From positions 558,001 through 622,000 of the forward strand of contig NZ_CP034891.1 in the NCBI RefSeq assembly GCF_005083565.1: 64,000 nt of DNA. The letters run 5' to 3'. Under the pieces are notes generated by a model that did no database searches, had not been told where the DNA came from, and was given only the letters and a program-made list of their open reading frames with translations. Made by a program: the position numbers and the translations under genes. Of the stretch, positions 1 through 64,000 are shown in pieces; position 1 is the first letter of the stretch; every line of letters starts with the position of its first letter. This DNA is from Buchnera aphidicola (Acyrthosiphon lactucae). GTDB lineage: Bacteria > Pseudomonadota > Gammaproteobacteria > Enterobacterales > Enterobacteriaceae.

Positions 1-286
1 CAGTGATTTTAGCAATAGCAGTTCTTAATTTTTCGACATCTTCACCTTTTTTTCCAATAACAATACCAGGTCTAGCAGTATAAATTGTAACTCGAATACT
101 TTTAGCCGGTCTTTCAATAATAATTCGAGAAATTGATGCTTTTTCTAATTTTTTCATTAAAAATTGACGTACTTTATAGTCACTATCTAAATAATCAGCA
201 AAATCTTTAGTGTTAGCAAACCAAACAGAATTCCATTTTTTTATTATACCCAATCGCATACCATTAGGATGTACTTTCTGACCCAT
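1..286 (-). CDS. rpsC: Ribosomal protein uS3, N-terminal part (cut by window edge)
   Basis: Small-subunit protein uS3, which sits in the 30S head at the mRNA entry channel. Only the first 95 residues are inside the window. The protein opens [14 protein letters not shown] and has the KH-domain GxxG loop as GKKG at residues 78-81, both typical of enterobacterial uS3. The ATG has a GAGGAG ribosome-binding site about nine bases upstream. It follows rplV by 18 bases in the S10 operon, so it is co-transcribed with it. The identity is secure; the rest of the gene cannot be judged. Confidence 0.96.
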
Positions 287-304
287 TACTGATTCTCCTC
301 AATG

Positions 305-637
305 TTAACGATCAGACACAATTACAGTAATATGACTAGTACGTTTTAAAATACGATCTGCACGTCCTTTAGCACGTGGCATCATTCTTTTCATTGTTGA
401 ACCTTCATTAACAAATATTTTTTTTATTCTTAATTTATCTATATCAGCACCATCATTATGTTCTGCATTTGCTACAGCTGATTCCAAAACTTTTTTTACT
501 AAAATAGCTGCTTTTTTATTAGTATAAGTTAAAATATTTAATGCTTCTGGAACTTTTTTCCCACGAATTAAATCTACAATTAAACGAACTTTTTGAGCTG
601 AAGAACGTGCTTGACGATGTTGAGCTAAAGTTTCCAT
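305..637 (-). CDS. rplV: Ribosomal protein uL22
   Basis: Large-subunit protein uL22, which binds 23S rRNA and lines the peptide exit tunnel with an extended beta-hairpin. The product is 110 residues, the same length as in E. coli, starting [19 protein letters not shown]. The conserved hairpin region is visible near residues 80-95 ([15 protein letters not shown]). A GAGGAG ribosome-binding site sits four bases before the ATG. It lies between rpsS and rpsC in the usual S10 order. No truncation or oddity is visible. Confidence 0.98.
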
Positions 638-665
638 TGACTCCTCTTTTATCTTTCTATTTTAA

Positions 666-944
666 TCAACGTTTTTTTACCTTTTTATCAGCACTATGTC
701 CTCTATAAGTACGAGTCAAGGAAAATTCACCTAATTTATGTCCTACCATTTCTTCAGTAATAAAAACAGGAATATGATTACGACCATTATGAATAGATAT
801 TGTTAAACCTACCATATTTGGAAAAATTGTTGAACGTCTTGACCAGGTTTTAATAGGTTTTTTATCATTTATTTTTACTGATTTTTCCACTTTTTTTAAT
901 AAACTTACATCAATAAAAGGACCTTTCTTAAGAGAACGTGGCAT
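666..944 (-). CDS. rpsS: Ribosomal protein uS19
   Basis: Small-subunit head protein uS19, which contacts uS13 and the A-site tRNA region. The chosen start gives [20 protein letters not shown] and 92 residues, the family length. The frame stays open for 54 codons upstream, but that part overlaps rplB and looks like nothing in the family, so it is not coding here. An AGGGA ribosome-binding site lies about ten bases before this ATG. The C-terminus keeps the conserved [12 protein letters not shown] stretch. It is in the S10 operon between rplB and rplV. Confidence 0.97.
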
Positions 945-966
945 AAAGGTGATTCCCTCACAATAA

Positions 967-1788
967 TTATTTTCTACGATGACGTAAAATAAATTTCTCA
1001 GTACGTTTATTCTTACGAGTTTTTTTACCTTTTGTTTGAATTCCCCATGGAGTAACTGGATGCTTACCAAAATTTCTTCCTTCACCACCACCATGAGGAT
1101 GATCAACAGGATTCATAGCTGTACCACGAACAGTAGGACGCACACCTATCCAACGAGATGCTCCTGCTTTTCCTAAAACTTTTAACATATGTTCAGAATT
1201 ACCTACTTCTCCAATAGTTGCTCTACAATTAGATTGAGTTTTTCTCATTTCACCAGAACGCAATCTTAAAGTTGCATATTCTGCATCAAATGCTACTAAT
1301 TGTACATAACTTCCTGCAGAACGAGCTATTTGACCACCTTTTCCAGGCTTCATTTCTACATTATGAATAAATGTACCTACTGGAATATTTTTTAGTGGTA
1401 AAGAATTTCCTATTTTTATAGGAGAATGTGCTCCAGAGATTATCGTATCTCCTATTTTTAAATCTTTTGGAGCTAAAATATATTTTCTTTGACCATCTTT
1501 ATATAATATTAGAGCAATATTAGAAGATCGATTAGGATCATATTCAAATCTTTCTACAGTAGCTTCTATACCATCTTTATTTCTTTTAAAATCTATAATA
1601 CGATATGCTCTTTTGTGTCCACCACCAATATGACGAGTTGTAATCCTGCCATTATTATTACGTCCTCCGCTTTTACTTTTTTTTCTCAACAATAAAGAAA
1701 AAGGTTTTCCTTTATATAACTGTGTATTCACAACTTTGATCACGTGGCGACGACCCGGAGATGTCGGTTTGCATTTAACAATTGCCAT
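967..1788 (-). CDS. rplB: Ribosomal protein uL2
   Basis: Large-subunit protein uL2, needed for subunit joining and peptidyl-transferase centre assembly. It is 273 residues, exactly the E. coli length. The C-terminal [19 protein letters not shown] segment holds the invariant histidine associated with the peptidyl-transferase centre. A GGAGGAC ribosome-binding site lies seven bases before the ATG. The gene sits between rplW and rpsS and reads as one uninterrupted frame despite the A+T bias. Confidence 0.98.
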
Positions 1789-1803
1789 TGTTTTGTCCTC
1801 CGA

Positions 1804-2106
1804 CTACTCTGTATTACCTATGAAATCTAAATTATACCCTTTTTTAACTTTAATATACGCTTTCTTCCAATTACTTTTCTGAATAACACGATTAGATTGA
1901 CGCTTTTTTTTTCCTTTAATTTTTAATGTATTGATACTATCAACTTCTATATTAAATATTTTTTTTACTGCGCATTTTATTTCATATTTAGTAGCATTAT
2001 TTAAAACTTTCAAAACAACAGTATTAAATTTCTCTATAGATATAGACGATTTTTCAGATACATGTGGAGAAAGTAATATTTTTAACAAACGTTCTTCAGA
2101 TATCAT
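1804..2106 (-). CDS. rplW: Ribosomal protein uL23
   Basis: Large-subunit protein uL23, which sits at the exit-tunnel mouth and is the docking site for trigger factor and SRP. It is 100 residues, as in E. coli. Recognisable segments are [11 protein letters not shown] (residues 11-21) and the basic loop [12 protein letters not shown]. Its ATG overlaps the end of rplD by four bases and its GAGG ribosome-binding site lies inside rplD, so the two are probably translationally coupled. Confidence 0.97.
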
Positions 2107-2708
2107 GAAAGCATTTCCTCTATTTTTCTGACTGCTTCAACAGTAATAACAACATGCTCAAAAGCAATTAAACTAACAGGATCTATAGAATGAACATCTT
2201 TCACATCAACTGAATATAAATTTCTAGATGCAAGAAATAAATTATTATCTATTTTATTAGTAATAATAAGAACATTTTTTAAATTTATATCCTGCAATTT
2301 CTGTACTAAAAGTTTTGTTTTAGGTAAATCTAATGAAAAATTTTTAAAAACTATTAATCTTTTTTGACGTATTAATTCAGAAAAAATACTTTTCAACGCA
2401 CCACGATACATCTTTTTATTAACTTTCTGATTGTATTCTTGTGGTTTTGCAGCAAATGTAACGCCCCCTGATCGCCAAATTGGACTTCTAAAAGATCCTG
2501 CTCGTGCACGACCTGTACCTTTTTGACGCCAAGGTTTTCTACCTGAACCAGAAACTTCAGCGCGACTTTTTTGTGCTCTCGTACCTTGACGGGTAGATGC
2601 TGAATAAGCAATAACGACTTGATGAATCAGAGCTTCATTAAAATCACGAGAAAAAATAATTTCAGAAACACTAAGAACATCTTGTACGTCTTTAACTACT
2701 AATTCCAT
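2103..2708 (-). CDS. rplD: Ribosomal protein uL4
   Basis: Large-subunit protein uL4 (201 residues, E. coli length), which binds 23S rRNA and reaches into the exit tunnel. The tunnel loop is conserved ([21 protein letters not shown], about residues 79-99), as is the preceding [16 protein letters not shown]. In E. coli uL4 also represses its own operon by acting on the S10 leader. Whether that control survives here is uncertain because no clear copy of that leader structure is seen before rpsJ. GAGGAG lies six bases before the ATG. Confidence 0.98.
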
Positions 2709-2725
2709 GCTTTACTCCTCACTGC

Positions 2726-3355
2726 TCAAACCTTAATAGCTGGTTTAACGATAAGATCACTACCGGTAGCACCGGGAACAGCACCTTTTACTAAAAGAAG
2801 ATTTCTTTGTTCATCGATATGTACTATATTTAAATTTTGTACAGTCACACGATTATTTCCTAATTGTCCTGCCATTTTTTTGCCTTTAAAGACTCTACCC
2901 GGAGTTTGATTTTGACCAATAGAACCGGGTACTCTATGAGATAAAGAGTTTCCGTGTGTTGCATCTTGAGTATGAAAATTCCAACGTTTTACTGTGCCGC
3001 AAAAACCTTTTCCTTTAGATATACCTGTAACATCAACTTTTTTTATGTTATTCAAAATATTAATTGTAATACTTTGTCCCACTTGAAAAGTTTCATTATT
3101 ATCAATTCTAAATTCCCATAAACCACGACCAGGAATTACGCCAGACTTTAAAAAATGTCCTGCTTTTGGTTTAGTTAATCTATTTGTTTTTTTTATACCA
3201 GTTGTTACTTGAATAGCACAATAGAGATCAGTTTTTATATTTTTTATTTGCGTAATTCGATTTTCTTGTAATTCAATTACTGTAATAGGAACTGAAGATC
3301 CTTCTTTAGTAAAAATACGAGTCATTCCGATTTTTTTGCCAACTAAACCAATCAT
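2726..3355 (-). CDS. rplC: Ribosomal protein uL3
   Basis: Large-subunit protein uL3, an early assembly protein close to the peptidyl-transferase centre. It is 209 residues, the E. coli length. The start [19 protein letters not shown] and the glutamine-containing loop [20 protein letters not shown] (about residues 143-162) are diagnostic. The loop glutamine, which PrmB methylates in E. coli, is present. The Shine-Dalgarno match is weak, unlike most genes of this operon. It lies between rpsJ and rplD. Confidence 0.98.
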
Positions 3356-3385
3356 TTATTTAATACCTTAAACATATCTATCTGA

Positions 3386-3933
<548 letters not shown>

Positions 3934-3962
3934 AAGAAAAGAGCATTTTATACTCTTTTCTT
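3934..3962 (-). terminator. Probable terminator of the str operon
   Basis: A perfect ten-base-pair stem (aagaaaagag / ctcttttctt) with a nine-base loop lies about 50 bases after the tufA stop codon. In the minus-strand RNA the second arm ends in a U-rich run. It separates the str operon from the S10 operon. Confidence 0.6.
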
Positions 3963-4011
3963 AATAAATTCAACTAGATATCAGTATAAAAATATTTTAA
4001 ACATAAAATTA

Positions 4012-5244
<1,233 letters not shown>

Positions 5245-5260
5245 TTATAAAAGAAAAATT

Positions 5261-7369
5261 CTACTTTTCTCTTCTTTCAATAATATCTTTAGAAATATTA
5301 TATGGAGCTTCTACATATTTTAAGAATTCCATAGAATAAGATGCTCTTCCTTGAGTTTGAGAACGTAAGTCAGTAGCATAACCAAACATTTCAGATAAAG
5401 GAACGCATGCATTAATAATTTTACTAACAGATAAATCTTGCATACCTTCAATAATACCTCTTCGACGATTCAAATCGCCTATAACATCTCCCATATAATC
5501 ATCTGGTGTTTCTACTTCAACTTTCATAATTGGTTCTAATAAAACTGGTTTGGCTTTTTTAAAACCAGTTTTAAAAGCCGCAGAAGCAGCTAACTTAAAA
5601 GCTAATTCAGATGAGTCAACATCATGATAAGAACCAAAATAAAGACGAATTCCAATATCAACTACAGGATAACCAGATAAAGGACCACATTTTAATTGTT
5701 CTTGAATTCCTTTATCAACTGCTGAAATATATTCATTTGGTATAACGCCTCCTTTAATATCATTAATAAATAAATATCCTTTTCCTCCAGGATCCAATGG
5801 AAATAATTCTATAACAACATGACCATATTGACCTCTTCCACCCGATTGTTTGATATGCTTCCCTTCAACATCTTCAACTTTATTAAGAATAGTTTCACGA
5901 TATGCTACTTGAGGCTTTCCAATATTAGCATCAACGCTAAATTCTCGTTTCATACGATCAACGATAATTTCTAAATGCAATTCACCCATTCCAGAAATTA
6001 TAGTCTGATTGGATTCTTGATCGGTTTGTACTCGAAATGAAGGATCTTCTTTCGCTAATCGTCCTAATGCTAAACCCATTTTTTCTTGATCAGCTTTAGT
6101 TTTAGGTTCTACAGAAATAGATATTACTGGTTCAGGAAATTCCATACGTTCTAATATAATCGGCTGATTTAAATCACACAAAGTATCACCAGTAGTAACA
6201 TCTTTTAAACCAATAGCAGCAGCTATATCACCTGCATGTACTTCTTTTATCTCTTCTCTTTTATTAGCATGCATTTGAACAATTCTACCAAATCTTTCTC
6301 GTTGAGACTTAACAGAATTAAATACAGTATCTCCAGATTTCACTACTCCTGAATAAACACGAAAAAACGTTAAATTTCCTACAAATGGATCGTTAGCAAT
6401 TTTAAAAGCTAAAGCAGAAAATGGCGCTTTATCATTTGAATTTCTAATGGCTGGAGTGTGTTTACTATCATTTAAGACACCTTTAATATCTTGAACATCA
6501 TCAGGAGCAGGTAAATATTCAATTATCGCATCTAATAAAGCTTGAACTCCTTTATTTTTAAAAGCTGATCCGCAGGTAATAAGCACAATTTCACTATTTA
6601 AAGCACGTTTTCGTAAAGCAGATTTAATTTCATGTTCAGATAATTCAATTCCATTTAAATATTTTTCCAAAAGATCTTCGTTAGACTCTACTGCAGACTC
6701 AATTAAATTTTGATTCCATTTTCGTGCTAATTCAACCATTTCTGTAGGAATTTCATGATAAATAAATGTTAAACCTTGATCAGATTCTTTCCAATGAACA
6801 GCTTTCATTTTAATTAAATCAATAATACCAACAAAAGTATCTTCTGATCCAATAGCTAACTGCAAAGGAACTGGATTAGCACCTAAACGTGTTTTAATTT
6901 GTTTGACTACTTTTAAAAAGTTAGCTCCCATACGATCCATTTTATTTATAAATGCTATACGAGGAACATTATATTTATTTGCTTGACGCCACACAGTTTC
7001 TGATTGAGGTTGTACTCCTCCCACTGCACAATAAACCATAACAGCACCATCTAAAACACGCATTGAACGTTCTACTTCAATAGTAAAATCAACATGTCCA
7101 GGTGTATCAATAATATTAATTCTATGTGGTTTAAATTGTTTAGCCATTCCACTCCAAAAAGTGGTAGTAGCTGCTGATGTAATAGTAATTCCTCTTTCTT
7201 GTTCTTGTTCCATCCAATCCATGGTAGCCGCACCATCATGAACTTCACCAATTTTATGATTAATTCCTGTATAAAACAAAATTCTTTCAGTAGTAGTTGT
7301 TTTACCTGCATCTATATGTGCACTAATTCCAATATTACGATATCGAGAAATAGGTGTTGTACGAGACAT
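5261..7369 (-). CDS. fusA: Elongation factor G
   Basis: Elongation factor G, the GTPase that drives ribosomal translocation and, with RRF, recycling. It is 702 residues against 704 in E. coli. The G domain starts [20 protein letters not shown] with P-loop [21 protein letters not shown] and NKMDRMGAN complete the GTP site. Domain IV begins near [14 protein letters not shown]. It lies in the str operon between rpsG and tufA. Confidence 0.98.
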
Positions 7370-7480
7370 TATCTTTCTCTCATTTTTTAGGTTTTAAAAA
7401 GTTACACCTCATAAGTTGAATTGATATAATTGCCTCAATATACTTTATAAGTAACACAAAAAAATATCACTCTAATAATA

Positions 7481-7951
7481 CTACCAACGATAATGAGCAA
7501 AAGCTTTATTAGCTTCTGCCATCCGATGTACTTCTTCTCTTTTTTTAACCGCTGTACCTTTATTTTCTAAAGCGTCATAAAGCTCATTAGATAATCGTAA
7601 AGACATAGATTTATCAGGACGTTTACGAGCAGATTCTACAATCCAACGCATAGCTAAAGCATTACGTCTTACTGGACGAACTTCTACAGGTACTTGATAT
7701 GTTGATCCACCAACTCGACGAGATTTAACCTCGACCGTTGGACGTACATGTTCTAAAGCTATTTCAAATGCTTCTAGTTCTTTTTTATCTGTACGTTTAG
7801 ATAAATTTTTTAAAGCAGTATATACAATAACTTCCGCAATAGATTTTTTACCATCTATCATAAGAATATTAATAAATTTAGCTAATAATTCTGAAGAAAA
7901 CTTTGGATCTGGTAAAATTTTTCGAGTACTGATAATACGACGACGTGGCAT
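7481..7951 (-). CDS. rpsG: Ribosomal protein uS7
   Basis: Small-subunit protein uS7, a primary 16S rRNA binder that organises the 30S head and contacts the E site. The start at [18 protein letters not shown] gives 156 residues, the usual length; a start four codons upstream is in frame but matches nothing in the family. The conserved [15 protein letters not shown] is visible near residues 86-100. It is second in the str operon, after rpsL. Confidence 0.97.
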
Positions 7952-7993
7952 AAGTGACTCCATTTAATAAAAAATATATAAATCATACCTTTT

Positions 7994-8368
7994 TTATGTT
8001 TTTGATTTTTTAACACCATATTTAGAACGACCCTGTTTTCGTTCTTTAACACCAGCACAATCTAATGAACCTCTAACAACATGATACCGAACTCCAGGCA
8101 AGTCTTTAACACGACCACCTCGTATTAAAATAACAGAATGTTCTTGTAAATTATGACCTTCGCCTCCAATATAGGCAGTTACTTCAAAACCATTAGTCAA
8201 TCTTACACGACATACTTTACGTAATGCTGAATTTGGTTTTTTAGGTGTAGTAGTATAAACTCTAGTACAAACACCTCTTTTTTGAGGACTTTTTCCTAAT
8301 GCAGGAACATTACTCTTAACAACTTTTCGTACACGAGGTTTACGGACCAATTGATTTACTGTGGCCAT
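7994..8368 (-). CDS. rpsL: Ribosomal protein uS12
   Basis: Small-subunit decoding-centre protein uS12, 124 residues as in E. coli. The segments [16 protein letters not shown] and [17 protein letters not shown] carry wild-type residues at the positions where streptomycin-resistance changes fall, including the aspartate that RimO modifies in E. coli. It is the first gene of the str operon and follows tusB, as in E. coli. Confidence 0.98.
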
Positions 8369-8496
8369 AAAAAAACTCCTATCATTTCAATTAATTTTCT
8401 GAAAAATATCAACATAATATAAATAAAAAAAATATTTTCTATTATCATGAAGAATTTTAGGATTGGGTATTTAAATTAAATATCACTTAGTATTTT

Positions 8497-8784
8497 TTAC
8501 CAAGTCATTTGTTTTTTATGTTTAAGTGTTAATGAAACGAAATGAATATAACTTATCAAAATAAACTTGTTAGAGATATTTTTATGAATCCCTCGTGCAT
8601 AAACATCTTCTTTTATAAGATATAATTTCACTGAAGACATGATTATTTTTTTTAAAAAAATATTATCTTTTAATGCAATAAGCACACCATCTTGAAGTGC
8701 TAAAAAATCATCTGATTTTTTTAACATACTTATAATAAGAGAAATATTAGTCTCAAAAGGAGATTTCATTAAAGTATGTAACAT
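8497..8784 (-). CDS. tusB: Sulfurtransferase complex subunit TusB
   Basis: TusB (YheL/DsrH family), part of the TusBCD heterohexamer that relays persulfide sulfur toward the 2-thiolation of tRNA wobble uridines by MnmA. It is 95 residues, the family length, starting [17 protein letters not shown] and ending HKKQMTW like its relatives. It lies 11 bases after tusC and before rpsL, the E. coli order tusD-tusC-tusB-rpsL. TusA, TusE and MnmA are not in the window. Confidence 0.9.
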
Positions 8785-8795
8785 ATTTATAAACC

Positions 8796-9158
8796 TTAAA
8801 AATTAATAATTGCATCATAATTATCTAATTTTAAACGCATAATATATGAATCTAATATATCTACATTTAATATAAAATTATTTTTTTTACTATTAAATCC
8901 TCGTTCAATTAATGATTTTTTACAACAATAAAAATCTTTTATATTATAAAAAGATAATATAGAAAAAGAAGATATATAATTACGAGCTAAAATATTTTCT
9001 GTTTGATGACTTTTAATTAATTGCAAAATACCGTCACCAATAAAAAACAAACTGATTTTTTTAAAAACTGATGAAAGGCTAAAAATAGCATCTAATCCTT
9101 CTCTACCAAAACTAGTTCCATGTGGAGAATGAGAAAAAACAAAAGCAACTATCTTCAT
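8796..9158 (-). CDS. tusC: Sulfurtransferase complex subunit TusC
   Basis: TusC (YheM/DsrF family), the middle subunit of the TusBCD sulfur relay used for tRNA thiolation. It is 120 residues against 119 in E. coli. The N-terminal [21 protein letters not shown] and the following LDAIFSLSS are family hallmarks. It lies between tusD (18 bases upstream) and tusB (11 bases downstream). The C-terminal half is diverged and rich in Asn and Lys, as expected from A+T bias. Confidence 0.92.
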
Positions 9159-9176
9159 TATAATAAAAATACCAAA

Positions 9177-9563
9177 TTAAAATTGTATTATACGATCACA
9201 TATTTTTATAGAATTAGCTAATTCTATTAAACCACTTAATTCAAAAAAAAATGCTAGATTACCTTTTTTTATATTCATATTAAATTCTTTTTCATCTTCT
9301 ATAATACCTCTTCTTAAAGCCGCACTATTGCAAACATATAATTTAACTTGATATTTTTTATTTAATTCTTGCCATGCTTTAATTAAGTTGAATTCATCAA
9401 TTGCTGGCGTGGTCATACTATTAGCATTAAGAACACCATCACAATAAAAAAAAACACTGTGTAATATGTGTTTAGTTTTTAATAACGCTTTACAAAATAA
9501 AAAAGCAGTACTTGAATTTTGTGTTCCATAAGCTGCTCCAGTTACTAATATCGTATAATTCAT
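9177..9563 (-). CDS. tusD: Sulfurtransferase complex subunit TusD
   Basis: TusD (YheN/DsrE family), the subunit that carries the transferable persulfide. It is 128 residues, the E. coli length. The sulfur-accepting cysteine is kept in the context [10 protein letters not shown] near residue 78, so the relay is likely active. The start [15 protein letters not shown] matches the family. It is the first gene of the tus group, about 80 bases downstream of fkpA. Confidence 0.93.
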
Positions 9564-9645
9564 TTTTTAAAATTTTGCACCAAATATTATTACAATAATC
9601 TTTAATTATATCATATTTTAAAAACTGATGATAAAGATAAGTATA

Positions 9646-10410
9646 TTATGATTTATTAACTACATCTAATAATTCTATATCAAAAATTAAAGTAGAATTC
9701 CCTGGAATACCATTAACTTCTTTTTCTCCATATGCTAAATTAGGCGGTATTACTAACTTGATTTTACCACCTTTTTTTATATATTTTAAACCTTCTTGCC
9801 AACCTAATATAACATCTTTCAAAATCAATGATACAGGCTTATCTCGTTTGTAAGAATTATCAAATTCTATACCATTAACAAATGTACCTTTATAATGTAC
9901 AGTAATTTTTGTATCATTGGTTAATGCTTCACCTTCTCCTTCTCTTTCTAGAAGATATAGAAGACCACTAGATGTTTTCTTGACACCATTTACTTTAGAA
10001 AAATTTTTCATATATGATTCTCCTTGAATAAAATTTTCTTTTTCTTTTTTTTCAATTTGAATTTTAGTTGCATTTTTTAATTTTTCTTCTAATTCTTCAA
10101 GAATTAAAGAAATTTCTTGATGTGAAAGCTTTAAATTACCAGAAACTGCATCTTCTATTCCTTTTAGAAGACTTTTCTTATCTAATTTAATTCCTATTTT
10201 TTTTTGATTTTCAAAAGATTGATTGACATAATGACCTAATGAAACACCTAAAGCATAACCTATTTTTTCATTATGATTTTGAAATACATGATCGTTTTTT
10301 GAATAAGATTGTAAATGAACATCAGATAAAGATTTTGTTAGTGAAAACGATTTTGGTACATATAATATTATAAATAAGAATATTATTCTTTTTAGAAGAA
10401 AATAAATCAT
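9646..10410 (-). CDS. fkpA: FKBP-type peptidyl-prolyl isomerase FkpA
   Basis: Periplasmic prolyl isomerase and chaperone of the FkpA/Mip type. The ATG at 10410 (MIYFLLKRIIFLFIILYV) gives a hydrophobic signal peptide and has GGAG eight bases upstream; an in-frame TTG four codons earlier is less likely. The protein is 254 residues. An N-terminal helical dimerisation region is followed by a C-terminal FKBP domain (ITVHYKGTFVNGIEFDNS to LIFDIELLDV). It is upstream of tusDCB in the same direction. Confidence 0.93.
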   Translation of the reverse strand: MIYFLLKRIIFLFIILYVPKSFSLTKSLSDVHLQSYSKNDHVFQNHNEKIGYALGVSLGHYVNQSFENQKKIGIKLDKKSLLKGIEDAVSGNLKLSHQEISLILEELEEKLKNATKIQIEKKEKENFIQGESYMKNFSKVNGVKKTSSGLLYLLEREGEGEALTNDTKITVHYKGTFVNGIEFDNSYKRDKPVSLILKDVILGWQEGLKYIKKGGKIKLVIPPNLAYGEKEVNGIPGNSTLIFDIELLDVVNKS

Positions 10411-10820
10411 TCGTGACTCCAAAAAAACATATAAAATATTATATGTTTTATTATCAATATATTTTTTTCTGCAGTATATTTTTTTTAAATATATTTAAAA
10501 CAATTTTTTAAAAATTTTTTAACTAAAACGATAAAAAAATATTTTATCTATTATTACAAGTATAAGTAAATGATAAAATATATTCAAAATAATCTAGAAA
10601 TTAAAAATAATTTAATTTTACTAAACAATGCAAAAATATATTAATTATTTTTAGAAGTGTAATCATATTGCGGTCTAATTATGGAAAAATAATATTATTT
10701 TTTATAAAAAATTTTATTTTTTAAATAAATAAAATTTTTAGAAAAATAGTTTTTTTGTATTACATATTATATAAAAATAAAATATCCTCTTCATAAAAAA
10801 TATTTGAAATACTATATCAA
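10411..10820. other. A+T-rich spacer, no gene seen
   Basis: Very A+T-rich sequence between fkpA and the argD remnant with stops in all frames. The missing C-terminal third of argD once lay in its right part, but I could not align any of it. No RNA gene or clear hairpin is seen. Confidence 0.6.
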
Positions 10821-11814
10821 TTAATAGTTCTTGACTCGTATTTTTTTAAATAATTTAAAATATTGATTAATAATATTTAATTTAAATATGATTTTTTTAG
10901 ACTTTTTTATAACTCCGAAGAAAAATTTTTTAGTATTAATAATATCGATAACAGATTCGGCTACTGAATAAGAAAGAGTATTCTTACCATATCTAATACC
11001 ATGTATTAGAGGCTTTATTACAGATGCAACTTTATTCATCGTTAACATTGTACTTATTGGAAATCCTCTACCTAAAGATTTTGCAAGAGTTAAAATATCT
11101 GGAATTATTCTATAATATTCATAACAAAATAATTTGTCATTTCTACCCATTCCATTTTAGATTTAATCAAAAATTAATAGTAGATTATATTGATTACATA
11201 ATTCTCTTAATTCTTTCATAAACGCAACACTTGCTGATATTATTCTACCTTCACCTTGAATTAATTCCATAACTATTGCACATGTATTATTAATGATGTT
11301 TTTTACAGTATTAATATCATTAAATGAAGAATGTATTATTCCTAAGGCTTTTAGACTAAAATTATCAGAATATTTTGATTATCTACCAACAGAAAAAGTA
11401 AAAAATATACATCTATAAAATAAGTTATAAAACGAAATAATTCTATTTTTTCTAATATTATATATTTTAGATGAGTAATAACGTGCTAATTTAAAAGCAG
11501 CTTTATTAGTTTCTACGCCAGAATTTGAAAAAATACTTGTAATACAAAGCTAAAAGAAACTAATTTCTTAGCTAATCTAATAGCTGATTCAGTAAAAACA
11601 TTACTAATATCCTATAAAATTTTACTTTTATTTTTTAATATTTTATTTAATAAAAGATGACAATATTTTAATTATCTTAATGATGTAACTACGATACTCC
11701 AGAAAAATGAATATATTCTTTTCCTTTTACAGGAATAAAAGAAACTGGATTATAAAAAGATAAAATCAACTTATGGAAAGTATCTCGTGTAATTAACATT
11801 TTTTTTGATATCAT
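10821..11814 (-). pseudogene. argD: Decayed acetylornithine/succinyl-DAP aminotransferase (argD)
   Basis: Remains of ArgD, the PLP aminotransferase that serves both arginine synthesis (acetylornithine) and lysine synthesis (succinyl-diaminopimelate). Fragments in order match E. coli ArgD: ITRDTFHKLILSFYNP and FIPVKG at the N-terminus, VFTESAIRLAKKL, SGVETNKAAFKLARYY, ELIQGEGRIISASVAF, then PDILTLAKSLGRGFPIS including the PLP-lysine region. They lie in different frames with stops between them. About ten codons are missing just after FIPVKG, and roughly the last 100 residues are gone. The reading is clear; function must be lost from this locus. Confidence 0.92.
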
Positions 11815-12045
11815 TAAATTTTCTAAAATATATTTATTAAAAAAAAATTGTAGAGAATTATTTTGATAAAAAAAGAAAAAAATATGTAAAACTTTCACAA
11901 TAAAATATACATTATATTTTATTAAAATTAAACTTAATTTGTTAATAACATATTAAAAAAATTAATTAATTTTTTTATTAAAAATTAAAAAATAAAATGT
12001 ATTTAATTATATTTTTGTAAAAAATCGATGAAAAGGTAATAAAAA

Positions 12046-13212
12046 ATGAAAAATATTAATCGAGTAGGACTTACATGGATTAGTTTTTTATCATATGCAT
12101 TTACCGGTGCGCTAGTTGTAGTTACTGGTATGATTATGGGGAATATTTCCGACTATTTTCATTTATCCATATCTCAGATGAGTAATATATTTACTTTTTT
12201 AAATGCAGGAATATTAATATCAATTTTTATAAATTCTTGGTTAATAGAAATTATATCATTAAAAAAGCAACTGGTATTTGGATTTATACTTACTATTATG
12301 GCTACTATCGGTATAGTTCTTAGTAATAGTATATTTTTATTTTCAATAAACATATTTATACTTGGATTAGTGAGCGGGATTACTATGTCAATCGGTACAT
12401 TTATTATTACTCATCTATATTCAGGATCAAAAAGAGGCTCTCAGTTATTATTAACTGACTCTTTTTTTAGTATGTCTGGTATGATATTTCCAATTATTAC
12501 AGCTTATCTTTTAGAAAAAAAAATTATTTGGTATTGGACTTATGTATGCATAGGAGTAATCTATTTATTCATTTTTTTACTAACAATTAATTTAAATTTT
12601 ATCAAATTTAAAACTGATATTAAAAATATTAAAGAAATAAAAGAAAAATGGAATTTTAATGTATTTTTATTATCAATTGCAGCATTACTATATATCCTGG
12701 GACAATTAGGATTTATTTCCTGGGTGCCACAATACGCTACTGAAATCATGAATATTAATATAAAAAAAACTGGTAGTTTAATAAGTGGTTTCTGGATGTC
12801 TTATATGCTTGGAATGTGGTTTTTTAGTTTTATAATTAAATTTTTTAATTTATATCGTATATTTATGTTTCTTACAAGCATTTCTACAATACTTATGTAT
12901 TTTTTTATTCATAGTGAAAATTTTCTAAATCAACAGTATATAATTATTGGTCTAGGTTTTTTCTCTAGTGCTATTTATACTATAATTATAACATTAGCAT
13001 CGTTACAAACAAAAAAACCTTCTCCAAAATTAATTAATTTAATTTTACTATCTGGCACAATTGGAACTTTACTTACATTTATTGTAACTAGTCCTATAGT
13101 AGAAAGAAAGGGATTATATATGACTTTAATTAGTTCAAATATATTATATGCTATAGTATTTTTTCTATCTATTTTAATTTATTTAAATACAAAAAAAATA
13201 AGAATTAAATAA
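12046..13212 (+). CDS. tsgA: MFS transporter TsgA
   Basis: TsgA (YhfC), a major-facilitator-superfamily membrane protein of unknown substrate. It is 388 residues against 393 in E. coli and is easily aligned throughout: [20 protein letters not shown] at the start, [16 protein letters not shown] near residue 115, [17 protein letters not shown] near 215. About twelve hydrophobic segments are visible. An AAGG ribosome-binding site lies before the ATG. It is one of few + strand genes in the left half and is near trpS, as in E. coli. Its retention in a reduced genome suggests a transport role in the symbiosis. Confidence 0.93.
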
Positions 13213-13238
13213 AATTTTATAATAAAAATTTTTTTTTA

Positions 13239-13271
13239 AAATAAACTAGAAAAAATAATTCTGGTTTATTT
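13239..13271. terminator. Bidirectional terminator between tsgA and trpS
   Basis: A thirteen-base-pair stem with one T-G pair (aaataaactagaa / ttctggtttattt) and a seven-base loop lies between convergent tsgA and trpS. Its right arm runs into the trpS stop codon. T-rich and A-rich flanks make it usable from both sides. Confidence 0.55.
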
Positions 13272-14289
13272 AAAATAGTGGAATTAATCCTAATTTATCA
13301 TATATATTTTTTAAGGTTTTTTCAGATTTTAATTGAGATTGAATTGCTCCTTCATAAACTATTTTCTTTAAATAAGATTCATCATAACGATAATTATGAT
13401 AAGATTTTTGTAGTTTAGATAAAAATTTAGACAAATAATCTGCAACAATGTTTTTAAATTCTGAATACATTATACCTTCTAGTTCTTTTATTAAAACATT
13501 AATATTTTTATTAGTAATAGCAGAAAGAATTTCCAACAAATTTGAAATTCCTGGTTTTTTTTCTATATTGTAATATATTTTAGATGGCATTTCTGAATCA
13601 GTAATGGCATGTTTTATTTTTAATATAGCAGTTGGGATGTCATCTAATAAAAAAATTACATTATTTTTATTAAAATCAGATTTAGACATTTTTTTATTTG
13701 GCTCTAATAATGACATAATTTTAGAACCATATTGAGTAATTAATGGTTCAGGTAATGTAAAAATATTTCCATATAAAGAGTTAAAACGATTAGCTATATT
13801 TCGTGTTAATTCTACATGCTGCTTTTGATCTCGTCCTACTGGAACAAAATTAGTTTGATATAATAAAATATCTGCTGCCATTAAAATTGGATAATTAAAT
13901 AAAGCTACGTTTGTTTTTTTTGCGCATTTTTTTTCTATTTTTCTTTTAATCTTAAATTGAGTCATACGAAGTAATTCTGAAAATTGACTAAAACAATTCA
14001 AGATCCAATTTAATTGGCCATGTTGATAAACATGAGATTGAATAAAAATAGTACTTTTATTAGGATCCACACCACAAGCTAAATAAAAAGACAGTGTATC
14101 TAATATAGATTTTTTTAAATTAATTTTTTTTTCTTGTATAGTTAACGCATGTAAATCAGCAATACAATAGAGACAATCATAATTATTTTGCATGTCTGAC
14201 CAATGACGCATTGTTCCTATATAATTACCAAGAGTTAAATTTCCAGAAGGCTGTATTGCACTAAATAAAATAGGTTTAGAAGAAATCAT
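13270..14289 (-). CDS. trpS: Tryptophanyl-tRNA synthetase
   Basis: Class I aminoacyl-tRNA synthetase that charges tRNA-Trp. It is 339 residues against 334 in E. coli. The HIGH-like signature is in SGNLTLGNYIG (about residues 13-23) and the KMSKS loop is present as KKMSKSD. I chose the ATG giving MISSKPILFSAIQP; an in-frame TTG four codons earlier would destroy the spacing to the GGAA upstream. It follows rpe by 20 bases; gph, between them in E. coli, is absent. Confidence 0.96.
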   Translation of the reverse strand: MISSKPILFSAIQPSGNLTLGNYIGTMRHWSDMQNNYDCLYCIADLHALTIQEKKINLKKSILDTLSFYLACGVDPNKSTIFIQSHVYQHGQLNWILNCFSQFSELLRMTQFKIKRKIEKKCAKKTNVALFNYPILMAADILLYQTNFVPVGRDQKQHVELTRNIANRFNSLYGNIFTLPEPLITQYGSKIMSLLEPNKKMSKSDFNKNNVIFLLDDIPTAILKIKHAITDSEMPSKIYYNIEKKPGISNLLEILSAITNKNINVLIKELEGIMYSEFKNIVADYLSKFLSKLQKSYHNYRYDESYLKKIVYEGAIQSQLKSEKTLKNIYDKLGLIPLF

Positions 14290-14309
14290 TTTAAATTCCA
14301 AATGAAATA

Positions 14310-14996
14310 TTAATGAATAGATCTAGAATAAGCATGTTGTAATTCTTTTCGAATCTTTTCGATGATAAATTCATAATTAGAATATTTAAATAATCCTGAT
14401 CCAATTACAAAAACATTGGCTCCAGAAAATGCAATCTCAGCAATATTATCTAATTTTACTCCCCCATCAACTTCTAAAAGAATATCAGGAAAATTACTAT
14501 CAATAATTTTTCTTACTGCACGTAATTTATTTAATGTAGATGGTAAAAAAGACTGATTTCCAAATCCTGGATTTACTGACATTAATAAGATTAAATCTAA
14601 TTTTTCTAATATATAATCAAGAAAATTAAGTGGTGTTGCAGGATTAAAAGCTAGTCCTACTTTACATCCATGTTCTTTAATTAAATTTAATGTTCGTTCA
14701 ATATGAAGCGTTGCTTCTGGATGAAAAGTAATAAAAGTTGCGCCTGCTTTAGCAAACTGAGGAATTAAATTATCTACTGGTTTTACCATCAAATGAACAT
14801 CAATTGGCGCTTTAATATTATAATTACGCAATGATTCTAATATCATAGGTCCCATACTTAAATTAGGAACATAATGATTATCCATAACATCAAAATGTAT
14901 TAAATCACTTCCTGCATCTATTACTTTTTTTGTATCTTCTCCTAAACGTGCAAAATCAGCAGATAAAATTGATGGAGCTAAAAAAAACTTTTTCAT
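14310..14996 (-). CDS. rpe: Ribulose-phosphate 3-epimerase
   Basis: TIM-barrel epimerase that interconverts ribulose 5-phosphate and xylulose 5-phosphate in the pentose phosphate pathway. It is 228 residues against 225 in E. coli. It starts [19 protein letters not shown]; catalytic and metal-binding segments [24 protein letters not shown] and [12 protein letters not shown] are all present. In E. coli it belongs to the aroK-aroB-damX-dam-rpe-gph-trpS group; here damX, dam and gph are gone but the order is kept. Confidence 0.97.
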
Positions 14997-16083
14997 CTTA
15001 ATTTCCCTATCTTTAATTAAATTAGATTATTATAACATTAATTATATTATGCTAATAATTTTTTAAATTTTTACAACTTTTATAGTATAAATAACAGAAC
15101 ATTTAGATCTCATGAAATATAAAAAAATATTTTTTATACAATAAGTATGTTAAAAATGATCTTAATTTGATACTGGAAAAGGAATAAATTTTTTAAAACA
15201 TATTATATAAGATATACTAATTTTCTATTTTAATATAAATCAAAATCATTAATGTAATTTTTGGTAAAATTCGCATTTTTAAAAAAATAAAGTAAATCAT
15301 ATAATATTATAAGAAAAACAGATAAAAAAATTCTTTTTAAGTATGTTAAAAAATTGATAAATTTATCTTATAGAAAAAAATAATTTTTTATAAAAAATAA
15401 AATAAAATTAAATTTATCTTTGAAATCATATCAACATAATTTATTGTAGAAATGTCTATTAAAATATAGAAAATTATTAATTTTTAATAGTGATTAGAAA
15501 TTTTATTATATATAATAAAATATATAGAATAAAAATGTAATTTATTAGTACAAGGATTAAAAAAATTATGTATAATCAATAAAATTTAAAAAATAATTTT
15601 TTTTCAAAAAATTAATAAATTAATAAAATCACAATTGATATCTACTAAAATATAATTATAATGGTTAGTATTAAGAAACTGATCTGTTACCTGAAAAAAT
15701 TTAATTAAACATTTTCTCAGAAAATCTTAAGAAAATAATTTGATATTTAATACATTGATCTTAATAACTTTAAAAAACAGAATTTTTCAAAAAAATCTGT
15801 ACTTTTAATTAATTATTTTGATGCGATAATATTTTTTTAAAATATCATTTTTACTCTCTATAGTTTTATTTTTATAATTTAAAATATATTAATTATGGAA
15901 TATTTTTTAAAATTTTTATTAGAATACATAGATTTTAAAAAAATATTTTTTAATGATCAATATAACTTTTACATTAAAAATATAGAATATAGTTTCTTTT
16001 TAAAGAATAAAACTATAAGAGCAAAAAATAGTAAAAACTATATTATAATATAAATAATTTTAATATTTTAGATAATAAAAAAT
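14997..16083. other. Eroded spacer where damX and dam are expected
   Basis: About 1.1 kb of extremely A+T-rich sequence with stops in every frame. In E. coli this position between aroB and rpe holds damX and dam. I could not recognise any residual motif of either gene, so it is old, fully eroded sequence. No RNA gene is seen. Confidence 0.6.
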
Positions 16084-17166
16084 TTATTGAGAATTTTTAA
16101 TAGCAGTTAAAATAATATTTTTATCTATATTACTATAAATTTCTGCTTTTCCAATAGATAGTGGTAAAACTAATCTAATCTCTCCTGAAATTACTTTTTT
16201 ATCTCTCATCATATACGGAATATATGAAGCAGCAGACATATTTTTTGGTCCTTTTATAGGTAAACCAGTTCTTTTTAACAATAAAATAATTCTTTTAAAA
16301 TCTGTTGTTTTTAAATATCCTAGTAATTCAGCAGTACGTGCAGCCATTACCATACCTACTGATATTGCTTCACCATGAAGCCAATTTCCATAACCTGCAT
16401 GAACTTCAATAGCATGACCATATGTATGGCCTAGATTTAATAGTGCTCTAAAATTATTTTCTCTTTCATCTAAGGAAATTAATTGTGATTTTAGTTCACA
16501 ACATTTTTTTATACAATAAGACATTGCTGTATTATTAAGAGATAAAATAGCTTCAATGTTTTCTTCTAACCAAGAAAAAAATGTTTCATCAAAAATAATA
16601 GCATATTTAATTACTTCTGCCATACCAGATACTAATTCAGTATACGGAAGTGTCTTTAAACAATTAATATCAATAATTACAGAGGACGGTTGCCAAAAAG
16701 AACCAATCATATTTTTACCAAGTAAATGATTAACGGCTGTTTTTCCACCTACAGAAGCATCAACTTGAGATAAAAGCGTGGTTGGGATTTGAATAAAACG
16801 TACACCTCTCTGATAAACAGAAGCAGCAAAACCGGCTAAATCACCTATTACACCTCCACCTAATGCAATTAAAGTTGTATCCCGACCATGTTTTTTTTCT
16901 AATAAAGCAGAAATAATTAATTCCATTTCATTTAATGTTTTATACTGTTCACCATCTGATAAAATTACTTGATCTATTTTAATTCCAGATTTCCTTAAAT
17001 GATAAAAAATTTTATCTTTTAAAAGATTAGCTAATGTTTTATTGGTTACAAGCATTGCTTGATCACCTGGTTGTAAAGGCCAAAAAATATTATCTTCTTG
17101 AATAATATTAGATCCTATAGTGATAGGATAACTGCGTTTTCCTAGAACAACTTTTAATCGTTCCAC
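16084..17166 (-). CDS. aroB: 3-dehydroquinate synthase
   Basis: Second enzyme of the shikimate pathway, converting DAHP to 3-dehydroquinate with NAD and a divalent metal. It is 360 residues against 362 in E. coli. The NAD-binding loop [14 protein letters not shown], the substrate segment [19 protein letters not shown] and the metal-site histidine segment [12 protein letters not shown] are intact. It is 40 bases after aroK, in the same direction. The pathway feeds chorismate and aromatic amino acids, a core function of an aphid symbiont. Confidence 0.97.
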
Positions 17167-17206
17167 AATTTTTCACACTCCATAAATTATTTATTATCAA
17201 TCTTTA

Positions 17207-17728
17207 TTATATTTCTTCTAATAAACTAATTATATTAAAAGCTACAGATTTAGCACTTTTATCATCAGTTTGAACTTTTATATCTGCAATTTCTTCATAT
17301 AAAGGATTTCTTTCATAAGCTAGATTTTCTAATATAATACGATTTGAAGTGACGGATTGTAATAATGGTCTTTTTTTATCTCTTTTGGTACGTGCTAATT
17401 GTTTTTCAATTGTTGTTTCTAAATAAATAACAATACCTCGAGATGATAGAAAATTGCGAGTTTCTTTAAACTTAACTGAACCTCCACCTGTAGCAAGAAT
17501 AATACCTTGTTTAATAGTTAATTCTTCAATGATTTTTCGTTCTCTCAAACGAAAACCACTTTCACCCTCTACATCAAAAACCCAACTTATATCAGCACCA
17601 GTACGTTTTTCAATTTCTTGATCAGAATCAAAAAATTCCATGTTAAGTTGTTGAGACAATTGACGACCAATAGTACTTTTTCCAGCACCCATAGGTCCAA
17701 TTAGAAAAATATTTCGTTTTTCTGCCAT
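17207..17728 (-). CDS. aroK: Shikimate kinase I
   Basis: Shikimate kinase, which phosphorylates shikimate at O3. The start [19 protein letters not shown] gives 173 residues, exactly the E. coli AroK length; the frame continues upstream without family resemblance. The Walker A motif GPMGAGKST is at about residues 11-19, the shikimate-binding DSDQEIE follows near 34, and GGGSVKF near 80. No strong ribosome-binding site is seen. It is upstream of aroB, as in E. coli. Confidence 0.95.
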
Positions 17729-17765
17729 GTTTTTATTACTAAGATAATTAGTTAATAATACCAAT

Positions 17766-17785
17766 GCTCAGCATATTTTGCTGGC
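17766..17785 (-). promoter_or_regulatory. G+C-rich hairpin in the aroK leader
   Basis: A short stem (gctcagca / tgctggc, one bulged T) with a five-base loop lies about 40 bases before the aroK start. It stands out as a patch of G and C in a spacer that is otherwise almost only A and T. It may be a leader structure or a remnant; its role is unknown. Confidence 0.35.
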
Positions 17786-18221
17786 AGGACATAAACAAAC
17801 ATTGAAAATAGAATAAAAATTAATTATTTTAAAATAAATTATGAATATTTTTTAAATGTAGAAATATTTTATAAATTTCTATAAAATGATATTTATAAAA
17901 ATCTTAATGAAATTATTCTACATTCAGGATCAATAAATATTTTAAAAATATTTGTATTATTTGTTCATTAATCAATTGCATCCTTTTAATTAATATAAAA
18001 AAACATAAAATAACTATTTTTTTAAAAAAATATAAATATATTCTATCAGAATCAGCATAATTTTTTCTATTTTTATTTTTAAAAAACAATCTTTTCTATT
18101 TATAAAATAAAATATTAAATTTAATTTAATTAAAATAAAATCTAAATAAGTAAAAACTTGACGTAATTTATTTTTTTATATTAAAATAAAAAAATAACTT
18201 TTCAGTATTTTCTTAATAAAT
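17786..18221. other. A+T-rich spacer between aroK and tRNA-Ser
   Basis: Roughly 435 bases of A+T-rich sequence with no open frame of note. It should hold the aroK and tRNA-Ser promoters, but no site can be chosen with confidence. Confidence 0.5.
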
Positions 18222-18306
18222 GGTGAGGTGTCCGAGAGGCTTAAGGAGCACGCCTGGAAAGCGTGTATATGGAAACGTATCAAGGGTTCGAATCCCTTTC
18301 TCACCA
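18222..18306 (+). tRNA. serW: tRNA-Ser (anticodon GGA)
   Basis: A cloverleaf with a long variable arm, as in serine tRNAs, closely matching E. coli tRNA-Ser(GGA). The anticodon loop reads ctGGAaa between arms cacgc and gcgtg. The T arm is aaggg-ttcgaat-ccctt. The acceptor arm is ggtgagg / tctcacc. The base after the acceptor is A, not the G usual for serine tRNAs, and CCA is not encoded but must be added. Confidence 0.95.
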
Positions 18307-18346
18307 AAAAAAAATTATATATTATACTTAAAAAATAAAATATTTC

Positions 18347-19051
18347 TTATAAAATAGACTCTAAAGCTAGTTCAATCATATCGTTAAAACTTGCCTCTCT
18401 TTCTATTGATGAAAGAGACTCTTTTTTTATAATATGATCAGATACTGTACATACTGATAATGCTTGAGCTTTTAATTCAGAAGCTACACCATATATTCCT
18501 GCAGTCTCCATATCAACTCCAATAATATTATATCTTTTCAAAATATTTATCATTTTTTTATCATCATTATAAAAAGAATCTGTCGTAAAAAAATTACCGA
18601 CAGATACTTTAATTTTCATTTTTTTTGCAATTAAAACTGTTTTATAAATCATATCAAAATCTGCAATAGCAGAAAAATCATGATTATTAAATCTTATTCG
18701 ATTTACTTTCGAATCAGTACAAGCACCCATGCTAATTACTATATCACGTAATTTAATATCATCTCGTACAGAACCACACGTACCTATGCGAATAATTTTT
18801 TTTACATTAAATTCAACAATTAATTCTCTTGTATAAAGAGAAGCTGATGGTATTCCTATACCATGACTCATAATTGAAATTTTTTTATTTTTGTAAAATC
18901 CAGTATAGGCTAACATTAAACGAGTATTATTTACTTGAATATAATTTTTTAAATATTTTTCAGCAATATATTTTGCTCGTAATGGATCTCCCGGCATAAG
19001 AACTATCTCTGAAAAATCATTTTTTTTACTATTAATATGAGGAGTAGACAC
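18347..19051 (-). CDS. deoD: Purine nucleoside phosphorylase DeoD
   Basis: Hexameric purine nucleoside phosphorylase that splits purine (deoxy)ribonucleosides to base and pentose 1-phosphate. The best start is a GTG giving (M)[12 protein letters not shown], which matches E. coli ATPHIN and has AAGGA eight bases upstream; a longer frame would overlap deoB. It is 234 residues against 239. [31 protein letters not shown] and the catalytic SDH near the C-terminus are present. It follows deoB as in E. coli; deoC and deoA are not here. Confidence 0.94.
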
Positions 19052-19079
19052 TAATTTTTTCCTTTTTAACACATAAAAA

Positions 19080-20318
19080 TTATACTTTAAAATTTTCAAG
19101 CATGTTTTGACCATAATGCATATCAGTTAATAAAAAATATTTTGCAATAGTTTGCCCTATATCAGAAAAAGTTTTACGGTGACCTAAAAAATATTTTTTA
19201 ATACCTGGTGAATAAATTAATATAGGAACGTTTTCTCGAGTATGATCTGTTCCCTTCCATGTTGGATCACATCCATGATCTGCAGTTAAAATTAATAAAT
19301 CATCTTTTTTCACTAAATTTATCATTTCAGATAATCTAGAATCAAAAAATTCTAAACCTTTAGCGTATCCAGAAACATCACGACGATGACCCCAATTTGA
19401 ATCGAAATCTACTAAATTAGTAAAAACAATAGTATTATTAATGGCAACTTTCATTTCATTAATTGTTGTATTACATAATTCATCAAGACCAGTAGATTTA
19501 ATTTTCTTACTTATTCCTACTCCACTATAAATATCAGAAACTTTTCCAATCGCAATTACTTGTCCTTTTTTTTCATCTATTAATTTTTGAATCACTGTTG
19601 TAGAGAAAGGTTTAATTGAAAAATCACGTCTATTACCTGTGCGTTGAAAGTTTGATTTTTTATTTCCAATAAAAGGTCTTGCAATTACTCTTGCAACTTT
19701 ATATTTGTATTTATCTAAAATAAAACGAACAGTTTTACATAACTCATAAAGACTTGATAAACCGAAAAAATCTTCATGGCATGCTATTTGAAAAACAGAA
19801 TCTGATGAAGTATATATAATAGGTTTGCTTGTTTTAATATGTTCTTCACCCAAATTTTTTATAACATCAGTTCCTGAAGCATGACAATTGCCAATAAAAC
19901 CTGTTAATTTCGATATATTTATTATTTCTTCTAATAAATTTTTAGGAAAGCTATTTTTTTTTTCTTTAAAATAAAACCAATCATCTAAAACTGGAACCCC
20001 TGCAATTTCCCAATGTCCTGAAGTAGTATCTTTTCCAGAAGAAATCTCACTAGCAAAACCATAACTAGCAATAATATTTGAACTATTATCGAATCCTAAA
20101 GGATATTTTCCTGTGGATTCTTTATATGCATTTATTATTCCTAATTTTACTAAATTAGGAATGTATAAGGATCCTTTTCTTCCTATGTCTGCTTTACCTA
20201 AAAAACATTTTTCTGCTATATGTCCAAATGTATCCGAACCAACATCATTAAATTTATTAGCATCAGAACTAAAACCGATTCCAAAAGAATCTAAAACAAT
20301 TAAAAAAACTCTTTTCAT
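19080..20318 (-). CDS. deoB: Phosphopentomutase DeoB
   Basis: Manganese-dependent phosphopentomutase that converts (deoxy)ribose 1-phosphate to the 5-phosphate, linking nucleoside salvage to the pentose phosphate pool. It is 412 residues against 407 in E. coli. Metal-binding motifs of the alkaline phosphatase superfamily are visible: VLDSFGIG at the start, and [18 protein letters not shown] near the C-terminus. [13 protein letters not shown] (about residues 94-106) is the phospho-acceptor region. It forms a pair with deoD. Confidence 0.96.
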
Positions 20319-20375
20319 AATTAAACTTCCTAAAATTCATTAAAACAAATAATTATTATTTGATCGTTTTAAATT

Positions 20376-21968
20376 TTACTGTTCTCGTATTTTGTTAAAA
20401 ATAATATCAGAATTCTGAGTCATAACTATGTTTAAATTAGCAGTACTCGGTGCTAAATATATCAAACTATTAGAAGTATCATATGCTAAATAAGTACTAT
20501 ATTTTTTTTTAAATTTATAAATACTATGATTATTTTCAGACTTAATCCAACGAGCAAGAACAATATTAACTTTTTTATATATTGCATCTATATTATACTC
20601 TAATCTTAAACGTTCGATTACGACATCGAATTGTAATATTCCAATAGCGCCTAAAATTAAATTATTATTAAGAATAGGACGAAATATTTGAACAGTTCCT
20701 TCTTCAGACAACTGTACTAAACCTTTTTTTAATTGTTTTTGTTTCAGGGGATTTTTTAAGTAAATAAGACGAAAAATTTCTGGTGCAAAACTAGGTATTC
20801 CAACAAACTGAATTTCTTCTCCTTCTGTAAAGGTGTCTCCAATTTTAATTGTTCCATGATTATGAAGTCCTATCACATCACCAGGATAAGCTTTATTTAT
20901 TGATATTCTATCACCAGCTAAAAAAATAAAAGCATCAGAAACAGTTATATTTTTTTTAACTCGTACATGTTTTAATTTCATACCTTTTGTATATTGCCCT
21001 GAAACTATCCTCATAAATGCTATTCTATCTCGATGTTTTAAGTCCATATTAGCTTGAATTTTAAATATAAAACCTGTAAATTTTTTTTCTTGAGGATGTA
21101 CTTTACGTTTATTACTTTGACGGTACAACGGAGAAGGAGCCCATTCTATTAAACTATCTAACAAATAGTCAATTCCAAAATTACTAAGTGCACTACCAAA
21201 AAAAACAGGTGTGATAATACTTTTCAAAAAATTTTCTTTATTAAATTCTGAATATACATTAGTAATTAGTTCTAATTCTTGACCAATATGTATAGCTAAA
21301 TCTTTTCCAATATATTTATCTAGTGAACCATCAGAAAAATTAAAAAAATTTTTTAAATTTAAAAATTTTTTTTTAAATAGTTTATTTTTATAGAAATAAA
21401 TTATTTTATCATAAATATGATAAACTCCTTTGAAATTTTTTCCACAACTAATGGGCCAATTAATAGGAATACAATTGAATTTTAATTCTTTTTCAATTTG
21501 ATCTAAAATTTCTATTGGTTCTCGACTATCACGATCTAACTTATTAATAAAAGTAATAATAGGAGTATGATGAATACGTGTAACATCTATTAATTTTTTA
21601 GTTCGTTCCTCTATACCTTTAGCAGCATCAATTACTACTAAACAAAAATCTACAGCAGTAAGAATACGATATGTATCTTCTGAAAAATCTTGATGACCAG
21701 GAGTATCTAATAAATTCATTAAAATATTTTTATACGTGAATTGCATAACTGAAGTAGTTACAGAAATTCCACGTTCTTTTTCAATGTTCATCCAATCTGA
21801 TTTAGCATATTTTGTATTTCCTCTTCCTTTAATTGTTCCAGAAATACGAATCGCTTTCCCAAATAATAACATTTTTTCAGTAATAGTAGTTTTTCCAGCA
21901 TCAGGATGAGAAATAATAGCAAAAGTTCTTCTTTTGATTAATTCCTGTTCATGATTCGAATTAAACAT
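20376..21968 (-). CDS. prfC: Peptide chain release factor 3
   Basis: RF3, a translational GTPase that removes RF1 and RF2 from the ribosome after termination. It is 530 residues against 529 in E. coli. The G domain has [18 protein letters not shown] (about residues 20-37), [16 protein letters not shown] and [14 protein letters not shown]3 is often lost in reduced genomes, so its full-length state is notable. It is upstream of deoB, on the same strand. Confidence 0.96.
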
Positions 21969-22439
21969 ATATATACACTCGTTTGAAATACGTTATTAAA
22001 GATTTATATAAGAAAATATAATACATAAAAAACATTATCTATTTAATAAAATAATTATTAGAATCTAATTTAAAGATTTCATATTAACTTACTTGATTTA
22101 TTTAAAAAAAATAGTAAAATTACATATAATTTATAATACAAATTATGTTTATATACTCTTAAATTATTATTTTAAAATAATCTGCGATTTCATAATCTTT
22201 AAAATATAATTTTAATATAAATTATTTTAAGAAAATTCTAAAAAACTATATATGAAGAAAAAATTTATATATTGCATAGATAAATAAAACTATCAAGATA
22301 AAAAAATAAAATATAGACATATTCTTGTTTCTGGATATTTTTTAAAAAACTTGTAAAAATACCATAATTTTATAGTTAAAAAATGTTCAACTTCATTATA
22401 AAATCATATGAATAATTAATTGATACTTCTAATATGAAA
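21969..22439. other. A+T-rich spacer, no gene seen
   Basis: Spacer upstream of prfC with no frame worth reporting. It must include the prfC promoter. No RNA gene or strong hairpin is seen. Confidence 0.5.
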
Positions 22440-23182
22440 ATAATAAAATGGTAATTTATTCCTGATGATATAGAAAAAAATGTCACCAATATGATGGATT
22501 TATTATTTTTCCATAAAACTGATACAATGTCGTATAGACTTTCTACTTGTCATTTATATTAAAAAAAATTAGATAAAATAATTATAAAAGATACTCAAAT
22601 TTATTTATTAAAATATATACTAATGATCGTCAAAATTTATTATATTCTCTTCTTATAGCAATAAATCATCCTATTAATGAAATTACATTATTTTTTCATT
22701 ATAGACTTTATAGAGAAAACAGAAAAACTATATCACATGTAGATAATTTTGATGCTTTTTCTTTTCCTAATTTTAAATTATGACTAGAAGTTAAAGTAAA
22801 TATTCGTTTTCTTCATAAAAAAAAATAAAAGTTTATCAAATAGAACCTCAACTCATTAGTATAATTACTATTTTCTAGTAATTTCTATTAAAGTTATTTA
22901 AAAAAAAAATTTTTTATTTTATCTAGTAAAAATATTAATTTTATCCACCTATAGAATAAAAAAACACCTCAATTTAAAGGAATTTCAAAATATTTATATC
23001 TTAAATATGAAAAAATATTATGGTTTTTAGTTTAACACAATGCGTATCTGGAAGAGTAAATGTGAATGGATATACAAAAGAGAGGTCATTCGCTTATAAA
23101 AGTTAGCGTTATTAGTGGTTATGATTTAAAAATAGAATCAAATTTAACTAAGTTAGGTTTTTTACTTATTTAAAATATATCA
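22440..23182 (+). pseudogene. Unidentified eroded coding remnant
   Basis: Several protein-like + strand stretches in changing frames, richer in G and C than the flanking spacer: DDIEKNVTNMMDLLFFHK near 22465, NHPINEITLFFHYRLYREN near 22665, DNFDAFSFPNFKL near 22742, and RGHSLIKVSVISGYDLKIE near 23080. Stops and frame changes separate them. The pattern is that of a gene decayed by indels, as with argD. I do not recognise the family and assign no function. Confidence 0.45.
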
Positions 23183-23246
23183 AGATAAAAATTTTTTTTT
23201 AATGTAAAAAAAATTACGTGGTGAATTAATTCCTTATTAAATAAAA

Positions 23247-23825
23247 TTAATAAAATGAATGTTTTCCATGTAAATGGTTAGTTCTATCATATACTTTTTT
23301 TATTTCAGGAAAAGAAGCTAATAATTTTTTCTCAACCGTTTCTTTTAAAGTTAATCCGATCATTGAGCACCCATTGCAACCTCCACTAAATTGTATTACA
23401 GCCATTCCATTTTGATCTATTTTTATTAAATTTACTTGTCCTCCATGTGCAGATAATTTAGTATTAATTTCTGATCTTAAAAAATATTTTATTCTTTCTT
23501 CTAATGATGAAGATTCTTTTTTAGAAAAATTATTTTTAGCATATGGTGCTTTTAATGTTAATTGAGAACCGAGTTTATCAACAACAAGATCAATTTCTGC
23601 ATTTTTTAAATAAGATAAAATGTCTTTATCGATATAAACAAAAAATTTATCATATTTTAATTCAATATCTGACTTTTCTATCTCGTTTTCAGGACAAAAT
23701 GCAACGCCACATTCTGCATTAGATGTGCCTGGATTTGTAATAAAAATACGTATTTGAGTACCAGTAGGTTCATTTAATAAAAGCGATATAAAATGTTTTT
23801 GCGCATTTTTAGAAATTTTAATCAT
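23247..23825 (-). CDS. nfuA: Fe-S biogenesis protein NfuA
   Basis: NfuA (YhgI), an Fe-S carrier that delivers 4Fe-4S clusters to target enzymes. It is 192 residues against 191 in E. coli. It has a degenerate A-type N-terminal domain followed by an Nfu domain whose cluster-binding CxxC is in [14 protein letters not shown] near residues 148-153. A likely client in this window is MutY, which has a 4Fe-4S site; HemW is another Fe-S protein. It stands alone between eroded regions. Confidence 0.95.
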
Positions 23826-24724
23826 AAGAGTTTTTAAAATAAATTTTTATTGATAAATAATATCACTAATTTATTAAAAAAAATACAAAAATATTTAATT
23901 TTCAATGAATATTTTTTAAGAAATACAAATATAATTACAAAATAAAGAAAATAATAAAAATTTTTTCTCCAATACTATAATAAAAAGATAAATAAATGTT
24001 GTTACATTAAGTAGATGGAGAACACATTTAAAAAATGTGGTTTTATTATTATTTAAAAATTTAAATTTATTTTTAAAATTTACTGAATTGATCTACCTAA
24101 TTCTAAAAAAAATTTATCTTCAATAAAAATAAATTAAATAATTTAAATGTTATACTATAATATTCCTAAAAATTATATTTGACTCGCATAATATATAATA
24201 TAGGTAGATGAATTTATAGTTATTTTTTTATCGTATCTTAAAAATATTTTAAGTGTAATTAATATGACTCTTTCTTTATATTTTATAGAAAATAACTGGT
24301 TAAAAATGAAAATAAATATAGTACAATTCTTTTATTAATCTTAAAACACAACACTATAAAATAATAAATAAATTTTCAAATTTATAAAATATTAAGTTAA
24401 AAAAATATCTTCAAGATATAAATATATTAAAAAAATATTATTTTTTCAATCTAAACTAAGTATAAAAATTTTAAAAAATAGTTTAGAAATAATTTTTTAA
24501 TTGATTTTTATTTAGATATTGCTTACATTAAATTTATTATATTAAGAATATTTAATGCACTAGATAATTCAGCACCTAACAACAGAAAAAATACTTAATC
24601 AAAAATCGTAAAAAAATTCAAATTATTATGAAAAAACTATTCATATTCCTTTTTTTACATAAAAATGAATTTTTTCTATCTTATTAGAACTTAAAAAAAT
24701 TATTCTAAATGTAGAAAATAAATG
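23826..24724. other. Eroded spacer between nfuA and ssb
   Basis: About 0.9 kb with no usable frame. The only visible local structure is a short hairpin (cacattt / aaatgtg) around 24026-24045, perhaps a leftover terminator. No RNA gene is recognised. Confidence 0.5.
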
Positions 24725-24744
24725 GCCCCAAAAAAAATCGGGGC
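24725..24744 (-). terminator. Probable ssb terminator
   Basis: A five-base-pair all G-C stem (gcccc / ggggc) with a ten-base A+T loop lies 30 bases after the ssb stop. The pure G-C stem stands out in this sequence and is flanked by T-rich runs on the minus strand. Confidence 0.6.
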
Positions 24745-24774
24745 TTGTATTTTTTAATGTTTAAAATTTTTTTA

Positions 24775-25290
24775 TTAAAAAGGAATTTCATCATCAAAAT
24801 CTATTTCTGAAGAAGAATCAATTAAATTTTTACTAGATTTATCTATTTCTATATTTTTATTAAAATCTACTTTATCTGTTTTTTTTATTTTGGTTATAGT
24901 GTTATTATTATCATTTATTGACATTGTTTGCAAATTAGAATTACGATTGCCTAGCATTTGCATTGTACCTCCAATATTAACAACAATTTCTGTAGTATAA
25001 CGTTCAAGTCCATTTTGATCTTGCCATTTTCTAGTTTGTAATGATCCTTCAATATATACTTGAGAACCTTTTCGAAGATATTCACCTGCAATTTCTGCTA
25101 ATTTACCAAATAAAACTATTCGATGCCATTCTGTTTTTTCCTTATTTTCACCAGTATTTTTGTCTTTCCAATTTTCTGAAGTAGCTAATGTCATATTCAC
25201 TACTGCATTTCCATTTGGCATATAACGAACTTCAGGATCTTGGCCTAAATGCCCAATAAGAATAACTTTATTTACACCTCTACTTGCCAT
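24775..25290 (-). CDS. ssb: Single-stranded DNA-binding protein
   Basis: SSB, the homotetrameric protein that coats single-stranded DNA in replication and repair. The start [20 protein letters not shown] has GGAG eight bases upstream and gives 171 residues; the frame continues 14 codons upstream without resemblance. The OB fold ends near residue 113 (GGTMQMLG). The linker is short and rich in Asn, Lys and Asp. The acidic tip DFDDEIPF, which binds SSB partners such as exonuclease I, is intact. Confidence 0.97.
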
Positions 25291-26011
25291 AATAAAAACT
25301 CCATTTTTTAAATTTGATTTAAAAAAATACACTTAAATGTATAAATTTGAATTATACATGTTAAATATTTTATTTAGTATAATCAAATCTATAAAAATGC
25401 TATATTATTTTTTAAAACTTTTAAAATATATTAAATATTAACTGTTTGTTACTTTTAAAAAATTATTTTAGAAATAAAAATATTGTAATTTTCATATCAT
25501 TAATTTAAAACTAATATGCATATTCAAAATTAAAAAAATAGTCACATATTCTATCTTTTATAGTACTAAAAAATTATCTATAAATTTTATTAAAATATTT
25601 ATATTTTTTAAATTTATAAAAATCTCTAATATTATTAAATATAATTTTCTAAAATATCTCAAAATATAGATACAATATTTTAATAAAAAAAGTTATATAA
25701 TTACAAAATATCAAAAATATTTTTCAAAATAAAAATGATATAAAAAAAGTAAATATTTTTCTTATACAAATATTGTATACAAAAAAAATTTTATTTTTCA
25801 TATATAAAAATATAACAATTAAAATTAAAGTAAAAAATATTAAGAGTATATATCAAAAATATTTATAATTTTTGGTTTCGTAAGATAGATAAAAAATAAA
25901 AAATATTTTAAAAAAAATGACTCAAATAGATTAGTCCATAGGTAGTGTATTATTGCAATATTACGATATAATTTCACATAGATTCACTAAATAATGGTAT
26001 ATGCAATAAAT
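25291..26011. other. Divergent spacer between ssb and dnaB
   Basis: About 720 bases, A+T-rich, no gene. In E. coli alr, tyrB and uvrA lie between dnaB and ssb; nothing of them is recognisable. It must carry the promoters of both divergent genes. Confidence 0.5.
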
Positions 26012-27391
26012 ATGGCTAAAAATAAATTATATTTAAATCAAATTAATAGATTAAAAATTCCACCACATTCTTTAGAAGCAGAACAGTCAGTATTAGGTGG
26101 ATTAATGTTAGATAATGAACAATGGGATAGCGTTTCAGAACATGTAGTTGCTGATGATTTCTTCAGTAAACCTCATCGTTTAATATTTCAAGAAATGCAA
26201 AAACTTCTTGATCTAGGATATCCAATAGATTTAATTACTTTATCTGAATCTTTAGAACAAAAAGGAAAATTAGAAAGTGTAGGTAGATTTTCCTATTTAG
26301 CTGAATTATCAAAAAATACTCCTAGTACAGCAAATATTACTGCGTATGCTGATATAGTTCGAGAACGTGCAATAGTAAGAGAAATGATATTAGTGGCTAA
26401 TAAAATAGCTAATGCTGGATATGATACACAAGGCAGGAAAAGCGAAGAATTATTAGATTATGCAGAATCAAGTGTATTTAAAATTGCAGAAAAACGTTTT
26501 AAAAAAGACTCAGGACCAAAAAACGTTGAGCAAATTCTTGATGAAACTGTTGCTAGTATTGAAAAATTATTTTTATCACCTCATGATGGTGTTACAGGAA
26601 TTAATACAGGATATCAAGACTTAAATAAAAAAACATCAGGGTTACAACGTTCTGAACTTATCATTATTGCAGCAAGACCTTCAATGGGAAAAACAACATT
26701 TGCAATGAATCTATGTGAAAATGCTGCTATGCTTTATGAAAAACCTGTATTAATATTTAGTTTAGAGATGCCTGGAGAACAAATTATGATGCGCATGTTA
26801 GCATCTTTATCTAGAGTTAATCAAGCACGAATTCGAACCGGACAATTAAATGATGAAGACTGGGCACGTATATCTGGTACCATTAATATCCTTCTTAAAA
26901 AAAAGAATATCTATATTGATGATTCTTCAGCATTAACTCCAAGTGAAGTCCGTTCAAGGGCGCGTCGAATTTATCGTGAAAATAATGGATTAACTTTAAT
27001 TATGGTAGATTATTTACAACTCATGAGAGTACCTTCTCTATCTGAAAATCGCACTCTTGAAATTGCAGAGATATCTAGAACACTAAAAGCACTAGCGAAA
27101 GAACTACAAGTTCCAGTAATAGCATTATCACAACTGAATAGGTCTTTAGAACAGAGATCTGATAAAAGACCAGTAAATTCAGATTTACGTGAATCAGGAT
27201 CTTTAGAACAAGATGCAGATTTAATAATGTTTATATATCGTGATGAAATCTATAATGAAAATAGTGATCTTAAAGGAATAGCAGAAATCATAATAGGAAA
27301 ACAAAGAAATGGCCCGATTGGAACAGTCTGTTTAACTTTCAATGGACACTGGTCTAGATTCGATAACTATTCTGGTCATAAATATGATTAA
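26012..27391 (+). CDS. dnaB: Replicative DNA helicase DnaB
   Basis: Hexameric 5'-3' helicase of the replication fork. The start MAKNKLYLNQINRLKIPPHS is chosen by similarity to the E. coli N-terminus (459 residues against 471); an ATG six codons earlier at 25994 is also possible, and neither has a good ribosome-binding site. SLEAEQSVLGGLMLDNEQW begins the N-terminal domain. The RecA-like domain has Walker A ARPSMGKTTFAMN and Walker B LIMVDYLQLM, followed by LRESGSLEQDADLIMFIYRD. Confidence 0.96.
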   Translation: MAKNKLYLNQINRLKIPPHSLEAEQSVLGGLMLDNEQWDSVSEHVVADDFFSKPHRLIFQEMQKLLDLGYPIDLITLSESLEQKGKLESVGRFSYLAELSKNTPSTANITAYADIVRERAIVREMILVANKIANAGYDTQGRKSEELLDYAESSVFKIAEKRFKKDSGPKNVEQILDETVASIEKLFLSPHDGVTGINTGYQDLNKKTSGLQRSELIIIAARPSMGKTTFAMNLCENAAMLYEKPVLIFSLEMPGEQIMMRMLASLSRVNQARIRTGQLNDEDWARISGTINILLKKKNIYIDDSSALTPSEVRSRARRIYRENNGLTLIMVDYLQLMRVPSLSENRTLEIAEISRTLKALAKELQVPVIALSQLNRSLEQRSDKRPVNSDLRESGSLEQDADLIMFIYRDEIYNENSDLKGIAEIIIGKQRNGPIGTVCLTFNGHWSRFDNYSGHKYD

Positions 27392-27694
27392 ATATTAATA
27401 TTTTTAAAAATTTTTAATTATTTAAAGAAATATAAATTATAATTATCAAAAAATATTTTTTTAATTATTTAATAATAAAAAATTAATTCTTTTTTTAAAT
27501 AAATTATTTAAATATTAAAAATCATTAAATTTTATGAAATTAAAATTTTTATGAAAATAAGTTTATCAATATATTTTAAAAAAATAAAAAAATAATTAAA
27601 ATAATATTATTTTAGATTTAAAAATATAAATATGCTACTGATTTAATGAAAATCAAAAATATTATCTATTTTTAAAAAATATTTAATTACTAAG
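27392..27694. other. A+T-rich spacer before gshB
   Basis: About 300 bases of nearly pure A and T with no gene. It joins two E. coli neighbourhoods (dnaB, and gshB-ruvX) that are far apart in E. coli. Nothing of endA or rsmE, the E. coli neighbours of gshB, is seen. Confidence 0.5.
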
Positions 27695-28663
27695 ATGGAA
27701 TATATGTGTAAAAAAAGAAATTTAAAAATTGGAATATTAATGGATTCTATAGAATTAATTAATATTAAAAAAGATTCAAGTTTTGCTATTTTACTAGAAG
27801 CTCAAAAAAGAAATCATATCATCTACTATATGGAAATGAATGATATTTATTTAAGAAAAGGGCATCCATATGCAAAAACTCGTCTAATAGAATTAAAAAA
27901 AAATACAGAAAAATGGCATCGATTTATTCAAGAAAAAAATATTTCTTTAAGCCAATTAGATGTTATTTTAATGCGTAAGGATCCTCCATTTAATACTGAA
28001 TTTATTTATTCAACATATATTTTAGAACGTGCAGAAGAAACAGGTGTCTTGATAATCAACAAACCTCAAAGTTTACGAGATTGTAATGAAAAAATGTTTA
28101 TATCATGGTTTCCCGAATTAACTACTGATACTTTAGTTACAAGAAATATTTTTGATATACGTCAATTCTGGGAAAAAAATCAAGATATTATAATAAAACC
28201 ATTGGATGAAATGGGAGGTTCTAATATCTTTCGTATTAAAAAAAATGATCCTAATTTTTCAGTAATTGTTGAAACAATGACAAACCATGAAAAAAAATAT
28301 TGTATGATTCAAAATTATTTACCAGAAATAAAACTTGGTGATAAAAGAATTTTAATTGTCAATGGTAAACCTGTACCTTGGTGTGTAGCTAGAATCCCAC
28401 TAATTGGAGAAACTAGAGCTAATTTAGCTGTAGGAGGAAAAGCGAAAATACAGTCATTAAGTAAAACAGACTGGAAAATAGCAAATTATTTATCTCCTAT
28501 CTTGAAAAAAAAAGGATTAATTTTCGTTGGATTAGATGTAATAGGGGAAAAACTAACAGAAATAAATGTTACAAGTCCAACATGTATTTGTGAAATCGAA
28601 TCAGAAAGAAACATTTCTATTACTGGAATGTTATTAGATTATATTGAAAAAAAAATATTATGA
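27695..28663 (+). CDS. gshB: Glutathione synthetase
   Basis: ATP-grasp ligase that joins gamma-glutamylcysteine and glycine to give glutathione. It is 322 residues against 316 in E. coli; an ATG at 27704 is also possible. Conserved segments include IKKDSSFAILLEAQKRNH, VILMRKDPPFNTEFIYSTYI, KPLDEMGGSNIFRI and FVGLDVIGEKLTEINVTSPT. The stop is 13 bases before ruvX. gshA, the first enzyme of the pathway, is not in the window. Confidence 0.96.
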   Translation: MEYMCKKRNLKIGILMDSIELINIKKDSSFAILLEAQKRNHIIYYMEMNDIYLRKGHPYAKTRLIELKKNTEKWHRFIQEKNISLSQLDVILMRKDPPFNTEFIYSTYILERAEETGVLIINKPQSLRDCNEKMFISWFPELTTDTLVTRNIFDIRQFWEKNQDIIIKPLDEMGGSNIFRIKKNDPNFSVIVETMTNHEKKYCMIQNYLPEIKLGDKRILIVNGKPVPWCVARIPLIGETRANLAVGGKAKIQSLSKTDWKIANYLSPILKKKGLIFVGLDVIGEKLTEINVTSPTCICEIESERNISITGMLLDYIEKKIL

Positions 28664-28676
28664 TAGAGATCATAAA

Positions 28677-29096
28677 ATGATAGTAATTGCATTTGATTTT
28701 GGTATAAAAAAAATTGGAGTAGCTGTAGGAGAAAATATAACAAAAAAAGGTAGACCTTTAAACGTTTTAAATGCTCATAACGGACATCCAAATTGGGATA
28801 CTGTAAAAAATTTAATACAATATTGGCAACCTAAATTTATTATTGTTGGTCTTCCATTAAATATAAATGGCACAAAACAAAAAATAACCAATGAATCAGA
28901 AAAATTTGCGAATTTGTTGAAATATAAATTTAATATTGTTGTTAAAATGCATGATGAACGCTTGACTACTGTGGAAGCAAAATCCATTATATTTAAAAAA
29001 AATGGATTTAAGGGATTAAAAAAAGAAAAAATTCATTCTTATGCTGCTAAAATTATATTAGAAAGCTGGCTTAATCAATATTTTTTTACGATATAG
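28677..29096 (+). CDS. ruvX: Putative pre-16S rRNA nuclease YqgF/RuvX
   Basis: YqgF (RuvX), an RNase H-fold protein linked to 16S rRNA 5'-end maturation and also proposed as a Holliday-junction resolvase. The ATG at 28677 gives MIVIAFDFGIKKIGVAVG and 139 residues, the E. coli length; an in-frame TTG 11 codons earlier would overlap gshB. Acidic catalytic residues are visible in AFDFG and in MHDERLTTVEA. It follows gshB by 13 bases, as in E. coli where only yqgE intervenes. Confidence 0.93.
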   Translation: MIVIAFDFGIKKIGVAVGENITKKGRPLNVLNAHNGHPNWDTVKNLIQYWQPKFIIVGLPLNINGTKQKITNESEKFANLLKYKFNIVVKMHDERLTTVEAKSIIFKKNGFKGLKKEKIHSYAAKIILESWLNQYFFTI

Positions 29097-29655
29097 TCAT
29101 TGTAAAAAATTTTAAAATAAAAAATATTGCAATATCCATTGTAATTATAAGTTAATACAAAATATTATAAATATAACAATTTTTTTCAAATCTAAAATAA
29201 TAGTAGTGAGTGAAAATTTAAGAATTGACATTGAAAAAAAAATAAAATCATCAATATATCAGAAATTTTAAAGAAAATTATATAAAAAAAAATTTTATTA
29301 TAAAAATAACATTTTTGTATAATATTTAATCAGTAAATAATATTTTAATAATACTAAAAAACTACTGATAATTTTCTTATCGTTTAAAAAGTTAAAAAAT
29401 AGTTATTTTTAAAAAAAATAAATTTAGAAAATTTACTATTAACAAATACATTAATAAAAATTAATAATTTTAAAAAAAAAGAAATACTATAGAGCTATAA
29501 AAAAATATTTATCAATAAGTGTTTGTATTAATGCATACTTTAATACATAAGAATAATTTCTTATTATAATTTTTATATATTAAAAATAAAAGCAATATTT
29601 AAAATAGATAAAAGCTTATTTTTTAAAGTTAATCTAAAAAGATGAAATTACTATT
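29097..29655. other. Eroded spacer between ruvX and hemW
   Basis: About 560 bases without a usable frame. In E. coli yggR, yggS, yggT, yggU and rdgB lie between ruvX and hemW. No motif of these is recognisable. No RNA gene is seen. Confidence 0.55.
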
Positions 29656-30786
29656 ATGTTTAAATTAAAACCTATTAGCCTATATATTCATATTCCTTGG
29701 TGCTTAAGAAAATGTGGATATTGTGATTTTCATTCATATGTTAGTAAAGAAATCATTCCTGAAAAAAAATATATTGAACATTTATTAAAAGATTTTGAAA
29801 AAGATTTATATCTAATTAATAATAGAGAGATAAATACTATTTTTATTGGAGGTGGAACACCTAGTTTATTAACAGCCAATTCTATAAAAAAATTACTCAA
29901 TGGTATAAAAAAAAGATACATGGTTTCTAATAATGCTGAAATTACTATAGAAGCCAATCCTAAAACATTAGAATATCAACGTTTTATTCATTATAAAAAT
30001 TCTGGTATTAATCGTTTTTCTCTAGGTGTACAAACATTTAATTCAAATTTATTAAAAAAAATAGAACGTACATATGATTCAAAGGAAGTAATAAATGCAA
30101 TTATAGAATCAAAAAAAATTAGTGACAACTTAAATTTAGATTTAATGTATGGTTTACCAGGTCAATTACTAGAAGATGCGTTATCAGATTTACAGTTTGC
30201 TATTAAATATAATCCATCTCATATATCATGGTACCAACTAACTATAGAACCTAATACTATTTTTTATGCAAAAAAAATAAAATTACCTGATGAAGAAACA
30301 ATATTTAATATGTTAATTAAAGGAAATAAGTTATTAAAAAAATCAGGATATAAAAAATATGAAATATCTTCATATTCAAAGTTAAATTATCAATGTCAAC
30401 ACAATCTTAATTATTGGGAATTTGGGGATTATATAGGAATAGGTTGCGGTGCGCATGGTAAAATTACTCAAAAAAATGGAAAAATTATTCGAACTATTAA
30501 AAATAAAAATATTAATGATTTTTTAACTGGAAATTACCTTAATTCTATACAAGTAGTATCTGAAAAAGATAAAATATTTGAATATTTCATGAATATTTTT
30601 AGACTATATCAACCTATTTTAAAAAAACATTTTCGAGAAAAAACTAATATAGACGAAAGTCTTATAAAAAAAAATATTCAAATAGCAATACGAGAAGGAT
30701 TTTTAATTAATCAATTAGATTATTGGTATACGACAAAAAAAGGAAAAAATTTCTTAAATTTACTCTTAGAAATATTTTTAAAATAA
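29656..30786 (+). CDS. hemW: Radical SAM heme chaperone HemW
   Basis: HemW (YggW), a radical SAM protein related to coproporphyrinogen oxidase HemN but assigned as a heme chaperone. It is 376 residues against 378 in E. coli. The cluster motif is CLRKCGYCDF at about residues 16-25 (CxxxCxxC). The HNxxYW motif that marks HemW is present as HNLNYW near residue 255. It points at trmB. The true HemN function is unlikely because of the HemW motif. Confidence 0.92.
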   Translation: MFKLKPISLYIHIPWCLRKCGYCDFHSYVSKEIIPEKKYIEHLLKDFEKDLYLINNREINTIFIGGGTPSLLTANSIKKLLNGIKKRYMVSNNAEITIEANPKTLEYQRFIHYKNSGINRFSLGVQTFNSNLLKKIERTYDSKEVINAIIESKKISDNLNLDLMYGLPGQLLEDALSDLQFAIKYNPSHISWYQLTIEPNTIFYAKKIKLPDEETIFNMLIKGNKLLKKSGYKKYEISSYSKLNYQCQHNLNYWEFGDYIGIGCGAHGKITQKNGKIIRTIKNKNINDFLTGNYLNSIQVVSEKDKIFEYFMNIFRLYQPILKKHFREKTNIDESLIKKNIQIAIREGFLINQLDYWYTTKKGKNFLNLLLEIFLK

Positions 30787-30797
30787 ACTTGAAAAAA

Positions 30798-31517
30798 CTA
30801 TTTTTTTATTTTAAACATTAAATCGAAAATTTTATTACCTCGTAGAAATCCTTTTCTTTCAAATTTAGTTATTATACGGGAGATGGGACGTTCAATGAAG
30901 CAATTTTTTTGAGATAAATTTTTATAATTTTCAATATTTTTTATTTCATCTAATATATAAAACGCATAAGATTCCGAATCCGTAGCAATATGTAATGTAC
31001 CACCAATTATTAATTTTTTTGAAATTATTTTTAAGAAATTTTTTTGTAAAAGTCTTCTTTTATGATGACGTTTTTTATTCCAAGGATCTGGAAAAAAAAT
31101 CTGTATACTTGATAAAGAGTTATTCATAATCATATTATGAATGACTTCAATTGCATCATAGTAAATAATTCTTAAATTTTTAATTTTATAAGAATAGGCA
31201 GAATGTAAGCAAGATCCTATTCCTGATTTATATACTTCTATTCCTAAAAAATTTTTATTGGGAAAATTCATAGCAGTTTTAACTAAAGATTCTCCTGAAC
31301 CAAAACCAATTTCTAATACAACTGGAGCATCACGATTAAAGATAGATAAAAAATTTAATGGTCTCAATTGAAAGTCAATACCAATTAAAGACCAATATTT
31401 TTGAATTGCACTTAATTGAGATCTAGTAATTCGACCTTTTCTACATACAAAACTACGAATCTGACGTAAAAAAATACCATTATAATTATATATTGGAGTT
31501 AGAATATTATTGTTCAT
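30798..31517 (-). CDS. trmB: tRNA (guanine-N7-)-methyltransferase
   Basis: TrmB (YggH), which makes m7G46 in the variable loop of tRNAs using S-adenosylmethionine. It is 239 residues, the E. coli length. The SAM-binding loop LEIGFGSGESL lies near residues 70-80 and the catalytic segment IFFPDPWNKKRHHKRRL near 144-160. It is convergent with hemW and divergent from mutY, in the local E. coli order. Confidence 0.95.
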   Translation of the reverse strand: MNNNILTPIYNYNGIFLRQIRSFVCRKGRITRSQLSAIQKYWSLIGIDFQLRPLNFLSIFNRDAPVVLEIGFGSGESLVKTAMNFPNKNFLGIEVYKSGIGSCLHSAYSYKIKNLRIIYYDAIEVIHNMIMNNSLSSIQIFFPDPWNKKRHHKRRLLQKNFLKIISKKLIIGGTLHIATDSESYAFYILDEIKNIENYKNLSQKNCFIERPISRIITKFERKGFLRGNKIFDLMFKIKK

Positions 31518-31635
31518 GTTTTATTTAATTTTTTATTTTAAATTAATTAAAATATTTTACTTTCATAATACTAACATATTAATATTTTTTTTAAAATACA
31601 TCTATAATTTTTCATAAAAAATGGTTTTTATTATA

Positions 31636-32688
31636 ATGACAAAATATATTTTTTCACAATTAATTTTAAATTGGTACCATAAAAATGGCAGAAAAAATTT
31701 ACCATGGCAAAAAAATAAAACATTATATACAGTTTGGATATCTGAAATAATGTTACAACAAACCACAGTAAATTTTGTAATTCCTTATTTTAAAAAATTT
31801 ATATTAAATTTTCCAAATATAAAATCTTTATATAATAGCAAATTAGATGATATTTTATATTTATGGAGTGGTCTTGGATACTATAATAGAGCTCATAATA
31901 TTTATAAATCTGCACATATAATTAATAAGAAATATAAAGGAATATTTCCTAATCAATTTTTAGATGTTATTCAATTACCTGGAATAGGAAGATCTACAGC
32001 AGGAGCTATTTTATCTTTATCGTTAAATTTTAATTATCCTATTTTAGATGGAAATGTAAAAAGAATTTTAATTCGTTATTATGGAATTATAGGATTTCTA
32101 AAAGACAAAAAAGTAGAAAAAAAATTATGGAATATAATTGAATCAATTACACCAATACATAATACTGGAAAATTCAATCAAGGTATGATGGATATAGGTT
32201 CATCAATCTGCACATCTATAAAACCAAAATGTAAGATTTGTCCATTAAATCAAGAATGCATTGCTCAAATAGAAAAAAAATGGGAAAAATACCCTTTAAA
32301 AAATATAAAAAAAATATATCCTGAAAAAATATCTTGGTTTATTGTAATTAAATATAAAAATAATTTTTGGCTAAGAAAGAATACAGAAGAAGATATTTGG
32401 AAAAATTTATTTTATTTTCCAAAATTTAATAATAAAGAAATAGCTTTAAATTGGTTAAAAGAAAAAAAAATACATATAAATACATGTGAAAATATGATAT
32501 CATTTTTTCATAAATTTAGTCATTTTGTTTTACATATTCATCCTATTTTGATTACATTACCCTATATTTCAAAATTTTTTAAAGAAAACAATACAAATAT
32601 TTGGTATAACTTAAAAAAACCCAAAAATATAGGAATACCCCGACCAGTAGAGAAAATACTTGAACATTTTAAAAAAGATATTCTTTAA
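31636..32688 (+). CDS. mutY: Adenine DNA glycosylase MutY
   Basis: Removes adenine mispaired with 8-oxoguanine. The start MTKYIFSQLILNWYHKNGRK gives 350 residues, exactly the E. coli length; an ATG five codons earlier is possible. Catalytic Glu is in WISEIMLQQT and catalytic Asp in PILDGNVKR. The 4Fe-4S loop has C-x6-C-x2-C-x5-C in CTSIKPKCKICPLNQEC. The C-terminal domain that reads 8-oxoG is retained (FHKFSHFVLHIHPI). yggX follows 18 bases later. Confidence 0.96.
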   Translation: MTKYIFSQLILNWYHKNGRKNLPWQKNKTLYTVWISEIMLQQTTVNFVIPYFKKFILNFPNIKSLYNSKLDDILYLWSGLGYYNRAHNIYKSAHIINKKYKGIFPNQFLDVIQLPGIGRSTAGAILSLSLNFNYPILDGNVKRILIRYYGIIGFLKDKKVEKKLWNIIESITPIHNTGKFNQGMMDIGSSICTSIKPKCKICPLNQECIAQIEKKWEKYPLKNIKKIYPEKISWFIVIKYKNNFWLRKNTEEDIWKNLFYFPKFNNKEIALNWLKEKKIHINTCENMISFFHKFSHFVLHIHPILITLPYISKFFKENNTNIWYNLKKPKNIGIPRPVEKILEHFKKDIL

Positions 32689-32706
32689 AAAAGGATTATT
32701 AAAATA

Positions 32707-32940
32707 ATGAACCGTATCATTTTTTGTACATTTTTTAAAAAAAAAATGGAAGGTCAAGATTTTCAATCTTATCCAGGTAAACTAGGTGAAAAAATATATG
32801 ATCAAATTTCAAAAAAAGCATGGCAAAAATGGTTGATTAAACAAACTATTTTAATTAACGAAAATAATCTTAATATGCTAGTCTTTAAAGATCGAAAAAA
32901 AATTGAAGAACATATGGAAAAATTTTTATTTAAAAAATAG
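32707..32940 (+). CDS. yggX: Fe(II) trafficking protein YggX
   Basis: Small cytoplasmic protein of the YggX family, linked to iron trafficking and protection of Fe-S clusters from oxidation. It is 77 residues against 91 in E. coli; the last 14 are missing. It starts MNRIIFCTFFKKKMEGQDFQ and keeps YPGKLGEKIYDQISKKAWQ. Its placement right after the Fe-S enzyme gene mutY is the E. coli arrangement. mltC, the next E. coli gene, is absent. Confidence 0.94.
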   Translation: MNRIIFCTFFKKKMEGQDFQSYPGKLGEKIYDQISKKAWQKWLIKQTILINENNLNMLVFKDRKKIEEHMEKFLFKK

Positions 32941-33034
32941 AATCGTATTGCATTAAAAAATTCATATAAAATTTAAAATATTTTTTAAAATTAACTACAT
33001 ATAATATTACTTACTTTATAAAAAAATTCATACA

Positions 33035-33823
33035 ATGCTTATATTTGATTCTGGCGTCGGTGGATTATCTGTATTAAAAACTATAAAAAGAATTCTACCA
33101 AAAATTCATTATATTTATATATTAGATAATGAAGCATTTCCATATGGAAATAAAACAGAAATATTTATTATCAAAAGAAGCATAAAAATAATTAATACAA
33201 TAAAAAAAATTTATCCTATCAGTATAGTTGTAATTGCTTGTAATACAGTAAGCACTGTAGCTTTATCTGTTTTAAGAAATATATTTAATTTTCCTATTAT
33301 TGGAATTTTCCCTTCTATAAAATCTGCTAAAAAAATAACTAAAAATAAAATCATTGGTTTAATAGCTACTAAAGCAACAATTAATTCTTTTTATACTAAA
33401 AAAATAATATGTAAAAACTCTTCTTCTAATACTCTAAAAATCATAGGTACAAATAAATTAGCTTTAATAGCTGAAAAAAAAATTCGGGGTTATTCAGTCT
33501 CAAGAATTCAATTAAAAAATATTTTCAAACCATGGATTAAGTTGCCAATATATCCTGATACCATCATATTAGGATGTACTCATTTCTCATTATTAGAAGA
33601 AGAAATAAAAAATATTCTATGCATAAGATCACCAATTAATTTTATTGATTCAATTGAAATAGTTGCGTCTCAAATTGAAAATTATTTCAATCAATTAAAA
33701 ATGGAGCAAAAAATAAAAAAAAATATTTTTTTATATTCAAAAAAAAGTGACAGCTTAAAAAGCCTATTATTTTTTTTGAAAGAATATAAATTTAAAATAA
33801 TAAAACATATTAATTTATATTAA
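33035..33823 (+). CDS. murI: Glutamate racemase
   Basis: Makes D-glutamate for peptidoglycan. It is 262 residues, lacking the roughly 20-residue N-terminal extension of E. coli MurI, and starts MLIFDSGVGGLSVLKTIKR. Both catalytic cysteines are visible, in IACNTVST (near residue 68) and ILGCTHFSL (near residue 180). Its last 14 bases overlap the 3' end of the convergent sbcB. Retention implies that some cell wall is still made, in line with amiB and the ftsN relic. Confidence 0.95.
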   Translation: MLIFDSGVGGLSVLKTIKRILPKIHYIYILDNEAFPYGNKTEIFIIKRSIKIINTIKKIYPISIVVIACNTVSTVALSVLRNIFNFPIIGIFPSIKSAKKITKNKIIGLIATKATINSFYTKKIICKNSSSNTLKIIGTNKLALIAEKKIRGYSVSRIQLKNIFKPWIKLPIYPDTIILGCTHFSLLEEEIKNILCIRSPINFIDSIEIVASQIENYFNQLKMEQKIKKNIFLYSKKSDSLKSLLFFLKEYKFKIIKHINLY

Positions 33824-35255
33824 TATCTTTAAAAAATAATTTTTTATATTTTTTTAAAACATAATCTAGTAATTTTTTTAATAAAATTACTTTATCTAAA
33901 TTATTAGAATATTTTTCTAATAAGGATTGAATTTTATTTTGATATTCTTTTAAAGATAGTGGATTAAAAATATTCATACAATGTTTTAACCATATTTCTT
34001 TTTCATTTTTATCTAATGAATTAAAAAAATTACGAGCACGATAACGAAAAAGAAGAGTTTTTAAACGCGAATCATGAAAATTAAAATTAATATTTTTTAA
34101 AAAAAATGGTTGAGTATTTCTAATTATTTTTATACTTTTTTTATCATGTGAGTTGAAAAAAGAATGATATATTTCTAAATCAACATTAAAGGATTGATTA
34201 TTTTGTTTTTTTTTAGAAAAAATAATTTTAATATTTTCAATAAAAAAATTATCTTTTTTTATTAAATTAATATTTTTATTAAATATATCTCTATTTAAAT
34301 TTAAGCGATTATAGTCTTCATTTCGCATTGTTTGAATTGGTGCTAGCATAGGACAACGATTTAAATATAATAATACTATTCCTAAATCAAATAAATTCTT
34401 AATAAGAAGATTATCAAAATGTATTTTTTTAAAAATATTTATTAATTTTTTAATGTCTTTAAATAAATCAACAGCAATTAATATATTACTATTATTATCA
34501 TCCCATATTATCGGAAGTATAACACTCATATTATGCCGAACAGCGCCAAAAAAACTAGAAATATAGATTACAGGTTTAAAATTTTTTAAATTAATGAATT
34601 TATATAGTTCATTTTTTGTTCTTATTTTAAAATAAAAATCAAAAAGTTTTGGTTGTTTTTTTTTAACAAGTTTTGCCATTTCAATAGTTGCATATACATC
34701 TGAAATAGCATCATGTGCATTTAAATGTATAATATTATTCATCTGTGTTAAATCTGATAGTTTAAAACTTGGCAATCCTAATTTATTTCTAGGCCATTTT
34801 ATACCGTTAGGCCTTAATACATAACATGCTCGTAATAAATTCAATAAATCCCAACGAGAATTTCCATTCTTCCAACTCCATTCATAAGGATCAAAAAAAT
34901 TTCGATAAAATATATTTCTTGTGATTTCATCATCAAAATTAATATTATTGTAACCTACAATACAAGTATTAGATTGTCTTAAAATATTATATATTTTTTT
35001 AGAAAAAATATATTCATTAGTTCCATTTTTTTCTGTATATTGAGGGGTAATACCAGTAATTAAAACGGAATGGGGGTCAGGTAAATAATCATCTGATGGG
35101 AAACAATAAAAATACTGTGGATCATCTATAATATTTAAATTCATATCTGTTCTGATACATGCAAATTGAGCGGGTTTATCTAAAGACGGATGTATACCAA
35201 AAGTTTCATAATCATAAAATAAAAAAGTCGGTGTTGTTTTTTTTAATTGCATCAT
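33810..35255 (-). CDS. sbcB: Exodeoxyribonuclease I
   Basis: 3'-5' single-strand DNA exonuclease of the DEDDh family, used in recombination and mismatch repair. It is 481 residues against 475 in E. coli. Exo motifs are FLFYDYETFGIHP (Asp and Glu), VGYNNINFDDEITR and the late HDAISDVYATIEMAK. The C-terminal half is strongly A+T-biased but collinear. It is divergent from yeeX, its E. coli neighbour. Confidence 0.95.
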   Translation of the reverse strand: MMQLKKTTPTFLFYDYETFGIHPSLDKPAQFACIRTDMNLNIIDDPQYFYCFPSDDYLPDPHSVLITGITPQYTEKNGTNEYIFSKKIYNILRQSNTCIVGYNNINFDDEITRNIFYRNFFDPYEWSWKNGNSRWDLLNLLRACYVLRPNGIKWPRNKLGLPSFKLSDLTQMNNIIHLNAHDAISDVYATIEMAKLVKKKQPKLFDFYFKIRTKNELYKFINLKNFKPVIYISSFFGAVRHNMSVILPIIWDDNNSNILIAVDLFKDIKKLINIFKKIHFDNLLIKNLFDLGIVLLYLNRCPMLAPIQTMRNEDYNRLNLNRDIFNKNINLIKKDNFFIENIKIIFSKKKQNNQSFNVDLEIYHSFFNSHDKKSIKIIRNTQPFFLKNINFNFHDSRLKTLLFRYRARNFFNSLDKNEKEIWLKHCMNIFNPLSLKEYQNKIQSLLEKYSNNLDKVILLKKLLDYVLKKYKKLFFKDININ

Positions 35256-35345
35256 TTTTAATTTTAATAAAATAATAAAATATTAAACTCCTAAAAATTC
35301 ATTCAATTAATAAAATTGAATATAAATATAAAAAGGCTTCTTAAA

Positions 35346-35654
35346 ATGTCAGATACAAAAAAATCATTTAAAAATGTATTAGAATTTGTACACAAATTTA
35401 GAAGAAAAAATAAAATTAAAAGAGAAATAAATGACCTTGAAAAAAAAATAAGAGATAACAAAAAAAGAATATTACTTTTAGATAATCTTAGTCAATATAT
35501 TAGATTAGATATGAATTATGAAGAAATTAAAAAAATAATTTGTATGATGAAAAACGATTATGAAGATCGAGTAGATGACTACATTGTTAAAAGTGCAGAA
35601 TTATCAAAAGAAAAAAGAAATCTATCAAAAGAACTAAAATCAATTATTAATTAA
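35346..35654 (+). CDS. yeeX: DUF496 protein YeeX
   Basis: Small protein of the DUF496 (UPF0265) family, function unknown. The start [20 protein letters not shown] gives 102 residues and aligns with E. coli YeeX; the frame is open ten codons upstream but those are not family-like. The core [20 protein letters not shown] and [19 protein letters not shown] is almost identical to E. coli. It is all charged helix and likely forms a coiled coil. It neighbours sbcB as in E. coli. Confidence 0.93.
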
Positions 35655-35669
35655 AAAATAAAATTTTTT

Positions 35670-35742
35670 CTCCTCTGACTGGATTCGAACCAGTGACATA
35701 CGGATTAACAGTCCGCCGTTCTACCAACTGAACTACAGAGGA
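35670..35742 (-). tRNA. asnT: tRNA-Asn (anticodon GTT)
   Basis: A standard 73-base cloverleaf on the minus strand. The acceptor arm is tcctctg / cagagga with discriminator G. The anticodon arm is gcggact-GTT-aatccgt and the T arm contains ctggttcgaatccag. CCA is not encoded. It is divergent from the next tRNA. Confidence 0.96.
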
Positions 35743-35895
35743 ATACAAATATATATACCAAAATTTTCTATACGTGTCAAATATATTTTATATATGTCAC
35801 ATACATATATATATTTTTAAAAAATATAAAATTTTTTTAAAAGATTTCTAGATTATTAGAAAAAATTGATTTATAGTAATAGAGTAAAAAAATAT

Positions 35896-35968
35896 GGCCC
35901 TTTAGCTCAGTGGTAAGAGCAAGCGACTCATAATCGCTTGGTCGCTGGTTCAAATCCAGCAAGGGCCA
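35896..35968 (+). tRNA. ileX: tRNA-Ile2 (anticodon CAT, lysidine type)
   Basis: A 73-base cloverleaf with acceptor arm ggccctt / aagggcc and discriminator A. The anticodon is CAT in agcga-ctCATaa-tcgct. The whole sequence follows E. coli ileX, not the initiator or elongator methionine tRNAs, so it should carry lysidine (made by TilS) and read AUA codons. AUA is a frequent codon in this A+T-rich genome, so this tRNA matters. CCA is not encoded. Confidence 0.92.
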
Positions 35969-36093
35969 TCAAATAAAATTAAATTTTTCTATATTTTATA
36001 AAATAAAAATAAAATCATGCTAATTTTTAATATAAGTTATTAATTTGTAAAATATTATTCTAAATTTTTACAATTAATTAGGATTTAATTTTT

Positions 36094-36735
36094 ATGGACT
36101 GGAAAAAAGAATTTATTCATTTCTCTTTTAAAAAAAAAGCATTAAAATTCGGAACTTTTAAGTTAAAATCAGGACGAACTAGTCCTTACTTTTTTAATTC
36201 AGGATTACTTTCTACAGGAACCGATATTATTAAAATTGGTTTATTTTATGCTCATTCTATAATAGATTCAAAGATAGAATTCGATGTTTTATTTGGTCCT
36301 GCATATAAAGGCATTCCTATAGCTGTAGCTACTTCTATAGCATTGAAAAACCACTATAATTTAAACGTCTCATATGCATTTAATAGGAAAGAACATAAGA
36401 AATATGGAGAAAAAGGAAATTTAATAGGAAAAAAAATATATAAGAAAAGAATTGTTATCTTAGATGATGTAATAACATCAGGTACAGCAATACATCATTC
36501 TATTAAAATTATCGAAAAACAAGGAGCAGAAATATCTTCGGTTTTTGTATTGTTAGATCGCAAGGAAAAAGGAAAAAGAAATTTATCTACTATAAACAAT
36601 CTTAAACATCAAAAAACCTATAAAATCATTTCTATAATCACTATTGAAGATTTAATATCATATTTATTAGACGATAAAAAATTAAAAAAACATATACCTG
36701 AATTAATAAAGTATCGTGAAAAATATGGAATTTAA
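36094..36735 (+). CDS. pyrE: Orotate phosphoribosyltransferase
   Basis: Adds ribose 5-phosphate from PRPP to orotate in pyrimidine synthesis. It is 213 residues, the E. coli length. The PRPP-binding motif is RIVILDDVITSGTA near residues 119-132, and the mobile loop FNRKEHKKYGEKGNLIG lies before it. It is convergent with dut. In E. coli pyrE and dut are also close neighbours. Confidence 0.96.
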   Translation: MDWKKEFIHFSFKKKALKFGTFKLKSGRTSPYFFNSGLLSTGTDIIKIGLFYAHSIIDSKIEFDVLFGPAYKGIPIAVATSIALKNHYNLNVSYAFNRKEHKKYGEKGNLIGKKIYKKRIVILDDVITSGTAIHHSIKIIEKQGAEISSVFVLLDRKEKGKRNLSTINNLKHQKTYKIISIITIEDLISYLLDDKKLKKHIPELIKYREKYGI

Positions 36736-36764
36736 AGAAATTTTTATGATATTATACTTATTTA

Positions 36765-37220
36765 TTAGATCATACCAGAATGACCAAAACCTTTTTTTGA
36801 ACGCGAAGTTTTATTAAATTCTTTTACTAAAGAAAAACATGGTCTAATAATTGGAACAAAGATTATTTGTGCTACTCTATCATCTGGATTAATATAAAAA
36901 TCTGTTTTACTACGATTCCAGAGAGATACCATTAATTCACCTTGATAATCAGAATCAATTAACCCAACTAAATTACCTAATACAATACCTTTTTTGTGGC
37001 CCAGTCCAGATCTAGGCAAAATCAATGCCGTAATATTAGGATTCGCAATATATATTGCTATTCCAGTCGGTACCAAAATAGTTTGCTCAGATTTTAACCT
37101 AATTTTTTTTTCTAAACAAACTCTAAGATCTAGACCAGATGATCCTAAAGTTGCATATGAAGGCAAAGAAAAATTTTTTTTTATACGCGAGTCTAAAATT
37201 TTTATTTCAATATTATTCAT
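36765..37220 (-). CDS. dut: dUTP diphosphatase
   Basis: Trimeric dUTPase, which keeps uracil out of DNA and supplies dUMP for thymidylate. It is 151 residues, the E. coli length. All five motifs are seen: ASSGLD-type [46 protein letters not shown] and [10 protein letters not shown]. It is convergent with pyrE and lies 44 bases downstream of cysQ. Confidence 0.97.
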
Positions 37221-37264
37221 AATAAAATTATATATTTTTTTAAAGATATACGTTAAATGAAAAA

Positions 37265-38020
37265 TTATAACCCAGATGCATAAAATCCTGAATTAACAAA
37301 AGAAAAACTAGAAGAAGATAACGAATAATTCAAATCCTCACCAGTCCATGTTTTTACTTTTCCTCCAGCTGCAATTACAATGGCCTGGCCAGCAGCAGTA
37401 TCCCATATATGAGTATTTCCAAAACGTGGATAAATTTGAGCCGTTCCTTCAGCTATTAAACAAAATTTTAGTGACGAACCTAGTTTTTTTAATTTATAAT
37501 TTTTTATTTCTTCTAAATAATTTTTTAGTTCTTGATCGGGATGTGATCGACTTGTAATTAATACTGGCACAGTTGACTGAGAAACACTAATTTTTTCTTT
37601 TAATCCTATTTTTTTTTCTTTCCAAGCATAATTATAAAATGAAGAATATAAAATATCAAAAAATGGAGCATATATTACTCCTAATATCGGAATTCCATTT
37701 TCAACTAAGCTGATATTGACTGTAAACTCCCCATTTTTTTTTAAAAATTCTTTAGTCCCATCTAATGGATCAATTAACCAATATTTTTTCCAATTACTAT
37801 AAACTTTAAAATCATATGATGCTTCTTCAGAAAGAATTGGGATTTCGGGAGTAATTGACAGTAGCCCTTTTTGAATTATATTATTAGCTGCATAATCAAC
37901 ATTAGTTATAGGAGTTTTATCTGATTTATAAGAAACATTTATAATTTTTTTTTTAGAATCATAAAATTTCATAACACAAGTACCAGCACAGCGAGCTAAT
38001 TGACAAATTTTATCTAACAT
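37265..38020 (-). CDS. cysQ: 3'(2'),5'-bisphosphate nucleotidase CysQ
   Basis: Hydrolyses 3'-phosphoadenosine 5'-phosphate, the by-product of sulfate reduction, to AMP. It is 251 residues against 246 in E. coli. Metal-binding motifs of the inositol-phosphatase fold are intact: [19 protein letters not shown] and [16 protein letters not shown]. Retention fits an active sulfate-to-cysteine pathway, whose other genes are outside the window. Confidence 0.95.
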
Positions 38021-38061
38021 TTTGCGCCATATATTTAATAATATTAAAAAAATTTTAAAAA

Positions 38062-38514
38062 TTAATTTTTTGCAATTATATTAACTGTAAACTCGATGGA
38101 AATTTTTTTATGGGGTTGAAAAATCACTATATGTTCTCCAACTTGACGCAGTAAACCATTAGGCATTCGAATTTCTTTTTTATTAATTTTTATACCTAGT
38201 AATGTAATTGCTTTAATAATATTTCTAACACCTACAGAACCAAATATCTTACCTTCTTTACCAACTTTAGATGAAATTATGATCGAATTTATTTTTTTTA
38301 ATTTTTTAGCTCTTGACTCTGCTATAAGAAATTTGCTAATTTTTTCTTGCTCTAAAGCAAAACGTTGAGCTTCAAAAGATTCGATGTTTTTTTTATTAGC
38401 TAAAATAGCCTTTCCTTTTGGAATTAAAAAATTCCTCGCATAACCAGATTTGACATTTATAATTGCACCTGACTCGCCTAACTTATAAATTTTAGATAAA
38501 AGAATAACTTCCAT
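38062..38514 (-). CDS. rplI: Ribosomal protein bL9
   Basis: Large-subunit protein bL9, with an N-terminal rRNA-binding domain, a long connecting helix and a C-terminal domain. It is 150 residues against 149 in E. coli. The start MEVILLSKIYKLGESGAI and the NVKSGYARNFLIPKGKA signature (residues 20-36) are clear. It is the last gene of the rpsF-rpsR-rplI group, 43 bases after rpsR. Confidence 0.97.
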   Translation of the reverse strand: MEVILLSKIYKLGESGAIINVKSGYARNFLIPKGKAILANKKNIESFEAQRFALEQEKISKFLIAESRAKKLKKINSIIISSKVGKEGKIFGSVGVRNIIKAITLLGIKINKKEIRMPNGLLRQVGEHIVIFQPHKKISIEFTVNIIAKN

Positions 38515-38557
38515 AATTTCTTGTTCTCTTTTTCTGTAATATAATAATTAAATAATC

Positions 38558-38785
<228 letters not shown>

Positions 38786-38911
38786 TTATTTTTTCTCCAA
38801 AAATTATTATAGATCATTAAAAATTTTACATCATTTATTCATAATAAATACTATGATATTTTAAAAAGATTCACGATATTATTTTTTTCAAAAAAATTAA
38901 ATATATTAAAA

Positions 38912-39253
38912 TTATTTTTTTTCTTTTTTATCATCTTTTAATTTTAAAATAGGTGATGATTCAACTACTGCTTTTTTCATTAACATAATTATATTGCGAA
39001 GTATTATATTATTAAAACGAAATTCTGTTTCTAAAAGTGTTATGGTTTTAGGAAAAACCTCTATATTCATTAGAACATAATGTGCTTTTTGTATTTTTTT
39101 AATCGAATAAGATAGTTGACGTCTACCCCAATCTTCCAAACGATGTATAACGCCATTGTTGTCATGGATAATTTTTTTATATTTTTCAATTAATAACGGT
39201 ACTTTTTCACTTTGATCAGAATGAACCATAAATATTATTTCATAATGACGCAT
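38912..39253 (-). CDS. rpsF: Ribosomal protein bS6
   Basis: Small-subunit platform protein bS6, which binds bS18 and 16S rRNA. It is 113 residues against about 131 in E. coli; the acidic, glutamylated C-terminal tail is missing and replaced by a lysine-rich end ([10 protein letters not shown]). The fold start [18 protein letters not shown] and the core [18 protein letters not shown] are conserved. A RimK glutamylation site is therefore unlikely. Confidence 0.96.
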
Positions 39254-39416
39254 TAAAATGCTCCTTTCGGTTTATTTAGCTTCTTTATAAGATAGTTTTG
39301 ATAAATATTTTCTAAGGAAGCAAGGAACTGTTTTTAAATATTTTAGATAATTATTTTATATAATATTTTAATTTTTCTAATAAATCAATTTTATTTCATA
39401 TTTTGAGAAAATAAAA

Positions 39417-41612
39417 TTAATAAAACTTATGTAAAGATAATTCTATTTTTCTTTCATTCAAATCAACAGAAATAACTTTGACTTGTAAAGTATCGCCAAG
39501 ACAATAAGTGTTTTTACTAGACTTTCCAATTAATTTAAGTGCTAAAGAATCAAAATAATAGTAATCATCATTTAAAGAAGCTATATGAACTAAACCATCA
39601 ATAAAAAACTGATTTAATCGAACAAAAAAACCAAATGAAGTCACATTAGAAATGACACCATTTAATATACAACCTATTTTATTATACATAAAGTCACATT
39701 TTAACCAATCAATTACGTCTCTACTTGCTTCATCTGCACGTCTTTCAGTTATAGAACAATGTACTCCTATTTTTTTCATTTCACTAGTACTATACAAATC
39801 AGGACTAGAAAAATTATAATTATTGAAAGACATATTTTTATTCTTTAATAATAAATGTTTAATAATTCTATGTAGTATAAGATCGGGATAACGTCTAATA
39901 GGTGAAGTAAAATGAACATAACTAGATAAAGATAAACCAAAATGACCGCGATTCTCTGGAGAGTATACAGCTTGTTGCATAGAACGTAACAATATTGTTT
40001 GAATCATTTCATATTCAGGACGATTAGAAATATTTCTTAATAAATTTGAATAATGAAAAGATTCTGGAACATCTCCTCCTGATAATGTAAGTCCTAGTTC
40101 ATTTAAAAATGAACGAAAACTAACAACATTTTCTTTTTTAGGATGATCATGATTACGAAATAAAACAGGATGCTTATGTTTTTCAACAAAATATGCTGAA
40201 GCTATATTTGCTAAAATCATACATGATTCAATAAATTTATGTGCATCATTTCGAATATTTTGATGAATATTTTCAATTCTAGAATTAGAATTTAAAATAA
40301 ATTTAGGTTCTATAGTCTCAAAATAAATACCTTTTTTAGAAATATTGTCTTTATTTAATATTTTTTGTAAAGATGATAAGTTTTCTATATCTTTTAAAAA
40401 TTTTTTATATTTAGAACGTAAAAAGAAATCACCATTCCAAATTTTGAAAATCTCGTCATATGTGAATCGTCCTTGAGAACATATAATTGCTTCATAATGT
40501 TTATAGCTAATTAGTTCTCCTTTATTTGACAAACTCATTTCACATATTAAACATAAACGTTCTACATAAGGATTTAAAGAACACAAATCCGTAGAAATTT
40601 TTTCTGGTAACATAGGAATAACTAATGAAGGAAAATATATAGATGTACCTCTTTTTAAGGCTTCTTTATCTAAAGGAGTATCAGGTTGAACATAAAAACT
40701 TACATCTGCAATAGCTACCCATAAATTCCAACCTTCTTCTAATTTTTCTTTTCTTTTACAAAAAACAGCATCATCAAAATCCCTAGCATCTTCATCATCA
40801 ATTGTAAAAAAAGGAAGATTTCTTAAATCTATACGATTTTTGAAGTTACATTGATTTATTTTATTAGTAATTTTATACAATTGTTTTTTAATTTCTTCTG
40901 ACCATAAAGAGGGAATAGAATATGTACGTAATGCTATATCTATAGCTAAATTAGTACTCATTTCTTTTCCAAGAATTTCTACTATAAATCCCTGTATTTT
41001 ATTATTTCTTATAGGATGCTGCTTTAATTTTACTACTACAATAGATCCTATAGAAATATCTTCTTTAATAGTTGAAAAAATAAAAATTTTAAAACAAAAA
41101 CGAGCATCATCTGGAATTACAAATTTAATTTCATTATTAATATAGTATCTACCAACAATTAATACATTATTAGGTTGTAATAATTTTAAAAATCTTGCTG
41201 AACTCCTTCTTTTTCCATGAGTATTAACAATATGAGCAAGAATAATATCACCATGAATACAAGATTTCATTTGTTCTGATGAAAGCCAAAGATCTTCTTT
41301 TAATGTTTCTGTTCTAAGAAAACCATAACCATCTCTATGCCCTATAACTTTCCCTGTAACCACTTTCAGACTGTCAGGAGCAATATAACAACGATTTTTA
41401 GTATATATGACTTGACCATCTCGTTCCATTGCTCTTAATCTTCGACGTAATGCTTTTTTCCCTTCTTGATTATTAATACCGAATTTTTTTTCTAAATTTT
41501 TTTGACTTATTAGATCTGAATATTTTCTAAGCCATGATGAAATATATTCTCGACTAGGAATTGGATTTTTATATTTATTAGCTTCTCTTTTTTGGTAGGG
41601 ATCTACTACCAT
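39417..41612 (-). CDS. rnr: Ribonuclease R
   Basis: 3'-5' exoribonuclease of the RNB family that degrades structured RNA. It is 731 residues against 813 in E. coli. Order: N-terminal helix-turn-helix (PIPSREYISSWLRKY), cold-shock domains, RNB domain with the acidic site in TIDDEDARDFDDAV, then an S1 domain ending KIELSLHKFY. The lysine-rich C-terminal tail of E. coli RNase R is absent. It lies in the E. coli order purA-rnr-rpsF. Confidence 0.96.
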   Translation of the reverse strand: MVVDPYQKREANKYKNPIPSREYISSWLRKYSDLISQKNLEKKFGINNQEGKKALRRRLRAMERDGQVIYTKNRCYIAPDSLKVVTGKVIGHRDGYGFLRTETLKEDLWLSSEQMKSCIHGDIILAHIVNTHGKRRSSARFLKLLQPNNVLIVGRYYINNEIKFVIPDDARFCFKIFIFSTIKEDISIGSIVVVKLKQHPIRNNKIQGFIVEILGKEMSTNLAIDIALRTYSIPSLWSEEIKKQLYKITNKINQCNFKNRIDLRNLPFFTIDDEDARDFDDAVFCKRKEKLEEGWNLWVAIADVSFYVQPDTPLDKEALKRGTSIYFPSLVIPMLPEKISTDLCSLNPYVERLCLICEMSLSNKGELISYKHYEAIICSQGRFTYDEIFKIWNGDFFLRSKYKKFLKDIENLSSLQKILNKDNISKKGIYFETIEPKFILNSNSRIENIHQNIRNDAHKFIESCMILANIASAYFVEKHKHPVLFRNHDHPKKENVVSFRSFLNELGLTLSGGDVPESFHYSNLLRNISNRPEYEMIQTILLRSMQQAVYSPENRGHFGLSLSSYVHFTSPIRRYPDLILHRIIKHLLLKNKNMSFNNYNFSSPDLYSTSEMKKIGVHCSITERRADEASRDVIDWLKCDFMYNKIGCILNGVISNVTSFGFFVRLNQFFIDGLVHIASLNDDYYYFDSLALKLIGKSSKNTYCLGDTLQVKVISVDLNERKIELSLHKFY

Positions 41613-41668
41613 ATTTACTTCTCCATGTATATTATTTTATAATATAATTATATATATTAATAAATCTT

Positions 41669-41715
41669 AATAAATTTTGATAAATTTTGATTTGATAAAT
41701 TTTGATAAATTTTTT
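41669..41715. repeat. Short tandem repeat, unit gataaatttt
   Basis: Four near-perfect copies of a ten-base unit (gataaatttt) lie in the spacer between purA and rnr, with one copy offset by tttgatt. It looks like slippage-generated sequence in an A+T-rich spacer. No function is evident. Confidence 0.7.
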
Positions 41716-41788
41716 CTTATTTAACTCATTAAGATTCTAATTAAAATGGAAATTGATGTTTAATTTTTAATATTAAAAAAATTTATTT

Positions 41789-43099
<1,311 letters not shown>

Positions 43100-43134
43100 T
43101 TATCAAATATTTTTAATTATTAAATTTAAAATTA

Positions 43135-44070
43135 TTAATTTTTAATTTGAATCATTTTATTCATATATTGAAAAAATTCACTATCTGAATCAATTAATAT
43201 AATATTGCCATCATTTTTAAAACTATTTTCATATGCTCGTAAGCTACGAATAAAAAAATAAAAATCTGGTTCTTTACTAAAATTTTCTGCAAATAACTTT
43301 GTTACTTCAGCTTCTCCTTGACCTTTAATTATTAAAGCTTCTTTTTGTGCTTCTGATAATATTATAGATACTTTATAATCTGCTGTCGCACGTAATTTTT
43401 CAGCTTTCTCTTGTCCTTGAGAACGTTGACTTCTAGCCACCGCTTCTCTTTCAGCTCTCATCCGATTATATATAGCATCAGAAACTTCAATAGGTAAATT
43501 AATTTGTTTAATACGAACATCTACTACATGAATACCTAATGCATTCATACTATTAACATTAATTAAAGAATTTTTTTCTAAGTTAATACTTCCTTTATTT
43601 AATGAATTTAAAACATCAGTTGTCAATCTTCCTCTTGAATCAGTAACAATTTCCTTAACGTTAAGACAACCTATTTCAGAACGTAATCGATCACTAAATT
43701 TTCTTTTTAGTAATAATTCAGCCTGAAAAATATCTCCTCCTCCAGTTGCAAGGTAGTAACGACTGAAATCATTAATACGCCATTTTATATAAGAATCAAC
43801 AATAAGATCTTTTTTTTCTTTAGTAACAAAACGATCTGCTTGATTGTCCATAGTATGAATTCGTCCATCTAACATTTTAACTGTTTCTAAAAATGGTAAT
43901 TTAAAATGTAGTCCAGGACTATATACTACTGTTTTTTTTTCATTATTGCGTAAAACTTTACCAAATTGTAAAACAATACCACGTTCGCCTTCTTTAACAA
44001 TAAAGAAGGAAGAAGATAATAAAAGCAATAAAATACTTGATAGGAAAATAACAGCTTTATTCATGTTCAT
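43135..44070 (-). CDS. hflC: FtsH modulator HflC
   Basis: Membrane protein of the SPFH/band-7 group that with HflK forms a cage around the FtsH protease. It is 311 residues. One N-terminal membrane segment (AVIFLSSILLLLLSSSFFIV) is followed by the SPFH domain (KEGERGIVLQFGKV) and the helical region with EREAVARSQRSQGQEKAEKL. The ATG overlaps the hflK stop (ATGA), so the two are translationally coupled. Confidence 0.95.
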   Translation of the reverse strand: MNMNKAVIFLSSILLLLLSSSFFIVKEGERGIVLQFGKVLRNNEKKTVVYSPGLHFKLPFLETVKMLDGRIHTMDNQADRFVTKEKKDLIVDSYIKWRINDFSRYYLATGGGDIFQAELLLKRKFSDRLRSEIGCLNVKEIVTDSRGRLTTDVLNSLNKGSINLEKNSLINVNSMNALGIHVVDVRIKQINLPIEVSDAIYNRMRAEREAVARSQRSQGQEKAEKLRATADYKVSIILSEAQKEALIIKGQGEAEVTKLFAENFSKEPDFYFFIRSLRAYENSFKNDGNIILIDSDSEFFQYMNKMIQIKN

Positions 44071-45287
44071 TCTCTCTCTATATTTTTAAAATCACTTCGA
44101 ATAGAATTAATACGACGTTTTTCTAAAATATTGTTAGGAGATAATGAAGAAAAATAATTAATATTTTTTTCTTTTTTATTAAGAGAAGAATTATTTTTAT
44201 TAGATTTAATATTATTCTTGATATTTTTATCAAGTGATCCTATATTAGAAAAAAATTTATTCAAAGATAAAAATAATACTGAATTGCTTTTCTTATCAAT
44301 AAAGATTTTTTTATTTTTACTCAATAATCTTTCCATAGATTCTATATAAAGACGTTGTAAAGTTATTTTTTTAGCTATTCTATATTGGGGTAAAATTTTA
44401 GAAAAACGAGCAACTTCTCCTTGAGCTTCTAGAATTATACGTGAAGAATATGCCCGTGCTTCTTCTAAAATTCTTTGCGCTTTACCATTAGCTTTAGGCT
44501 GTACTTCATTTGAATAAGCTTCAGCTTCACGTACATATTGTTCACGATTTTCACGTGCTGCAATTGCATCATCAAAAGCAGCTTTTACTTCTTCAGGAGG
44601 TCTAGCTGTTTGAAAATTAACATCTAATATTGCAATTCCCATTTTATATGGTTTAATTGTTTCTTCAATTTCTTTTTGAGTATCACTTCGAACTAAAGTT
44701 CGACCTTCTGTTAGCACTCGATCCATAGTTGAATGTCCAATAACACCTCTTAATGCACTATCTGTTGCTTGACGTAAACTATCATCTGGATAACACACAG
44801 AAAAAAGATAATCAGCAGGATTAGTTATTTTATATTGTACATTCATTTCAACACGTACTACATTTTCATCTGAAGTTAACATTACACCAGAAGTTGCTAA
44901 TTCACGTACTGTTTCAACATTTACAGCTCTAACTTCATTAAAAAAAACAGGTCTCCAATTTAATCCTGGTTGAACTAAATGACTAAACCTACCAAAACTA
45001 GTAACTACACCACGTTCAGCTTCTTTAATAGTATAAAAACCACTGGCACACCAAATAAAAAAACTTATTATAATTATGATTATAAAGGGATGAATTATTT
45101 TTTTGGATGAACTTGAGGGATTAGTTTTTTTAGTAATAATATTTTTAAGACTATATAAAAAATTTTTTACATCTGATACAGCAGTTTTTTTTTCATGTTT
45201 ATTATCTGAACAGTTTTTATTATTACTGTTCTCGTTCCCCCATGGATCAAATTCAGGTTTATTATCATTTGGTTTATTCCAAACCAT
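44067..45287 (-). CDS. hflK: FtsH modulator HflK
   Basis: Partner of HflC in the FtsH-HflKC complex of the inner membrane. The ATG giving MVWNKPNDNKPEFDPWG is preferred: GAGG lies six bases upstream and E. coli starts MAWNQP; an ATG four codons earlier would put that site inside the gene. It is 406 residues. The glycine-rich N-terminal tail of E. coli is replaced by an Asn/Lys/Ser-rich one. Membrane segment near residues 70-87, then ASGFYTIKEAERGVVTSFG. hflX and hfq, upstream in E. coli, are absent. Confidence 0.94.
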   Translation of the reverse strand: MVWNKPNDNKPEFDPWGNENSNNKNCSDNKHEKKTAVSDVKNFLYSLKNIITKKTNPSSSSKKIIHPFIIIIIISFFIWCASGFYTIKEAERGVVTSFGRFSHLVQPGLNWRPVFFNEVRAVNVETVRELATSGVMLTSDENVVRVEMNVQYKITNPADYLFSVCYPDDSLRQATDSALRGVIGHSTMDRVLTEGRTLVRSDTQKEIEETIKPYKMGIAILDVNFQTARPPEEVKAAFDDAIAARENREQYVREAEAYSNEVQPKANGKAQRILEEARAYSSRIILEAQGEVARFSKILPQYRIAKKITLQRLYIESMERLLSKNKKIFIDKKSNSVLFLSLNKFFSNIGSLDKNIKNNIKSNKNNSSLNKKEKNINYFSSLSPNNILEKRRINSIRSDFKNIERE

Positions 45288-45444
45288 CTTATGCCTCATT
45301 TATTAGTTTTTTCTAGAATAAATTCTTAAAAAAATGTAAACAATTAAATTTTTTTAATGATAAGATATTATTAAAATGATACATTTTCTATTCTTTAAGA
45401 ATAAAAATATATTTTTTAAAAATTATTAAATTTATATAGATAAT

Positions 45445-46382
45445 TCATTTTTTTTGAAGAATATTTAATATTTTTTGCACTGAAATATTAGGAATAGAAT
45501 TATATAATATTTTATTAAGATTTTTCCATTTTTTTAGCCATGTTAATTGATGTTTAGCAAGTTTTCTCGTAGCATATATTATTTTGTTAAACATTTCTTC
45601 ATAACTATTTTTATACTCCAGATATTCCCACATTTGACGATATCCTATACATCGAATAGATGGTAAATTGATATGTAAATCTCCTCTTAAAAAAAGAATT
45701 TCTACTTCTTTTTGAAAACCTAAAACTAACATTTTTTTTACACGAAGTTTAATTTTATTGTTTAACCATTCTTTATTTGGAGGCATAATTGCAAATTGAA
45801 AAATATTATATGGTAATTTATAGTTATTTTTTATTTTTATTTCTGTTAAACTTTTTCCAGAAATATAAAAAATTTCTAAAGCTCTAAGTAATCTTTGAAA
45901 ATCATTTTTATGAATTCGACTAGCAGAAATAGGATCGATTGCCTCTAATCTTTTATGTAAAAAATATTTTTCATTATTATTTTTTAATAAAAATTCACGA
46001 ATTTTAATATTAGATGGTGGTAAAACAGACAATCCGTGTAGTAAAACATTATAATAAAACATTGTTCCACCAACAAGACAAGGTATTTTATCTAATTTAA
46101 TGATATTATCAATTTCTTTTAAAACATCTCTTTGAAATTCTGCAGCTGAATAATTTTCAATTGGATCTTTAATATTTAATAAACGATGAGGATGATTACA
46201 TAAATCAGAAACACTTGGCTTATCTGTTCCAATATCCATTCCACGATAAATTAATGCTGAATCTACACTGATTAATTCTATTGGCAAATATTTTCTAAGA
46301 CAAATAGCAAGTTTACTTTTTCCACATGCAGTGGGTCCCATTAAAAAAATAACAATAGGTTTTTTTTTTTATAAAATTTCAT
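45445..46382 (-). CDS. miaA: tRNA dimethylallyltransferase MiaA, frame broken at an A11 tract
   Basis: Adds the dimethylallyl group to A37 of tRNAs reading UNN codons. The ancestral start is the ATG at 46382, whose bases overlap the mutL stop as ATGA. From it translation runs MKFYKKK and meets a run of eleven A (46360-46370 on the + strand as T); read as is, it stops after 13 codons. With twelve A the frame continues KPIVIFLMGPTACGKS, matching E. coli, and gives 312 residues against 316. The other option is an internal ATG at 46341 that starts just before the P-loop (298 residues). The rest (IELISVDSALIYRGMDIGT) is intact. Confidence 0.85.
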
Positions 46383-48130
46383 ATTTTTAAAGTACATAAT
46401 GCTGCATTAATATTTATTTTTTGTAACAATTTTGATGGAGGATTCATTAATAATAAAGGACAATAATATTCTATTTCTAAAAGTACTGCAATTCCATTAG
46501 CACAAGTCCAATTTTTTAATTCTATAAAAACATTAATATAAAACCAGTTTAATATTTCTGAAATTAAGACTTGTTTTTTAAGAAATAAAAATGCGAAAAA
46601 TTCTGATATTATTAAATGAAAATTTCGATCTTTTAAAAAAATAGGAATAGCTGATAAAATAACATAATTTTTTTTAAAAATTAAATGAAATCCAATTTTT
46701 AATAATATTTCTTTATGATTAGATAAAATAAAATATTCTTGAGATTTAAGATTAATTTTAATATGACTTGAAAAATATTCAGGTATGATTTTTTTTTTAA
46801 TATTATTTTTTAGTTTTTGTTTTCTAACTATGCCCTTAGCTAAAGGGAAAGAAATTAATGAAAAATTATTAGATTTGTAAATTAAACCATAATATTTACG
46901 TACAATAACTAATAATTTTCCAATAGAACATTGATATTTTTCTAAATAAGTATTTGAAATAAAATTATTACGCTTTTTTTTTATATTTATATTTTTAGAA
47001 ATATTCTTGTTAAAAAAGAATAAAGATATGAACGTTAAAAAAATAGGATCAAAAAAATATAAATCAGACATTTTTTTTTTGTACACGTTATTTTTTGTGT
47101 TACGCAAAGAGTCATTGAATAAATATTTTTTTTCAATTTTTTTTAAATTATATAAAATAGTTTCATAAATAAATGTATAAACTATATCAGGTTTATGAAA
47201 TTTAATTTCATTTTTAGTAGGATGAATATTAATATCAATATTATCAGATGAGATTTTTAAATACAAAATAAATGATATATTTTTTTTTCCTGATATTTTA
47301 TAATAAGCAGAACGAACAGCACTAATAAAAATATTATTATAAATATATCGATTATTAACGTAACAATATTGGATACTTTTTGATTCTTTAAAATCATATG
47401 GATGTGATATCCATCCAAAAAAAAACATGTTATATTTTTTTTCTTTTATTTCTATAAATTGATTTACATCAATTGTTTTAAATATATCTTTAAATCTATT
47501 AATTTTTTTATTTTTACTATTTATAGAATTATATTGTATAATTAATTTTTTATTATGTTTAAGAGAGAAACTTATATAAAAACAAGATAAAGCTATTTTT
47601 TTCACTACTTCACAAATCTTCAAAAATTCTAATTTTTGATTTTTTAAAAATTTAAGACGAACAGGCATATTATAAAATAAGTTTTCTACTATAACAGTAG
47701 TGCCTTGAGGATGTGCTATTGGTTGTACAGTAATATGATTATTGGAAAATCCTTCTAAGTACAGCTTCCAAGCAATATCATTAAACTGAGTACAAGAAAT
47801 TAAAGTTAGCCTTGAAACAGCTCTAATACTAGCTAAAGCTTCTCCTCGAAAACCAAATGTAGTAAGCGCATATAAATCTGATAAAGAATTAATTTTACTA
47901 GTAGCATGATGACATACTGCAAGAAACAACTCTTCTTTATGAATACCACAACCATTATCTCTCAAAACAATAGATTGAAATCCATTTTTTTCTATTAAAA
48001 TATCAATATTAGTTGCACCAGCATCTATACTATTCTCTATAATTTCTTTAATAACTGAAGCTGGACGTTCAATAACTTCTCCAGCAGAAATTTGACTTGA
48101 TAAATCAGACGATAATTTACGAATTGGCAT
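46379..48130 (-). CDS. mutL: DNA mismatch repair protein MutL
   Basis: GHKL ATPase that couples mismatch recognition to downstream repair. It is 583 residues against 615 in E. coli. ATP-site motifs are VIKEIIENSIDAGATNI, LRDNGCGI and TTFGFRGEALASIR. The linker in the middle is short and very Lys/Asn-rich; the C-terminal dimerisation domain is recognisable near CANGIAVLLEIEYYCPLLL, a variant of the usual CPHGRP-like segment region. A run of ten A at 47071-47080 lies in frame in the linker. Its stop overlaps the miaA start. Confidence 0.93.
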   Translation of the reverse strand: MPIRKLSSDLSSQISAGEVIERPASVIKEIIENSIDAGATNIDILIEKNGFQSIVLRDNGCGIHKEELFLAVCHHATSKINSLSDLYALTTFGFRGEALASIRAVSRLTLISCTQFNDIAWKLYLEGFSNNHITVQPIAHPQGTTVIVENLFYNMPVRLKFLKNQKLEFLKICEVVKKIALSCFYISFSLKHNKKLIIQYNSINSKNKKINRFKDIFKTIDVNQFIEIKEKKYNMFFFGWISHPYDFKESKSIQYCYVNNRYIYNNIFISAVRSAYYKISGKKNISFILYLKISSDNIDINIHPTKNEIKFHKPDIVYTFIYETILYNLKKIEKKYLFNDSLRNTKNNVYKKKMSDLYFFDPIFLTFISLFFFNKNISKNINIKKKRNNFISNTYLEKYQCSIGKLLVIVRKYYGLIYKSNNFSLISFPLAKGIVRKQKLKNNIKKKIIPEYFSSHIKINLKSQEYFILSNHKEILLKIGFHLIFKKNYVILSAIPIFLKDRNFHLIISEFFAFLFLKKQVLISEILNWFYINVFIELKNWTCANGIAVLLEIEYYCPLLLMNPPSKLLQKININAALCTLKI

Positions 48131-48223
48131 TATTTATTCTCTAAATTCATTTAAAATGTTATTTATGAAAGATAAAATAATATCATTTTAAATTTTTATA
48201 AAAAATAAAATTTTTTTTAATCG

Positions 48224-49387
48224 TTATAATTTATTTAATTTTTTTATAATTGAATTATATTCTAAAATAATAGAATCTACTTCTTTACTATTTATAGGTA
48301 AATGACAAATTTCAATTAAAGTTTTTTTAAAACCCTGTTTTCTTATTAAAGATGCAATCTTGGTTGATTCTAAATCATTTAAATTTTGATAATGAAATGC
48401 TGCAGCAATACCTTTTACTAAATTAGAATAAGGCAATTGATACTTAATAGCACCTAAAAGAGGTTTTATCAAACGTTCTTCTTTTCCTAATTTTTGAAAG
48501 GGATTTCTCGCTATCCGTTCGAGTCTATCTGATAAAAAAGGATTTTCAAAACGTAAAAAAATTTTTTTAATATAAGCTAAATGATCATTTTTATTAAAAT
48601 TATAACGTTTTATTAATACTAACCCGCTTTCTTTCATAGCACATTTTACAATAATACGTATTTCTTTATCTGATATAGCTTCATGCATAGTTTGATATTT
48701 TTTAATTAAACCCAAATAAGCTGCTATAGCATGTCCGGTATTTAATGTAAGTAGTTTTCTTTCTATAAAAGCATTTAAGTTATTACTTACTTTCATATCA
48801 ATGATTTTTGGTATTGTTCCTTTAAATTGAGCAAGATCAACAATCCATTCTTTAAAATTTTCAACAATCAAAAATAAACTATCTTTATCGTTAACTAAAG
48901 GTATAATTGTATCAATACTACAATCTATAAAACCAACATATTTATTTAAATAATTATGATATTGTATAGGTAATTTTTTCAGAACTTCTTTTTTTAAAAA
49001 AGAACTTGCTTTTATTTTATTTTCACAAGCGATGATATTGAGTATTTTTACAGATTTGTTTTGAATTTTTAATATTATTCCACGTATAATAATTGAAGCA
49101 ATTTTATCTAGTGCACTAGAACCTACTGCAGTTGTGATTAAATCAACTGAATCAATTATTTTGATAATATTTGGATTATTAGAATTTATAGCACTTATGT
49201 TTGTAACATTGATAATTTTTTCTTGATTTGTACCTATTATTTTAACAGAATATTTTTTATCACGATTAATAGCATCGACTATATCTTGATTAACATCAGC
49301 AAAAATAACATTAAAACCAGATTCTGATAATGTTTTTCCAATAAAACCGCGCCCGATATTTCCAGCTCCAAAATGTAATGATTTCAT
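48224..49387 (-). CDS. mtlD: Mannitol-1-phosphate 5-dehydrogenase
   Basis: NAD-dependent oxidation of mannitol 1-phosphate to fructose 6-phosphate. The ATG giving MKSLHFGAGNIGRGFIGKTL is chosen by family match and gives 387 residues against 382; an in-frame TTG four codons earlier is rejected. The Rossmann motif GAGNIGRGF is at residues 6-14. The catalytic lysine region ERKLLTLNTGHAIAAYLG is near 209-226. It follows mtlA by about 40 bases. The E. coli repressor gene mtlR is absent. Confidence 0.96.
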   Translation of the reverse strand: MKSLHFGAGNIGRGFIGKTLSESGFNVIFADVNQDIVDAINRDKKYSVKIIGTNQEKIINVTNISAINSNNPNIIKIIDSVDLITTAVGSSALDKIASIIIRGIILKIQNKSVKILNIIACENKIKASSFLKKEVLKKLPIQYHNYLNKYVGFIDCSIDTIIPLVNDKDSLFLIVENFKEWIVDLAQFKGTIPKIIDMKVSNNLNAFIERKLLTLNTGHAIAAYLGLIKKYQTMHEAISDKEIRIIVKCAMKESGLVLIKRYNFNKNDHLAYIKKIFLRFENPFLSDRLERIARNPFQKLGKEERLIKPLLGAIKYQLPYSNLVKGIAAAFHYQNLNDLESTKIASLIRKQGFKKTLIEICHLPINSKEVDSIILEYNSIIKKLNKL

Positions 49388-49428
49388 AAGAAAATCCAAT
49401 GAAATTATTGTGAAAATTAGTAAAAAAA

Positions 49429-51327
49429 TTAAATTTTCTCAACAGTTAAAAGAGATAACGCTTCTGTTACACTAGTAGTATTAGATAATCTTTTAATTAC
49501 ATCTTTATCATCTAATGCATTAGTAATATTACTTACTACCATAATGTGTTCATTATTTTTAGCTGCAACTCCAATTACAAGATAAGCAATATCGTCTATA
49601 TCTTCTCCAAAATGCACACCTTGTGGAAATTGACAAAAAACTATTCCAGTTTTTAATACAGAATCTTTTGATTCAATGGTACCATGTGGTAATGCTATTG
49701 ATTCACCTAACCAAGTAGAAGCTATTTTTTCTCTTTCTAACATTGAATGAATATAATCAGATTTAACATAACCTTGTTGTACTAAATTATTACCAACAAT
49801 ATTAATTGCTTCTTCTTTATTATTTGCATGCTGATTAAGTATAATATTTTTTTCACTTAACTGAAATAAATCATGTGATTTTTTTTTATTATCTGTATTG
49901 AAAGAATTAACGTGATTTTTATCTAAATAAATTACATTTTCTATTAATTTTTTTACTAAATTATCATAAAAACTATGATTAAGAAAGTTTTTTAAAGATA
50001 TATGTTTAGAATATGGTGCGTATTTTTGAGCCCGATATGTTAAATTCTGATGCGTAATTACTAAGTCTGCATTTTTAGGTAACATACTAATTGCCATATT
50101 TGAAACAGAAATATGAGTTAAATTAGCATTTTTAATTTTTTTACGAAGAATACTTGCACCCATTGCACTAGATCCCATTCCAGCATCACAAGCAACGATA
50201 ATCGTTTTAACTTCAGTAAATTGAAAAACATCAGAACTATCTTTTAATGTTTTTAAATTTACACATTCTTTATATTTATTTGTAATTTTTTGATCATCTT
50301 TGTTAATTTTATCAAAATCAAATTTTAATAATATAGCAGCACTTATAAAAGAAATTATAAAAGAGCAAAAAATAGAAATAATATTAGCAAAATAGAGACT
50401 TTTAGGAGTCATAGCTAAAATAGATAAAATAGAACCTGGTGATGCTGCTGAAATTAAACCACCATGTAATAAAACAAGTGCAAAAATACCACTCATACCA
50501 CCTAAAACTAAAGAAATAATTAGTTTTGGTTTAATTAAAACGTAAGGAAAATAAATCTCATGGACTCCACCTAAAAATTCAATTATTGCGGCTGCTCCAG
50601 AAGATTTAGATAATTCACCTTTTCCGAAAAAAAACCATGCGATTAATACACCAAGTCCTGGACCTGGATTAGATTCAATTAAAAAAAATATAGAACTATT
50701 TTTATCTAATACATCTTGAATACCTAAAGGAGAAAAAATTCCATGATTAATAACGTTATTTAAAAAAAATATTTTAGCTGGCTCTATAATTATAGAAGTA
50801 AGAGGCAATAAATTATAAGATACAATAATTTTTATCAATTCGCCTAAAACATGTGAAAACCATTGAATAAATGGACCAATTGTAGAAAATGAAATTATTG
50901 CTAATAATATCCCAAATATAGCAAGCGAAAAATTATTCACTAGCATTTCAAAACCATTTTTTATTCTATTTTCTATTTTTTTATCAAAATATTTTATAAT
51001 CCATCCAGATAAAGGTCCTACAATCATCGCACCTAATAACATTGGTATATTAGTACTAGTAATCAATCCTATAGTACTTATACTACCAATCAATCCTCCT
51101 CTAGAATTTGCAATTAAACTTCCTCCAGTATATGCAATTAAAATAGGTAAAAGATAAAAAATAATAGGTGATATTAATTGTTCTAAAATTTTATTAGGTT
51201 GCCATCCTAATGGCATAAATAAAGCAGTCATCATTCCCCATGCAATAAAAATACTTATATTAGGCATTATCATATTACTTAAAAATCGACCAAAATTTTG
51301 TATTTTTAATTTAATTAATATCAACAT
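49429..51327 (-). CDS. mtlA: Mannitol-specific PTS enzyme IICBA
   Basis: Inner-membrane phosphotransferase that imports mannitol as mannitol 1-phosphate. At 632 residues (637 in E. coli) all three domains are present: IIC with about six to eight membrane segments ([29 protein letters not shown]), IIB with phospho-cysteine in [16 protein letters not shown], and IIA with phospho-histidine in [13 protein letters not shown]. Starts at 51336 (GTG), 51333 and 51327 are all in frame; the last best fits a GAG upstream. It needs EI and HPr, not in this window. Confidence 0.95.
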
Positions 51328-51383
51328 AATCATCACTCATTTGCTTAAAAAAACCAGTATTTTAAATAATTTTGAATTAATTA

Positions 51384-51404
51384 ATTAATAATTAAATTAT
51401 TAAT
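51384..51404. repeat. Perfect A+T inverted repeat between pgi and mtlA
   Basis: A ten-base-pair palindrome around one central A (attaataatt a aattattaat). It lies after the pgi stop and about 60 bases before mtlA. It could be an operator or a weak terminator, or chance in an A+T-rich spacer. Confidence 0.35.
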
Positions 51405-51471
51405 TCAACTCTCTAAAATAAATACTTAACTGATATATAGATAAAATTTAAAAAATTTAGAAAAAATATTT

Positions 51472-53121
51472 TTAAATCATAAAAGATTTATAAAAATTAA
51501 TAAGACCTTCAGTTGAAGAATCATAATATTTATTTTTGATATTATGTTTTATATCATTATAAATATAATGAGATAGTTCTTTTCCTATTTCAACACCCCA
51601 TTGATCAAAACTAAAAATATTTAATATATAACCTTGAACAAAAATTTTATGTTCATATAAAGAAATTAATGCTCCTAAATTATAAGGAGTAATTTTCCGA
51701 ATTAAAATCGAATTAGTAGGTTGGTTTCCTTCACATATTTTAAAAGGTAAAATTTTATTTATATCATTCTTATTTTTTTTAGACAATATTAATTCATCTA
51801 AAATAACATCTCTAGATTTACCAAAAGCTAGTGCTTGTGTTTGAGCAAAAAAATTAGATACTAGTTTAATATGATGATCATCTAAATCATTATGTGAAAA
51901 AATTGGAGCAATAAAATCACAGGGAATTAATTTCGTTCCTTGATGTATTAATTGATAAAATGCATGTTGACCATTAGTACCAGGTTCACCCCATATAATA
52001 GGACCAGTTTGATAATCTATTTTCTCACCATTTCTATTAATTGATTTACCATTAGATTCCATATTAGACTGTTGAAAATATGCAGAAAAACGATGCATAT
52101 ATTGATCATATGGAAATATTGCTTCTGTTTCAGAATTAAAAAAATTAGCATACCAAATACTAATTAAAGCTAATAATATTGGAATATTTTTATTATAATC
52201 AGAATTATAAAAGTGATTATCCATAGTATGAGCGCCATCTAAAAATTTCTCAAAATTATTAAATCCGATAGATAATATGATAGATAATCCTACTGAAGAC
52301 CATAATGAAAAACGTCCACCTACCCAATCCCAAAATTTAAAAATATTATTAATATGAATTCCAAAATTTAAAGCATTTTTTACATTAGCTGATAAAGCAA
52401 AAAAGTGCTTATCTAAAGTATTTTTGTTTTTTGAATAATTTATAAACCATTTTTTTGCACTATATGCATTAGTTATAGTTTCATCTGTTGTAAATGTTTT
52501 AGAAGCAATTAAAAAAATAGTTTTTTCAGGGTTTATTTTTTTTAAAACTTCAGTTAAATGAGTACCATCTATATTCGAAACATAGTGTATATTTAAATGA
52601 TTTTTATATGGACGTAATGCTTCATTCACCATATATGGTCCTAAATCAGATCCACCAATACCAATATTTACAACGTCAGAAATAGGTTTTCCTGTGTAAC
52701 CTTTCCATTGTCCATTAATAACAATATCTGAAAAATATTTCATCTTTTCTAGTAAAGTATTAATTTCTAACATAATATTGCGATTATCTATCATAATAGG
52801 ACGATTAGTTCTATTACGTAGTGCTATATGCAATACAGAACGATCTTCTGTTTGATTTATTTTAGCACCAGAAAACATTAATTTTATTGCAGATCTTACA
52901 TCAGTTTCTTCAGCTAATTTTAATAAATATATTAAAGTATCATCATTAATACGATTTTTTGAAAAATCAATTAAAATTTCATTTTCAAATAAAATCGAAA
53001 ATTTTTTAAACCGATTTGAATCAGATGAAAAAAGATCTTTTAGGTGAATGTTTTTTATTTTTTGAAAATGATTTTTTAAATCTTTATAAGATTTAGTATT
53101 ATTCAAATTTATATTTTTCAT
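51472..53121 (-). CDS. pgi: Glucose-6-phosphate isomerase
   Basis: Interconverts glucose 6-phosphate and fructose 6-phosphate. It is 549 residues, exactly the E. coli length. Signatures include [45 protein letters not shown] and the [12 protein letters not shown] near the C-terminus. It is upstream of mtlA, so the fructose 6-phosphate from mannitol and glucose breakdown meet here; the linkage is Buchnera-like and not an E. coli one. Confidence 0.97.
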
Positions 53122-53380
53122 TAAATAATTTATCTCTCTTAAAATGTAGAAACATATTTTATATTTAGATAAGTAATTTTTATATTTAAAAATATAAACA
53201 AGATTTTAAATTATTCTAAAATAATATATTTATAATTTAAAATATTGATATATAATTAAAATCTATATTAAAAAAAGTTAGTATAAAAATAATAATTTTC
53301 TAACTCAATAATTCTATTATTTTCTTATTTAAAATCAAATTTAATATTAAAATTTAGAATATTTAATAATCTATAAAAAT

Positions 53381-53929
53381 ATGAAAATTAACAAAAAAAA
53401 TTTAATTTGGATAGATTTAGAAATGACTGGACTTAATCCTATAATACATCGTATTATTGAAATTGCGACATTAATTACAGATACTAACTTAAATATAATT
53501 GCAGAAGGTCCCGTAATTCCTATATACCAAAAAAAAGAACAAATTTTACTTATGGATAAGTGGAACACTACTGTTCATAAAAAAAATGGACTAATAAAAC
53601 GTGTTGAAAAGAGTTCATATAATGAAAAAAAAGCAGAATTTGAAACTATACTTTTTTTAAAAAAATGGGTGCCTATTCAATCATCTCCAATCTGTGGAAA
53701 TAGCATTGCACAAGATCGAAGATTTTTATTTCAATATATGCCAAAATTAGAGAATTATTTTCATTATCGACATATAGATGTCAGTACTCTTAAAGAATTA
53801 GCTTGCCGTTGGCATCCATTAATGTTCAATAAATTCAAAAAAAATAATGATCATAAAGCATTAGAAGATATTCGTGAATCTGTAAGAGAATTAAATTTTT
53901 ATAAAAAAAATTTTTTAAAATTTAAATAA
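53381..53929 (+). CDS. orn: Oligoribonuclease
   Basis: DEDDh exoribonuclease that finishes degradation of short RNA oligonucleotides. It is 182 residues against 181 in E. coli. Motifs: [11 protein letters not shown] at residues 8-18, [11 protein letters not shown] near 108, and [10 protein letters not shown] near 158. It precedes tRNA-Gly and amiB, which follows the E. coli order orn-glyVXY-amiB with the genes between removed. Confidence 0.97.
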
Positions 53930-54024
53930 AAAATAATTTTTTATAAAAGAAAGCTTGAAAAATTTATTTTATATATATAAAATAAATTTTTATCTAAATT
54001 ATTAAAATTTACATATATATTATT

Positions 54025-54100
54025 GCGGGAATAGCTCAGTTGGTAGAGCACAACCTTGCCAAGGTTGGGGTCACGAGTTCAAGTCTCGTTTCCCGCTCCA
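54025..54100 (+). tRNA. glyV: tRNA-Gly (anticodon GCC)
   Basis: A 76-base cloverleaf with acceptor arm gcgggaa / ttcccgc, discriminator T and an encoded CCA at 54098-54100. The anticodon arm is caacctt-GCC-aaggttg and the T arm has gagttcaagtctc. It replaces the three tandem glycine tRNA genes found here in E. coli. It is the only tRNA of the window with an encoded CCA. Confidence 0.97.
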
Positions 54101-54237
54101 ATTTTATCATCTGATCATATTAATTAATATAATTAAATGATTACAAAAAAAAACATTGATTTTAACATTCAAAAAACTATTTTTACGAATTAAGAAAGAT
54201 AATAAAACATATAAAAATACAAAATTAAGGAAAATTT

Positions 54238-55148
54238 ATGATTTTCTCTTTTTATAAATGGATAGTATTTTTTATCTTTTTAATCACATTTCAAATTAAA
54301 GCTAATAATAAAAATAATATTTCCTTAAAAAGAAACTATTCCAAAAAAATAGATAATTTTTTTTTAAAAAAATAAAATATACAAAAAAGAATTATGAAGT
54401 TAAAAAAGAACTATCTAAAAATTACAAAAATAATAATAAAAATATAAATGCATCAAAAAAAATCATAATAGTAATAGATGCTGGACATGGAGGACACGAT
54501 CCCGGAGCAATTGGAATAAAGGGATTACAAGAAAAAAAAATAAATATTGAAATTGCACTTCGACTTAAAAAATTACTAAATCATGATAGTATGTTTTATA
54601 CAATTCTAACTCGTAATAATGATTCATATATTTCATTAAGAACAAGAAAAGAATTTCTCAAAAAAAATCACGTAAATTTATTAATATCTATTCACGCTGA
54701 TTCTTCTAGAAAACAATATGTATCAGGAGCATCTGTTTGGATAATTTCAAAAACTAGAATAAATCGTGAAATTGATAATTACTTGAAAAAAAAAACAACG
54801 ATTCTTTTTTCTGAACAAATTGAACACATTTTAAATGAAAATAAAAATGATGTTTTTTTAAAAAAAACTATTCTGGATTTACAATTTAATAATTTTCAAA
54901 AAATAGAATTAGATTTATCTAAAAAAATATTAGAACAACTTAAAAAAAATACAAAATTAAATAAAAAATATCCAAATTATGCTAGTTTAGGTATATTAAG
55001 TGTTATTAACACACCTTCCATATTAATAGAAACAGGTTTTATTACAAATTTTTCAGAACAAAAAAAATTAAGAACTGCTGATTATCAAAATAAAATTGCT
55101 AATTCTATTTATTTAGCTCTGAAGCATTATTTTAATAATTCATTTTAA
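54238..55148 (+). CDS. amiB: N-acetylmuramoyl-L-alanine amidase AmiB, frame broken at a T9A7 tract
   Basis: Periplasmic zinc amidase that splits septal peptidoglycan. The ATG at 54238 has TAAGG seven bases upstream and begins a signal peptide (MIFSFYKWIVFFIFLITFQI). That frame stops at 54373-54375, after nine T and seven A (54357-54372). The catalytic domain continues in another frame: IIIVIDAGHGGHDPGAIG, ISIHADSS and SILIETGFIT carry the zinc histidines and glutamates. One extra T or A joins them into 303 residues. The AMIN targeting domain of E. coli AmiB (445 residues) is missing. Confidence 0.87.
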
Positions 55149-55176
55149 TTTTTTTAACATATTAAAAATATTTTTA

Positions 55177-55210
55177 TTAAGCATCTAAATATATAATTCA
55201 AGATGCTTAA
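55177..55210. terminator. Bidirectional terminator between amiB and rpmE
   Basis: A perfect ten-base-pair stem (ttaagcatct / agatgcttaa) with a fourteen-base A+T loop lies between two convergent genes. It is preceded by A-rich and followed by T-rich sequence, so it can serve both directions. Confidence 0.6.
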
Positions 55211-55240
55211 ATTTTAAAAATTTTAATTCAAAAAATGATT

Positions 55241-55459
55241 TTAATTTAATTCTTTCTTTGTAAATTTAAAACGCTTTTTAAATCTTTCAACACGGCCTCC
55301 AGTATCAATAACTCTTTGTTTTCCTGTATAAAATGGATGACATTTTGCACATATATCTAAATTTAAATTATGATTAATAGTAGAAAAAACTTCAATTATG
55401 TTCCCACAAGAACAAGTAGCTGTTATCTTAGAATAACAAGGATGAATTTTTTTTTTCAT
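55241..55459 (-). CDS. rpmE: Ribosomal protein bL31
   Basis: Large-subunit protein bL31 of the zinc-binding type. The start [20 protein letters not shown], with AGGA nine bases upstream, gives 72 residues against 70 in E. coli; the frame runs ten codons further without resemblance. The four zinc cysteines are in TCSCGN and [15 protein letters not shown]. It is convergent with amiB; priA, its E. coli neighbour, is absent. Confidence 0.96.
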
Positions 55460-55572
55460 ATAAAGAATTCCTAAATTAATTTGAAACATCTATGTCTATT
55501 ATACGAGTATTAATATATTAATACTAAAAAAATTATCAATTTTATTTATAAAAAATAATATGCAGAAAATAT

Positions 55573-55820
55573 ATGTATTATAATAAAAAAAAATCAATTC
55601 TATATATTTTAAAAAAAAAAATAATAAAAAAAATAAATTCATATATATATATTTAGCTTTAATATCTATATTTATTTTTTTTGTTTATTTGAATATAAAT
55701 TCAAAAAAATTTCCTCAAATAAAAAATGAAAATTTTATAAAAAACACACAAAAAGATGAGGTATTACCTCCTAAGCCAAAAGAAAAATGGAAATATATTA
55801 AAAAACTAAAAAATTTATAA
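55573..55820 (+). CDS. ftsN: Miniature FtsN (anchor plus essential peptide), frame broken at an A11 tract
   Basis: Not found as one open frame. The ATG at 55573 runs MYYNKKKSILYILKKK into eleven A (55611-55621) and as written stops after 27 codons. One more A moves it into the frame KFIYIYLALISIFIFFVYL (a membrane segment) and then VLPPKPKEKWKYIKKLKNL, stop. The last part matches residues 75-92 of E. coli FtsN (LPPKPEERWRYIKELESR), including the W, Y and L known to be essential there. The product would be 82 residues against 319; the long linker and the SPOR domain are gone. It lies directly before hslV, where ftsN is in E. coli. Confidence 0.75.
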
Positions 55821-55992
55821 ATACATATTTTTTAAAATCAATTACGAATAATTATTAACGTTTCATGACACTAAATCAATTATTTAAAAAAATATTTTAA
55901 AAAAATAACTAATTAAACCTTATAAAAAAATTTTTTCATACTAACAAAAAATACATAAAAAATAAAAATATTATTTTAAAGAGGCTTTTCTT

Positions 55993-56523
55993 GTGACTAC
56001 AATATTGAGCGTAAGATTAAAAAATAAAGTAGTAATTGGAGGTGATGGACAAGCAACTTTAGGTAACACAATTATGAAAAGTAATGTAAAAAAGATTAGA
56101 TCTTTATATCATGAAAAAGTAATTGCTGGTTTTGCAGGAGGAACCGCAGATGCGTTTACTCTATTTGAAATGTTTGAAAAAAAATTAGCTATGTATCAAG
56201 GTCAATTACAACGTGCAGCTATTGAATTAGCAAAAGATTGGCGATCTGATAGAATGTTACGAAAACTTGAAGCTTTATTAGCAGTTGCTGATAAAGAAAC
56301 TTCTTTAATAATTACAGGAAATGGAGATGTAATACAACCTGAAGATGATTTAATAGCTATAGGATCAGGGGGTTCTTATGCTCAATCTTCTGCTCGAGCA
56401 TTAATAGATAACACTGATTTAGATGCAAATCAAATTGTAGAAAAATCATTAAATATTGCTGCTAATATTTGTATATATACAAATCACACTTTTACTATAA
56501 AAGAACTATTTTCAGAAAAATAA
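55993..56523 (+). CDS. hslV: ATP-dependent protease subunit HslV
   Basis: Proteasome-like peptidase of the HslUV complex. It begins with GTG: (M)[19 protein letters not shown]. The catalytic threonine is residue 2, exposed after removal of the start residue. It is 176 residues, the E. coli length, with [20 protein letters not shown] and [18 protein letters not shown]. It is 11 bases before hslU and they form one operon. Confidence 0.97.
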
Positions 56524-56534
56524 GGATTATCTCT

Positions 56535-57866
56535 ATGTCTGAAATGACTCCTCCTCAAATTGTTTCTGAACTTGATAAATTTATTATTGGTCAAGAAAAA
56601 GCAAAACGAGCTGTGTCTATTGCATTAAGAAATCGTTGGCGTCGTATGCAGTTAAATAGTGAACTTCGTCATGAAATTACACCTAAAAATATTTTAATGA
56701 TTGGTCCGACAGGAGTAGGAAAAACAGAAATAGCAAGACGATTAGCTAAATTAGCAAATTCTCCTTTTATTAAAGTAGAAGCAACTAAATTTACTGAAGT
56801 CGGATATGTTGGAAAAGAAGTAGATTCTATTATTCGTGATTTAACTGATGCTGCGATAAAAATGATCCGAATTAGAAACATTGAAAAAAATAAAATTCGA
56901 GTAGAAGAAATAGTAGAAGAAAAAATTTTAGATGTTCTTGTTCCTAGACCTAAGAAAAATTGGACAGAAAGTGAAAAAAATGAAAGTCTTTCCAAAACTA
57001 TTCAAATATTTCGAAAAAAATTACGAGAAGGTGTTTTAGATGAAAAAGAAATAGAAATTAATGTATTAGCAACTACTATGGGTGTTGAAATTATGGCACC
57101 TCCAGGTATGGAAGAATTAACTAGTCAATTACAATCTTTATTTCAAAATTTAAGTGGACATAAAAAAAACAACAGACGTCTTAAAATTAAAGATGCTATT
57201 ATACTATTAACAGAAGAAGAAGCAGCTAAATTAATTAATCAAGAAGAAATTAAAAAAGAAGCTATTAATGCAGTTGAACAACATGGTATAGTTTTTATTG
57301 ATGAAATTGATAAAATATGTAAACGAGGTGATTCTTCTGGTCCAGATATTTCTCGAGAAGGTGTTCAAAGAGATTTACTTCCATTAGTTGAAGGATGTAC
57401 TGTCTCTACTAAATATGGCATGGTTAAAACAGATCATATTTTATTTATTGCATCTGGAGCATTTCAAACATCTACACCATCTGATTTAATTCCTGAATTA
57501 CAAGGACGTCTTCCAATTAAAGTTGAACTACAAGCACTTACTATTGATGATTTTGAAAAAATCTTAACAGAACCTACAGCATCTATTACTGCACAATATA
57601 AAGCACTTATGAAAACAGAAGGTGTTTGTATCAATTTTACTAAAGAGGGAATACGTAATATTGCAGAAGCTGCCTGGAAAGTTAATGAATCTATGGAGAA
57701 TATTGGAGCTCGCCGATTGCATACTATATTAGAAAAATTAATGGAAGATATATCTTTTAATGCTAGCGATAATAAGGGTAATACAATTGAAATTAATTCG
57801 AATTACGTAGGAGAGCATTTAGATCAATTAATATCTAATGAAGATCTTAGTCGTTTTATATTGTAA
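56535..57866 (+). CDS. hslU: ATP-dependent protease ATPase subunit HslU
   Basis: AAA+ unfoldase that feeds HslV. The start [20 protein letters not shown], with AAGGA upstream, gives 443 residues, exactly the E. coli length; the frame overlaps hslV further upstream but is not family-like there. Walker A is [13 protein letters not shown] and Walker [10 protein letters not shown]. The C-terminal [11 protein letters not shown] tail, which docks into HslV, is intact. Confidence 0.97.
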
Positions 57867-57963
57867 TTTATATTTAAAATATTTATCCATTATTGTTTCT
57901 TATAAAATAGATTAATATTTTTTATATTATTAAAAAGAAATTTAAATTAATTTAAAATGGCCA

Positions 57964-57992
57964 TTGAAAAAATAAAATAAGACCTTACTATA
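57964..57992 (+). promoter_or_regulatory. Candidate heat-shock (sigma-32) promoter of ibpA
   Basis: ttgaaa (57964-57969), 13 bases, then ccttactata (57983-57992). This resembles the sigma-32 pattern cTTGAAA / CCCCATTTA at its usual spacing and lies about 85 bases before ibpA, a sigma-32 gene in E. coli. The G and C residues are unusual for a spacer here. The upstream -10 part is imperfect. Confidence 0.45.
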
Positions 57993-58075
57993 AAAAAAAC
58001 ATTTATTCATTTTTTGTAAATTAATATTTAAATTATAAAAACTTTATAGTAAAAAATATTTAGAAGGAGTGTTCT

Positions 58076-58558
58076 ATGTCTTATCGTTCTCTTTCATTTA
58101 TTCCAAATTTTAATGATAATAATATTTTTTCAAATAGATTTAATCAAATCGATAAAATGTTTAGTACTCTAACAGGAGAAAAACCAATATCTGATACACC
58201 AACATATAATCTATGTCAAATAAATGATATTGAATATGAATTAACACTTAGTATTCCTGGATATAAAGAAGAAGAATTAGATATATCTGTACATAACAAT
58301 CAATTATCTATTCAAGGAAAAAAAGAAGATAAAAAAACATATGACAATCAAGAACATAAAAAATGGTTACATAAAGGTATAATATTTAATAATTTTTCTT
58401 TAAATTTTAATTTAGATCATAAAATAAAAGTAAAAAAAGCAGAATTATCTTTAGGTTTATTAAAATTACATTTTGAATGTAATATTCCAGAAGAAGAAAA
58501 ACCTAAAAAAATTGCGATAAATATTTCTGATGATACTAAAAAAATTGATAAAAAATAA
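58076..58558 (+). CDS. ibpA: Small heat-shock protein IbpA
   Basis: Alpha-crystallin-type holdase that binds unfolded proteins at heat stress. It is 160 residues against 137 in E. coli IbpA, longer at the C-terminus (KKIAINISDDTKKIDKK). It starts MSYRSLSFIPNFNDNNIF, and the alpha-crystallin core is visible as YELTLSIPGYKEEELDISVH. The usual C-terminal I-x-I/V motif appears as IAINI. A strong AAGGAG precedes the ATG. A single ibp gene is the Buchnera state. Confidence 0.94.
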   Translation: MSYRSLSFIPNFNDNNIFSNRFNQIDKMFSTLTGEKPISDTPTYNLCQINDIEYELTLSIPGYKEEELDISVHNNQLSIQGKKEDKKTYDNQEHKKWLHKGIIFNNFSLNFNLDHKIKVKKAELSLGLLKLHFECNIPEEEKPKKIAINISDDTKKIDKK

Positions 58559-58573
58559 AAATAAAAAAATAAA

Positions 58574-58609
58574 AAATCACTGTACTTATAAAAATAAGTA
58601 CAGTGATTT
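58574..58609 (+). terminator. ibpA terminator with a perfect 16-bp stem
   Basis: A perfect sixteen-base-pair stem (aaatcactgtacttat and its complement) with a four-base A loop lies 15 bases after the ibpA stop and 24 bases before fpr. It should separate ibpA from fpr transcription. Confidence 0.65.
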
Positions 58610-58633
58610 AATTAAAATTATTGAGAAAAAATA

Positions 58634-59395
58634 ATGAATCCATGGATTAATGCAGATGTTTTAATAGTAAAAAAATGGACTAAAAATTTATTTAGTCTTA
58701 TTTTAAATGCTTCTATAGAACCTTTTCATGCGGGACAATTTACTAAATTAGCTTTATACGATAATAGTAATACTTTAAATCGAAAGAAAATTCAAAGAGC
58801 ATATTCATATGTTAATGCTCCTAGTGAAAAAAATTTAGAAATTTATATTGTTCGTGTAATAAATGGACAACTTAGCAATTTATTATATAATCTTAAAAGT
58901 GGTGATAAAATATTTATTAAAAAAAAATCATTTGGTTTTTTTATAATAGATGAAATACCAGATTGCGAAACATTATGGATGTTTGCTACAGGTACAGGAA
59001 TAGGTCCTTATTGTTCAATTTTAAAAGAAGCTAAAAATGTTAATAGATTTAATCATATTGTTTTAATTCATGCAGTACGATATCAAAATGAATTAACTTA
59101 TTTACCACTTATGAAAGAACTACATGAAAAATATAATGGAAAGTTAATAATTAAAACTATTACTAGTAGAGAAAAAAATAAAAGTTCTTTGACTGGTAGA
59201 ATACCTTTTTTATTACATAGCAAAGTATTAGAAAAAAGTATCGGTCTTTCAATAAATTCTCAAAATTCACATGTTATGTTATGCGGAAATCCTTGGATGG
59301 TAAAAGATACTTTTTTATTTTTAAAAAATAATAGAAATATGGATAAACATCTGCGTCGAAAAAAAGGTAATATTACCATGGAAAATTATTGGTAA
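58634..59395 (+). CDS. fpr: Ferredoxin/flavodoxin-NADP+ reductase
   Basis: FAD enzyme that moves electrons between NADPH and ferredoxin or flavodoxin. It is 253 residues against 248 in E. coli. The FAD-binding segment [11 protein letters not shown], the NADP-binding [15 protein letters not shown] and the C-terminal [10 protein letters not shown] are clear. The likely partners are flavodoxin and biotin- or lipoate-related radical SAM enzymes such as those with 4Fe-4S sites; none of the donors is in the window. Confidence 0.95.
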
Positions 59396-59426
59396 AATAT
59401 TTTTTTTTTATTTTAGGAACAATATA

Positions 59427-60340
59427 ATGAATAAAAATAAATTAATTAATACTTTTTTATTTAAAATTAACATAATTAATGGATTAGAATCTATTATCAC
59501 TTCTAAATAGGAGGTAAATCATAAGATAAAATACTTAATAAAAATAATCCATTTTTACATTAGCACATTCATAAAAAAACGTTCTTTAATCATCTCTAAT
59601 AAAAACATTTTTTATTCATTAGCATCTCTTATTTTATAAAAAACCATTCCTAGTTTTATTCTTTTAAAAAAATTTTAAATTTTTCTAATATACGAAAATT
59701 TTTTTAATTAATAGCCTCAAGAGTTGTTTGTTTTTCAGAAAAATAACAAAAAATACAGGTTTATCTTTCTGATTTTAGGTTCTATTTTAAAGTAAATAAT
59801 AATTTTATAAACTTATTTAAATTATTTTTAAGATAATTTAAATAATCTAATTTTAATTTTTTAGATATTTAATCTAATTGTAAAAAATTAGTGGATAAAA
59901 GATCTATTTTCAAAAAATTTATAAATAAATCTTGATAAGAAATTTTGTCTGATTGATTGAAATTTAATATAATTTAAAAGAATTTATCTATTTTTTAATA
60001 AAATTATTTATTAAACAAAAAGGTAGATGCCATGCAAACATAGTAAATTCTGGATTATGATATCAATCTGATGCTTTATTTTTAAAACTATGACAAATTT
60101 AATATATAGATCCACTTTCTGATGCTAATAAATTTTTCATATGATATTCTGGACTAGTTATTAAATATAATTTTAATTTTTTCAATATTATTTAACGGAA
60201 AATAATTATTTTTAAATAATATTGAATTTATATCAGTAACTGTTGAATATAATAAAATTAGTGTTTCTACTTCATGAAAATTTTTTAGGAAAAATAGATG
60301 AATATTAGAAAAATTTTTGATCTTTTAATTAAATTTTAAA
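59427..60340 (-). pseudogene. epmA: Decayed EF-P lysine ligase (epmA/genX)
   Basis: Remains of EpmA (GenX, PoxA), which joins beta-lysine to elongation factor P. Fragments align in order with E. coli EpmA on the minus strand: LIKRSKIF and EVETLILLYSTVTDINS near the N-terminus, TSPEYHMKNLLASESGSIY, ICHSFKNKASD, YHNPEFTMFAWHLPF, then YKIRDANE and a C-terminal piece matching GVDRLVMLALG. They lie in several frames with stops and indels. The lysyl-tRNA-synthetase-like catalytic core is destroyed, so the enzyme cannot be made from this locus. Confidence 0.9.
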
Positions 60341-60434
60341 TAGAACATTAGGTTTTCAAATTTTTTCCCTCTTTCAATTTTATTTTAAAATTTATTAAAT
60401 ATTAGAAAATTACTGATAAATAGAATAAAAAAAT

Positions 60435-60932
60435 ATGAATAAAACTGCAATATATCCAGGTACTTTCGATCCGATTACATACGGACATTTAGATATTATA
60501 ATACGTGCGACAAAAATATTTGATAGTATAATTATTGCAATTTCTGATAATTTTAAAAAAAAACCTATTTTTAATTTAAAAGAACGAATAGAACTGACCC
60601 GAACAGTTACAATTCACTTAAAAAATATAAAAAAAATACTTGGATTTAATGATTTACTTGCTAATTTAGCAAAAAAAGAGAAAGCTAATATTTTAATTAG
60701 AGGAGTTAGAACAATATTTGATTTTGATTATGAAATAAAATTAGCTGCTATAAATAAACAAATTTATCCAGATTTAGATAGTGTTTTCTTACTTTCTTCT
60801 AAAGATGTTTCCTTTATATCTTCATCTTTTGTTAAAGAAATAGCAAGATATAAAGGCGATATAAAACCCTATCTTCCTAAAGAAGCACATTCTGCATTAT
60901 TGAAAAAACTACACAATAATTTTTTAAAATAA
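60435..60932 (+). CDS. coaD: Phosphopantetheine adenylyltransferase
   Basis: Penultimate enzyme of coenzyme A synthesis (KdtB). It is 165 residues against 159 in E. coli. The nucleotidyltransferase motif is TFDPITYGHLDIIIRA (residues 9-24), the pantetheine-site FNDLLANLAKKEKANILIRG follows, and VSFISSSFVKEIARY ends the active site. It stands alone between the epmA remnant and a terminator. Confidence 0.96.
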   Translation: MNKTAIYPGTFDPITYGHLDIIIRATKIFDSIIIAISDNFKKKPIFNLKERIELTRTVTIHLKNIKKILGFNDLLANLAKKEKANILIRGVRTIFDFDYEIKLAAINKQIYPDLDSVFLLSSKDVSFISSSFVKEIARYKGDIKPYLPKEAHSALLKKLHNNFLK

Positions 60933-60948
60933 AAGTATATTTATTAAA

Positions 60949-60981
60949 AAATAGCAGGATATATTATATACCCTGCTATTT
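60949..60981. terminator. Bidirectional terminator between coaD and the orphan gene
   Basis: A ten-base-pair stem (aaatagcagg / cctgctattt) with a further weak inner A+T pairing lies between coaD and the convergent orphan gene. T-rich sequence follows on the right. Confidence 0.6.
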
Positions 60982-61020
60982 AATTAATAATTAAATATTA
61001 GTTTTAAAAATCAATATTAT

Positions 61021-62510
61021 TTATTTTAAAAAATATGAATATTTCATTATTGGTAAATCATTTGGAGGCAGAACTATAGTTGCACGTATTCCAAAAGAAT
61101 TGTATTTCTGAATATCATTATTGTTATTTATATCTAAATTAGATAAATTAGTAGCAACTAATTTAATTGAACCATCATTTAAAAAATTTATTTTATAAAT
61201 ATTACGTGAATGTTTTACTTGATATTGATTAATCTCTGGATGTTCAGAAATTAATTGAAAATAAGATTGATATAAAAATTTTTGATTTGCATATGTTGAA
61301 ATTAATTGTTGAGATTCAATATTTGGTATTATTTTTTTGAAATCTTCTAACATTTGATCTCTATTATTAATAGGAATTAAATTATCATTTACAATAAAAA
61401 TAAATGGATTAGAATCAGTCATAAAATTGTTGTCTAAATTATTGGACAATTTTAAAGATTCATAGTTTTTTTGAAAATTTTGAATTGTTAATTTAATGTT
61501 ATGAAATGAATTTAATTGGTCTACAACTGTCCATACACTATCGTTAATAAAATCATTATAATAAGATTCTTGAATATTTTTATTCATTCTGTTTCGAAAA
61601 TCTTCATCTGTTTTTAATATATTTTTTCTTCCTTCTAAATCAAAATTTTCATCCAGTCTTTTAAAAGGATAAAAATCATTTTCATTATTAGGTTTAGGTG
61701 TTGCATGAAGAAGATCAGGAAATGAACTTTGATACTCAGGATGAAGTGGGTTACCATTCAATTTATTAATAATTTTTATTTTACCTTGATATCTAATTTT
61801 TTCAATAATAGCTCTAATATAAACTTTTGATGATTCAATAGTTCTTTTAAGTTTTTCAATTTCTTCGGATAAAGAAACGATAGATCCAGATTCTGAATCT
61901 GATTTAATGTTTTTATCATCTGATGAAAAAAAGATTTTTTTGAATGTTGTACCATTAAAAATATTTATTGTTTCTTCTTTAACAGTTTCATAAGTTGTTA
62001 CAACAGTATTTTTTATAGTTTCAAGAATGTTTTCAGTTATTTCTAAAATATCAAAATCTAAAAGTACTGTATCAGATGATTCTACTTTATTAGATGATTC
62101 TACTTTATTAGATGATTCTATTTGATTTTCGAGAAATGTTAAAGAGGGTTGCTCAGGAATTTTTTTTTCATAAGTATATTTGTAGTTACTTCATTATTAG
62201 CATTTTTAATAATTTTTTGATTATTTTTTTCTATATTATATTTTTCAAGTATTTTTTTTTCTATATATTTTTGCATGATATTTAATAAAATTAGAGAATT
62301 TTCATATGAATTTTCTAAATTTGTCATATTTTTTTTATTTTCAAAATAATTTAGTTCTTTAGAACTTTTATTATTAATATTAGATTCTTTAAATTTATTA
62401 GTATTTTTTTTTATTTTTAATATTTTTTTTATTGTCTCTTCATAAATATCTATTTTATTCGAATGTTTATTGTTTGCTATATCTATACTAGATAAAAAAT
62501 TATATAACAT
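61021..62510 (-). CDS. Orphan 496-residue protein, frame broken at an A9 tract
   Basis: Family not recognised. The ATG at 62510 (MLYNFLSSIDIANNKHSN) has a strong AAAGGA upstream. This frame ends at 62139, just after nine A (62160-62168). A second frame, open without a stop from at least 62160 to 61021, continues IPEQPSLTFLENQIESS and ends IMKYSYFLK. One extra A joins both into one 496-residue protein. It is highly charged and Asn-, Lys- and Ser-rich, with predicted helical parts (VSLSEEIEKLKRTIESSK) and a C-terminal globular part (RATIVLPPNDLPIMKY). No signal peptide or membrane segment is seen. It may be a lineage-specific Buchnera protein like those called yba3/yba4; that link is from memory and weak. 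Confidence 0.6.
62075..62110 (-). repeat. 18-base tandem repeat inside the orphan gene
   Basis: Two exact copies of an 18-base unit (gatgattctactttatta on the + strand) and a partial third encode ESSNKV-ESSNKV-ESSDTV. It keeps frame, so it changes length but not the reading. It suggests a flexible linker. Confidence 0.85.
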
Positions 62511-62661
62511 AGTATTTTCCTTTTTTATGAATTATTTTTTATAATATTTTGATTTTTTTTGTTAAAATTAAAATATATAAAAAAAATTATTAATTTACAT
62601 TTTAATTATTTTTTTTTAAAAGTCAATTATTAATTTTGAAAAATAAAAAAAGATAGAAAAT

Positions 62662-63408
62662 ATGAAAATACACTTAGAATTTCAGTCTTATAATAAAAGA
62701 ATATATAGTTTAATTAATTCATTGAAATTAGAACATGATGTAAATTCATCTATGGGTTTAATAGTAAAAAATGATTCATTAGAGTTATATAATCGTGAAA
62801 ATATAAAACAAAAATCTATAAAAGTAGATTTTACTTCGAAAAAGAACAATTATAGATGTTTCCATTTTAGAAAAAAAAATGAAGTTTTATCTAAAGTTGC
62901 AGGAATAAAAAAATCTTATTTTCCTTTTATACTGGATGCAACTGCAGGTTTGGGTAATGATGCTTTTATGTTCTCTTTTTTAGGATGTCAGGTGATGATG
63001 ATAGAACGTCATCCAATCGTTGCTGCTTTATTAAAAGATGGTTTACAAAGAGGATATAAAGATAAAAGAATAGGTCAATGGTTAAAAAAAAGACTACATT
63101 TAATAATAAATGATAGTTCTAATATGTTAGAAATACCTATTTTAAAACCAGATGTAATTTATTTAGATCCAATGTATCCTTCTTGTTGTAAAAAATCCCT
63201 ACCTAAAAAAAACATGCAATTTTTTAGAAAATTAATCGGACAGAATCATGATTCTGAAAAACTATTAAATATTTCTAGAACACTAGCAAAAAAAAGAATT
63301 ATTGTAAAACGTCCTTGTTATGCTAAACCTTTATCTACCGATAAAGTAAATTTTATTATTACGACAAAAAACCATCGTTTTGATATATATCAACCTTTTT
63401 CAAAATAA
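62662..63408 (+). CDS. rsmJ: 16S rRNA (guanine1516-N2)-methyltransferase
   Basis: RsmJ (YhiQ), which methylates G1516 of 16S rRNA. It is 248 residues against 250 in E. coli. The SAM-binding motif is DATAGLGNDAFMFSFLG near residues 93-109 and the catalytic loop YLDPMYPSC near 170-178. It is convergent with pit, and divergent from the orphan gene. In E. coli it is also near pitA (yhiQ and pitA region). Confidence 0.95.
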   Translation: MKIHLEFQSYNKRIYSLINSLKLEHDVNSSMGLIVKNDSLELYNRENIKQKSIKVDFTSKKNNYRCFHFRKKNEVLSKVAGIKKSYFPFILDATAGLGNDAFMFSFLGCQVMMIERHPIVAALLKDGLQRGYKDKRIGQWLKKRLHLIINDSSNMLEIPILKPDVIYLDPMYPSCCKKSLPKKNMQFFRKLIGQNHDSEKLLNISRTLAKKRIIVKRPCYAKPLSTDKVNFIITTKNHRFDIYQPFSK

Positions 63409-63441
63409 CAAGAGTACATATTTTTTATATGTACTCCTGTT
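63407..63441. terminator. Bidirectional terminator between rsmJ and pit
   Basis: A fifteen-base-pair stem (aacaagagtacatat / atatgtactcctgtt) with one A-C mismatch and a five-base T loop lies between two convergent genes. It begins at the rsmJ stop codon. Confidence 0.65.
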
Positions 63442-63479
63442 AATTAATAAATACTATTAATATATTAAAAATTAATATT

Positions 63480-64000
63480 TTATATTATAAATAATGTAAT
63501 CCAATATAAAAAACTAGACAATAAAATTGAAATAGGTAACGTTAACATCCATGCTAAAGCAATATTTTTGATAGTTTTGATTTGAATTCCATCACCATCA
63601 ATTAACATAGTACCTGCTACAGAAGATGAAAGAATATGTGTTGTAGAAACTGGTATACCTGTATAACTCGCTATTCCAATAGAAAAAGAAGCTGTTATTT
63701 GTGCTGACATAGCTTGTGCATATGTCATTCTTTTTTTCCCTATTTTTTCACCAATAGTAACAACTATACGTTTCCAACCTATCATTGTTCCTATTGATAA
63801 AGATAAAGCGACAATTAATATAATCCACATAGGGGCATATTCGATTGTTTGAAGTATTATTTTTTTACTTTTAGTTAAAAAATATTTATCTTTAGTATCA
63901 ATATCAGAAGAATTTATTCTTTTATCAATAAGATCAGAAATGTATAGTAACAAATGACGCAATTGAAATCTTTCTTTAATATTTAATACATTATAGTTAG
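63480..64000 (-). CDS. pit: Low-affinity inorganic phosphate transporter, C-terminal part
   Basis: PitA-type inorganic phosphate/proton symporter of the inner membrane. The 172 C-terminal residues are in the window; the frame is open to the right edge. It has ALSLSIGTMIGWKRIVVTIG, GKKRMTYAQAMSAQITASFS and the signature GIPVSTTHILSSSVAGTM, then a final membrane segment. The central cytoplasmic linker is shorter than in E. coli. The frame upstream of 64000 cannot be judged. It is convergent with rsmJ. Confidence 0.93.
   Translation of the reverse strand, partial: NYNVLNIKERFQLRHLLLYISDLIDKRINSSDIDTKDKYFLTKSKKIILQTIEYAPMWIILIVALSLSIGTMIGWKRIVVTIGEKIGKKRMTYAQAMSAQITASFSIGIASYTGIPVSTTHILSSSVAGTMLIDGDGIQIKTIKNIALAWMLTLPISILLSSFLYWITLFII

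What the first reader, a model, noticed from the sequence alone, without database searches (positions are those of the whole stretch)
55573..55820. A miniature FtsN reduced to membrane anchor plus the essential division peptide
Seen: between rpmE and hslV a short gene reads MYYNKKKSILYILKKK, a membrane helix, then VLPPKPKEKWKYIKKLKNL and a stop. Known: in E. coli FtsN the segment from residue 75 to about 93 is the essential part that activates the septal synthase, and W83, Y85 and L89 in it are needed. The match keeps those residues, and the protein ends at that point, without the linker and SPOR domain. Its place before hslV is that of ftsN in E. coli. This is the smallest FtsN layout I can imagine, and it would be missed by annotators because of its size and frame break.
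Basis: partly seen in the sequence, partly recalled or inferred. Interest (0 to 1): 0.85.

Follow-up and report, generated by a model that had tools for sequence, protein, structure and literature searches.

The report
Buchnera's stripped-down FtsN division trigger
A tiny gene in this aphid symbiont is what is left of the bacterial division trigger FtsN, cut down to a membrane anchor and the one short peptide that switches on cell-wall synthesis; most of the relatives examined still keep that peptide under selection although a published survey lists the gene as absent.

Summary
Between rpmE and hslV, where E. coli has ftsN, the window encodes a basic tail, a hydrophobic segment and ...LPPKPKEKWKYIKKLKNL-stop. 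A profile of 63 full-length FtsN ranks this frame first of 1482 (E 6e-10). The ORF is in 31 of 35 Buchnera spacers, the window's included, always stopping at the codon of E. coli Q93; W83, Y85 and L89 are invariant in 31 of 31. The 18 E-peptide codons have dN/dS 0.14 (p 2.5e-18 against 1), and 0.17 on tips of copies interrupted at poly-A runs. No SPOR match in 25 of 25 genomes. So it is a selected, SPOR-less FtsN. The window's own copy is interrupted near an A9 run and its tip alone (0.46) shows no selection. Two genomes keep ftsW/ftsI without it; both have a lost or changed FtsL docking segment. Ten carriers lack a class A PBP match, pointing to FtsL-FtsWI rather than PBP1b. Not wholly new: databases call some Buchnera copies FtsN, and SPOR-less FtsN is published for Serratia symbiotica; a 2023 review lists ftsN as absent in Buchnera.

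The parts
55573..55593 (+). Presumed start (ATG TAT ...) and first codons of the cytoplasmic tail, up to the A9 run
   Evidence: An ATGTA[TC] lies 190-270 nt before the stop in 29 of 31 ORFs, the window's included; M1 and Y2 invariant in the 13 uninterrupted copies. No start codon is proven.
55585..55593 (+). A9 run, the likely place of the frame change and a possible slippage site; further A-runs of 11 (55611-55621) and 8 (55626-55633)
   Evidence: Runs listed; all three lie in the overlap of the start frame and the downstream frame
55587..55817 (+). Downstream open frame of 77 codons: basic tail, membrane segment, linker, E peptide
   Evidence: profile match 27-92 of 94
55638..55688 (+). Hydrophobic membrane segment (FIYIYLALISIFIFFVY), approximate limits, by inspection
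   Evidence: no membrane-helix predictor was run
55764..55817 (+). FtsN E-domain peptide LPPKPKEKWKYIKKLKNL (E. coli residues 75-92)
   Evidence: W83, Y85, L89 equivalents invariant in 31 of 31; dN/dS 0.136, 2dlnL 76.2
55818..55820 (+). Stop codon TAA at the position of E. coli Q93 (CAG)
   Evidence: Same column in 31 of 31 Buchnera ORFs, 29 TAA and 2 TAG; E. coli codon 93 is CAG
55241..55489 (-). rpmE, left neighbour
   Evidence: PF01197, E 9.8e-30
55993..56523 (+). hslV, right neighbour (hslU follows, ending at 57866)
   Evidence: PF00227, E 6.2e-25; order as in E. coli ftsN-hslV-hslU

Best explanation
The gene is the orthologue of ftsN, cut at codon 93, most simply in the ancestor of the Buchnera genomes that carry it, so that only the cytoplasmic tail, membrane anchor, short linker and E peptide remain. 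As modelled for E. coli, the anchored E peptide most likely docks between the AWI segment of FtsL and the neck of FtsI and switches FtsW-FtsI to septal wall synthesis. Without SPOR it cannot bind denuded glycans, so it would be brought to the septum by the divisome itself. In 18 of 31 genomes, the window's included, the tail is interrupted, mostly at a poly-A run; the full product would then need transcriptional slippage. Shown: homology, position, truncation point, selection on the E peptide across the clade, association with ftsW/ftsI and with the FtsL segment. Inferred: the docking, the activation, the slippage, and that the window's copy still works.
For: Homology: E 6.3e-10; at E up to 1, FtsN models NF008179 in 13 and TIGR02223 in 12 of 13 members, best 1.7e-6 and 1.9e-6; gene order. 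Conservation: (31 ORFs; W, Y, L89 and final L invariant, same stop). Selection: E peptide 0.136, linker 0.27, membrane part 0.48, HslV 0.021; 18 interrupted tips 0.170, p 1.1e-12 against 1; 16 of them without L014 and L025 0.114; 13 uninterrupted tips 0.125. Coupling: G005 has no match for ftsW, ftsI, ftsL or mini-ftsN. Of 19 Buchnera-like genomes outside the genus, none has mini-ftsN at E under 0.01, an uninterrupted ftsW, or an ftsI-type match. FtsL WRNLI[IL]EK is kept in 33 of 35 genomes with ftsL read; the other two, G008 (segment absent in every frame) and G046 (N83E, I85M, A90M in E. coli numbering), are the two that keep ftsW/ftsI but lack mini-ftsN, on separate branches. My arithmetic: 1 in 528 for 31 carriers and 2 non-carriers, not corrected for kinship. 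Class A PBP: 10 of the 31 carriers have no such match. Papers (passages): E peptide L75-Q93 essential and sufficient in vivo (PMC7939390); W83, Y85, L89 most sensitive and modelled against FtsL L86/A90 and FtsI V86/Y168 (PMC10390529).
Against: 18 of 31 ORFs, the window's included, are not open from the presumed start. Tip branches include time before the frame changes. G008 and G046 do without it. PMC5574713 (passage) found no transcription error restoring a frame in Buchnera. PMC7939390 (section heading) reports that the E peptide binds PBP1b and not PBP3, FtsW-PBP3 or FtsBLQ. PMC9116674 (passages) argues that cell-wall and division genes are not lost together in Buchnera and that its wall does not generally support division. 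The E. coli D5 motif of the tail is not recognisable. No expression or protein data were available.
Confidence: 0.72

Rival explanations
1. A decaying pseudogene: the 5' end of ftsN left over after truncation, kept by chance in an eroding spacer.
For: Frame changes or a missing start in 18 of 31 copies, three genomes without it, two relaxed copies, window tip not distinguishable from neutral.
Against: E-peptide dN/dS 0.136 over the clade and 0.17 at the interrupted tips, both far below 1; stop position and W, Y, L fixed in 31 of 31.
Confidence: 0.13
2. Functional in most Buchnera but dead in the window's own strain, where the frame change is a recent loss.
For: Window tip dN/dS 0.46, p 0.21 against 1; precedent in L014 and L025.
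Against: The window's E peptide LPPKPKEKWKYIKKLKNL is complete; the interrupted copies taken together are constrained. Power of the single-tip test is low.
Confidence: 0.3
3. The E peptide is kept for stimulating the class A synthase PBP1b, not FtsW-FtsI.
For: In vitro E-peptide binding and a crystal structure with PBP1b (PMC7939390, passages).
Against: 10 of 31 carriers have no class A PBP match and 2 more (G024, G051) only a short one, while ftsW and ftsI matches are present in all 31 (in G012 the ftsW match contains stops); the two losses with FtsWI kept go with the FtsL segment.
Confidence: 0.06
4. The spacer is conserved as a regulatory or RNA element for hslVU, and the ORF is incidental.
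For: Conserved elements, sRNAs and sigma-32 sites are reported in Buchnera spacers (PMC3164680, passages).
Against: Constraint is codon-shaped, strongest in the E peptide, and the frame matches FtsN in order along 66 profile positions. No RNA-structure scan was run.
Confidence: 0.03

Closest known systems
Full-length FtsN of Enterobacteriaceae (E. coli K-12 b3933, 319 aa)
   Same: Place before hslV, basic tail, one membrane segment, linker, E peptide LPPKPxxxWxYIxxL
   Different: Buchnera's ends at codon 93: no Gln-rich linker, no SPOR domain; no recognisable D5 motif in the tail
SPOR-less FtsN of Serratia symbiotica (PMC5013485, passages; locus L086, isolate PERIS-14S)
   Same: Same kind of truncation; L086 stops with TAG at the Q93 codon, exactly where Buchnera stops
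   Different: In L086 FtsN sequence is still readable behind the stop, so it looks recent; Buchnera's is shared by 31 genomes. Another S. symbiotica protein (P0020, 113 aa) ends 22 residues later
FtsN of Candidatus Gullanella endobia (L104) and of unnamed G089 (L124)
   Same: Open frames of 104 and 90 codons, TAG at the Q93 codon
   Different: Other lineages (the kinship of G089 was not tested); G089 has FtsL E88, not K88
Buchnera entries named Cell division protein FtsN in UniRef or NCBI (P0007, P0008, P0013, P0018; P0009's name is cut off at 'Cell division p')
   Same: Same gene in other Buchnera
   Different: Other copies are unnamed or 'hypothetical protein'; I saw no paper that describes them
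E. coli FtsN constructs without SPOR (E peptide L75-Q93; FtsN 1-119), as cited in PMC7939390, PMC9525312, PMC5013485 (passages)
   Same: Anchor plus E peptide, or E region alone, reported sufficient for division
   Different: Buchnera's is a natural chromosomal version

Membership tests
FtsN (cell division protein FtsN) | Orthologous place upstream of hslVU | tested here: met
   rpmE / ORF / hslV-hslU in the window; cytR-ftsN-hslV-hslU in E. coli K-12
FtsN (cell division protein FtsN) | Sequence homology to FtsN over tail, membrane segment and E domain | tested here: met
   Profile from 63 full-length FtsN, E 6.3e-10, positions 27-92 of 94
FtsN (cell division protein FtsN) | E domain with W83, Y85, L89 | tested here: met
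   31 of 31 ORFs
FtsN (cell division protein FtsN) | C-terminal SPOR domain (PF05036) | tested here: not met
   0 of 25 genus genomes have a SPOR match at E 0.001, while 16 of 16 genomes of other families do; the ORF ends at codon 93
FtsN (cell division protein FtsN) | Curated NCBIfam cut-off (TIGR02223, 107.65 bits; NF008179, 525 bits) | tested here: not met
   Best E 1.9e-6 and 1.7e-6 among 13 members; 20.8 bits for the first member. The cut-offs were made for full-length proteins
FtsN (cell division protein FtsN) | Tail motif with D5 for binding FtsA | tested here: inconclusive
   By inspection, the Buchnera tail MYxxKxKIN is too diverged to align with E. coli AQRDYVRR
FtsN (cell division protein FtsN) | Supports division / activates FtsWI | not testable with these tools
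   Needs a complementation test; only association with ftsW, ftsI and the FtsL segment was tested

The most novel reading that the evidence does not exclude
Buchnera runs the smallest natural FtsN switch known to me: anchor plus E peptide, acting through the FtsL AWI segment on FtsWI without SPOR, without a class A PBP match in 10 of 31 carriers, and (by the 2023 review) without FtsQ and FtsK. Its divisome may be partly pre-activated by changes that in E. coli lessen the need for FtsN: FtsL K88 in 34 of 34 genomes where the segment exists, FtsW I269 in 18 of 23, FtsA positions 50 and 286 changed in 23 of 23 (16 of the latter R to K). In many lineages the full peptide is made only through slippage at poly-A tracts. 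Where the peptide was lost with FtsWI kept, its FtsL docking segment was lost or changed too.
Probability: 0.3. Interest if true: 0.8.

Novelty: new variant of a known kind. Interest (0 to 1): 0.62.

Why it matters
A 2023 review scores ftsN as absent in the 38 Aphidinae and 15 Lachninae Buchnera it examined and concludes that such bacteria use other ways to switch on septal wall synthesis (PMC10591338, passages). The present data say that the trigger peptide is still there in 31 of 36 genomes of this genus. They also give a natural deletion series: in Buchnera, Serratia symbiotica, Gullanella and the unplaced G089, FtsN stops at the very same codon; with E. coli's codons it is the first after W83 where one C-to-T or G-to-A change gives a stop. 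The joint fate of the peptide and the FtsL AWI segment, and its retention without a class A PBP match, bear on the open question of what the E peptide acts on. Purifying selection on copies interrupted at poly-A runs makes slippage rescue in symbionts testable at one small gene.

Tried and rejected
Pfam scan of the 13 uninterrupted members: no consistent family; stray weak hits to unrelated families. Solved structures: nothing convincing; best hit troponin T, E 0.24. The A1 match in G008 at 608972 (E 1.9e-4) lies largely antisense to a downstream coding frame and was judged chance. A relocated copy in G005, G008 or G046 was looked for genome-wide and, apart from that match, only matches at E 0.36 or worse were found.

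Superfission-site enrichment: among 956 sites invariant in E. coli plus 20 free-living genomes (FtsL, FtsI, FtsW, FtsA), 3 of 8 activating sites are changed in every Buchnera read (G008 and G046 left out), against 136 of 956 overall (p 0.09); for the window genome 4 of 8 against 276 of 956 (p 0.17). So a pre-activated divisome is not statistically supported; E-to-K and M-to-I are also what AT pressure favours (my reasoning). FtsI contact residues: Y168L occurs only in G008 and V86L only in G046 (V86I in two carriers), but G008 changes 6 of 58 and G046 5 of 57 otherwise invariant FtsI columns, so I give this little weight. FtsB was not examined.

IQ-TREE codon runs gave no omega that I could read and failed with omega fixed; replaced by my own codon-likelihood script. 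In one search L027 was in the wrong orientation; corrected and later. No structure prediction was run: the tool folds single chains and the question is a complex.

Rows set aside: G009 (stretch withheld, all N), G017 (spacer partly N; both visible ends fit), L149 (reversed, spacer not read), L086 and L104 left out of the profile. Fifteen of the 80 loci gave no FtsN in my motif search; one is L044, Buchnera of Pemphigus obesinymphae, whose spacer shows no FtsN motif and which lacks the wall pathway by PMC9116674.

Full report
WHAT IS THERE. Between rpmE and hslV the window holds an ORF in two frames. The first runs from ATG 55573 and stops at 55654-55656. The second is open from 55587 to the stop at 55818-55820 and encodes KKINSIYFKKKNNKKNKFIYIYLALISIFIFFVYLNINSKKFPQIKNENFIKNTQKDEVLPPKPKEKWKYIKKLKNL. 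E. coli K-12 has cytR-ftsN-hslV-hslU at this place. A profile made from 63 full-length FtsN found upstream of hslV in the named loci, cut after the E domain, ranks this frame first among 1482 stop-to-stop frames of the window: E 6.3e-10, 35.8 bits, profile positions 27-92 of 94. The next frame scores 8.7 bits, and the best of 40 random windows with the same base-step frequencies 10.3. The resemblance is therefore homology and not chance.

RELATIVES. Of 36 genomes of the genus searched, the window's included, 35 have HslV. In 31 of the 35 spacers an ORF ends in the same motif. In one more (L019, G017) the middle is masked and both visible ends fit. Three lack it: L022 (G008), L031 (G005), L035 (G046). 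The 36th genome (G009) is withheld at this place. A profile of 13 uninterrupted copies finds 31 of 36 genus genomes at E below 1e-15 and none of 19 Buchnera-like genomes of other genera at E below 0.01; 18 of those 19 spacers were read and none holds the motif. In the 31 ORFs the W, Y, L89 equivalent, the last L and the stop position are fixed.

SELECTION. On a tree of 1000 bases of hslV-hslU DNA, a codon model gives dN/dS 0.136 for the 18 E-peptide codons (2dlnL 76.2 against 1, p 2.5e-18), 0.27 for the 24 codons before it, 0.48 for the membrane part and 0.021 for HslV. Synonymous change is large on the long branches, so the values are rough, but the contrast with 1 is strong. The terminal branches of the 18 copies that are not open from the presumed start give 0.170 (p 1.1e-12 against 1), of the 13 uninterrupted ones 0.125. 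Without L014 and L025 the interrupted ones give 0.114. L014 and L025 alone look relaxed (0.86, 0.93). The window's branch alone gives 0.46 and is not different from 1 (p 0.21). Tip branches include time before each frame change, so this is evidence for continued use, not proof.

FRAME CHANGES. In 14 of the 18 interrupted copies an A-run of 9 to 19 lies in the overlap of start frame and downstream frame, so that one slip there could join them. Two (L023, L030) are in phase but have a stop in between and would need two slips. Two (L014, L033) have no ATGTA start in range. Since the region is A-rich, an A-run in the overlap is partly expected. A protein named 'Cell division protein FtsN' from the symbiont of Protaphis terricola (P0018, longest contig 607,166 bases, the length of G011's contig) reads across the frame change seen in L040, so its annotators seem to have treated it as one gene. 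A review passage reports 12-50% corrected transcripts at poly-A runs in frameshifted symbiont genes (PMC5009743). Against this, a transcript-error study of Buchnera saw many A-run insertions but no case that restored a frame (PMC5574713, passage).

TRUNCATION POINT. E. coli codon 93 is CAG. Buchnera has TAA (29) or TAG (2) there. Whether G089 is independent of Gullanella was not tested. With E. coli's codons, Q93 is the first after W83 that one C-to-T or G-to-A change turns into a stop; my reading is that this chance and the need for the E peptide together fix the end point. Other reduced genomes end elsewhere. Residues after position 92: G151 8, G069 13, G166 16, G269 20, G168 30, G059 32, G098 51, G129 58, G090 62, G109 85, and longer in G064 (138) and G117 (186); G139 ends one residue earlier and has a changed E peptide. 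The G269 and G109 matches held stops. A search among short proteins gave 12 hits, several of them on short contigs and so possibly partial; of those whose tails I counted, P0028 (Sodalis sp. Fse) and P0026 end 14 residues after 92. Of 19 further HslV loci, 5 had an FtsN match in reach (G069, G139, G151, G166, G058); the other 14 had none below E 0.01.

WHAT IT ACTS ON. FtsW and a transpeptidase match of the FtsI type are present in 35 of 36 genus genomes (in G012 the FtsW match contains stops); the exception, G005, also has no match for mini-ftsN or ftsL. In the 19 related genomes of other genera there is no uninterrupted FtsW (one remnant with stops, G237), no FtsI-type match (one match in a 763-codon frame, G081, which I take for class A) and no mini-FtsN. 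This contrast is largely one clade against others, so it counts for few independent events. G069, of another genus, has a mini-FtsN; its ftsW was not searched. Within the genus, FtsL was read in 35 genomes: 33 keep WRNLI[IL]EK, in several behind a frame change; G008 has lost the segment in every frame and G046 reads WRELMIEKNM. These two are the ones that keep ftsW and ftsI without mini-ftsN, and they sit on separate branches. In E. coli models this FtsL segment and FtsI V86/Y168 receive W83, Y85 and L89 (PMC10390529, passages), and the tested changes R82E, N83K, L84K, L86F, E87K and A90E are dominant negative (PMC7733951, table passage). Ten carriers (G002, G011, G012, G014, G015, G021, G023, G041, G044, G050) have no class A PBP match, and G024 and G051 only a short one, which speaks against PBP1b as the reason for keeping the peptide, despite its in vitro binding (PMC7939390). 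A comparative study, in contrast, sees no joint loss of wall and division genes in Buchnera (PMC9116674, passages).

A HINT THAT DID NOT REACH SIGNIFICANCE. FtsL position 88 is K in 34 of 34 genus genomes with the segment and E in 30 of 30 loci of other Enterobacteriaceae close to E. coli's FtsL. FtsL E88K lessens or removes the need for FtsN in E. coli (PMC7733951, PMC10390529, passages). FtsW M269I, also activating in E. coli, is found in 18 of 23 genus genomes read, and FtsA positions 50 and 286 differ from E. coli in 23 of 23, at 286 mostly to K (16 of 23); in E. coli G50E and R286W are the bypassing changes (abstract in the listing, PMC11323482). All four positions are invariant in 20 of 20 free-living genomes. 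FtsI R167 is unchanged in 35 of 35 and K211 in 30 of 35. Activating sites are not significantly enriched among changed sites (p 0.09 over all, 0.17 for the window genome). Of 19 other symbiont FtsL aligned there, 14 keep E88.

KNOWN OR NEW. A 2023 review tabulates ftsN in 0% of 38 Aphidinae and 15 Lachninae Buchnera and infers other mechanisms (PMC10591338, passages). SPOR-less FtsN was described in Serratia symbiotica, with the remark that most such diminutions are common in small genomes (PMC5013485, passages; its supplement was not read). UniRef or NCBI already name some Buchnera copies FtsN. Eight papers in the library hold both 'Buchnera' and 'FtsN'; I read passages of four and saw the other four only in the listing; none that I saw describes this gene. 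Two more searches listed seven papers, of which I read passages of three (PMC10591338, PMC5013485, PMC9116674). I therefore call it a new variant of a known kind.

VERDICT. The gene is a genuine, clade-wide, selected remnant of FtsN reduced to anchor and E peptide. Whether the window's own interrupted copy is still expressed as one protein is open.

Noticed in passing
window 54238-55148 (+): amiB next door also looks split: a signal-peptide-like ORF (54238-54375) and an amidase frame (54357-55145, PF01520 E 4.3e-48) lie in different frames and overlap at a T- and A-rich stretch.
   Followed up: partly
FtsL loci of the genus, e.g. L165, L167, L172, L175, L177: FtsL shows the same pattern as mini-FtsN: in several genomes the AWI segment WRNLIIEKN sits behind a frame change at an A-rich stretch.
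   Followed up: partly
L160 (G008) and L164 (G046): G008 FtsL ends before the AWI segment; G046 FtsL carries N83E, I85M, A90M. Both genomes lack mini-ftsN but keep ftsW and ftsI.
   Followed up: yes
L159, L178 and the dcw loci of 23 genus genomes: FtsW I269 (18 of 23) and FtsL K88 equal known E. coli superfission changes; FtsA 50 and 286 also differ. Enrichment not significant.
   Followed up: yes
L253 (G069) 1205 onward: A genome of another genus, HslV 80% identical, has a mini-FtsN of 83 open codons ending 13 residues after position 92; FtsL position 88 is L there.
   Followed up: no
L086 (Serratia symbiotica PERIS-14S) 1562-1849: FtsN with a TAG at the Q93 codon and FtsN sequence still readable behind it: apparently a fresh truncation at the same point.
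   Followed up: partly
L019 and L161: Part of G017's spacer and the whole G009 stretch read N (withheld), so these two genomes could not be scored.
   Followed up: no
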